The notes beneath the pieces were generated by a model. The model was not told where the DNA came from. It did not search any database and was given only the letters and a program-made list of their open reading frames with translations. A stretch of DNA of 33,812 nucleotides from Acidobacteriota bacterium. Lineage in GTDB: Bacteria; Acidobacteriota; Vicinamibacteria; Vicinamibacterales; CAVVIG01. Positions within the stretch are counted from its first letter, which is position 1. Every line of letters starts with the position of its first letter. Positions 1 to 33,812 of this stretch are shown here, piece by piece. The position numbers were made by a program, and so were the translations under genes. The DNA is taken from the NCBI GenBank assembly GCA_023265105.1, contig JAHFUJ010000006.1, positions 11,505 to 45,316 of the forward strand, given 5' to 3'.

Positions 1-629
1 AGCCGGACCTGGCGCAGAATCCGGCCGACCGCGCCGATCAAATTGTCCACGACGGCGTCGGCAACCAACCCGTCCGGCGGTCGCGCTTCCTCGGTCAGCC
101 CGTATCCGGTTCTGACGAGGATGCTCTGCGCGCCGACCGCTCGCGCCAACGCGACGTCGAGCCACCGATCGCCGACCACGAACGACCGCGTCGGGTCGAT
201 GCCGAGCTCGAGCGCCGCGCGATCGACCAGACCGCGGCCGGGCTTTCGGCAGTCACAGTGCTGGGCGTATCCCTGGACCTTGCCGTCGGGATGGTGCGGA
301 CAATAGTAATACGCGTCGATGTGGGCGCCACCCGCCTCGAGCATCGACGCGATATGACGGTGCACCGCTTCAACCACCGACTCGGAAAAGAATCCGCGCG
401 CGACGCCCGACTGGTTCGTCGCCATTACCACGCGCAAGCCCGCCCGATTGAGCGCGCGCACGGCGTCGACCGTCCAGGGATAGAAGGCGACACGCTCGAT
501 GCGATCGAGGTACCCGACTTCTTCGATGATCGTCCCATCGCGGTCGAGGAACACGGCGCACGACGCGCCTCGAAGGGCCTGCCCCGAGCCGTGTCGAGGG
601 GCCTGCTCTGAGCCGTGTCGAAGAGTCAC
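1..629 (-). CDS. gmhB: D-glycero-beta-D-manno-heptose 1,7-bisphosphate 7-phosphatase (HAD family), 3' end beyond window
   Basis: Removes the C7 phosphate from heptose 1,7-bisphosphate in cytoplasmic ADP-heptose synthesis, the donor used by WaaF. The minus-strand frame shows HAD motif I AVFLDRDGTI, motif II around VVMATNQSGVARGFF, the zinc-loop pattern CPHHP...CDCRKP, and the late motif FVVGDRWLDVALA. The start is a GTG at 629-627 that overlaps the waaF stop (GTGA), so translation is probably coupled. No ATG lies between it and motif I. The first 24 or so residues are encoded by a family of dispersed repeat and read as two related RHGS(E/G)QA units, so the natural N-terminus is odd. No stop is reached before base 1; the last bases (agccggacct) look like the edge of another dispersed palindrome. 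Family assignment is secure; the exact start is less so. Confidence 0.88.
   Translation of the reverse strand, partial: MTLRHGSEQAPRHGSGQALRGASCAVFLDRDGTIIEEVGYLDRIERVAFYPWTVDAVRALNRAGLRVVMATNQSGVARGFFSESVVEAVHRHIASMLEAGGAHIDAYYYCPHHPDGKVQGYAQHCDCRKPGRGLVDRAALELGIDPTRSFVVGDRWLDVALARAVGAQSILVRTGYGLTEEARPPDGLVADAVVDNLIGAVGRILRQVR
573..625. repeat. Dispersed repeat forming the 5' coding end of gmhB
   Basis: Two related units, each a GGGCCTGC(C/T)C(C/T)GAGCCGTGTCGA-like stretch, lie back to back just inside the gmhB start. The motif resembles the CCCTGAGC...GTCGAAGGG sequence after tRNA-Leu (10898-10931). It is part of the gmhB reading frame rather than an untranslated spacer. Confidence 0.55.
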
Positions 630-1741
630 AACGTCCGCCGGGCCGCGGCGAGCACGGCGTCGACGCCGATGCCTCGCATGCAGCGGTGATCGAGCGGGCA
701 CTCGCGCAACCCGCACGGCCGGCACCACACGGGATGCGTCAGCACAGTCGGCATCAAGAGGTCCGGCTGAAGCCGGACGCCACGTACCGTCGCCTCGTGG
801 TCTGGCTCAAGCCGGACGCCACGACGGTTGATATGGTACGTGGCGTCCGCCTTCAGGCGGACCTCTCCGCGTGGTCCGGTCACCCGCTCGTCGGTCGGAC
901 CGAACACCGCCGTGACGCTCACGCCGAGCGCGGCCGCCAGGTGCGTCGCGCCGGAATCGTTCCCCACAAGCGCGTGGCAGTTGACCAGTACACCGGCCAG
1001 CGCCGGCAGGTCGTTGCCAATCAAATTGAACACCGGCGAGCCCGAAGCTCGCGCCGCCAGGATCTGTTGCCCGGCAGGTGCGTCAGCCACGCTGCCGACC
1101 AGCACGACGGCCATCCCGTCGCCCACGAGCGCCTGCGCGAGCTCCGCAAACGACGCCGCCGGCCATCGTTTCGCACCGCCGTACGCGGCACCGGGGGCGA
1201 GCGCGACGAGCGGAGCGCGTTGGTCCCATCCGGCATCGCTGAGGGCCCGCCGACCGGCATCACCGAAGTGGGCCGAGACGTCGAGCCGCGGCACGACCGG
1301 CCCGTTGGGAAAGCCGAGCGCGTGGACCAGCTGCTGGTAGTAGTCCACCTGATGCACGCCCACCGGCGCGCGATCGACGCCGCGCGTCAACAACGGACCG
1401 CGCCACTCGGTGCGATACCCCCACCGCTCTGGAATGCCGGCGCGCTGGGCCATCAGCGCGGCATGAAACGAATTTGGCAAGAGCAACGCCGCCTCAAACG
1501 GCTTTCCCCGCAGCTCGGCGCCCAGGTCTCGCCACGCCGCGACACCGGGTGCCTGGCGTCTGGGTTCGAGGGGGATGACGTCGTTCACGTCGCCGACCAT
1601 GCTGAAGAACGGCGCGAGCGGCCGCCGCGCTGCAACCGTGATTGACGTGTCGCGCGAGGCACGGCGCAGGTCCGCGATCGCGGGCAGCGCCATGACGGCG
1701 TCGCCCAGCCAGTTCGGCGCGACCACGAGAAGATGATTCAT
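626..1741 (-). CDS. waaF: Lipopolysaccharide heptosyltransferase II (GT9), with repeat-derived in-frame insert
   Basis: Transfers heptose from ADP-heptose to the LPS inner core at the cytoplasmic face of the inner membrane. The N-terminus LLVVAPNWLGDAVMALPAI is the typical WaaF start, and GNDSGATHLAAALG followed by AVFGPTDERV is the GT9 donor-binding region. The conserved tail HPVWCRPCGLRECPLDHRCM is present. Between the FGPTDE block and that tail lie about 40 extra residues (about 293-332) coded by three copies of the dispersed palindrome (bases 746-865); ordinary family members have only a short loop there. The ATG overlaps the acyltransferase stop by 4 bases and the stop overlaps the gmhB GTG by 3. 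The frame is intact, so I call it a gene and not a pseudogene, but activity with the insert is unproven. Confidence 0.92.
   Translation of the reverse strand: MNHLLVVAPNWLGDAVMALPAIADLRRASRDTSITVAARRPLAPFFSMVGDVNDVIPLEPRRQAPGVAAWRDLGAELRGKPFEAALLLPNSFHAALMAQRAGIPERWGYRTEWRGPLLTRGVDRAPVGVHQVDYYQQLVHALGFPNGPVVPRLDVSAHFGDAGRRALSDAGWDQRAPLVALAPGAAYGGAKRWPAASFAELAQALVGDGMAVVLVGSVADAPAGQQILAARASGSPVFNLIGNDLPALAGVLVNCHALVGNDSGATHLAAALGVSVTAVFGPTDERVTGPRGEVRLKADATYHINRRGVRLEPDHEATVRGVRLQPDLLMPTVLTHPVWCRPCGLRECPLDHRCMRGIGVDAVLAAARRTL
746..865. repeat. Three dispersed palindromes inserted in the waaF reading frame
   Basis: Copies at 761-778 (GTCCGGCTGAAGCCGGAC), 800-817 (GTCTGGCTCAAGCCGGAC) and 845-862 (GTCCGCCTTCAGGCGGAC), the last in the opposite orientation to judge by its gtacgtggc flank. 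The same element recurs at 8824, 17890, 17913, 25695, 25761 and 30110. Here the insert length is a multiple of three and carries no stop in the waaF frame, giving VRLKADATY- and VRLEPD-like peptides. Confidence 0.9.
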
Positions 1742-2700
1742 GCCTGCTCTTCGACGTCGTGCTCCGCGGAAGGGAACATGCCGGGCACCGCGTCGGTCGA
1801 TGGCCCGACGTCACGCCAGCGGCGGTGCATCCACAGCCACAGATCGGGGTGGCGCCGGACGTACATCTCGAGCACGTCGGTGCACCGCTGTGTGAACTCG
1901 CGGATCCCGGCGTCGGCATCGGGGCCGGCGCGCGGCGGCTCGACCGGATGCTCGTAGATCATACGATACCGTCCACCGCCGACCGGCAGCGCGAACACCG
2001 GCACGACCGGCGCGCCGGTCCGGAGCGCAAGCGCGGCGAGGGCGGAGGTCGTGGCCGCGGGCCGTTCGAAGAAGTCGACGTAGATCGCGTCACGGCTCTG
2101 GATGTGCTGGTCGATGAGGACGGCAACGCCGTGTCGCGCCTGCAGCATCCGCATCACGCGCCGGATGGTGCCTTGCCGGTAGATGACGGTGTTTCCCGTG
2201 CGCTGGCGAATCCGCTCGAGGATCGCGTTGAGATCGGCGTTGTCGAGCGCGCGGGCGAGCACGCCAATCGGCTCGAACCGCAGTGCGTGGACGATCGCGT
2301 GCAGCTCCCAGAACCCGAAGTGGCCGGTGAAGAAGAGCACGCCCTTGCCCTGCGCGTACGCAAGGCGCGCGCGCTCCTCGCCGTCGAACTCGACGCGCGC
2401 CAGCATCGCCTCGGGCGACAGCGTGCCGAATTTCAGAAGCTCGAACAGCAGGCGGCCGAAATGCGCGAACGCCCCCCGGACAATCGCGCCGCGCTCGTCG
2501 GCCGAGCGCACCGGAAACGCCGCGGCCAGGTTCCGCTCCGCGATGCGCCGATGCGCCCGGTCGAACGTGTAGAACGCCAGGCCGAGCACGCTTCCGCATC
2601 GGCGGACCAGGGGGTCCGGCATGACGCGCACGACCGCGACCAGCGTTTGGACGGCGAGCGATTCGGTTTGGACGGCGAGCGATTCGAGTTTATGTCTCAC
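1738..2700 (-). CDS. Lipid A biosynthesis acyltransferase (LpxL/LpxM/HtrB family)
   Basis: Adds a secondary acyl chain to Kdo-lipid A at the inner membrane. The H(X4)E catalytic motif is HFGFWE at residues 127-132, preceded by GKGVLFFTG; later blocks (LIDQH, FFERPAATTSALAALALRTGAPVVPVFA) fit the family. Length (320 aa) is normal. The assigned start is a GTG at 2700 with no clear Shine-Dalgarno, because an iterated GGGTTCN array fills the space upstream. Residues 6-12 and 13-19 are an exact duplication (ESLAVQT), from a 21-bp tandem repeat. The stop overlaps the waaF ATG by 4 bases. Which acyl position or chain it uses cannot be told from the sequence. Confidence 0.9.
   Translation of the reverse strand: MRHKLESLAVQTESLAVQTLVAVVRVMPDPLVRRCGSVLGLAFYTFDRAHRRIAERNLAAAFPVRSADERGAIVRGAFAHFGRLLFELLKFGTLSPEAMLARVEFDGEERARLAYAQGKGVLFFTGHFGFWELHAIVHALRFEPIGVLARALDNADLNAILERIRQRTGNTVIYRQGTIRRVMRMLQARHGVAVLIDQHIQSRDAIYVDFFERPAATTSALAALALRTGAPVVPVFALPVGGGRYRMIYEHPVEPPRAGPDADAGIREFTQRCTDVLEMYVRRHPDLWLWMHRRWRDVGPSTDAVPGMFPSAEHDVEEQA
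2646..2687. repeat. 21-bp tandem duplication in the acyltransferase N-terminus
   Basis: Two adjacent copies of tttggacggcgagcgattcg plus one base, differing only in that last base. Being 21 bp, it adds seven residues without disturbing the frame; probably a recent slippage duplication. Confidence 0.9.
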
Positions 2701-2705
2701 GCGAC

Positions 2706-2787
2706 GGATTCAGGGTTCCGGGTTCAGGGTTCCGGGTTCTCGGTTCTAGGTTCTGGGTTTGGTTCAGGATTCGGGGTTCGAGGTTCG
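2706..2787. repeat. Iterated-word array, twelve GGGTTCN-type words of mostly 7 nt
   Basis: Consecutive words read GGATTCA, GGGTTCC, GGGTTCA, GGGTTCC, GGGTTCT, CGGTTCT, AGGTTCT, GGGTTT, GGTTCA, GGATTCG, GGGTTCG, AGGTTCG. The last position varies and the core is nearly fixed. Unlike the other four arrays it has no inverted partner here. It fills the lpxK-acyltransferase junction and supplies the last 21 codons of lpxK, including its stop. Confidence 0.85.
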
Positions 2788-3779
2788 CGGAGGCGAGCGA
2801 CCAGCCAATCGCGAAACGCGTCGGCCGGCTCGATGGTCGCCGTCAATGGCACCGACGCGATGGGTAGATCGCCCAGATCGCACGCGGCCAGACGAACGGC
2901 GTCCTTGTCGGTCGTCAACACGATCGCGGCGGCCGTGGATTTTGCCCCCGCCGCAATCCGGCCGACGTCGCGCGGGCCGAACCGGTAATGATCGCCGAAC
3001 CGCATCGTGCCGACGACCTGCCACCCGGCCGCGGCGACGTCGGCGAAAAAGCGGTCGGGGCGCGCGACGCCGGCCACCGCAAAGACGCGAGCGCCCGACG
3101 GCACGACCACCGAATCGTGATTCGACACCATGCGCGGCGCGCCGAGCACGCGGGTCATGCAAAAGACCGTCGGCACGCCGAGCGCGCGGCCCACGCGCTC
3201 GGCCGCGGACAGGTAGCCGGCGTCGACAATGGCTGCGTCGGCGACCGACGCGGCGGCAAGCGACTCGCGCAACCGGCCGGCCGGCAGCGGGCGATCGCCG
3301 AGGTCTTCTTCGCTGACGACGAGCAGATCGATGTCGCGCGCCAGCTCGACATGCTGAAATCCATCGTCGAGGATGTGCACGGTGGCACCGAGCCGCCGCT
3401 CGGCCAGACAGCCCGAGAGATAGCGACTCGCGCCGACGACGACGATGGCGCCGGTCACGGCGCGCGCCAGCATCAACGGCTCGTCGCCGGCAGCATCGAC
3501 GTCGGCGCGGATGGCCGTTCCGTCGGACACGACCGTCGCGCCGTCGGCCGCGGTCCGGCGCGCGTACCCGCGGGCGAGGATGGCCGGCCGCTCGCCCTGT
3601 TCGAGCAGGAGCCGCGCGATGCGCTCGACGACCGGCGTCTTGCCGGTGCCGCCGACGCGCAGGTTGCCCACGCTGACGACCGGGCGCGCCAGCCGCCGCC
3701 GGCGCTCCGGATCGCGGGCGTATCGGCGGCGCCGCCAGGCCGCCGCCGCGCTGTAGATAGAGCTGAGCGTCTGAATCAA
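2724..3779 (-). CDS. lpxK: Tetraacyldisaccharide 4'-kinase
   Basis: Phosphorylates the 4' position of the lipid A disaccharide precursor at the inner membrane. Walker A is GGTGKTP at residues 43-49 within VSVGNLRVGGTGKTPVV; the LpxK hallmarks ILDDGFQHVELARDIDLLVV and, near the end, IVLTTDKDAVRLA are present. The ATG overlaps the waaA stop by 4 bases. The catalytic part ends about residue 330; the last 21 residues (RTPNPEP-type) are low-complexity sequence read from the GGGTTCN array, so the native stop appears to have been lost or moved by the repeat. This tail is unlikely to matter for catalysis (inference). Confidence 0.93.
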   Translation of the reverse strand: MIQTLSSIYSAAAAWRRRRYARDPERRRRLARPVVSVGNLRVGGTGKTPVVERIARLLLEQGERPAILARGYARRTAADGATVVSDGTAIRADVDAAGDEPLMLARAVTGAIVVVGASRYLSGCLAERRLGATVHILDDGFQHVELARDIDLLVVSEEDLGDRPLPAGRLRESLAAASVADAAIVDAGYLSAAERVGRALGVPTVFCMTRVLGAPRMVSNHDSVVVPSGARVFAVAGVARPDRFFADVAAAGWQVVGTMRFGDHYRFGPRDVGRIAAGAKSTAAAIVLTTDKDAVRLAACDLGDLPIASVPLTATIEPADAFRDWLVARLREPRTPNPEPNPEPRTENPEP

Positions 3780-5110
3780 TGCACCAGCCGGAAGGGACGG
3801 ACGACCGCGCCCGACCCGGTCGGCGGCACGAGCTCGGCGATCATCGCGAGCGTCTTGTCCCTCGCGCCGCGGTTGGCCTCGACGAGTGCGCGGGCCGCCG
3901 CGCCCAGCCCCGCGCGGCGCACCGGGTCGGTGACGAGGGCGAGCAGCGCCTCTTCGAGCTCGCGATCCGACCGGACCTGCACGGCCGCGCCATTGGCGAG
4001 AAACGCGTCGGCGATCTCTTTGAAGTTCTGCATGTGGGGCCCGAAGACGATCGGCTTGCCGAAGATCGCCGGTTCGAGAATGTTGTGTCCCCCGTGATCG
4101 ACCAGGCTGCCGCCGACAAACACGGCGGTCGCCAGCTGATAGAGCTGCGCCAGCTCGCCAATCGAGTCGAGCACGACGACGTCGCAGCGCGGTTCGGCGT
4201 CGATCGGCAGCTCCGATCGCCGCAGCGTCGCAAACCCGGCGTCGCGCGCCAGCCGCTCGACGTCACCGAACCGCTCGGGCTGACGCGGCGCCAGCACCAG
4301 GAGCGCGCCCGGGATCATCGACTTGGCGCGCGCAAACGCGCGGAGCACCGCCGCCTCTTCTCCACGGAGCGTGCTGCCCGCGACAATCACCGTGCGAGTG
4401 GGCGAGATTCTGAAAAACCGCAACACGCGCTCGCGGGGCTTGTGATGCGAGGCCGGCGTCGGCAGCTCGAGTGAGTCGAACTTGAGACTGCCGGTGACGC
4501 TGACGCGCGAGGGATCGGCGCCGAGATCGATCAACCGGCGCGCCGATTCGTCACTCTGCATGCAGAAGCGATCGACGTCGGCGAGCACGCGGCGGAAGAA
4601 CGGGCGGATCAACCGGTAGCGTGGATACGACCGCGACGAAATGCGCCCGTTGATGACGACCGTCTTGACGCCCTGCCTTCGGCACGCCCGCAGGAGGTTG
4701 GGCCAGATCTCGGTCTCCATCATGACGAAGATCCGAGGCTTCACCAGGTTCAACGTGCGCCGGACGATGAACGCCCAGTCGAACGGAAAGTAAAAGACGG
4801 CGTCGACGTGCTGCAGGCTGCGCCGCGCCACCTGCTGGCCCGCGATCGTGGTCGTCGACAGGAACAGTCGCAGGCGCGGATAGCGCGCTTTCAGATCGGC
4901 CGCGAGCGCGCGGGCGGTCAACGCCTCGCCGACCGACACCGCGTGAATCCAAATCGATTCTTCACCGTCGACGTTGAACGAGATCGGCAGCAATCCCAGC
5001 CGCTGGCGCAAGCTGCCGATGTACTTCTTGTAGCGGATCGCCTGGTACATGAAGTACGGCGAAACGACGATGAAGACGACCAGCGTCAACAGACTGTAAG
5101 CGAGGTACAT
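3776..5110 (-). CDS. waaA: 3-deoxy-D-manno-octulosonic acid (Kdo) transferase
   Basis: Transfers Kdo from CMP-Kdo to the lipid A precursor. The start MYLAYSLLTLVVFIVV gives an N-terminal membrane anchor. The catalytic region HAVSVGE (56-62) carries the conserved Glu; ETEIWPNLLR, GRISSRSYPRY and the C-terminal GGSLVDHGGHNILEPA nucleotide-sugar site are all present. 444 aa is normal for the family. A longer open frame upstream runs antisense through gap and has no family similarity, so the start is set at 5110. No good Shine-Dalgarno precedes it. It is the first gene of the five-gene LPS run, with a candidate promoter at 5154-5183. Confidence 0.93.
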   Translation of the reverse strand: MYLAYSLLTLVVFIVVSPYFMYQAIRYKKYIGSLRQRLGLLPISFNVDGEESIWIHAVSVGEALTARALAADLKARYPRLRLFLSTTTIAGQQVARRSLQHVDAVFYFPFDWAFIVRRTLNLVKPRIFVMMETEIWPNLLRACRRQGVKTVVINGRISSRSYPRYRLIRPFFRRVLADVDRFCMQSDESARRLIDLGADPSRVSVTGSLKFDSLELPTPASHHKPRERVLRFFRISPTRTVIVAGSTLRGEEAAVLRAFARAKSMIPGALLVLAPRQPERFGDVERLARDAGFATLRRSELPIDAEPRCDVVVLDSIGELAQLYQLATAVFVGGSLVDHGGHNILEPAIFGKPIVFGPHMQNFKEIADAFLANGAAVQVRSDRELEEALLALVTDPVRRAGLGAAARALVEANRGARDKTLAMIAELVPPTGSGAVVRPFRLVH

Positions 5111-5153
5111 ACTGCGGGGAGGTGCCGCAAAGAATGGCGTTCTGCGACTTCGA

Positions 5154-6249
<1,096 letters not shown>

Positions 6250-6250
<1 letters not shown>

Positions 6251-6322
6251 GGATGTAAGGATTTAAGGATGTGAGGATTTAGTCTCACGTCCAATCCTCA
6301 AATCCTTAGATCCTTAGATCCT
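6250..6322. repeat. Iterated-word palindrome between gap and pgk (8-nt period)
   Basis: Two 30-nt arms (6250-6279 and 6293-6322) around a 13-nt loop, made of repeated AAGGAT-type words. Comparing the left arm with the reverse complement of the right gives 27 of 30 matches, with mismatches only at arm positions 6, 14 and 22, exactly one per 8-nt word. It begins at the last base of the gap stop. AT-rich against a GC-rich genome. Confidence 0.9.
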
Positions 6323-6338
6323 GAAATTGACGGTGTCA

Positions 6339-7532
6339 ATGTCGAAGCTCTCCATCAAAGATCTCGATCTGCGGGGCAAGCGGGTCTTCATCCGCGTCGA
6401 CTTCAACGTGCCGCTCAAGGATGGAACGATCGGCGACGACACACGCATTCGCGCGGCGCTGCCGACGATTGCGTACGCGCTCGATCGCGGCGCCACCGTC
6501 GTCCTCGCGAGCCACCTCGGGCGCCCGAAAGGCAAACCGGTGCCGCAGTTGAGCCTGCGGCCGGTCGCGAACAGGCTGTCGGAGCTGCTCGGACGGCCGG
6601 TCACCTTTGTCGACGACAGCATTGGCGACGCCGTGAAGCGCGCGGTCGATCGCGCGCACGCCTCGGGGGGCGGGGTCGTGCTCCTCGAGAACCTGCGTTT
6701 CCATCCGGAAGAAGAAAAGAACGACCCGGCGTTCGCCAAGGCGTTGGCGTCGTTGGCCGATCTCTATGTCGACGATGCGTTCGGCGCGGCGCATCGGGCG
6801 CATGCGTCGGTCGACGCAATCACTCGTGACGTGCCGCACGCGGCGGCAGGGCTGCTGATGGAACAGGAGCTGCGCTACCTCGGCCACGCCCTGGAGGCGC
6901 CGGAGCGGCCGTTTGCCGCGATCCTCGGCGGCGCCAAAGTGTCCGACAAGATCGAGGTGATCGACAATCTGCTCGGCAAAGTGGACCGCCTGCTCGTCGG
7001 TGGTGCGATGGCGTACACGTTCCTGAAATCGCGCGGGGTGCCGATCGGCCGCTCTCTGGTTGAAGATGACAAGATCAAGGCGGCGGGCAAGATCGAAGCC
7101 GATGCCGCGGCGCGTCACGTCCAGTTCGGGCTCCCGGTCGATCACGTCGTCGCCGACCGTGTGGACGCCGGCAGCGCGCACGAGGTGTTGGCGATCGGCG
7201 ACGCGCGGATCGGCGATCGATTCGGCGTCGACATCGGGCCGGCCACGATCCAAGCTTACGAGGCGGCGATCAACGATGCCAGGACCGTCGTGTGGAACGG
7301 GCCGATGGGTGTGTTCGAGATCGAGGCGTTTGCGGCCGGCACCAACGCCGTGGCGCGCGCGGTCGCGGCGGTTCAGGGCACGACGATCGTCGGCGGCGGC
7401 GATTCGATTTCGGCGGTGAAGAAGGCCGGGGTGGCCGACCGTATCACGCACATCTCGACGGGCGGCGGCGCGTCGCTCGAATTTCTTGGCGGCCGCACGC
7501 TGCCGGGCGTGGCCGCGCTCACGGAGCGCTAA
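6339..7532 (+). CDS. pgk: Phosphoglycerate kinase
   Basis: Makes ATP and 3-phosphoglycerate from 1,3-bisphosphoglycerate. [13 protein letters not shown] (17-29), ASHLGRPKG, the hinge-region [24 protein letters not shown] and [13 protein letters not shown] with the final [11 protein letters not shown] are all clear. 397 aa is normal. Start choice: ATG at 6339 gives [19 protein letters not shown] 6327 and GTG 6333 are in frame but give no better ribosome site. No Shine-Dalgarno is visible because the palindrome arm ends 17 bases before the ATG, so expression probably leans on readthrough or coupling within the operon (inference). Confidence 0.96.
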
Positions 7533-7535
7533 TAC

Positions 7536-7654
7536 CTGGTGATTGTCGATTTGATGATTGTCGATTTATTTGGCCATTGAATCCCATCGAATCCAGTCGA
7601 TAAATCGAAAATCACCAGATCAAATCGAAAATCACCAGATCGAAAATCGACAAT
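7536..7654. repeat. Iterated-word palindrome between pgk and tpiA
   Basis: The left part repeats GATTGTCGATTT (7541-7552 and 7556-7567). The right part has two tandem copies of the 20-mer at 7602-7621 and 7622-7641, then a partial third (gaaaatcgacaat). The right part is roughly the reverse complement of the left, differing at one word position (GATTGTCG against GATTTTCG) and by a short CTGGT gap. It reaches the tpiA ATG and so replaces its ribosome-binding region. Confidence 0.85.
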
Positions 7655-8422
7655 ATGAGGATCCCCTTCATCGCTGGCAACTGGAAGATGTTCAAGACCG
7701 TTCACGAAGCCGTCCTGTTCGTGAAGGAGCTGCGCGGCCTCGTCAAGGACGTCTCGGGCATCGAGGTCGTCATTGCTCCGCCGTTCACCGCCCTGCACGC
7801 CGTGGCCGAGGCGGCCCGGAGCACCAACGTCGGCGTCGCGGCGCAGAATGTGTACTGGGAGCGTGAAGGCGCGTTCACCGGCGAGGTGTCGGCCGTGATG
7901 GCCAAAGAGGCGGGGGCCGAGTACGCGATCGTCGGGCACTCGGAGCGCCGCCGGCTGTTCGGCGAGAGCGATGCCATCGTCAACCGGAAAACTCTGGCGG
8001 CGATCGCGGCCGGCTTGACGCCGATCGTCTGCGTGGGCGAAACGCTTGAAGAGCGGGAGCGCAACCAGACGTTCGAGGTCCTGGATCGCCAGATCAAGAA
8101 CGGCCTCGACCGGTTGACCGCGGAGCAGGTGGCGGAGCTCATCCTCGCCTACGAGCCGGTGTGGGCGATCGGCACGGGCCGCAACGCGACGGCGGCGCAG
8201 GCGGGGGAAGCGCACGCGCACATCCGGAAACGGCTGCGCCAGTGGGTCGGCGGCGACGCGGCCGACCATTGCCACGTCATTTACGGCGGCAGCGTGAAGC
8301 CGGATAATATCGGTGCGCTGGTCGCCGAGCCCGACGTCGACGGCGCGCTGGTCGGGGGCGCCAGCCTGGACGTGAAGAGTTTCATGAGCATCGTGACCAA
8401 GAGCCGGCCCGCTGCTGTATAA
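7655..8422 (+). CDS. tpiA: Triose-phosphate isomerase
   Basis: Interconverts dihydroxyacetone phosphate and glyceraldehyde 3-phosphate. Catalytic residues are visible as Lys11 in GNWKM, His95 in IVGHSERR and Glu167 in LAYEPVWAIGTG. The phosphate-binding YGGSVKPDN and GALVGGASL segments complete the barrel. 255 aa is standard. The ATG at 7655 opens the family consensus MRIPFIAGNWKM; bases just upstream (aaaatcgacaat) belong to the iterated-word palindrome and hold no Shine-Dalgarno. secG follows 20 bases after the stop. Confidence 0.97.
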   Translation: MRIPFIAGNWKMFKTVHEAVLFVKELRGLVKDVSGIEVVIAPPFTALHAVAEAARSTNVGVAAQNVYWEREGAFTGEVSAVMAKEAGAEYAIVGHSERRRLFGESDAIVNRKTLAAIAAGLTPIVCVGETLEERERNQTFEVLDRQIKNGLDRLTAEQVAELILAYEPVWAIGTGRNATAAQAGEAHAHIRKRLRQWVGGDAADHCHVIYGGSVKPDNIGALVAEPDVDGALVGGASLDVKSFMSIVTKSRPAAV

Positions 8423-8423
8423 T
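8393..8423 (+). promoter_or_regulatory. Possible internal promoter for secG
   Basis: A perfect -10 TATAAT (8418-8423) overlaps the tpiA stop codon; the best -35 is GTGACC (8393-8398) with a long 19-nt spacer. Transcription would start about 12 nt before the secG ATG. The -35 match and spacing are weak. Confidence 0.3.
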
Positions 8424-8442
8424 CGCAAGTTCACGCACAACC

Positions 8443-8808
8443 ATGGTGCTTTACTATCTCCTCACAACGTTTTACGTGTTCGTCTGCTTCGTGCTGCTGA
8501 TGGTCATTCTGCTGCAGCAGGGGAAGGGCGGCGACATGGCCAGCGCCTTCGGCGGCGGCAGCAGCCAGACGGCGTTCGGCGCGCGTGGCGGGGCGACGCT
8601 GCTGACGAAGATGACGACGGTGTTCGCGGTGCTGTTCATGCTCGCGGCGTTGGCGCTCGCGATCATCGGTCAGCGCGGTCCCGGGTCGCTTGTGAGCGGC
8701 ACGGCGGGGCCGCCGCCGTCGACCGCACCACGGGCACCGGCGCCGGCGCCGTCACCAGCACCGCCGGCCAGCACGCCGGCGACGCCATCACCGGCGCCGC
8801 CGAAATAA
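8443..8808 (+). CDS. secG: Preprotein translocase subunit SecG
   Basis: Small accessory subunit of the SecYEG channel. The first membrane helix (about residues 3-24) is followed by the SecG signature LLQQGKGGDMASAFGGG, then SQTAFGARGG and a second helix (about 54-76). The remaining 40 or so residues are a Pro/Ala/Ser-rich tail, longer than in E. coli but common in GC-rich lineages. tpiA-secG adjacency is a frequent bacterial arrangement and supports the call; the tRNA-Leu that often follows lies 1.9 kb away here. Confidence 0.95.
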   Translation: MVLYYLLTTFYVFVCFVLLMVILLQQGKGGDMASAFGGGSSQTAFGARGGATLLTKMTTVFAVLFMLAALALAIIGQRGPGSLVSGTAGPPPSTAPRAPAPAPSPAPPASTPATPSPAPPK

Positions 8809-8816
8809 ACTTAGTA

Positions 8817-8845
8817 ACGTGGCGTCCGGCTTCAGCCGGACCATT
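8817..8845. repeat. Dispersed palindrome 3' of secG
   Basis: GTCCGGCTTCAGCCGGAC at 8824-8841 with a 5' acgtggc flank: an inverted copy of the VRLKPDATY-type element. It sits 15 bases after the secG stop and could act as a transcript-end hairpin, though no T-run follows. Confidence 0.85.
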
Positions 8846-8863
8846 TAATTCTTCAGGCTTCGC

Positions 8864-9350
8864 CTAGGATGAGGCGGCGCGCTTGTTCGTCGCGCACCGT
8901 TTCAGCGCGCTATCCCAGTCGTCGGTCTCGGCGAGGCGTGTCGACCGCATCCCCAGCTCGGATCGGTGGAGGCGGCAGCATCGCCGATCGATGCGAGCCC
9001 GGGCTTGCTCGGCGACCGAACCGACTGATCGGCGCCTTCGAGCTCGGCCAGCGGTCCTGCCACCTCGACTCCATCGAACCATTCGGCCGGCGCGCCTGTC
9101 GTGCGACACGCCTCGAGGAACTCGGCGGCCTTGTCCTTGCCACTCAGCTTCCGGTCGCCCATCGCTCCGATCTAGATGAAGCACATGCGTGCGCACTTGC
9201 TGCCGAGCAGCGCGATGAACGCGGCGACGCCCGGGCCGATGCAGAGATGAGCCCCGTCATCGGGCACCTTCGTCCCGTGGACCATCGTTCCCGCGATGCG
9301 CAGGTTCTCGGGATCGCGCTTCACGCTGAAGCCGCCCCATTCGCGCATCC
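8864..9350 (-). pseudogene. Degraded FAD-dependent monooxygenase, middle and C-terminal part
   Basis: The minus strand reads REWGGFSVKRDP, PDDGAHLCIGPGVAAFIALLG, an in-frame TAG at 9174-9172, then MGDRKLSGKDKAAEFLEAC, GAPAEWFDGVEVAGPLAE, and finally GLASIGDAAASTDPSWGCG. After that the frame shifts to reach LAETDDWDSA. The GDAAASTDPSWGCG stretch is the flavin-binding block of PHBH-type monooxygenases, and the order of segments is that of one protein. With one nonsense codon, at least one frameshift and a missing N-terminus this is a dead gene. I infer the family from remembered patterns; a protein search would settle it. Confidence 0.7.
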
Positions 9351-9433
9351 TCGTGCTCGCTCGAAAAGGCCGCAAGGTCCTGGTTCTGGAGCGCGAGACG
9401 AAGTTCAAGGACCGCGTGCGTGGGAGACCGATG
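9347..9433 (+). pseudogene. Inverted N-terminal scrap of the same FAD monooxygenase
   Basis: The plus strand reads ARKGRKVLVLERETKFKDR then VRG, which matches the end of a Rossmann FAD-binding N-terminus (second beta strand with the adenosine-binding Glu). It abuts the C-terminal remnant but in the opposite orientation, as if a short inversion had split the gene at about base 9347. Confidence 0.5.
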
Positions 9434-9541
9434 GCGTGTCAAAGCCAGGCACCGACGCCAGGTGCCAGGGTGGGGGACGCCGGGATTGTAGTTGGATTCT
9501 ACGGGTGGAGCGTGGATGGAGCCTTTGTCCTAGTCGTATTA
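9434..9541. other. Non-coding spacer before the fic control region
   Basis: No gene is recognised. A short palindromic pair GGCACC (9449-9454) and GGTGCC (9461-9466) lies here, followed by GT-rich sequence. Base composition becomes more AT-rich toward the Fic gene. Confidence 0.5.
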
Positions 9542-9625
9542 TATGGCTGGATATGGCTGGACTTATGGCTGGAGCCAGCGTATAAAGGAATTTTGATTTA
9601 TAGCTGGATATGGCTGGATTTATGG
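9542..9625 (+). promoter_or_regulatory. fic promoter flanked by a 27-nt direct repeat (candidate operator)
   Basis: Two near-identical 27-mers, 9542-9568 and 9599-9625, each built on TATGGCTGGA words (the first begins TATGGCTGGATATGGCTGGA); they differ at two positions. A candidate promoter TGGACT (9558-9563), 17-nt spacer, TATAAA (9581-9586) lies between them: copy 1 covers the -35 and copy 2 covers the region after the start point and the ATG of the Fic gene. This is the layout expected for autorepression by the Fic protein's own C-terminal winged helix (inference). Confidence 0.5.
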
Positions 9626-10680
9626 TGGACACCCTCAACACAAAGACCTTGCTCATCGAGCCCGAGATGCTCGACATCATCGCCGAACTCGACGAGTTCA
9701 AGGGCGCCTGGCGCGCGCTGAGCACGCTGGCGCCGGAGCGTTTGTCCGCCTTGCGGCGCGCGGCGACGATCGAGAGCATCGGGTCGTCGACGCGCATCGA
9801 GGGCAGCAAGCTGTCGGATCAAGACGTCGAGAAAATTCTCTCCAACGTCGAAATCCGGTCTTTCGAAACGCGGGACGAACAGGAGGTCGCGGGTTACGCC
9901 GGCGTCATGGAGACCATCTTCGCATCATGGTCGGTCCTGCCGCTCACAGAGAACCATGTCCGTCAGCTCCACCGCGACTTGCTGCGGTACTCGACGAAGG
10001 ACGAGCGCCATCGCAGCGATTACAAGAAGCTGGACAACCATGTCGAGGCATTCGACGCCAACGGCAAGAGCGTTGGCATTGTGTTTCAGACGGCAAGCCC
10101 GTTTGATACGCCGCGCCTGATGGCGGAGCTGATCGCATGGACGACGGACGCATTGTCAAATCGTACGCTGCATCCGCTGCTGGTCATCGCAGTGTTTGTC
10201 GTCGTCTTTCTTGAAATCCATCCGTTTCAGGATGGTAATGGTCGCCTGTCACGCGCGCTGACGACGCTGTTGTTGCTCAGGGGCGGGTATGCCTACGTGC
10301 CCTACAGCTCGCTTGAAAGCGTCATCGAGCAGAACAAGGACAGCTACTATCTGGCGCTGCGCCGGACACAGAAGACCACGCGCTCGAAAAAACCGGACTG
10401 GCAGCCGTGGATGATGTTTTTCCTGCGCGCGCTCCAAGAGCAAAAGCGCCGCCTGGAGTCCAGAGTTGAGCGCGAGAAGAGAATCTTGGGACAGCTTCCG
10501 GAGCTTTCCTTGCGCATCTACGAGCTGACGAAAGAACGCGGACAGGTCAAGGTCGAGGACATCATCCGCACCACCGGCGCGGCGCGCGGCACGGTTAAGG
10601 ATCATCTGAATCAACTGAGCAAGAACGGCTATCTCGTGCCGCATGGCAAGGGAAAGGGCACGTGGTATTCGGTGCCATGA
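9610..10680 (+). CDS. Fic-domain protein with self-inhibitory motif and C-terminal winged helix
   Basis: Fic enzymes usually transfer AMP (or another phosphate-containing group) to a target protein hydroxyl. The catalytic motif HPFQDGNGRLSR is at residues 204-215 with the His and all loop residues intact. An N-terminal SSTRIEG (59-65) matches the (S/T)xxxE inhibitory helix, placing it in the self-inhibited class with inhibition in cis, so no separate antitoxin is expected and none is seen. Residues about 285-356 (KVEDIIRTTGAARGTVKDHL, then LSKNGYLVPHG) form a winged helix, suggesting DNA binding. ATG 9610 lies in the second direct repeat; ATG 9622 is an alternative. It sits between secG and tRNA-Leu, next to decayed genes, so it may be acquired. 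Confidence 0.9.
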   Translation: MAGFMVDTLNTKTLLIEPEMLDIIAELDEFKGAWRALSTLAPERLSALRRAATIESIGSSTRIEGSKLSDQDVEKILSNVEIRSFETRDEQEVAGYAGVMETIFASWSVLPLTENHVRQLHRDLLRYSTKDERHRSDYKKLDNHVEAFDANGKSVGIVFQTASPFDTPRLMAELIAWTTDALSNRTLHPLLVIAVFVVVFLEIHPFQDGNGRLSRALTTLLLLRGGYAYVPYSSLESVIEQNKDSYYLALRRTQKTTRSKKPDWQPWMMFFLRALQEQKRRLESRVEREKRILGQLPELSLRIYELTKERGQVKVEDIIRTTGAARGTVKDHLNQLSKNGYLVPHGKGKGTWYSVP

Positions 10681-10698
10681 GTTGCGGATGCCGGCCGG

Positions 10699-10727
10699 TT
10701 GTCGCGTCGGCGTGGCCGACATATACT
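10699..10727 (+). promoter_or_regulatory. Promoter of tRNA-Leu
   Basis: -35 TTGTCG (10699-10704), a 17-nt spacer and -10 TATACT (10722-10727), placing the start point a few bases before the tRNA 5' end. Its tight position and spacing make it convincing. Confidence 0.6.
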
Positions 10728-10738
10728 GATCTACCCTC

Positions 10739-10825
10739 GCGGAAGTGGCGGAACTGGCAGACGCACCAGCTTGAGGGGCTGGCGGTCGCAAGACCGTAGG
10801 GGTTCGAATCCCCTCTTCCGCACCA
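10739..10825 (+). tRNA. tRNA-Leu (anticodon GAG)
   Basis: Acceptor GCGGAAG (10739-10745) pairs with CTTCCGC (10815-10821), and the CCA end is encoded. The anticodon stem CCAGC/GCTGG encloses loop TTGAGGG with anticodon GAG at 10773-10775, reading CUC/CUU. The long variable arm CGGTC-GCAA-GACCG marks a type II tRNA, and GGGGTTCGAATCCCC is a perfect T arm. 87 nt. Confidence 0.98.
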
Positions 10826-10897
10826 TTCGACTCGGCCTCGACTCTCGCCGAGGCCTCGCTCATGGCCGGCCGAGCCTCGGATCCGGCCGAGTCGAAT
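10825..10897. terminator. Nested inverted repeat immediately after tRNA-Leu
   Basis: Outer arms ATTCGACTCGGCC (10825-10837) and GGCCGAGTCGAAT (10885-10897) are perfect over 13 bp; inner arms CCGAGGC (10848-10854) and GCCTCGG (10874-10880) are also perfect. The structure starts at the last base of the tRNA. No T-run follows, so a classical terminator is uncertain; it could equally protect or help trim the 3' end. Confidence 0.45.
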
Positions 10898-10931
10898 GCC
10901 CTGAGCGAGCCTGAAGGGCGAGTCGAAGGGC
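10898..10931. repeat. Dispersed CCCTGAGC...GTCGAAGGG repeat
   Basis: Reads gccctgagcgagcctgaa followed by gggcgagtcgaagggc. It is related in wording to the repeat inside the gmhB start (573-625). Confidence 0.55.
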
Positions 10932-10971
10932 AACCTTCATTCGTCGTTGCATCTATGGCATCGTCGTCTGG

Positions 10972-11174
10972 ATGCCCTGGGTCTACGTGCTCCGCTGCTC
11001 GGACACTTCCCTCTACGTCGGCCACACCGGCGATCTCACGTCCCGCGAAAAGACGCACAACGACGGCCACGGCGCTCGCTACACAGTAGTGAGGCGACCG
11101 GTCAGAGGAAGGAAGCGCTGATCGCGGGCGACCTGGCTACCCTCAAGTCACTGAGCAAGCGACGGCGAAAGTAG
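10972..11174 (+). pseudogene. Decayed GIY-YIG endonuclease-like gene
   Basis: ATG 10972 opens MPWVYVLRCSDTSLYVGHTG, then DLTSREKTHNDGHGARYT and RRPVR. This is the GIY-YIG domain pattern (here VYV...YVG) with its conserved His-Asn and Arg. The frame then ends after RGRKR, while the family's C-terminal block (KEALIAGDLATLKSLSKRRRK) continues in another frame to the TAG at 11174. The linking segment, normally about 20-25 residues (VYxE...QLKRW), is missing, so an internal deletion with a frameshift has inactivated it. Confidence 0.75.
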
Positions 11175-11178
11175 CCTC

Positions 11179-11364
11179 TCAAGACGCTTGGGGGCCAAAC
11201 TGCCAGAGCGAATGCGCGAAGCCCTTGGGCACCAGACCGCGCAGGCGCGGGCACACACCTTTCACCACGCTGTCGAAATCCGCGTGTGCGCTGCTCCAGT
11301 TCAAGAAGTTCGCAAGCTGCCGACGGAGCTTCTTGGTCGCCGCCATCGGTCCTCTCGTCTTCAA
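11179..11364 (-). pseudogene. Truncated duplicate of the DinB-family gene at 21018-21497
   Basis: The minus strand reads MAATKKLRRQLANFLNWSSA, then HADFDSVVKGVCPRLRGLVP and KGFAHSLWQ, nearly identical to the first 50 or so residues of the intact gene 10 kb away. Similarity stops abruptly after SLWQ, where FGPQAS and a stop follow; the metal-ligand helices are lost. DNA identity is high over about 150 bp, so this is a recent partial duplication and not shared ancient ancestry. Confidence 0.85.
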
Positions 11365-11512
11365 TTCAAATTGTCCGGCGCCTACACCGTCAACTGCCCG
11401 TGCGAGACTGAGACAGGGCGGACGGCTAGGTCTTCTTCTTGGACGTCGTACCCACTTTGTATTCGTTCCTGACGCTGCCCCGTACTTCGGTCAGCGAAAC
11501 CACGCCCACGGA
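11365..11512. other. Spacer with no recognised gene
   Basis: The minus strand carries a short open stretch ending EVRGSVRNEYKVGTTSKKKT (stop near 11428) that looks like a basic protein C-terminus, but there is no start or body to it. Otherwise nothing is seen. Confidence 0.35.
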
Positions 11513-13348
11513 TCACCAGGCCCACGCGTACGCCTCGGCTCGAGGATCGGCGCCGGCACTGAGGACCCCCGTTTTCGGATCGATGACGATCGCCGCGATG
11601 TCGCTCATCGACCACGGCCCGGCGACACGGAGCGTGTGCCCTTTCGCGATGAGCGCCGCACGCACGGCTTCCGGCACCCGCGACTCGACCGACAGATCGC
11701 CCGGATACATCGTGTGGGGGAACGGCGACGCCGGGAAGCTGCGCGTCGTCCACCGCGGCGCTTCGATCGCCCGCTGGACGTCCATGCCGAAATCGATCAG
11801 GTTCATCAACGTTTGCACCGTCCGCTGAATCTGGTCGTCCGCGCCGGGACTGCCCATCACCATCGCCGGCTGCCCGTCCTTCATCACGAGCGTGCTCTGC
11901 AGCGTGCTGCGCGGCCGCTTGCCTGGCTCGAGCGCGTTGGCTTCGCCAGGCACGAGCGAGTAGTAGTCGCCGCGGCAGGTGAAGATGAATCCGAGATCGC
12001 CCATGACGACCCCCGTGCCCCATCCGCTGTGGAGGCTCGGCTCGAAGCTGACCACGTTGCGGTCCTTGTCGACGATCGAGATGTAGCTCGTGTCGCCGGT
12101 GTGGCTGGCTCCACCGTCGAGATTGACGGCGACCGGCCGCGTCAGCGGCGGCGCGCCCGTCATGAACCGTTCCGGAGTGCCGGGCCGCAGCTCCAATGAC
12201 GCCTGTGCCGGATCGATCAGCGTGCGGCGCGCCCGCGCGTAGTCCTTGGAGAGCAGCCCCGCGAAGGGAATTTGTATGAAGTCCATGTCGCCGAGATACT
12301 TTTCGCGGTCGGCAAACGCCAGTTTCAAGGCCTCGACGCTGGTGTGAATGTAGTCGGCGCTGTTGTGGCCCATCGCGCGGAGGTCGTAGCCTTCCAGCAG
12401 ATTCAGCATGATCAGCTCAGCCGGCCCCTGCGTGGCTGACGCATTCTTGTACACCCGGTAGCCGCGATAATCGATCGAGACCGGCGTTTCGATCTTGGCC
12501 GTGTACGCGGCGAAGTCGTCGTAGCGGAACAGACCGCCGTTGTCCTCCGAGAATTTCGCCATCGTCTGCGCGATGTCGCCTTTGTAAAACCTGTCGCGGG
12601 CCGCTTTGAGCGCCTCGTGGCGCCCTTTGCCCGCGCTCTGTTGCTCGGCGTCGACCAGCTTCCTGAACGTCCGCGCCAAATCCGGATTGCGGAAGATCTC
12701 TCCCGCCTGGTGCGCGTTGGCTTGATAGAGTTTGTGACTCGTCGGATATTTGGCGAGTTTCGGCGAGCCCATGGACTGCGCCAGCGACGCGGAAAGCGGG
12801 AACCCGTTCTCGGCCAGGTCGATCGCCTGCTCGAGCACCTGCGCAAACGTCATCGTGCCCCAGCGATCGAGCAAGATGTACCAGGCATCCACCGTGCCCG
12901 GCACGATCGCCGACAGCAAGCTGTCGCTGTTAGGCAGCTTCCCGCCCGCGTGCGTGTTATACCAGTCGATCGTGGCGAGCCTGGGAGCCGGACCTTCGCC
13001 GTTGATGGACACGACCTGCTTGGTCTTCGCGTCGTACACCAGCAGCTCGGCATCGCTGCCGACGCCGTTCATCGCCGGATCGACCTGACCCAAAACCGCC
13101 TGCGCCGCGACCGCGGCGTCGAACGCGTTGCCGCCCGCCAACAGAATTTTCTCGGCCGCTCGCGTCGCTTCCGCCTTCATCGTCGACACGGCCCAGGAGC
13201 GGCCGCGAATCACGGGTCGCATCGTCTGCGTGCTTTGGGCGGGTTCCGCCGCGTTCTGCCCGCGCTGTGGCTGCTGCGCGCCACTTTCGATGGTGCATAG
13301 CAAGCCCACTGTCAGTACCCCGAAGATCGTGGACCGGGCGCGACTCAT
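11513..13348 (-). CDS. Gamma-glutamyltransferase-like (Ntn hydrolase) exported protein
   Basis: GGT family enzymes hydrolyse or transfer gamma-glutamyl groups after self-cleavage at a Thr. A signal peptide (about 1-24, MSRARSTIFGVLTVGLLC...) sends it out of the cytoplasm. Early blocks AAEKILLAGGNAFDAAVAAQ and SGVG-like GVGSDAELLVYD, and IVPGTVDAWY, are typical of the large subunit. The nucleophile region is GDTSYISIVD, putting the catalytic Thr at about residue 420 with Ser next to it (E. coli has TTHYSVVD). C-terminal PGADDQIQRTVQTLMNLIDFGM completes the small subunit. Start at ATG 13348 with a GAGG ribosome site 5 bases away. Last gene of the minus-strand cluster. Substrate unknown; members of this subgroup may be acylases of other specificity. 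Confidence 0.88.
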   Translation of the reverse strand: MSRARSTIFGVLTVGLLCTIESGAQQPQRGQNAAEPAQSTQTMRPVIRGRSWAVSTMKAEATRAAEKILLAGGNAFDAAVAAQAVLGQVDPAMNGVGSDAELLVYDAKTKQVVSINGEGPAPRLATIDWYNTHAGGKLPNSDSLLSAIVPGTVDAWYILLDRWGTMTFAQVLEQAIDLAENGFPLSASLAQSMGSPKLAKYPTSHKLYQANAHQAGEIFRNPDLARTFRKLVDAEQQSAGKGRHEALKAARDRFYKGDIAQTMAKFSEDNGGLFRYDDFAAYTAKIETPVSIDYRGYRVYKNASATQGPAELIMLNLLEGYDLRAMGHNSADYIHTSVEALKLAFADREKYLGDMDFIQIPFAGLLSKDYARARRTLIDPAQASLELRPGTPERFMTGAPPLTRPVAVNLDGGASHTGDTSYISIVDKDRNVVSFEPSLHSGWGTGVVMGDLGFIFTCRGDYYSLVPGEANALEPGKRPRSTLQSTLVMKDGQPAMVMGSPGADDQIQRTVQTLMNLIDFGMDVQRAIEAPRWTTRSFPASPFPHTMYPGDLSVESRVPEAVRAALIAKGHTLRVAGPWSMSDIAAIVIDPKTGVLSAGADPRAEAYAWAW

Positions 13349-13450
13349 AACCACCTCGATTCTTGGAAGATGCACCAATCCTAGCACGGCCGTCCAGAAC
13401 GGCCATGTCCCAATCGGTGCCCGGGCGACCGGCCCTACCGACGACCTACG

Positions 13451-14893
13451 CTAGCTCCCACTCTTACCGACCGCCGTGAACAGCTCCGTCATCGTCACCC
13501 TCCGGGCGTCGGCCGGATAGTGAATCGGGATAATCGTCTGAACGTCCAGCTTCAGGCGGTTGATGTTATCCAGAAGGTTCACATTATTCAGATTGATGAC
13601 CGCGGGCGCCGGCGCATTCGGCTGCGCCGGAGGGTTGAACGAATCCGCCTCCACCAGGATCTTCTCTTTGGGGAGATACGCGACGATCAGCCCATCGTTG
13701 TGAAAGTTGGTGTGCAGTTGATACAACTCGATCACGTGGTTGCCGTCGGTCATGACCTTCTTGTCGGTCATCGTCTCGATGGAGAGCTTCGCCTTCGACT
13801 GCGCCAGCTTGTCGGGACCAAGCGTGTGCGGCGCGGCGAAGATGCGCTCGAAGTACGGCTTGTTGATTTCGTGCGTCACGATGGTCGCTCCCTCGGCCAC
13901 GAAGGTGCGCAGCCCGCCCGCGTGATCGAAATGAGCATGCGTGTTGACCACGTACTTGATCGGCTTGTTGGGAATCACCTTCTTGGCTTCCGCGATGATC
14001 GCGCCGGCCCGCTCTTCGCTCTGCGGTCCCTCGATCACGACGATGCCATCCTTGAAGTCGACGGCCAGCGCGGCATAGGCAGGAAGGATGAGGTACACGC
14101 CGTCAGCCAGCTTCTGTGATGTCGTGGCGGGCGGCGCCGCGCCACCGCCCCCCGCCGGTGCCTGCGGCGGCTGGATATTCGCCGGGGCATTCGGCTTGAC
14201 ATCAAGCACCACCAGGTCGAGGATCGGGGCGCCGCCCTGCCGCTGGACAATCCTCCTCGGGAATTTCACGCCGCCAAAATCCAGGTATTCGGTGTAGACG
14301 GCGTCGAAGGGCATGTCGCCGAGCACGTTGTTGTCGATCCAGGTCTCGACTCTTTCGACCATGTTCTGATCGTTGATGTACCCGTTGACCTGCGCCTTGT
14401 TTTGTCCCGTGAACGTCAGCACGTTATATTTTTTGCCGCCGACTGTCTGAGATTTTACCGTCGCGTTATTGGCCGCGGCAGCTTTGAGGAACCCGTAGGG
14501 TGTCATCCAGATTTCAAGCTGCTGGGCCCACGGCGTATTGGCGTTGACAACGATGACTTGGTTCTGAGTGACCTCGCCGACAACCGGCTGTCCACCGCCG
14601 CCACGCTGCGGATACTCGCCCTGCATCCGAACCCGGCTCATGCGCGAGGCCGGCGTTTCGAAGTTGATCGTCCGCGTGTACGTCTTGTCGATAAACTTCG
14701 GCCAGGGCGAGCCGGGAGTCATGGCCTGCCCAAACGCGAAGTCGGCGCCGACTCCCGAGTACTCGACGGTTCTCAGATTGTCGGCACCCATCGCCTTGGA
14801 CGCGCTGCTGATGACGGTCTTGGCGTCTTGCGCCGTCGCCGTCCAGGCCAGCAACGTCACGAACATGACGGCCGTCAAACATTTCTTGAACAT
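13451..14893 (-). CDS. Exported MBL-fold metallo-hydrolase
   Basis: 480 aa. A signal peptide (MFKKCLTAVMFVTLLAWTATAQ) leads into about 230 residues of beta-rich sequence resembling outer-membrane lipoprotein-sorting-type domains (inference), then a Pro/Gly-rich linker (about 240-258) and the metallo-beta-lactamase domain. The zinc motif HAHFDH is at 319-324; further ligand candidates are His394 or His398, Asp417 and His458 (PIHYP). ATG 14893 has a strong GAGGAGG site. The long upstream open frame through the PQQ-like gene is out of register and ignored. Hydrolysed bond unknown. Confidence 0.88.
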   Translation of the reverse strand: MFKKCLTAVMFVTLLAWTATAQDAKTVISSASKAMGADNLRTVEYSGVGADFAFGQAMTPGSPWPKFIDKTYTRTINFETPASRMSRVRMQGEYPQRGGGGQPVVGEVTQNQVIVVNANTPWAQQLEIWMTPYGFLKAAAANNATVKSQTVGGKKYNVLTFTGQNKAQVNGYINDQNMVERVETWIDNNVLGDMPFDAVYTEYLDFGGVKFPRRIVQRQGGAPILDLVVLDVKPNAPANIQPPQAPAGGGGAAPPATTSQKLADGVYLILPAYAALAVDFKDGIVVIEGPQSEERAGAIIAEAKKVIPNKPIKYVVNTHAHFDHAGGLRTFVAEGATIVTHEINKPYFERIFAAPHTLGPDKLAQSKAKLSIETMTDKKVMTDGNHVIELYQLHTNFHNDGLIVAYLPKEKILVEADSFNPPAQPNAPAPAVINLNNVNLLDNINRLKLDVQTIIPIHYPADARRVTMTELFTAVGKSGS

Positions 14894-14924
14894 ACCTGCC
14901 TCCTCTATGGGAAAGGTTGCCGTC

Positions 14925-16256
14925 TCAGCTGCCAATCGCGAAGATGTGGTCGTCGGTTCGGATAAAGAGACGCCCACCGGCAATCGCCGGCGAGGCCAGC
15001 ACGCGGCCGTCAACCGAATTGCGCGCGAGCACCACGGGTGTCCGCCCCGCCTTGAGCACGAGCGTCTCGCCGCTCTCGCCGAGCAGGTAGATCTTCCCGT
15101 CGGCCGCCACCGGCGACGCCGTGTAGATGCCGCCAAGCCGTTCGCGCCACACGCGCTCACCGGTTCTCGCGTCCACGCAGGTAATCACACCCACGTCGCC
15201 GGCCATGTACAGGAGCCCGTCGTAGTACACGAGCGACGAGATGTAGGGCGCACCGGTCCGGACGTGCCAGAGGATGTGCGTTTTCGAAATATCGCCGCGG
15301 CCGCCCGGGCGAACCGCGGCGTACGGCCCGCTGCGATAGCCGCGCGAAAGGTAGATCACGCCGTCGTGGTGCATCGCCATCGGGATCGGATACTGGCTCG
15401 GCTCGTCGTAGTGCCACAACGCCCGGCCAGTGGCGGGGTCGAACGCTTCGATGCCCGTGCTCGAGTTGACGATCAGTTCGTCGTTGCCGGGGCCGCCGGG
15501 CGCGGGCACGACGAGCGGCGTGGAATACGACAGCACGCCGCGCGGCCGATCGGTCTTCCACAGCTGCGTGCCGGTCGCTGTGTCGAGCGCGACGAGATAC
15601 GACACATTCCCGTGGTAGCAGACAAGGATGAGCGAGTTGCGATAGACAACCGGCGAGCTGCCGTTGCCCCAGTTGATGTCCCACGGCGCGACGTCCTTGC
15701 CGAGGTTGCGCGTCCAGACCAGCGTGCCCGCGACGTCCACGGCCGCGACCTGCCCCGTGCCGAAGACCGCGTAAACCCGCGCGCCATCGGTCACAGGACT
15801 GGCACTCGCCAGGTTGTGTTTGTCGTGAACCTCCGGCAACTCGCCTTCGGCGGGCAGCGTGACCGCCCACTGCCGTCGCCCGTCGGCGCGCCCGAACGCC
15901 TCGACGAGGAAACGAACCGTTCGATCGTTCGAACGCGTCAGCGAGCGCTCGACGGGCGACGCGTCGGCGCCCTGACCGAGACGCGGGCCCACGCGGCTTT
16001 CGCCCGCGCCGGCCTGCGAGGTCACGAACACGCGATCGCCCCACACGATCGGCGACGAGATGCCGAGGCCGCCGAGTCGGCTCCGCCACGCCACGTTCTG
16101 CGTGTTGCTCCACTTTTCTGGAAGGCCGGTTTCCGTCGAGACTCCCCCTGCGGCCGGACCGCGCCACTGTGGCCAATTGTCCGCTGTGAGCGACGCCCCG
16201 AAGGCCAACACCAGGCCAACCAGCGTCAAGCCTTTCGTCGTTCGGGCACTCACCAC
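14925..16256 (-). CDS. Exported PQQ-binding-like beta-propeller protein
   Basis: About 443 aa. A hydrophobic signal (LTLVGLVLAFGASLTA) precedes NWPQWRGPAAGGVS, the usual opening of the acidobacterial/planctomycete PQQ-like repeat proteins. Repeated blade words such as GTLVWTRNL, GTQLWKTDR, GRALWHYDE and GERVWRERLGG follow at 40-60 residue intervals. No catalytic Asp/Glu set of true quinoprotein dehydrogenases can be pointed to, so a structural or binding role is as likely as oxidation. The start is one of three consecutive GTG codons (16259, 16256, 16253); 16256 sits 5 bases after GAGGAGG. 31 bases separate it from the MBL gene downstream, consistent with one transcript. Confidence 0.85.
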   Translation of the reverse strand: MVSARTTKGLTLVGLVLAFGASLTADNWPQWRGPAAGGVSTETGLPEKWSNTQNVAWRSRLGGLGISSPIVWGDRVFVTSQAGAGESRVGPRLGQGADASPVERSLTRSNDRTVRFLVEAFGRADGRRQWAVTLPAEGELPEVHDKHNLASASPVTDGARVYAVFGTGQVAAVDVAGTLVWTRNLGKDVAPWDINWGNGSSPVVYRNSLILVCYHGNVSYLVALDTATGTQLWKTDRPRGVLSYSTPLVVPAPGGPGNDELIVNSSTGIEAFDPATGRALWHYDEPSQYPIPMAMHHDGVIYLSRGYRSGPYAAVRPGGRGDISKTHILWHVRTGAPYISSLVYYDGLLYMAGDVGVITCVDARTGERVWRERLGGIYTASPVAADGKIYLLGESGETLVLKAGRTPVVLARNSVDGRVLASPAIAGGRLFIRTDDHIFAIGS

Positions 16257-16313
16257 CACGGCCTCCTCAATTCGTCGTTCCGGGTGCTCGGCTCGCCATT
16301 CAGCAACACCTGT

Positions 16314-17876
16314 TCACCCGCGCTTGGTCGCCGCCGCGTCGGGAGAGAGTGTCCGCACCAGCTCCCGGACATCCTTCAGCGCGTCGATCGATTCGATCTG
16401 AGTGAAGGCTCGCTCCACGCGCGCGGGCGACAGGACCAGCTGCGCGCAATCGGCGAACTTGTCATGAAGTTCCTGGCGCGTGAACGGCCGGTCGGGTCCG
16501 CCTCTGTACTTGTCATCGGAAGGCTGCACCAGCGTACGGCCGTCCGCCAGGTCGACTTCGACAACACTGCGGATCTTGTCGAAGCCTTGCGCCTCAATCT
16601 TCGCATCGAAGATCCCCGTCACGCGCTCCATCATCCGCTGGACCGGCTCACTCGCGACGAACTCGTCGGTGAATTCGCGAATGCCCGCTTTTCTCCGGAT
16701 GAGGATGCTGCTCAGCAGGAACGGGATGCTGAACTTCGCCTCGAGCTCCGTCTTTGCCGTCTTGTAGCGGAGCGGCTCGAGAATGTTCGAACCAGCGCGT
16801 AAACGCACCGCCCGGACCTGCTCCGGCTTCAGGTCGTAGTCGACCACCACCTTGAGCATCGCGTCCAGGCTGGGATGACTGAGCGAGCCGCACGGATACG
16901 GCTTGATGGACACACCCGGACTGACAATCGCGTACGGCGTGCCGAGGACGGGTATGAGCCGATCGAGATCGGCTCCGCCACCGAACACCTGGAAGAACCC
17001 CCACGGGCCGTCCAGGCCTTCGTCGCCGCCGGTAAATCCCCTGGCCGCCAGGTCCGCGGCCACGATGCCGTTTTCGCACGCGCGCGCGACGTGAAGCGGC
17101 TTGGTCATCGTCCCGAAGTTGACGCGGATGCCACTCGCCATGCTCGACGCAATCGCGAGCATGTGGCCGAGTTGCTGATCGCTCAGCTTCAACAGCTTGG
17201 CGGCGGCCGCGGCCGCTCCAAACGTGCCGACCGTGCCCGAGGAGTGAAAGCCGCGCTCGTAATGATTGGGATCGATCGCTTCGGCAATCTTGCATTCGAC
17301 CTCGAAACCGATCAGGAAGGCCTCCAGAAACGCAGCGCCAGAAAGACCCAGCCGCTCGGAGATGGCAAGCGATGCCGCAAGCGGGGGCAGCGTCGGATGC
17401 GTGAGCAGACCAAACGTGCGATCGGGCGTCGTCGACAACTGTGTGTCGTCGTAGTCCATCGCATGCCCGCTTGCCCCGTTGGCCATCGCGGCAAGAGACA
17501 CCGGCGCCATCAGGCGCTCGGGACCGAGCGCCGTCGCTTCCTTCTTGTCCGTCACCGATTTCACGTACTCTCGGACGATGGCGCTGCCTCGAACGGTCGA
17601 CCCGGCCAGAATGACGCCGAGACCGTCGATCACGCAGCGCTTGGCCTGCTGAATCGCGTCGGGCGGAATGCTTTTGAGAGTCGTCGTGGCAATGAACCGC
17701 TTGACGGCGTTCGTCGAGCCTGTGATGGCCGATCCCTCGAGCTTCTTGGGCTTGACGTCGGCGAGGCTCGCGGAAGCTCCCGCCAACAGGTCAGGGGCAC
17801 CGAGGGTCGATGCAACGGCGGATCCGGCCGCGCTTCGGGCGACCACGCCAAAAAACTGCTTGCGGCTCAATCGCAT
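16314..17876 (-). CDS. MmgE/PrpD family protein with Tat-like signal
   Basis: The family includes 2-methylcitrate dehydratase and cis-aconitate decarboxylase-type enzymes. 520 aa. The N-terminus LSRKQFFGVVARSAAGSAVA looks like a twin-arginine signal with RK in place of RR, unusual for the family, which is normally cytoplasmic. Family blocks: CVIDGLGVILAGS, NGASGHAMDYDDT (active-site region), HPTLPPLAASLAISE, KPLHVARACENG and YPCGSLSHPSLDA. A cluster of secreted neighbours fits an exported, perhaps non-canonical, role. The substrate cannot be inferred. ATG 17876 is preceded by two dispersed palindromes. Confidence 0.88.
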   Translation of the reverse strand: MRLSRKQFFGVVARSAAGSAVASTLGAPDLLAGASASLADVKPKKLEGSAITGSTNAVKRFIATTTLKSIPPDAIQQAKRCVIDGLGVILAGSTVRGSAIVREYVKSVTDKKEATALGPERLMAPVSLAAMANGASGHAMDYDDTQLSTTPDRTFGLLTHPTLPPLAASLAISERLGLSGAAFLEAFLIGFEVECKIAEAIDPNHYERGFHSSGTVGTFGAAAAAAKLLKLSDQQLGHMLAIASSMASGIRVNFGTMTKPLHVARACENGIVAADLAARGFTGGDEGLDGPWGFFQVFGGGADLDRLIPVLGTPYAIVSPGVSIKPYPCGSLSHPSLDAMLKVVVDYDLKPEQVRAVRLRAGSNILEPLRYKTAKTELEAKFSIPFLLSSILIRRKAGIREFTDEFVASEPVQRMMERVTGIFDAKIEAQGFDKIRSVVEVDLADGRTLVQPSDDKYRGGPDRPFTRQELHDKFADCAQLVLSPARVERAFTQIESIDALKDVRELVRTLSPDAAATKRG

Positions 17877-17889
17877 GGCGAATCCTCTC

Positions 17890-17930
17890 GTCCGGCTCGA
17901 GCCGGCGTCATGGTCCGGCTAGAGCCGGAT
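17890..17930. repeat. Two dispersed palindromes in the MmgE-TolB spacer
   Basis: GTCCGGCTCGAGCCGG (17890-17905) and GTCCGGCTAGAGCCGGAT (17913-17930). The loops are CGAG and TAGA-like variants of the common TGAA. They lie just upstream of the MmgE/PrpD start, inside the presumed transcript. Confidence 0.85.
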
Positions 17931-17978
17931 ATTACAACCACAGATGAGGACATGCACTGCAGGATCATACCGCGGACG

Positions 17979-19787
17979 CTACCGCCGTGGCGTCGGTGAC
18001 GGCTGCCACGCGGGCGTGCCGTCCTCCCATTGGTTGTCCGTCAACTGCTGGACGTCGGCGCCGTCGTACCGCATCACGAACAGCTCGCCGTACGGCTGCG
18101 GCGCGTCGGTGTAGATCACTTCGTCCTTGAAGCCCATGCGCGAGCTCGCAAAGACGATGTGCTCGCCATCCGGCGACCAGCCTTGATGCGCGTCGTTCCC
18201 GGGCGACGAGGTGAGACGCCGCGCGCCCGTGCCGTCTGGTTTGATCGTAAAGATCTCGTAGTCGCCCTTGTCGAGCCGCGAGAACATGATCAGGTCGCCG
18301 CGCGGCGACCAGAGCGGAAAGTTGTCGTACCCGGACGTGAGCGTCGTGACCGCCTTCGTGTCGATGTTCATCACGCGCAGCCCCTCGCCGTCCGGCCCGA
18401 ACGTGCGATAGACGAAGCGCCGGCCATCGGGCGCCAGCGACGGGAAGCCGTTGTTGTTCGGGCCGCTCGTCAGCTCGCGGAATCCCGATCCGTCCGGACT
18501 GATCACCGCAATCTGCGCCCCGCCGTTGACACGATCGGCGGCCTTCAGGAACAGGTCGTGGAACCCGTTGAAGAACGCCCCGAACGTGCCGATGCCGAAG
18601 ATGATGGCGTCGCCGCGCGCCGACCACTGCGGCCCGAGGACGCTGCGGCCGTCCTGATGGAAGACGACCGTCGACGTGTCGCTGCCGGATTCCACCACGA
18701 GCAAGTTGTTGCTGGCCGGCGGCGGCACGTAGGTCGTCATCGCGTAGCGTTCGCCCGACGGATGGAACGACGGCTGCATCCCGCCGAGCCTCAGCTCGTA
18801 GTTCGGAAGGCGACTCCACATCCTGCGCCCGACGCCTGGACCCGCGGGCAACCGCTTGTGAAACGCCACGCGCGTCCCGTCGGGCGACCAGGCGGCGCTT
18901 CGCAAATTGCCCTTCGGTCCGCGTTTGCCGCCGGCGTAGTGAATCCCGGCGCCTTCAGCATCTTTTCTGATGAACGCGATCTCGTTCGACGCCAGGAACA
19001 CCGGAGCCATCTTCACACCGGGGCCGCTCGGCACGTCGCTCGCCGCTCCCGTCACGATATCGATCGAAACGATTCTCGTGTTGCCGCCGTTGAGCGTGGG
19101 CAGCCGATACGCCATCGTCTCTTCCGCGGGCAGGCAATAGGTGACGATGCGCTGGCTGTCGGCGGACCACTTCGGGCTGCCGCAGAAGTCGCCGTGCGGG
19201 GTGATGCGCTTCAGACCGGAGCCGTCCGGATGAACGAGGTAGATGTCGACGACGTGCAGATGTTCCCAGCGGCCGTGCGCGAACGGCAGACCGCTGCCGC
19301 GATCCGATGAGAACGCGATCCACCTGCCGTCGGGCGACCACGCGGGACGGAAGTCGCCGCCGGCGCCCGAGGTGAGCGGCTTCGCACGGCGTGTCTGCAC
19401 GTCGAGCAGCCACAGATCGGCGGTGCCGCTGGCCCGCGACGTCACGAAGACGATCTGCCGGCCATCGGGCGAGAACGCGGCCTGATCGTCGAACGCCGGG
19501 CTGTCGGTGAGCCGCTCGAGATCGGCGCCGTTCGGGCGCACGCGATAGAGATCCGCCGAGCCCCCACGCTCCGACGTGAACGCCAGCCACGCGGCGTCTG
19601 GCGACCACGCGGGGTTGTAGTCGACGTCGGGCGACGCCAGCAGCGGACGCTCGTCGCTGCCGTCCGCGGCTGCGACGAACAGCCCGACCTCACCCGGAAC
19701 CGGGAACACGCGAGTGAAAAATAGCTTCTGCGGATCGGGTGCGGCGACAGCACTCACCGCAACGAGAACAGCCAGGCAGATGCGCAT
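17979..19787 (-). CDS. Exported TolB-like WD40/PD40 beta-propeller protein
   Basis: 602 aa with a short signal peptide (MRICLAVLVAVSAVAA). PD40-type blades recur throughout: NPAWSPDAAWLAFTSERGGS, AFSPDGRQIVFVTSR, PAWSPDGRWIAFSSDRG, AAWSPDGTRVAF, PLWSPRGDLIMFSRLDKGDY and QGWSPDGEHIVFASSR. The pattern is that of periplasmic TolB-like sensors or scaffolds; no catalytic domain is fused, so a peptidase of the prolyl-oligopeptidase type is excluded. ATG 19787 has AGGA at a good distance. First gene of the minus-strand cluster (102 bases to the MmgE gene). Confidence 0.87.
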   Translation of the reverse strand: MRICLAVLVAVSAVAAPDPQKLFFTRVFPVPGEVGLFVAAADGSDERPLLASPDVDYNPAWSPDAAWLAFTSERGGSADLYRVRPNGADLERLTDSPAFDDQAAFSPDGRQIVFVTSRASGTADLWLLDVQTRRAKPLTSGAGGDFRPAWSPDGRWIAFSSDRGSGLPFAHGRWEHLHVVDIYLVHPDGSGLKRITPHGDFCGSPKWSADSQRIVTYCLPAEETMAYRLPTLNGGNTRIVSIDIVTGAASDVPSGPGVKMAPVFLASNEIAFIRKDAEGAGIHYAGGKRGPKGNLRSAAWSPDGTRVAFHKRLPAGPGVGRRMWSRLPNYELRLGGMQPSFHPSGERYAMTTYVPPPASNNLLVVESGSDTSTVVFHQDGRSVLGPQWSARGDAIIFGIGTFGAFFNGFHDLFLKAADRVNGGAQIAVISPDGSGFRELTSGPNNNGFPSLAPDGRRFVYRTFGPDGEGLRVMNIDTKAVTTLTSGYDNFPLWSPRGDLIMFSRLDKGDYEIFTIKPDGTGARRLTSSPGNDAHQGWSPDGEHIVFASSRMGFKDEVIYTDAPQPYGELFVMRYDGADVQQLTDNQWEDGTPAWQPSPTPRR

Positions 19788-20045
19788 CGTGTCCTACTTT
19801 CCCAGACGGGAATCAGGTGAACCGCCCGACATTTCGTGCATTATGCACCGGTTCCGCTGCCCATAGCGACATGGCGCCGCCGCGGCTTCGGCCGAACGAC
19901 CGGTCACGATGCGGTGTCACTTCCGCGCGTTGAAGGACGCGCGACCTGAAGTACTCGTACTCCGGATCGGCGCTTATGTTCGTGAAGGGAAGCACGGCCG
20001 CCGAAAGTGAATCTGAGCCAGGGGCGCGAACGCAGGAGGTCCAGT
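19788..20045. other. Spacer between the secreted-protein cluster and the first PIN toxin
   Basis: No intact gene. It should hold the promoter of the TolB-like gene, though no clear hexamer pair is seen. It contains the kinase/TolB-type remnant listed separately. Confidence 0.5.
19930..20015 (-). pseudogene. Remnant of a TolB-like domain from a kinase/adenylate-cyclase type regulator
   Basis: The minus strand reads DSLSAAVLPFTNISADPEYE then YFRS. SIAVLPFxNxSADPExEYF is the hallmark opening of the TolB-like domain fused to Ser/Thr kinases, cyclases and OmpR-type regulators in acidobacteria. Nothing recognisable follows. A piece of kinase domain lies on the same strand at 20764-20841, on the other side of the toxin-antitoxin pair. 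Confidence 0.6.
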
Positions 20046-20456
20046 TCAAGGCAGGAATGAGAAAACCCTGCTTCCAGATGGGCGATATACAACAAAGTGC
20101 CGCCGGTCCAAGGTGAACACTCGATGGAGCATTTCGCGCTCGGCGACGCGCACGAGCGCGGCGTCGGCCAGATCCATTGGCAAGTCCTTGTACTTGTCCA
20201 TGAGGGCCCTCATTCGCGGCGCATCGCCGCGATCCAGCGGCAGGAGTCGCAGGATCTCGGTTTCGAGCATTTCCCAGAGGGCCCGCTGCCTCTCCCACGA
20301 GAATCCCAACAGATACATCGCTTCGGTGAGTGCCGGCCAAACCGTCACGAGCGGATCGCGGATGGTCTTGAGAGCGGCAACGCAGGCCTCGTGGTGCGGA
20401 TCATCGTGATCGAGCACCGCCACGAGTGGTCCCGCGTCAACGAGCACGGCGCGCAC
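20046..20456 (-). CDS. PIN-domain ribonuclease toxin (VapC-like)
   Basis: 136 aa. PIN domains cut RNA with a cluster of acidic residues; here Asp7 (VLVDAGPL), Glu45 (PALTEAMYLL), Asp95/Asp99 (MDLADAALV) and Asp117 (TLDRRHF) are in the expected places. The start is a GTG at 20456 lying inside the antitoxin gene, a 20-base overlap, so toxin translation is coupled to antitoxin. Normal length, no sign of damage. Confidence 0.9.
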   Translation of the reverse strand: MRAVLVDAGPLVAVLDHDDPHHEACVAALKTIRDPLVTVWPALTEAMYLLGFSWERQRALWEMLETEILRLLPLDRGDAPRMRALMDKYKDLPMDLADAALVRVAEREMLHRVFTLDRRHFVVYRPSGSRVFSFLP

Positions 20457-20712
20457 GATGCTTCGCTTCGAGCAGCTTGCGGAACTTCTCCCCGGTGTGC
20501 TCCGACAGGCGGCGGCCGCCGCTGCCAGCGCCTCCGATGAGGTGAGCCAGACGCTCGTAGGCGCTTAGCGCCTCCGCGGACGCTGGTGCCTCCAACTGTT
20601 CGAGCGTGGCGATGGCCCGCCGAATGACGTCGGATTTCGTGCGGCCGGTCTGCCTCGCCAGGCGGCGAATGACACGCTCCGTGCGCTCGTCAAGACGAAC
20701 ACTGACCGGCAT
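20437..20712 (-). CDS. Ribbon-helix-helix antitoxin
   Basis: 91 aa. The N-terminus MPVSVRLDERTERVIRRLAR followed by TGRTKSDVIRRAI is a CopG/VapB-type ribbon-helix-helix; the C-terminal part (SEHTGEKFRKLLEAKHRARR) would bind the toxin. ATG 20712 has a GGAGGTGAGG ribosome site just upstream. The longer open frame upstream encodes kinase sequence and is not part of this gene. Expected to repress its own promoter. Confidence 0.88.
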   Translation of the reverse strand: MPVSVRLDERTERVIRRLARQTGRTKSDVIRRAIATLEQLEAPASAEALSAYERLAHLIGGAGSGGRRLSEHTGEKFRKLLEAKHRARRAR

Positions 20713-20763
20713 CCTCACCTCCGTATCACGGTATTGTACTACAGGCAGCGCTACGGCGCCCGG

Positions 20764-20841
20764 CGCGCTCATGGTGTCCGCGGGCGACTCGCCGCGGAAC
20801 GCGCGCTGGCCGGTCAACAGCTCGTACAAAATCGCGCCGAG
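20764..20841 (-). pseudogene. Ser/Thr protein kinase fragment
   Basis: The minus strand reads LGAILYELLTGQRAFRGESP then ADTMSA, the subdomain IX-X segment of PknB-type kinases (usually SLGxxLYExLTGxxAF). It begins immediately at the edge of the 25-bp direct repeat and runs into the antitoxin upstream region. Together with 19930-20015 it looks like one kinase-TolB gene interrupted and mostly lost. Confidence 0.65.
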
Positions 20842-20866
20842 CCGTGCCGCGCATGTTATCAGAACG
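20842..20866. repeat. 25-bp direct repeat, copy 1
   Basis: Begins CCGTGCCGCGCATGTT and ends ATCAGAACG. It is identical to 21524-21548. The kinase remnant ends exactly at its left edge. Confidence 0.9.
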
Positions 20867-21017
20867 ATCCCGTCTGTCCGGGAATTTCGAGTGAATCAAC
20901 GCAGCCGTCCGATGTCTTCATGCAGGCGTTAAACGCGACCGCACGGATTCGGTGCGCGAGCGGATAGGTATCCTTGAAATCTGACTGTGTGACAATCATA
21001 TTTCATGGAATCTGTCG

Positions 21018-21497
21018 TCACCCCCAGATGCCGAGCGCCCGGCGAACGTCGATCAGCTGAGCGAGGTGATGGGCGTTGTGGTCGCCGACGAGGAGCACCT
21101 CGCGCAGGTAAGTCTGGCTCGAGCCGTGCGGAATCTTTGCGAAGAGATCGATGCGCGGGTTCATCGCAAGCCGCTGCATCGCCTTCAGGTCGCGCTTGAA
21201 CGCGGCGATCGACCCGTTCCAGGCCGCGGAATTTTTCGGCGCGGGCGCCTTCGGCCAATAATCGTCCGGCCACTTCATCGTGTGTTCGTACCGCGGATTC
21301 ACGCAGAAGTCCAGGATGTCGGCCTGCGCAATCCGCATGTGCTCGACGAGCTGCCAGAGCGAATGCGCGAAGCCCTTGGGCACCAGACCGCGCAGGCGCG
21401 GCGGCACACCCTTCACCACGCTGTCGAAATCCGCGTGTGCGCTGTTCCAGGTCAGGAAGTCCGCAAGCTGCTGACGGAGCTCTTCGTTCGCCGCCAT
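21018..21497 (-). CDS. DinB-family putative metal-dependent protein
   Basis: 159 aa. A four-helix DinB-type fold is suggested by His in SLWQLVEHMRIAQADIL and by HNAHHLAQLIDVRRALG near the C-terminus, the usual three-His metal site; the central region (MKWPDDYWPK...AFKRDLKAM) matches DinB proteins of acidobacteria. Proposed roles in the superfamily include thiol-dependent transferases; no substrate can be named. ATG 21497 has GAGGA upstream; a longer frame to 21536 would start inside the 25-bp direct repeat. It is flanked by the two direct repeats, and its first third is duplicated at 11179-11364. Confidence 0.82.
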   Translation of the reverse strand: MAANEELRQQLADFLTWNSAHADFDSVVKGVPPRLRGLVPKGFAHSLWQLVEHMRIAQADILDFCVNPRYEHTMKWPDDYWPKAPAPKNSAAWNGSIAAFKRDLKAMQRLAMNPRIDLFAKIPHGSSQTYLREVLLVGDHNAHHLAQLIDVRRALGIWG

Positions 21498-21523
21498 GGG
21501 TCCTCGAATCTTTGCATGGTCAA

Positions 21524-21548
21524 CCGTGCCGCGCATGTTATCAGAACG
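21524..21548. repeat. 25-bp direct repeat, copy 2
   Basis: Perfect copy of 20842-20866, 682 bp away and in the same orientation, just upstream of the DinB-family gene. The pair brackets that gene. Confidence 0.9.
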
Positions 21549-21679
21549 GGTCGTCCCTCGGCTGGACGGCGGGGCTGAGGACGTGGGCCAAAGGGCTGAC
21601 GAAACAAGATCTCAGTCATCGACGGCCAAAACCGTTACAATGACGGATTGAGGAGCTCGTTGCGAAGAGGAGGTTTCAG

Positions 21680-22741
21680 ATGAGACGTCGATTCCTTGCG
21701 TCAACCGGCGCTCTGGCGGTTGCGATCGCCGTCGTGTCGCTGATGCCGGTGTCCGTTGCCGGCCAGGCCCCCACGTCCGCGAAAGCGAAGACGACGGTCC
21801 CGGCGAAGGCCTACGCGCCGCCCCGCACGGCCGACGGCCACCCGGATCTTCAGGGTGTGTGGGACTTCCGCAACGTCATCCCTTTGGAACGACCCAGCCA
21901 GTACGCCGGCAAAGCGTTTCTGACCGACGAGGAAGCGGCTGAATGGGAGAAGTCAACGTCCGAACGCCTGGACATGGACCGCCGCGACGACGACCCCACA
22001 CGGACACCGGCCGTCGTCAACGGAGCAGCCGCCACCGCCGACGTCGCCCGGGCCTACAACGAGTTCTGGTGGGACTACGGGAAGAAGTTCCTCGGGAGCA
22101 AGCGGAGCTCGTTGATTGTCGATCCGCCGGACGGAAAGATTCCAGCCTTAACGCCCGAGGCGAAGAAGAGAGCGGACGAAAACGCCGAGCGTCGGGCTCG
22201 CCCGGCGTTGGGCCCAGAGGATCGAGGCATTACCGAGCGCTGTATCATGGGATTCAATGCCGGGCCGCCGATGCTGCCCGGTGCGTACAACAACAACCTG
22301 CAGCTGTTCCAGACCCACGACTACGTCGCGATCTTCACCGAGATGGTGCACACCGCGCGCGTCGTCCCGCTGGACGGGCGTCCGCACGTGGGCATTCCGC
22401 AGTGGTCGGGGAGCTCGCGTGGCCACTGGGAGGGCAACACGTTGGTGGTCGAGACCAGCGGCTTCTACCAGAACACGTCGTTCCCGAACTCCAGCCCGAA
22501 CATGCATCTCATCGAAAAGTTCTCGCGCGTTGATTTGGACACCCTTCTCTACGAATTCACGGTGAGCGATCCGACGACCTGGACGAAACCGTTTACGGCG
22601 CAGGTGCCGATGCGGAAGAGTGACCAATCGGTATTTGAGTACGCGTGTCACGAGGGGAATTACGCGATGATTGGCATCCTCAGCGGCGCTCGAGCCGTCG
22701 AGAACGGCGCCGGGGAAGCCGCGAAGAAAGGATCGAGGTAA
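21680..22741 (+). CDS. Secreted acidobacterial protein of unknown function
   Basis: 353 aa. The signal peptide MRRRFLASTGALAVAIAVVS...VAGQ is followed by PRTADGHPDLQGVWDF, the opening motif of a large secreted family in acidobacteria. Later features are ERCIMGFNAGPPMLPGAYNN (one Cys), QTHDYVAIFTEMVHTARVVP, GSSRGHWEGNTLVVETSGFY, and YACHEGNYAMIGILSGAR near the end. No catalytic motif is recognised. A GAGGAGG site precedes the ATG by 6 bases. It stands alone between a minus-strand DinB gene and a convergent toxin-antitoxin pair. Confidence 0.8.
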   Translation: MRRRFLASTGALAVAIAVVSLMPVSVAGQAPTSAKAKTTVPAKAYAPPRTADGHPDLQGVWDFRNVIPLERPSQYAGKAFLTDEEAAEWEKSTSERLDMDRRDDDPTRTPAVVNGAAATADVARAYNEFWWDYGKKFLGSKRSSLIVDPPDGKIPALTPEAKKRADENAERRARPALGPEDRGITERCIMGFNAGPPMLPGAYNNNLQLFQTHDYVAIFTEMVHTARVVPLDGRPHVGIPQWSGSSRGHWEGNTLVVETSGFYQNTSFPNSSPNMHLIEKFSRVDLDTLLYEFTVSDPTTWTKPFTAQVPMRKSDQSVFEYACHEGNYAMIGILSGARAVENGAGEAAKKGSR

Positions 22742-22781
22742 GCCGCGCCCCGGACGGGGAGCCTGCCGGCGATCCGTGCCG

Positions 22782-23258
22782 CTAACGACGTTTGTCTTTG
22801 AGGCCCGCGAGGAACTCGGTCGGGGTTTCGACGCGCATGCCATGTCTGAGCGCCGCCAGGAAGTGACGCCGATTGTCGGTGATCACGACCCCCGCCCCCG
22901 CCGCTCGCGCCACTTCGGCGATGTGCGTGTCGTAGATGCGGCCGCCGGCCGTGCCATCCTGCGCCGCCAGGTTCAGCATCGGCCGTCGATCGGTCGCGGG
23001 CAGATCGTGTACTGACATTCGCGCGAAGACCTCCTCCTGGAGCAACCGGACGGCATTGGCCGGAGTGAGTCTGAATTCGGGCGGCAGCCGGGTCGACACC
23101 GAGAAGAACTCGAGGCAGCAATGCCAGGCCGTGGCGGGCGCCGACACCTGCTTTTCGGCGATCGCGTGCAGGAGCGATTGCGCCGGCGCGCTCTGCGGTC
23201 CGAAATCAACCAGGCCGGCCAGCAGCGCGCTCGTATCAAGAAAGACGGTTACGGCCAC
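22782..23258 (-). CDS. PIN-domain ribonuclease toxin (VapC-like), second copy
   Basis: 158 aa. Acidic residues Asp8 (VFLDTSALLAG), Glu50 (CCLEFFS), Asp110 (IYDTHIAEVA) and Asp128 (VVITDNRRHF) form the PIN active site. The start is a GTG at 23258, overlapping the antitoxin gene by 10 bases. It is not closely similar to the first PIN protein, so the two pairs were probably acquired independently. Confidence 0.9.
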   Translation of the reverse strand: MAVTVFLDTSALLAGLVDFGPQSAPAQSLLHAIAEKQVSAPATAWHCCLEFFSVSTRLPPEFRLTPANAVRLLQEEVFARMSVHDLPATDRRPMLNLAAQDGTAGGRIYDTHIAEVARAAGAGVVITDNRRHFLAALRHGMRVETPTEFLAGLKDKRR

Positions 23259-23503
23259 CGGTTTCGCTCTTCCTCGACGAGCGCGGCCACATCGACCATC
23301 GGCCGTGTCTCGACGGGAGCGGTAGGCCGCGCCACTAGCCGCCGGCCGATCTTGAGCAACCGGGGTGGGGACGCGACCCGTTCGAGGCGGATGCCGAGAT
23401 CGTCGACGGTGACCTCGAGCTCGGTGCCCGGACCGAGCGCCGCGCGGTCGCGGATTGGCGCCGGAATCACCACTCGGCCTGCCTTATCGATGGTAGTTCT
23501 CAT
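23249..23503 (-). CDS. AbrB/MazE-type (swapped-hairpin) antitoxin
   Basis: 84 aa. MRTTIDKAGRVVIPAPIRDR followed by GTELEVTVDDLGIRLER is the SpoVT/AbrB DNA-binding hairpin; the C-terminus (VDVAALVEEERNRW) would wrap the toxin. ATG 23503 has no Shine-Dalgarno. Two ATACCA words in the same orientation (23502-23507 and 23513-23518), 11 bp apart, overlap the start and may be its operator. Different family from the other antitoxin in the window. Confidence 0.88.
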   Translation of the reverse strand: MRTTIDKAGRVVIPAPIRDRAALGPGTELEVTVDDLGIRLERVASPPRLLKIGRRLVARPTAPVETRPMVDVAALVEEERNRWP

Positions 23504-23602
23504 ACCAATAGAATACCATGCACCGGGATGTTCAGCGGCATGGTCATCCATCAGCGCTTCCACCCGGCTCGCGAGCTACTCCGAAAAGCTCCTGTACTTG
23601 AC

Positions 23603-23674
23603 ATAGCTTTCAGCTCTCAGCTGTCAGCTAACACCTCCAGCACTGAAAGCTGAGAGCTGACAGCTGATAGCTAT
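23603..23674. repeat. Iterated-word palindrome (7-nt period)
   Basis: 27-nt arms 23603-23629 and 23648-23674 around an 18-nt loop, built from TCAGCTN words. The arms match at 24 of 27 positions; the three mismatches fall at arm positions 7, 14 and 21, exactly one per word. This is the clearest case of the element class in the window. Confidence 0.92.
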
Positions 23675-23729
23675 TGCCGCGAAATGTCGGCCGCCCCTGA
23701 CAAGAACTGTCAGTCGAGCGTGCAGGTCC

Positions 23730-23745
23730 GTGCACGCGCGTGCAC
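23730..23745. promoter_or_regulatory. Perfect 16-bp palindrome upstream of the pilin gene
   Basis: GTGCACGCGCGTGCAC is fully self-complementary; a further CGTGCA word precedes it at 23719-23724. It lies 8 bp before the sigma54-like element, a plausible place for a regulator, though activators of sigma54 usually bind farther upstream. Confidence 0.4.
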
Positions 23746-23752
23746 TTCCCCC

Positions 23753-23767
23753 TGGTACCAACTTTGG
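23753..23767 (+). promoter_or_regulatory. Sigma54-like promoter of the pilin gene
   Basis: TGGTACCAACTTTGG against the consensus TGGCAC-N5-TTGC: the -24 GG and the spacing are correct, but the -12 GC is GG. Pilin genes are often sigma54-dependent, which raises the odds. The start point would be at about 23779. Confidence 0.35.
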
Positions 23768-23787
23768 ACAGATGAGATTTTGCTTCG

Positions 23788-24306
23788 ATGAGAACGCTTT
23801 CGATGAACACGCGCGACGTCAAGGGCTTCACGTTACTCGAGCTGATGATCGTGGTCGGCATCGTCGCCACGCTCGCCGCGATGGTCGTCAGCCAGGTGTT
23901 ACGCGCCCGGATGTCGGCCAATGAGGCGGCCGCGATCGGATCGATGCGCGCCATCAACTCCGCGCAGCAGAACTACTCGCAGAAGTGCCTGGGCTTCGCC
24001 GGAGACCTCGTCGAATTGAAGAACGCGGGCAATTTTCTTTCCGCGGACCTCACGGCAGCCAACCCTATCGCCAAGAGCAGCTACATGATTTCGCTCGCTC
24101 CGAGTGCGGCGGCCGCGGCGATTCCGACGCCTCCCGCCGGCTGCACCGGGACGCAGACCAACTATTACGCGTCGGCGGCTCCGCTGACGCTCGGCATCTC
24201 GGGGAACCGATCGTTTGCGACCGACGGGCAGGGCACGATCTTCTACAACACCACGGCCACGCCGCCGACCGAAGCGACCTTCCCGACAGACACAACCATT
24301 CAGTAG
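23788..24306 (+). CDS. Type IV pilin / pseudopilin-like protein
   Basis: About 172 aa. The prepilin peptidase site is KG|FTLLELMIVVGIVATLAAM, with Glu5 of the mature protein and the long hydrophobic N-terminal helix. The mature part keeps two Cys (CLGF, GCTG) and is rich in Ala/Thr/Ser, like pilins. Start: ATG 23788 (13-residue leader) or ATG 23803 (MNTRDVKG, an 8-residue leader, typical in length); neither has a clear ribosome site. It would be exported, cleaved by PilD and assembled into a pilus or secretion pseudopilus. No other pilus gene is nearby, so it is an orphan. Confidence 0.9.
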   Translation: MRTLSMNTRDVKGFTLLELMIVVGIVATLAAMVVSQVLRARMSANEAAAIGSMRAINSAQQNYSQKCLGFAGDLVELKNAGNFLSADLTAANPIAKSSYMISLAPSAAAAAIPTPPAGCTGTQTNYYASAAPLTLGISGNRSFATDGQGTIFYNTTATPPTEATFPTDTTIQ

Positions 24307-24411
24307 CGACCACCGTGATGGCGGTCCGGCCCGAGCGTCCGCGTCCCGCCAGACGCGCGCCCGTCGGCAGATGACAACCACTAGCGCGATCCAGTAGCGT
24401 AATCGGGAACG

Positions 24412-25677
24412 ATGTCGTCCGCCTTTCGCACATCCTTACAATCGTGGCGGGCTTGCACCGCGGCGGCGTTCCTGCTCGTCGCAGACATCCCGATCCCTTT
24501 GCGGGCGCAGACGCCGCTGCCGCCGGTTCCAACGCCGTTAGGCTTCCAAGCCGCGCTCGATCTCGCCACATCGCGGAACCTCGGGCTCGAGGCGGCGAGG
24601 CGCCAGCGCGCGATTCGCGAAGCGGCGATCCGCATCGCCCGGCAGATTCCCAACCCCGACGTCAGCCTCGAAATGACACGGGACACGCCGCATCAAGCGA
24701 CCAGCTTCGACCTCCCGATCGAGATCGGCGGAAGGCGTGGGAGGCGTATCGACCTCGCGAACGAGGAGTTGACGCTGGCCGATGTCGACGTGCGGACCGA
24801 GCTGCGGGTGGTCCGCCGCGAGGTTCGACAGGCGTTCTTCTCGCTCATCGCCGCCGACCAACGGGTGCAGCTCTCGGAGGGTGTGATCGAGATCGCGCGG
24901 CGGGTCAGGGACGCGGCCCAATCTCGATTCGAGACCGGCGCCGCTCCGCGGCTCGAGGTCATGCAGGCCGAGCTCGGCGTCACGCGCGCCGAGACCGATG
25001 TGGAGCTGGCGCGCGGCACGCGCGCCGCGGTGCAGGCCGGCCTCAATGCGGTCCTCAATCTGCCGCCGCAGCAGATCCTCACCCTCGCCGGCAGCCTGTC
25101 CGATCGCGCCGGCGCGCCGGCCTACGAGCAGGCGCTCGCGCTGGCGACGGCGTCGAACGTGGATCTGGTGCGGCTCGATCGCGAAATCGCCGTCGAGCAG
25201 CGCCGTGTCGATCTCCTGCGCGCGGAGCGCACGCCGACGCCCATCTTTTCCTTCGGTGTGGTGTTGAACAACCCGCCCGACTTTACCGTCGGTCCGCGAG
25301 CGGCCATCAGCATCGGGATCCCGCTCTTCACGCGCAATCAGGGTGAGATCGCCGAATCGATTGCGGCCGCCTCGCAGTTGCGCGCCGTGCGTGACCGGAC
25401 GAGGCGCGATGTGGAGAACAGCGTCTTCGGCACGCTGGCGAGAATCGACGCCGAACGGCGGCAGGCGGACTCGTATCAGCAGCGGCTCGTTCCGACGGCC
25501 ACCGATCTCGAGTCGCTGGCCGAGGAAAGCTACCGCGCGGGCCGGACCTCGGTGCTCGCGGTGCTCGAGGCGCAGCGGAGCCTGCGCGATCTCAGTCGCG
25601 AGGCGCTGCAGGCCGCGCTCGATCTGCAGCTGTCGCTCGCGGATCTGGAGGAGATTCTTGGAACCGCTCTGCCTTGA
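24412..25677 (+). CDS. TolC-family outer-membrane efflux protein
   Basis: 421 aa. A signal peptide (about 1-33, ending IPLRAQ) is followed by two OEP repeats: ALDLATSRNLGLEAARRQRA and, in the second half, ALALATASNVDLVRLDREIA. The pattern LPIEIGGRRGRRIDLA is typical of CusC/CzcC-type channels. Long Ala/Arg/Glu-rich helices fit the periplasmic tunnel. It forms the outer duct for the adaptor and RND pump downstream. Start ATG 24412, GGGAA 3 bases before it. A 262-base repeat-filled spacer separates it from the adaptor gene. Confidence 0.93.
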   Translation: MSSAFRTSLQSWRACTAAAFLLVADIPIPLRAQTPLPPVPTPLGFQAALDLATSRNLGLEAARRQRAIREAAIRIARQIPNPDVSLEMTRDTPHQATSFDLPIEIGGRRGRRIDLANEELTLADVDVRTELRVVRREVRQAFFSLIAADQRVQLSEGVIEIARRVRDAAQSRFETGAAPRLEVMQAELGVTRAETDVELARGTRAAVQAGLNAVLNLPPQQILTLAGSLSDRAGAPAYEQALALATASNVDLVRLDREIAVEQRRVDLLRAERTPTPIFSFGVVLNNPPDFTVGPRAAISIGIPLFTRNQGEIAESIAAASQLRAVRDRTRRDVENSVFGTLARIDAERRQADSYQQRLVPTATDLESLAEESYRAGRTSVLAVLEAQRSLRDLSREALQAALDLQLSLADLEEILGTALP

Positions 25678-25939
25678 CGGTCCGGCGAAGAACGGTCCGG
25701 CTCTAGCCGGACACTACGTACAGAATCGCAGGGCTGAAGTCCTGCGCCACGCCACGAACGGTCCGGCTGAAGCCGGACACGACGTACAGACTCGCGGGGC
25801 AAAAGAGCGTGTGAAAAAATGCGACGTGTTAGCGCAGAGCACGCAGAGCTCGCCGAGAATCCTTAGAATTTTCTTCTCCGCGGCCTCGGCGGTCTCGGCG
25901 GTTAGCGGTTTCTTCACAGGCTCTAACGTCCTACGCCAC
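25678..25939. repeat. Repeat-filled spacer between TolC-like and adaptor genes
   Basis: Two dispersed palindromes, GTCCGGCTCTAGCCGGAC (25695-25712) and GTCCGGCTGAAGCCGGAC (25761-25778), each followed by an ACNACGTACAGA flank, 66 bp apart. Between them is a separate hairpin CGCAGG (25727-25732)/CCTGCG (25741-25746). From about 25846 to 25918 a different dispersed sequence runs (ctccgcggcctcggcggtctc type). An open frame crosses all this, but it is repeat sequence and not protein-like. Confidence 0.8.
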
Positions 25940-27031
25940 GTGACGACGGTGGCTGTCGCGGCGATGCTTGCCCTGTCGCTCGTGGCGTGCGGCGGCAAGG
26001 GCGGCGACGAGGGCGAAGCCGCCACACCGGCCGAGATCCCGACGATCGTCGCCGAGGTGGCGAAGGTGACGCGGCGCACGCTCGCCGACGAGCTCGTCGT
26101 CCGGGGCACGGTCGCCGCCGTGCAGAACGAAGACGTCAAGGTGAGCGCGCTCGTCGCGGGACGCGTCACCCTCGTGTCGGCCGCTGAAGGCGACAGCGTG
26201 CGGGAGGGCCAGGTGATCGCCGAGCTCGATCGCCGGCCGCTCGAAGACCAGCGGCGGCAGACGGCGGCGGCGCTCGACCAGGCGAAGGCGCAGGTCGAGA
26301 ACGCGCGGCTCAATCTGCAACGCAACCAGCAATTGTTCGAGCGCGGGATCGCGGCCGGCAAGGAAGTCGAGGACGCGAAAACGCAGATGGCGTCGGCCGA
26401 GGCGGCGGTCGAGCAGGCCACGGCCGCGCTCAGTACCGCCGATCGCAATATCGAGCGCGCCCAGGTGCGATCGCCGATCGCCGGACAAGTCGTCAAGCGC
26501 ATGGTCAGCGTCGGCGAGCAGGTGGACGGCACCGCCGCGCAGCCGATCGCGGAGATTGCCAACCTCGACCGCGTCGAGCTGGCCGCCAACGTCCCGTCCG
26601 AGCAACTGTCGCGCATCAAGATCGGGCAACCGGTCTCGGTGGCCACCGACGCGTACCGGGGACGCGCCTTCGTGGGATCGGTCCTCGCCATCGCGCCGGC
26701 GGTGGACCCGACGACGAACGCCGCGCTCGTCCGGATCCGGATCGCGAACGCCGATCGCGGGCTAAGAATCGGCATGTTCGCCCAGGCACGCGTGCAGCTC
26801 GACCAGCACGCCAACGCCCTCATCGTGCCGCCCCCCGCCCTCGTGCGCGATCAGCGTGGCACCGCCGTCTACGTCGTCTCCGGCGACACGGCCGAACGCA
26901 CGCCGGTCACGGTCGGCCTCGAGCAACCCGACGCCGTGGAAATTCTCTCGGGCGTCGAGGACGGGCAGACGGTGCTCACGTCTTCGGTGTACGGTCTCGG
27001 CGAGAAGGCGAAGCTGGCGAAGTCGCCATGA
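25940..27031 (+). CDS. RND efflux periplasmic adaptor (membrane fusion lipoprotein)
   Basis: About 363 aa. The lipobox LSLVAC (Cys17 from the chosen GTG start) predicts a lipoprotein anchored in the inner membrane. The biotinyl-lipoyl half motifs are GRVTLVSAAEGDSVREGQVI and RSPIAGQVVKRMVSVGEQVD, separated by an Ala/Gln-rich coiled coil (about residues 95-165); the beta-barrel and membrane-proximal parts follow. Start: GTG 25940 or ATG 25964; both leave a signal with no clear basic residues, an oddity probably due to the repeats upstream having displaced the original start. The stop overlaps the pump ATG by 4 bases (ATGA). Confidence 0.9.
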   Translation: MTTVAVAAMLALSLVACGGKGGDEGEAATPAEIPTIVAEVAKVTRRTLADELVVRGTVAAVQNEDVKVSALVAGRVTLVSAAEGDSVREGQVIAELDRRPLEDQRRQTAAALDQAKAQVENARLNLQRNQQLFERGIAAGKEVEDAKTQMASAEAAVEQATAALSTADRNIERAQVRSPIAGQVVKRMVSVGEQVDGTAAQPIAEIANLDRVELAANVPSEQLSRIKIGQPVSVATDAYRGRAFVGSVLAIAPAVDPTTNAALVRIRIANADRGLRIGMFAQARVQLDQHANALIVPPPALVRDQRGTAVYVVSGDTAERTPVTVGLEQPDAVEILSGVEDGQTVLTSSVYGLGEKAKLAKSP

Positions 27032-30000
27032 ACGTTGCGCGCATCGCCGCCACCAACGCCCGCGCCATCGTCTTCGGCGTCGTCTTCCTGACGGTCGCGG
27101 GCCTCTACTCGATCACGGCGCTGCCGAGCGGCATTTATCCTGAAGTCGAGTTCCCGCGCATCGCGGTGGTCGCTCACTCGGGCGATCTCTCGCCACGCAT
27201 CATGCTGATCGCCGTGACGCGACCGCTGGAGGAAGCGGCGCGCGAGGTGCTCGGGGTACGGCGCGTGCGCTCGCGCACGATTCGTGGCGCGACGGAACTT
27301 TCAGTCATCTTCAACCCCGACGCCGACATGCCGTACGCGCTGCAGTTGATGCAGGGCAGGGTCGACGAAACGCGATCAACGCTGCCGGCCGGCACCGAGA
27401 TTCGGGTCGAGCGCATGACGCCGTCGCTCTTCCCGATGATGAGCTTCAACGTCACCGGCGAGCTACCGGCGGCCGATCTGCGCGATATCGCGATGTTCCA
27501 GATCCGGCCGCTCCTCAGCCGGATCCCCGGCATCTCGCGTGTCGACGTGATCGCGACCGACGAGCGCGAGGTGTCGGTCGTCGTCGATCCGAACAAGCTG
27601 AATGCGGTGAAGCTGACGCTCGATCAGGTCGCTGAGGCTCTCAAGAACACCAACCAGATCACGTCGGTTGGCCGCCTCCCGAAGGACTATCAGCAGTACC
27701 TCGTGCTTGCGACCGGCGAACTCACCAGTCTCGACGACATCCGCAAGGTCGTCGTCGCGTTCCGACAGCAGACGCCGGTCTACGTCGGCGACATCGCCGA
27801 GGTGCGCGAAGGCGTCGTCGATCGGACGACGCTCGTCACCGGAAACGGCCAGCCGGCGGCGGTCATCTCCGTGGCACGGCAGATCCGCGGCAACATCGTC
27901 GCGATCGCGGATGGCGTGGAGCAGACGCTGCGGGAGAACAGGGCGTCGCTGCCGCCGGCCATTCGCATCGCCAAGGTGTACGATCTCGCAGCGTTCGTCA
28001 CAGAGTCGGTCAGGAGCGTCAGCGAGGCGATCGTCATCGGCGGCCTGCTCGCCGTCTTCGTGCTCCTCGCGTTTTTGCGCGACTGGCGCGCCACGTTCGT
28101 CGCCGCGACCACACTGCCGCTCACGATCATTGGAACCTTCTTCATCCTCCATCTCGCGAACGGCACGATCAACCTGATGTCGATGGGGGGTCTCGCCATC
28201 GCCATCGGCCTCGTCATCGACGACGCCATCGTCATCGTCGAGAACATGCATCGGCATCTGGCCGCCGGCGAAACACCCGACGTCGCATCCGAGCACGGCA
28301 CCAACGAGCTGGTCAGCGCCGTCGTCGGTTCGACGCTGACGACCGTGGTCGTCTTCGTCCCTCTCGGTCTCCTGCAGGGGATGGTCGGTCAGTTCTTCGC
28401 CGCCCTGTCGCTGACGTTGTGCTCCGCCGTGCTGCTGTCGCTGGCCTACGCGCTCCTGTTTATCCCGGTGCCTGCGGCGCGGTTCCTGAAGCCGCACCGT
28501 GCGGACCGGCAGAGCGTTGGGCGGCTGAGCCGATGGTACGAAGCGTTCATGCGGCGCGCGCTGGCCCGGCCGTTCTGGGTGATTGCCGTCACGATCGTGG
28601 CCGCTGTCGGCGGCGCGCTCCTCTATTTCCGGCTCGAGACCGGTTTTCTCCCGCAAATGGACGAAGGCGGCTACGTCATCGACTATTTCACGCCGTCCGG
28701 CACGTCGCTCGCCGAAACCGACCGCATGGTCAAGCGCGTCGAGACGGTGCTCCAGCAGACACCGGAAGTCGCGGGCTTCACGCGCCGAACCGGCACGGAA
28801 ATGGGGATGTTCGCGACCGAACAGAACAGCGGCGACATCCTTGTGCGGCTGAAGCCGCGCGGCGAGCGTGACAAGAACGCCGAGGAAGTGATCTCGGAGC
28901 AGCGCGACCGGTTCGCGACGGAGATGCCCGGCATGACCATCGAGTTCGTCCAGCTCCTGCAGGACATGCTGGGCGACCTGGAAGGCACGCCGGAGCCGGT
29001 CGAGGTGAAGCTGTTCGGCGACGACATCAACACCCTCGAGTCGCTGTCGGCGCGCCTCGGCGAGAAGCTGAAGGCGATCGATGGCCTTGTGGATCTCGTG
29101 CTGCCGCGCAGCGGCAACCCGGAGCTCGAAGTCCGGATCGATCCGATGCGTGCGGCCAAAGCGGGTTTCACGACACAAGAGGTGTCCACGCAGCTTGCCG
29201 AGGGGCTTCTCGGCAACGTGGCGACGGAGGTCCGCCGCGCCGATCGGCTGATCGACTTGCGGGTGCGCTATCCGGACGCGTATCGGTTCAACCCGAACTG
29301 GATCCGCGCGTACCCGCTGGTGACGTCGACCGGATCGGTCGTCCCGCTCTCCTCGACTGCCGACATCCTGCCCGTCGAAGGGACGGCGCAGTTGTACCGC
29401 GAGGATCTGAAGCTGATGCTGCCGATTACCGGCCGCCTCGAAGGACGTGACATGGGCAGCGTCGTCGCGGACGTGCAGGAGGTGCTGGCCGCCGAGCGGC
29501 TGCCGGTCGGGTACACGTATCAGATTGGCGGGATCTACGAGTCGCAGCAGCAGTCGTTCCGATCGCTCCTCGTGGTGCTCTCGATTGCCGTCCTGCTCGT
29601 GTTCGGATTGCTGGTCGCGCAGTTCCGCCGCTTCACGTCGGCCATCGTCATCATGTCGGCGGCGCCGTTGTCGCTGGTCGGCGCGTTCGGACTGCTGCTG
29701 CTGACGGGCACGCCGCTCAACGTCTCGTCCTTCATGGGGCTGATTCTGTTGATCGGATTGATCGTCAAGAACGGCATCATCCTCATCGACTACGCCGATC
29801 GGCTCGACGAGCAGGGGCTCGATCGCCGCGAGGCGCTCGTGCGGGCGGGCGCGATCCGGCTCCGGCCGATTCTGATGACGACCCTGTGTACGCTGTTTGG
29901 ATTGCTGCCGCTCGCGCTGGGATTGGGATCGGGCGCGGAGCTGCAGAAGCCGCTGGCGATTGCCGTGATCGGCGGTCTGTCGGTGTCGACGATTGTGACG

Positions 30001-30057
30001 CTGGTGTTCGTGCCGACGCTGATCTCGGTGTTGCCCAAACGCAGACGCACGGCCTAG
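27028..30057 (+). CDS. RND-family inner-membrane efflux pump
   Basis: 1009 aa, normal for the family, with two repeats of 6 membrane helices and large periplasmic loops. The proton-relay motif in helix 4 is GLVIDDAIVIVEN (Asp398-Asp399), the two-Asp form found in drug-type AcrB-like pumps and not in CusA-like metal pumps, which keep a single Asp. The N-terminal ALPSGIYPEVEFPRI and VTRPLEEAAREVLGV, and the late GLIVKNGIILIDYADRLDEQ followed by RLRPILMTTLCTLFGLLPLA, are conserved. It shows no Met cluster pointing to Cu/Ag. It works with the two preceding genes as a tripartite exporter of unknown substrate. Confidence 0.95.
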   Translation: MNVARIAATNARAIVFGVVFLTVAGLYSITALPSGIYPEVEFPRIAVVAHSGDLSPRIMLIAVTRPLEEAAREVLGVRRVRSRTIRGATELSVIFNPDADMPYALQLMQGRVDETRSTLPAGTEIRVERMTPSLFPMMSFNVTGELPAADLRDIAMFQIRPLLSRIPGISRVDVIATDEREVSVVVDPNKLNAVKLTLDQVAEALKNTNQITSVGRLPKDYQQYLVLATGELTSLDDIRKVVVAFRQQTPVYVGDIAEVREGVVDRTTLVTGNGQPAAVISVARQIRGNIVAIADGVEQTLRENRASLPPAIRIAKVYDLAAFVTESVRSVSEAIVIGGLLAVFVLLAFLRDWRATFVAATTLPLTIIGTFFILHLANGTINLMSMGGLAIAIGLVIDDAIVIVENMHRHLAAGETPDVASEHGTNELVSAVVGSTLTTVVVFVPLGLLQGMVGQFFAALSLTLCSAVLLSLAYALLFIPVPAARFLKPHRADRQSVGRLSRWYEAFMRRALARPFWVIAVTIVAAVGGALLYFRLETGFLPQMDEGGYVIDYFTPSGTSLAETDRMVKRVETVLQQTPEVAGFTRRTGTEMGMFATEQNSGDILVRLKPRGERDKNAEEVISEQRDRFATEMPGMTIEFVQLLQDMLGDLEGTPEPVEVKLFGDDINTLESLSARLGEKLKAIDGLVDLVLPRSGNPELEVRIDPMRAAKAGFTTQEVSTQLAEGLLGNVATEVRRADRLIDLRVRYPDAYRFNPNWIRAYPLVTSTGSVVPLSSTADILPVEGTAQLYREDLKLMLPITGRLEGRDMGSVVADVQEVLAAERLPVGYTYQIGGIYESQQQSFRSLLVVLSIAVLLVFGLLVAQFRRFTSAIVIMSAAPLSLVGAFGLLLLTGTPLNVSSFMGLILLIGLIVKNGIILIDYADRLDEQGLDRREALVRAGAIRLRPILMTTLCTLFGLLPLALGLGSGAELQKPLAIAVIGGLSVSTIVTLVFVPTLISVLPKRRRTA

Positions 30058-30101
30058 GTCGGCGGACGGCCGGCGCCTCGGCGGAGGCTGTCGGGCGGAT
30101 G

Positions 30102-30130
30102 AACGTGGCGTCCGCCTTCAGGCGGACCAT
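30102..30130. repeat. Dispersed palindrome after the RND pump, variant stem
   Basis: GTCCGCCTTCAGGCGGAC at 30110-30127, preceded by aacgtggc. The stem has G-C swapped at two paired positions relative to the commoner GTCCGGC form and still pairs fully. It lies between convergent genes and may serve as their shared transcript end. Confidence 0.85.
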
Positions 30131-30133
30131 GGT

Positions 30134-30355
30134 CTACGCTTTGGCTTCCTTCGCCTTCGCCTTGGCGGCGCGCTTGCGCGCCGCTTTGGCGGGCGCCGGT
30201 TCGTTGGTGGCCTGAAGCACGACCAGGCGCGTCGCGAACACGCGGCGGCCGTGCTCATCGAAGTCGATCACGGTGTGGTGCTCGTTGACTTCGACCAGCG
30301 TCCCCGACCCGTAGGTGGGCTGCTGCACCCGATCGCCTTTGGTCCACGCTTTCAT
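30134..30355 (-). CDS. Small basic KGDRV-type (Tudor/SH3-like) protein
   Basis: 73 aa. MKAWTKGDRVQQPTYGSGTL followed by HHTVIDFDEHGRRVFATRLV resembles the short Tudor-like domain found at helicase C-termini and in small acidobacterial proteins (GDRVxxxxYGxGT). The last 20 residues are Lys/Ala-rich, suggesting nucleic-acid binding. AGGAGA stands 3 bases before the ATG. It lies 31 bases after the RRM gene on the same strand, so both may act on RNA (inference). Confidence 0.7.
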   Translation of the reverse strand: MKAWTKGDRVQQPTYGSGTLVEVNEHHTVIDFDEHGRRVFATRLVVLQATNEPAPAKAARKRAAKAKAKEAKA

Positions 30356-30386
30356 CGCTCTCCTATGCTCGCGGGCCGCGGGCGTT

Positions 30387-30710
30387 TTACCAGCGCGGCT
30401 CGCGGCGTCCGCCGCCGCCGCCGCGATTGCCGCCAAATCCGCCCCCGCCCCCGGAGAACTCCGGCTTCGGGCGCGCTTCGTTGACGGTCAGGCTGCGGCC
30501 GCCCATCTGAAACTGATTGAATTCGGTGGCCGCTTTCTGCGCTTCCTCGTCGGTCGACATCTCGACGAACGCGAACCCGCGGGCACGCCCGGTCGCGGCG
30601 TCGCGCATGACGCGCACCGACTCGACCGTCCCGGCTTTGCTGAAGAGCTCCTGGAGTTCCGCTTCTCCCGTGGTGTACGGAAGATTCCCGACGTACAGCC
30701 TTCGACCCAT
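30387..30710 (-). CDS. RRM-domain RNA-binding protein
   Basis: 107 aa. One RNA recognition motif with RNP2 LYVGNL (5-10) and RNP1 RGFAFVEM (44-51), followed by a Gly/Arg-rich tail (GGGGGFGGNRGGGGGRRE) that may add nonspecific RNA binding. Architecture matches the cyanobacterial/proteobacterial Rbp cold-inducible type. GAGGAGAC lies 3 bases before the ATG. Its 5' leader holds five tandem hairpin units, which suggests post-transcriptional self-control (inference). Confidence 0.95.
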   Translation of the reverse strand: MGRRLYVGNLPYTTGEAELQELFSKAGTVESVRVMRDAATGRARGFAFVEMSTDEEAQKAATEFNQFQMGGRSLTVNEARPKPEFSGGGGGFGGNRGGGGGRREPRW

Positions 30711-30725
30711 ACCGTCTCCTCGTCT

Positions 30726-30860
30726 TTCACTCCGGGGTCCCTCCCCCGGACGTTCACTCCGGGGTCCCTCCCCCGGACGTTCACTCCGGGGTCCCTCCCC
30801 CAGACGTTCACTCCGGGGTCCCTCCCCGGACGTTCATTGCGGGGTGCCTCCCCCGGCGGG
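30726..30860. repeat. Five tandem 27-bp hairpin units in the RRM gene leader
   Basis: Units start at 30726, 30753, 30780, 30807 (26 bp) and 30833 (degenerate, 28 bp). Each contains CCGGGGTCCCTCCCCCGG or a close variant, which folds as CCGGGG with CCCCGG. Copies 1 and 2 are identical, copy 3 has one change, copy 4 lacks one C, and copy 5 is diverged. The array starts 15 bp upstream of the RRM ATG. Confidence 0.92.
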
Positions 30861-30970
30861 TGGCTGCGCGTCGGCTAAGCGGTCACGTTGAGGAGAGAGC
30901 GAGTCAGCACGGAGGCTCGATCGGCTCTTGACGCGGGCAAAGCTGGCAGGGCTGACCACCAGAAGCGCGT

Positions 30971-30999
30971 AGTCTACCAACCCCGCCCTGCGCAAGCAA
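30971..30999 (-). promoter_or_regulatory. Candidate promoter of the RRM gene
   Basis: On the minus strand, TTGCTT (30999-30994), a 17-nt spacer and TAGACT (30976-30971). This would give a leader of about 250 nt containing all five hairpin units. Hexamer matches are moderate. Confidence 0.3.
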
Positions 31000-31071
31000 G
31001 TCGGGGTTCGTTCTGGCGGTCGGGGTCCGTTGGGCTCGCCGACGCGGCCCCTGAGTGGAATAATCGGCCCC

Positions 31072-32235
31072 ATGCCGGTGCGACTTGGCTCCGAACGCCT
31101 GCTCGACTCCCCCGCCCTCGACGGCAAGCGCGTCGGCGTCGTCTGCAACCCCGCGTCGGTCGACGGCCACTTGCGACACATTGCCGACCGTCTGGCCGCG
31201 CATCCTCGCGCGCGGCTGGCGGCGATCTTCGGCCCGCAGCACGGGTTTCGATCCGACGTCCAGGAAAACATGATCGAGACCGGACACGGCGAGGACGAAA
31301 TTCGCCAGGTGCCGGTGTATTCGCTCTACAGCGAGACGCGACAGCCGACGGCCGCGATGCTGCGCGATCTCGACCTGCTCGTCATCGATCTCCAGGACGT
31401 CGGCACGCGCATTTACACCTACATCTACACGATGGCGAACTGCCTGATGGCCGCGCGGGCACACGGCGTCAAGGCCATCGTCTGCGACCGGCCGAACCCG
31501 ATTGGCGGCCTCGCTATCGAAGGCCCCATGCTCGCGCGCGGGTTCGAGTCGTTCGTCGGCCAGTATCCGATTCCCATGCGGCACGGCATGACGATCGGCG
31601 AGCTGGCGCGCCTCTTCAACGAGGAGTTCGGCATCGGCGCCGACGTCGACGTGATCGCGATGGAGGGATGGCCCCGCGAGATGTACCACGACGCCACCGG
31701 GTTGCCGTGGGTGCTGCCGTCGCCAAACATTCCGACGCTCGACACGGCGATCGTCTACCCGGGGACCGTGCTGTTCGAGGGGACCAACGTGTCGGAAGGC
31801 CGCGGCACGACGCGGCCGTTCGAGCTGGTCGGGGCGCCGCGGATCGTCGCCGAGCGGTTTGCGGATCAGATGAATCGGCTCGAGCTGCCGGGCGTCCGCT
31901 TCCGGCCGGCGGTGTTCGAGCCGACCTTCCACAAGCACGCGCAGCAACAGTGCGGCGGCTGCCAAATCCACGTGCTCGATCGCGCGCGCTTTCGGCCGGT
32001 CGAAACCGGGGTGGCCCTCGTGGCGGCGTTCCGCGCGAGCGATCCAGAGCGCTTCGCGTGGCGCGATCCGCCGTACGAGTACGAGCGCGAGAAGCGGCCG
32101 ATCGACATCCTGGCGGGATCGGCCGAGGTGCGCGAACAGATCGAGCGCGGCACGCCGGCCCGACAGATCGCGCGATCGTGGGAGGGGGCGGTCCAAGCGT
32201 TCCTGAAGATCCGAAAACGCTTCCTGATGTACTGA
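31072..32235 (+). CDS. DUF1343 protein (NamZ-like exo-beta-N-acetylmuramidase family)
   Basis: 387 aa. Characterised family members release terminal N-acetylmuramic acid from peptidoglycan fragments. Conserved blocks: VCNPASVDG, IFGPQHGFRSDVQENMIE, LVIDLQDVGTRIYTYIYTM, CDRPNPIGGLAIEGPM, MRHGMTIGELARLFNEE, SPNIPTLDTAIVYPGTVLFE and GTNVSEGRGTTRPFELVGAP. No signal peptide is present, whereas many members are exported, so a cytoplasmic recycling role is likely (inference). The start at ATG 31072 (MPVRLGSERL) fits family N-termini. Its stop codon is the first part of a palindrome shared with the convergent DinB gene. Confidence 0.9.
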   Translation: MPVRLGSERLLDSPALDGKRVGVVCNPASVDGHLRHIADRLAAHPRARLAAIFGPQHGFRSDVQENMIETGHGEDEIRQVPVYSLYSETRQPTAAMLRDLDLLVIDLQDVGTRIYTYIYTMANCLMAARAHGVKAIVCDRPNPIGGLAIEGPMLARGFESFVGQYPIPMRHGMTIGELARLFNEEFGIGADVDVIAMEGWPREMYHDATGLPWVLPSPNIPTLDTAIVYPGTVLFEGTNVSEGRGTTRPFELVGAPRIVAERFADQMNRLELPGVRFRPAVFEPTFHKHAQQQCGGCQIHVLDRARFRPVETGVALVAAFRASDPERFAWRDPPYEYEREKRPIDILAGSAEVREQIERGTPARQIARSWEGAVQAFLKIRKRFLMY

Positions 32236-32333
32236 ATCTGGTAATTGGGTAATCTCGTGATCTGGTAATTTATTGGACGATTTCAATCACCGAATAAATC
32301 ACCAAATTACCAGATCACCCAATTACCAGATTC
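32234..32333. repeat. Iterated-word palindrome filling a convergent gene junction (8-nt period)
   Basis: 41-nt arms 32234-32274 and 32293-32333 around an 18-nt loop. Words of ATCTGGTA/ATTGGGTA type repeat every 8 nt; the arms differ at only a few fixed word positions (3, 5 and 8). The left arm starts inside the stop of the DUF1343 gene and the right arm ends inside the stop of the facing DinB gene. It is AT-rich and could end both transcripts. Confidence 0.9.
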
Positions 32334-32808
32334 ATTTCTTTCGGGCGAAGCCTCGCGCTACTCGGATCTGATCCGCGTGCTTGTGCGCGTGGACGGCGTA
32401 GATCTCCAGCCAGCGCGAGATGGGGTAGGGGCCGACCTCGGTGTGCGTCCCCTCCCGCGCCCAGTCCGTTTCGCTCATCCGATCGAGAAGCTCCGCCGTA
32501 GTACTGCGCGCCGATTTGAACGCCTCGAGCGAGGCGTCGATCGGCCGATCGTAGTGCAGCCGCCGGGCGAATTCGTCCTGGTCGTAGCCGACAATCTGCG
32601 GCCGGTCGGTCGCGATCAGGAGTCGCAGCCGGATCGCTGACGTCATCTCGCTGTCGGCGAGATGGTGCACGATCTCGCGTGCGGACCACTTGCCGGACGC
32701 CGGTCGCGCGTCGAGCTCTTCTTTTGTGGCGCCGGCGAGCGCGGCGGCAACCACGCGGTAGCCCTCTTTGTACTGGTCGATAAGTTTCTTGCGGGTGTTT
32801 GTGTCCAT
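32332..32808 (-). CDS. DinB-family protein (damage-inducible/YfiT-like superfamily)
   Basis: 158 aa. KWSAREIVHHLADSEMTSAI (40-59) holds the first metal-ligand His (His49), and LEIYAVHAHKHADQIRVARG (135-153) the other two (His140, His144). Sequence is quite different from the DinB gene at 21018, so the two are not recent duplicates. ATG 32808; the upstream continuation in frame is not family-like. No strong ribosome site. Function in the superfamily varies; no substrate is proposed. Confidence 0.88.
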   Translation of the reverse strand: MDTNTRKKLIDQYKEGYRVVAAALAGATKEELDARPASGKWSAREIVHHLADSEMTSAIRLRLLIATDRPQIVGYDQDEFARRLHYDRPIDASLEAFKSARSTTAELLDRMSETDWAREGTHTEVGPYPISRWLEIYAVHAHKHADQIRVARGFARKK

Positions 32809-32928
32809 GATGGTTGCCGCTCCAAGCAGACGGTCGTCGCAAACAAGGCCGAGCGGCGTAGGCCGCGAAGGCACAGGCGGCGGGGGTGGGGCCCCGCCGC
32901 AAAGTAAGAAAAGTTCTTGGCCTCCCGA

Positions 32929-33792
32929 TCAACCTCTGGTCTTCGCGATCCCGGGCGCGGCGGCTTCCTGTTCCGATGCCGGCTCGAGGTGGTACGCCGT
33001 CAAGTGCGTACGCAACTGCTCGAAGGCGTCGGCCGGCGTGTCGGCGAACTGGAGCAGCTCGAGATCCTGCTCTGCGATCGCACCCCATTCCGCCATCGGC
33101 TTGAAGTCGAGCACCTCCTCCCAATAGTCGCGTCCGTAGAGGATGACGCCGATTTTCTTCGACAGCTTGTCGGTCTGGGCGAGCGTGAGGATCTCGAACA
33201 GCTCGTCGCACGTGCCGAAGCCGCCTGGGAAAATCACGAGCGCCTTGGCGAGGTACGCGAACCAGAACTTGCGCATGAAGAAGTAGTGGAACTCGAAATG
33301 CAGTCCGTCGGTGATGTACGGGTTCGCTTCCTGCTCGAACGGCAGGCGAATGTTGAGCCCGATGGTCTTGCCGCCCGCCTCGCGCGCGCCGCGGTTGGCC
33401 GCTTCCATGATGCCCGGACCGCCGCCAGACGTCACGACGAAGCGATGGTGCTCGGACTGCAAGGACAGGCTCCACGTCGTCAGCAACCGCGCGAACTCGC
33501 GCGCTTCCTCGTAATAGCGCGCCCACTCGAGCGCCTTGCGGGTTTTCGTCAGCTCGGTCTGATAGTGCTCGTCGGCGCCGCGCACGCCGCGCGCCCGCAG
33601 CGTGGCCAGCGCCCGCTCCGCGCGCTCGCGCGAGTCGACGCGCGCCGATCCGAAGAACACGACGGTGTCCTGAATCTTCTGCTCCTTGAATCGTCGCAGC
33701 GGCTCGAGGTACTCGGACAGGATCCGGATCGGCCGCGCCTCCGCGCTTTCGAGAAACTCGGAGTAGAGGTACGCCAACGGTTGCTGAGTCAT
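32929..33792 (-). CDS. LOG-family protein (TIGR00730-type nucleotide 5'-monophosphate phosphoribohydrolase-like)
   Basis: 287 aa. The LOG signature PGGFGTCDE is at 189-197 and the Rossmann nucleotide loop SGGGPGIMEAAN at 122-133. An N-terminal extension of about 40 residues and a long helical insert (about 52-110) before the core fit the larger subgroup of bacterial LOG proteins and not the small cytokinin-activating type. Conserved ligands around Arg and Glu (MRKFWFAYLAKALVIFPG) are present. ATG 33792 is preferred to an in-frame TTG at 33804. Likely cleaves a nucleoside monophosphate glycosidic bond; the physiological substrate is unknown. Confidence 0.9.
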   Translation of the reverse strand: MTQQPLAYLYSEFLESAEARPIRILSEYLEPLRRFKEQKIQDTVVFFGSARVDSRERAERALATLRARGVRGADEHYQTELTKTRKALEWARYYEEAREFARLLTTWSLSLQSEHHRFVVTSGGGPGIMEAANRGAREAGGKTIGLNIRLPFEQEANPYITDGLHFEFHYFFMRKFWFAYLAKALVIFPGGFGTCDELFEILTLAQTDKLSKKIGVILYGRDYWEEVLDFKPMAEWGAIAEQDLELLQFADTPADAFEQLRTHLTAYHLEPASEQEAAAPGIAKTRG

Positions 33793-33812
33793 GCGCTTTT
33801 CCAACTCTATCA

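Follow-up and report, generated by a model that had tools for sequence, protein, structure and literature searches.

An in-frame cluster of RAYT-type REP elements in the heptosyltransferase gene waaF of an Acidobacteriota bacterium

Introduction

How does a conserved gene of lipopolysaccharide (LPS) synthesis come to contain three palindromic repeats and still read as one open frame? The question is posed by waaF, within the 33,812-nucleotide stretch analysed here (the window), from the genome of a soil Acidobacteriota bacterium. An original prediction, made from the letters of the window alone, held that REP-like elements are inserted in frame in this gene, within an otherwise family-like protein that may carry a surface loop of repeat origin. 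REPs of the class tied to RAYT transposases begin with a GT(A/G)G head, after which comes a GC-rich palindrome whose short centre is non-complementary (Nunvar 2010, PMC2817692); REPs lying in frame within genes of several species, at sites suggested to be flexible linkers or loops, are described in the main text of a later study (Di Nocera 2013, PMC3733652). We consider it very probable that a three-unit cluster of RAYT-type REPs was inserted in waaF with the frame kept, that it is tolerated as a probably disordered loop by an enzyme that still works, and that a RAYT is the likely mover.

Results

The waaF product scores 177 bits against the heptosyltransferase II model TIGR02195 (cut-off 134.6). 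The gene lies in a run of LPS genes with gmhB, a lipid A acyltransferase gene and lpxK; gmhB comes after waaF in the same order as in relatives, and the genome holds only one close WaaF match, its remaining GT9 matches being distant. The frame is unbroken across the whole ORF, and the three palindromes within it belong to a high-copy family, in agreement with the in-frame REP-like elements that had been proposed (Table 1). Together they form a composite that encodes the stop-free stretch EVRLKADATYHINRRGVRLEPDHEATVRGVRLQPDL, flanked by FGPTDERVTGPRG and LMPTVLTHPVWCRPC and polar in character (15 of its 36 residues are charged or His). The insert was rightly placed in waaF ahead of the Cys tail, but the extent first given, 746-865, is wider than the precise composite, and the repeat-derived stretch, although of similar size, is 36 residues long and not about 40. 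Palindromes A and C form inverted arms of 32 nt that are 94% complementary. A REPIN is a pair of inverted REPs that moves as a unit; A and C are inverted in this sense, but the recurrent layout is one of three units, and clusters range from 1 to 8 units. Since the three-unit layout recurs on contigs 133, 434 and 418 of the same genome (85% identity over 107 nt with the cluster on contig 133), the waaF cluster probably arrived as one composite.

Table 1. Positions, within the window, of waaF, its REP composite and the conserved tail
Feature	Position	Strand	Description	Basis
waaF	626-1741	minus	ADP-heptose:LPS heptosyltransferase II, 371 aa, with insert	TIGR02195, PF01075, structural match 1psw
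Composite of three REP elements	758-865	minus	108 nt = 36 codons, WaaF residues 293-328	coordinates and translation
REP palindrome A	761-778		head GTACGTGGC on minus strand, up to about 787	exact match to GTCCGSCTNNAGSCGGAC
REP palindrome B	800-817		one mismatch; orientation as A	palindrome match and alignment
REP palindrome C	845-862		inverted relative to A; head GTACGTGGC immediately before, on plus strand	exact match to GTCCGSCTNNAGSCGGAC
Conserved four-Cys WaaF tail	680-724	minus	insert lies just before it	54-sequence alignment

The palindrome GTCCGSCTNNAGSCGGAC occurs in 449 exact copies in this genome and at 525 sites with at most one mismatch, against 0 and 3, respectively, for reversed controls, which rules out chance palindromes. 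A search with window 700-900 gave 103 BLAST matches at E <= 0.001. Exact copies were found in 33 of the 60 genomes searched, unevenly distributed (589 in G014, 0 in many). From the 176 orientable of 187 sites we derived the consensus GTACGTRGYGTCCGSCTTNAGSCGGACCGT, with G, T, R and G at positions -5 to -2 (each present in 98% or more of the oriented sites) and one extra Y before the palindrome. A GT(A/G)G head, a GC-rich palindrome and a high, scattered copy number are the features of RAYT-associated REPs. Further copies lie in the window at 8824-8841, 17890-17930, 25695-25778 and 30110-30127, none of which was scored as an open in-frame insertion. In another Acidobacteria metagenome-assembled genome (L082:5033-5050) waaF has one REP at its 3' end, across which the frame stays open, so that the C-terminal tail of the protein derives from the repeat.

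Three Y1 transposase genes were found in this genome. The one on contig 36 encodes a REP-associated tyrosine transposase (NF047646, 93.8 bits; cut-off 80) and has arrays of the same REP within 700 nt on both sides, five copies to the left and six to the right, in opposite orientation beside the gene; the other two lack such REPs. The stop codon of the contig 36 gene falls inside a REP palindrome (L010:1938-1955), and RAYTs related to it, in G014, G022 and G038, likewise end in ...SG. Of the 23 Y1 genes examined, 5 have two or more copies of this REP no further than 700 nt away (in this genome, G014, G022, G038 and G001), and these five cluster on the tree, with 2 changes against a shuffled mean of 4.7 (0 of 500 shuffles as low). 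The contig 36 RAYT is thus the probable mover of the REPs. Some genomes speak against a strict link: G026 has 189 exact REP sites and four Y1 genes that were examined, none of them flanked, and G012 and G013, with 51 and 38 exact sites, gave no PF01797 match; in such REP-rich genomes a RAYT may act in trans, be absent from the draft assemblies, or share its role.

The repeat accounts for an unusual length of the WaaF loop between the FGPT motif and the REC of the tail, which spans 69 residues in this genome. Among 80 relatives taken from genome_contigs it spans 32-39 residues in 79 and 43 in the sole same-genus genome. Adding 36 residues to the common 33-residue loop gives 69, so that the composite alone explains the difference. 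All 29 relatives of a separate, partly overlapping alignment have short loops. An insert common to the whole family was ruled out, because in 22 of 26 other family genomes the WaaF alignment breaks at the insert (of the others, one gave no match and three gave distant GT9 paralogues). It had been set out beforehand that relatives with an insert of equal length and unrelated sequence would speak against a repeat origin; no such insert was found in the 80 relatives, none of which has one of the same length.

REPs are typical assembly break points. As the genome is a draft of 452 contigs, 79.7% complete, the insert could in principle be an artefact of short reads wrongly extended across a repeat. 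This we regard as very unlikely, because the two flanks of the repeat belong to one gene and are correctly ordered and in frame, because gmhB comes next, as it does in relatives, and because half a repeat stands at this codon in a separately assembled sister genome (see below). In so fragmented an assembly, only the unit count might yet be wrong.

Is the gene alive? A large insert in a conserved enzyme with a single close match in the genome is what a decaying pseudogene might look like, and an untranslated gene was the other condition under which the original prediction was to fall. Relative to the same-genus gene, however, waaF has a dN of 0.143 and a dS of 0.56 (dN/dS about 0.26), and 24 lineage-specific residue changes are counted against 28 in the sister (outgroup G003), with no excess. 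The frame is open, the conserved cysteines are present, and no sign of decay or of a lack of translation was seen. The gene thus looks functional and, judged by these substitutions, under purifying selection; the pseudogene reading is rejected on the dN/dS and the change counts, and we hold decay in this strain to be extremely improbable.

The AlphaFold2 model of WaaF (54-sequence alignment) has a mean pLDDT of 88.9 and a pTM of 0.88, and its best structural match is 1psw, E. coli heptosyltransferase II (E 3.5e-25). The pLDDT falls below 50 at residues 301-305, 310-312 and 314-324, much of the insert. The proposal of a surface loop of repeat origin, for which structure prediction had been suggested, thus fits the model: the insert is probably a disordered external loop that leaves the enzyme working. 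In the same alignment C340, C343, C348 and C354 of the C-terminal tail are invariant, and fold matches of the model include the iron-containing TibC heptosyltransferases. TibC binds its iron through cysteines.

As RNA, the insert is predicted to fold into a hairpin of -84 kcal/mol (z -6.98; 0 of 200 shuffles as stable), and so strong an mRNA structure might slow or hinder translation. The cluster could then be mainly an RNA or DNA element, acting in translation attenuation, mRNA stability or polarity between waaF and the overlapping gmhB, whose open frame merely had to be preserved; most REPs lie outside genes, and many are regarded as RNA elements (PMC3733652). Against this, clusters of this REP family occur in mixed gene contexts, the half-repeat of the sister species forms no hairpin (z 1.07), the other relatives lack the insert, and no terminator-like site was found at the insert. 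We consider such a role unlikely as the main explanation, and a role of the repeat as a terminator was rejected for want of such a site.

The sister genome of the same genus (G001) bears on the age of the insertion. Following the same waaF codon it has GAGGTCCGCCTGAAGG, half a REP, with 14 exact REP bases. Compared with REP consensus sequences, its loop scores 28, a value reached by 0 of 200 shuffles, the next best among the other 79 relatives being 21. Half a repeat at the same codon means that the insertion may predate the species split. The simplest reading of the two sequences is one insertion before the split, followed by gain or loss of units; alternatively, the half-repeat could represent a pre-existing REP-like target beside which REPs inserted.

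Other genes carry repeats of the family as well. By a codon-usage score, 15 of 82 REP clusters sampled in this genome are candidates for in-frame insertion, with an uninterrupted frame and coding flanks to the left and right (a non-random set drawn from the BLAST matches to window 700-900 and the first palindrome sites, about 0.58 Mb including the window), three of these matches being doubtful (L183, beside a masked stretch; L143, probably a chance single site; L186, with a doubtful frame). The automatic rule did not flag waaF, probably owing to the small number of codons beyond the insert. Genes named by family models include ileS, uppP, mutL, maf, nagA and the genes of a transglycosylase, an aminotransferase and a DUF488 protein; comparison with relatives covered uppP, maf and nagA, while ileS, mutL and the others are named by family models only. 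The cleanest comparison is that of uppP, in which the repeat-derived stretch is extra with respect to relatives. In maf and nagA it lies in loops that vary among relatives too, some of which have other repeat-like stretches. The Maf loop of G011 (L215) contains a different duplicated peptide, APHARELF twice, which suggests that this loop collects repeats. In an independent genome, G014, 5 of 30 REP clusters were flagged in-frame, including lnt, thrC and valS by NCBIfam; for one of the five, on contig 20, the strand was called wrongly, and the actual gene there is maf.

The peptides read from in-frame REPs use at least three frames (VRLKPDATY, GPAKAGRHV and VVSGFSRT types), and any one of the six frames is free of stops in 10 to 20 of 24 REP variants, so that translation through a REP is easy. 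Same-strand pairs of coding flanks were in frame in 7/11, 3/4, 14/20, 11/15, 14/25 or 11/21 cases, according to the threshold, against an expected share of one third (p 0.0009 to 0.11). Because significance depends on the threshold, and because neighbouring genes occur among the same-strand pairs, we take the excess as supportive only. Judging from these genes, the same REP family has entered other conserved genes in frame, and such insertion is peculiar neither to waaF nor to genes of LPS synthesis. The description of the locus as repeat-to-protein conversion in a core LPS gene is supported for the in-frame insert, as read from the sequence, though not as a trait particular to this gene or class of genes.

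Repeats of other kinds are found in the neighbours of waaF. The start of gmhB (window 577-629, minus strand; VTLRHGSEQAPRHGSGQALRGASCAVFLDRDG) consists of two copies of a CTTCGACACGGCTCAGAGCAGGC-type repeat, a single exact copy of which occupies the corresponding gmhB position in G003; allowing up to 2 mismatches, the pattern recurs at 9 sites of this genome. An exact 21-nt tandem duplication (window 2645-2686, minus strand) gives rise to ESLAVQTESLAVQT at the N-terminus of the lipid A acyltransferase, and the C-terminal tail of lpxK, NPEPNPEPRTENPEP, is partly encoded by 14-nt GGGTTC-type repeats (window 2705-2783). Four adjacent LPS genes thus each have repeat-derived coding ends or inserts.

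Discussion

The preferred explanation may be put as a sequence of steps. A REP cluster would have inserted between two codons of waaF, where the protein has a loop of naturally variable length just upstream of the conserved CRPC...REC..H.CM tail. With its 108 nt and no stop in the frame used, it left waaF as one open frame, which would now encode 36 extra, mostly polar residues, probably as a disordered external loop. Movement would have been due to the RAYT of contig 36, whose gene is flanked by arrays of this REP, and selection would have retained the insert as tolerable, not as useful.

A broader reading, to which we give slightly less than an even chance, is that, in this family, conserved and probably essential enzymes continue to receive translated peptides in their loops from a RAYT-REP system, with three or more reading frames in use, and that the waaF insert is old, preceding the species split, and then gained or lost units in a living gene. 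If so, the lineage would offer a natural series of repeat-to-protein conversion. The waaF case appears unusually complete, since the element is known together with a probable transposase, with sites both filled and nearly empty, and with further cases in two genomes. Through the half-repeat of the sister species, it can be tested how a non-coding mobile repeat joins a working protein and then changes. Moreover, one repeat family with a probable transposase is present in several conserved genes of a group for which no report of in-frame REPs was found in the main texts of open-licence papers; six peptide strings of these repeats occurred in no paper of the open-licence literature searched. The main text of Di Nocera 2013 (PMC3733652) contains neither heptosyl nor lipopolysaccharide, and names Acidobacteria once, for RAYT transposases of other species.

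Since in-frame intragenic REPs and the palindromic elements of Rickettsia (RPEs) have already been published, the waaF case belongs to a known phenomenon. The enzyme shares family and fold with E. coli WaaF/RfaF (1psw) but differs from it in the 36-residue repeat-derived loop and in the conserved C-terminal Cys cluster, which is absent from the aligned stretch of the E. coli protein. The repeats resemble GTAG-type REP/RAYT systems (PMC2817692, PMC3733652) in the GT(A/G)G head, the GC-rich palindrome, the high copy number and a RAYT flanked on both sides, and in that some copies are intragenic, in frame and encode tens of residues; they differ from the published ones in host group and REP sequence. 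RPEs, of about 100-150 bp, are the classic in-frame case, and one enzyme has been shown to work with its insert, according to two reviews (PMC2229807, PMC10969869). Like the repeat in waaF, they are palindromic, lie in frame in conserved genes and are tolerated; unlike RPEs, which are described as having a conserved encoded peptide in one frame, the REP family of waaF is read in several frames, at least three.

Follow-up and report, generated by a model that had tools for sequence, protein, structure and literature searches.

An intergenic palindrome of TCAGCTN words in an Acidobacteriota genome is probably a gene-less copy of an S23-type mobile element

The intervening sequence (IVS) of the Coxiella 23S rRNA contains heptamers, GACAGAT and GACAGAA, whose last base is degenerate (Warrier et al., PMC4990558). 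Its stem is cleaved by RNase III, and excision from the transcript by this enzyme is known for IVSs (PMC4990558). IVSs encode the protein S23; one S23 protein is a toroidal homopentamer (PMC4990558), and the family, PF05635, has earlier been called Avd-like (PMC10053308). Intergenic arrays of 7-nt words have been described separately, as the cyanobacterial STRR and the Beggiatoaceae TAACTGA repeats (PMC4679880). In the open-access literature we found no report linking S23 genes with word arrays across genomes, and matching that literature by the repeat letters themselves gave chance matches only.

We analysed a 33,812-nt stretch of DNA (hereafter, the window) from an Acidobacteriota bacterium, whose assembly is an incomplete MAG of 4.96 Mb in 452 contigs, 80% complete. 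The feature of interest is an intergenic palindrome at 23603..23674 (L161:15107-15178), with an AbrB-like/PIN pair on one side and a pilin-like gene on the other. It consists of two arms of 27 nt each and a gap of 18 nt. The left arm (23603..23629, forward strand) is an inward-reading word array, ATAGCT-N-(TCAGCT-N)2-TCAGCT, or ATAGCTtTCAGCTcTCAGCTgTCAGCT; the right arm (23648..23674, reverse strand) is the inverted array, (AGCTGA-N)3-AGCTAT, or AGCTGAgAGCTGAcAGCTGAtAGCTAT; and the centre between them (23630..23647, forward strand) is AACACCTCCAGCACTGAA. Both the sequence and an inverted-repeat scan confirm the claim of an earlier note on this DNA that the arms match except at positions 7, 14 and 21. 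At all three positions the opposed bases are the same (T.T, C.C and G.G). The complementary ends are able to form a stem, as seen in the scan and in the RNA fold, whose energy of -37.4 kcal/mol (z = -5.0) was equalled by none of 200 shuffles. The single type of match in an Rfam search was a tRNA.

The window palindrome thus has the intergenic tandem 7-mer arrays that define STRR and TAACTGA repeats, with inverted pairing on top, and its arms are inverted arrays of a word used by an S23 clade. The site is intergenic, and not an insertion in an rRNA helix. Because no S23 (PF05635) ORF lies between the arms, the centre being 18 nt, we file this copy as a gene-less relative of IVSs rather than as an IVS. 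Its core is 94% identical over 68 nt, arms and near-identical centre included, to another copy in the host genome (L026:7806-7873). An orthologous empty site was sought in the congener G001, whose flank is too diverged (only 72% identity, in the coding part only).

Whole-genome pattern searches of the host found the exact triple word TCAGCTNTCAGCTNTCAGCT at 307 sites (148 forward and 159 reverse) and the reversed control pattern at 0, so the window array is not a chance occurrence. The remaining host counts come from ~0.65 Mb of contigs, half of which were picked for having matches; these hold 39 array clusters, the majority composed of an inward-reading array, a centre and an inverted array. 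Positions 1-6 of the TCAGCTN word are 82-99% conserved and position 7 is free, in agreement with the word rule proposed in the earlier note, a fixed 6-mer plus a free base. The check suggested there, the phase of mismatches in other genomic copies, gave the same phase: in 29 TCAGCT palindromes sampled in the host genome, 70 of 91 mismatches fall on N, at a rate of 0.65, versus 0.00-0.09 at the six fixed positions. The locking of mismatches to one phase is therefore genuine, and it holds for the whole family.

Between the two arms, the free bases vary almost independently. Complementary ones number 18 of 116 in the inner register, which is not above chance, and snap-back copying of one arm from the other was rejected on this ground; in the pairing-maximising register the figure is 38/108 against 27.4 expected, a choice of register that biases it upward. 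Since the free bases are about independent, the data are better fitted by a dispersed element whose two arms vary independently than by the process envisaged in the earlier note, which would copy and reverse-complement words and is not needed. Same-base oppositions over the 29 palindromes show a slight excess (36/108 versus 26.9 expected, P about 0.03).

TCAGCTN arrays are found in many phyla. In five lineages (Omnitrophota L076, Holophagaceae L077, Geothrix L079, Terriglobia L090 and L150), forward and reverse TCAGCT arrays 330-480 bp apart enclose one ORF of ~120 codons, and this ORF is PF05635, the 23S rRNA intervening sequence protein (S23). TCAGCTN arms are also present at the S23 genes L268 and L290. 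PF05635 is present in 34/40 relatives of the host and in 26 of 28 genomes of many phyla that were picked solely for a TCAGCTN array, versus none of 14 control genomes. Arms were scored against 288 control windows taken at the same loci, with the 99th percentile as threshold (1% of controls pass); 81 of the 99 S23 genes of relatives exceeded it, as did 27/30 in ~20 other lineages that range from Planctomycetota and Chloroflexi to Gottesmanbacteria. Heptamer arrays were seen by eye on both sides of all eight plasmid S23 genes (8/8), and the alignment score was at least 19 in 6/8. The arm period is 7 at 60 genes, 8 at 14 and 9 at 5; arms were not detected at 17-18% of S23 genes. The full element is an array of a 7-9-nt word, an S23 gene of ~120 codons, and the same array inverted. 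The variation in other 7-mer S23 arms is only weakly concentrated in one phase (146 versus 125 expected); the one-free-base rule is not general: within the scope tested it belongs to the TCAGCT family alone, and it is weak in other words.

The word follows the S23 protein. Words vary among genomes and among S23 genes within one genome, and close S23 proteins across genomes share a word: in 57 of 82 comparisons the nearest S23 protein in another genome has the same arm 6-mer, against 21 on average and 36 at most in permutations. On the S23 tree, which has few columns and many unresolved forks, TCAGCTN, TCAGTTN and TTAGCTN arms largely form one neighbourhood spanning Acidobacteria, Holophagae and cyanobacteria, with L076 outside its word's neighbourhood; AGTCAGN unites a host-genome gene with Nostoc genes; and AAGGATTT, GGGTAATT and AAAAGTT are each in their own clade. 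Period labels are clustered on this tree, with 0/500 shuffles as low, both for 7 and for 8.

The host genome itself has about ten S23 genes. The start of one of them, on contig C439 (MQDFKNL...), is immediately preceded by a TCAGCTN array, and the other side of the gene falls in an assembly gap. A de novo inverted-repeat scan of the host also recovered palindromes of other words, namely GGGATTN, TGGTAATY, AAGGATTT, GAATTNN, AAAAGGN, CGATTGTC and 9-mers, and the words at host S23 genes (C159, AAGGATTT; C33, CGATTGTC/TGGTAA; C5, GGGTTCA; C195, AAAAGGN) are words of gene-less palindromes. Three such palindromes, none assigned a strand, lie in the window: one of the 8-mer AAGGATTT at 6244..6328, the word of the C159 gene; one of CGATTGTC / TGGTGATT words with the inner end TTTATTTGG at 7536..7638, the words of the C33 gene; and one of the 8-mer TGGTAATY at 32233..32334, with related words at the C33 gene and at S23 genes of relatives. 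A one-sided 7-mer array, GGGTTCN (2705..2787, forward strand), has the word that flanks the C5 gene on both sides. Overall, 36/39 gene-less palindromes share an 8-mer with the host's own S23 arms. Without the TCAGCT family the count is 13/16, and none of 29 other genomes gave more than 7, a comparison in which the host is helped by also having the most S23 arms.

Other repeats were noted alongside these. At L018:4906-5107, L024:1558-2005 and L167:6911-7066, TCAGCT palindromes enclose a second element, AGCCTGTGAAGAAA...TTCTTCACAGGCT, which contains words of the 9-mer CGCAGAGNN and has apparent 5-bp duplications, CTCAG and CTGAG. A REP-like dispersed unit, GTCCGGCTTCAGCCGGACACTACG, occurs in the window at 757-866, 8820-8842, 17888-17940, 25690-25720 and 30100-30125, and also in coding regions, where it reads VRLKPDATY (ORFs 626-1741 and 686-1645). 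At 9541-9619 the 10-nt word (A/T)TATGGCTGG forms two stretches in one shared orientation, and at 30726-30856 a 27-bp tandem repeat, TTCACTCCGGGGTCCCTCCCCCGGACG, has 4.9 copies.

Mobility is seen at plasmid sites for which filled and empty versions exist. The filled site in Trichormus and Scytonema plasmids is GTTAAAAA-GTAAT-(AAATCAG...S23...TTCTTCTTT)-GTAAT-TAAC, with a two-word difference between the left arms of the two; its empty counterpart in Aulosira and Tolypothrix, at ~97.5% identity, is GTTAAAAAGTAATTAAC, and the 5-bp duplication is GTAAT. In a Nostoc plasmid the filled site is AGG-TTCTA-(AATCAGGAGTCAG...S23...TTCTGGA)-TTCTA-GTTATG, with the 5-bp duplication TTCTA, and the empty counterpart is AGGTTCTAGGTTATG, which has one extra G. 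That is, S23-bearing elements insert cleanly, with a 5-bp duplication, at these two sites. A third with/without site, between cas6 and cas4 of Pseudanabaena, is too diverged for a junction. S23 elements lie between these genes in CRISPR loci of Pseudanabaena galeata (L311, pPg_01) and Anabaena sp. 90 (L315, pANA02), the latter type I-D by its cas1d annotation, and a related Pseudanabaena plasmid (L326) has cas6-cas4 without the element. In Azospirillum lipoferum 4B, an S23 element with period-7 arms occupies helix 45 in one 23S gene, while other 23S copies of the same strain lack it, from which we conclude that classical IVSs belong to this same class of elements. Target duplications gave no significant signal for gene-less host copies (16 shared 5-mers versus 9.3 in shuffled data, maximum 19), and none for the S23 elements of relatives when pooled (12 versus 11.7). 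Demonstrated mobility is thus limited to S23-bearing elements, at plasmid sites of cyanobacteria.

We interpret the window palindrome as a non-autonomous copy of an S23-type mobile element that lacks the gene, and put the probability at about 0.78. The earlier note knew of no named element with such mismatches; the arms are those of S23/IVS-type elements, and the Coxiella IVS heptamers were already on record (PMC4990558).

Several other origins were weighed against this interpretation. The host genome contains a TA-flanked MITE of ~125 bp, TA-ATCCCGGACG...TTTTCGGAG-TA, and the left flank of the window palindrome (~23572..23602, forward strand; TACTCCGAAAAGCTCCTGTACTTGACATAGCT), which runs on into the first word, matches its type A end (consensus TACTCCGAAAAGCTCTTGTGTTGACGTAGCT) with a score of 24, where the 99% level of random windows is 11. 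A matching right end, and with it TA on both sides, is absent. Judged from its flanks, the window copy lies at an end of a TA-flanked MITE that has degraded, and has kept one such end; the match to a known transposon end that, by the earlier note, would refute its reading is thus partly there, on the left. The palindrome might then be simply the interior of an IS630-like, TA-target MITE, its words being passive internal sequence spread with it, and 12 of the 39 sampled TCAGCT copies do carry one or both TA-flanked ends. However, the other 27 have no such end and yet show the same arms and boundaries; among the 40 relatives the ends are confined to the host genome, save for diverged MITEs in G013 (L235, L237 and L239; TA-ATCCCGATGGGCACTTG...CAAGTGCCTTTCGGTG-TA), whose ends resemble those of the host MITE but which hold no heptamer arrays; and the same words accompany S23 genes in other phyla. 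Because the ends are found on about a third of the copies, and because the related MITE of G013 is free of heptamers, we take the MITE to be a carrier that acquired a word palindrome. MITE ends were rejected as the whole explanation, and an origin as MITE interior is unlikely.

It is about as unlikely that the palindromes are immobile, that is, intergenic RNA hairpins selected as terminators, mRNA stabilisers or RNase III sites, which grow in place by word slippage. Their folds are very stable, they occupy intergenic sites near stop and start codons, and a signature of slippage does exist, in the often identical adjacent words of G015 (0.571 versus 0.339) and in the long pure arrays of other bacteria. 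But selection for pairing alone would not hold different loci and phyla to one word and one mismatch phase, adjacent free bases in the host are nearly unrelated (identity 0.299 versus 0.263), centres and whole copies are common to unrelated sites, the words are tied to S23 genes and clades, and the window hairpin is followed by no T-run. Slippage probably changes the word number on top of dispersal. Long, pure TCAGCTA arrays of one orientation in Moorena, Pseudoalteromonas and Chitinophagaceae (L098, L129 and others) look like ordinary slippage growth. Mobilisation as REP/BIME-like palindromes by RAYT (Y1) transposases would account for dispersed intergenic palindromes, and RAYT genes exist in the host genome; yet their presence does not track array abundance, since G012, with 38 arrays, has none and many array-free genomes have one. 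In addition, neither a GTAG nor a CGTC tag is present in the window palindrome, and the arms are word arrays whose length varies. The RAYT transposase was rejected as the mover, and we consider this origin very improbable. Equally improbable is an origin in which a telomerase-like or template-switching polymerase extends the two 3' ends at a double-strand break with words, after which the ends are joined. Such a process would explain the strict order of forward then reverse TCAGCT arrays (47 to 3 for pairs less than 60 bp apart, 19 to 1 for those less than 200 bp apart) and the near independence of the arms' free bases, but not the centres common to different loci, where random ones are expected, the S23 gene at the junction of full elements, or the clean 5-bp duplications at two S23 sites; no RVT_1 match was found in the host genome. 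De novo addition at breaks was rejected because centres are shared between loci.

For a gene-less copy of an S23-type element, a mechanism can be outlined from the protein. The predicted structure of the L090 S23 has four helices (pLDDT 92) and matches 2gsc and 2rld, of five chains each, and more distantly Avd (4dwl) and a DGR ribonucleoprotein (8ube). Single-contig genomes with 6-10 S23 genes yielded no RVT_1 match, on which ground a reverse transcriptase was rejected as obligate partner. In the TRAP protein, a ring of identical subunits, each subunit reads one (G/U)AG repeat, and the spacer bases are free. The pentameric four-helix-bundle ring of S23, with its Avd fold, may similarly bind single strands of its own word array, reading about one word per subunit through fixed contact bases and tolerating spacer bases; TRAP is an unrelated protein with an 11-subunit ring and no mobility, and is an analogy only. 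The number of words per arm peaks at 4-5, which is compatible with one word per pentamer subunit but is no proof of it. Binding would mark the element RNA or DNA for mobilisation, such that gene-less arrays could spread in trans. The free bases would be those that S23 does not read, and variation accumulating at the unread base could produce the once-per-word mismatches of the TCAGCTN family. In the host genome, one palindrome lineage would also have ridden inside the TA-flanked MITE.

More broadly, S23 elements may constitute a pan-bacterial mobile superfamily. Each ring clade would have a word of its own, 7, 8 or 9 nt long, with roughly one word read by each subunit, and would mobilise gene-less palindromes in trans along with its own element; cyanobacterial and other heptamer repeats would be footprints of the superfamily, and rRNA IVSs a special case of insertion. 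We give this wider proposal even odds. Three unexplained things would then have a single origin: scattered heptamer arrays, the orphan S23/PF05635 protein and rRNA IVSs. With dozens of S23 proteins each matched to a word, there would be a natural protein-to-word code, in which recognition by an Avd-fold ring is directly testable, and the defined filled/empty plasmid pairs make the old question of IVS movement testable as well.

Compared with known systems, the window palindrome resembles IS630-type MITEs and REPIN/BIME in being a short, non-autonomous, dispersed palindrome, and has one TA-flanked MITE end; it differs in its word-array arms, in the lack of a RAYT link, and in that most copies are without those ends. 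The Avd protein of DGRs (4dwl, 8ube) is a pentameric RNA-binding partner with the S23 fold, but DGRs need a reverse transcriptase, whereas S23-rich closed genomes have no RVT_1 match. The STRR and TAACTGA repeats are likewise intergenic arrays of 7-nt words, and TAACTGA is NAACTGA, the reverse of TCAGTTN; unlike the palindromes, they were reported to be direct repeats, inverted in a single case, that might act as regulatory sites, and no link to S23 was made (PMC4679880). The 23S rRNA IVSs with an S23 ORF, known from Coxiella, Leptospira and Azospirillum (PMC4990558), have inverted terminal repeats that form a stem around the S23 gene, with tandem heptamers of degenerate last base in Coxiella and period-7 arms in Azospirillum. 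The window copy, by contrast, is intergenic and gene-less, with arms that are purely word arrays, and whereas IVSs have been described as rRNA elements, the word-array class extends genome-wide and includes gene-less versions.
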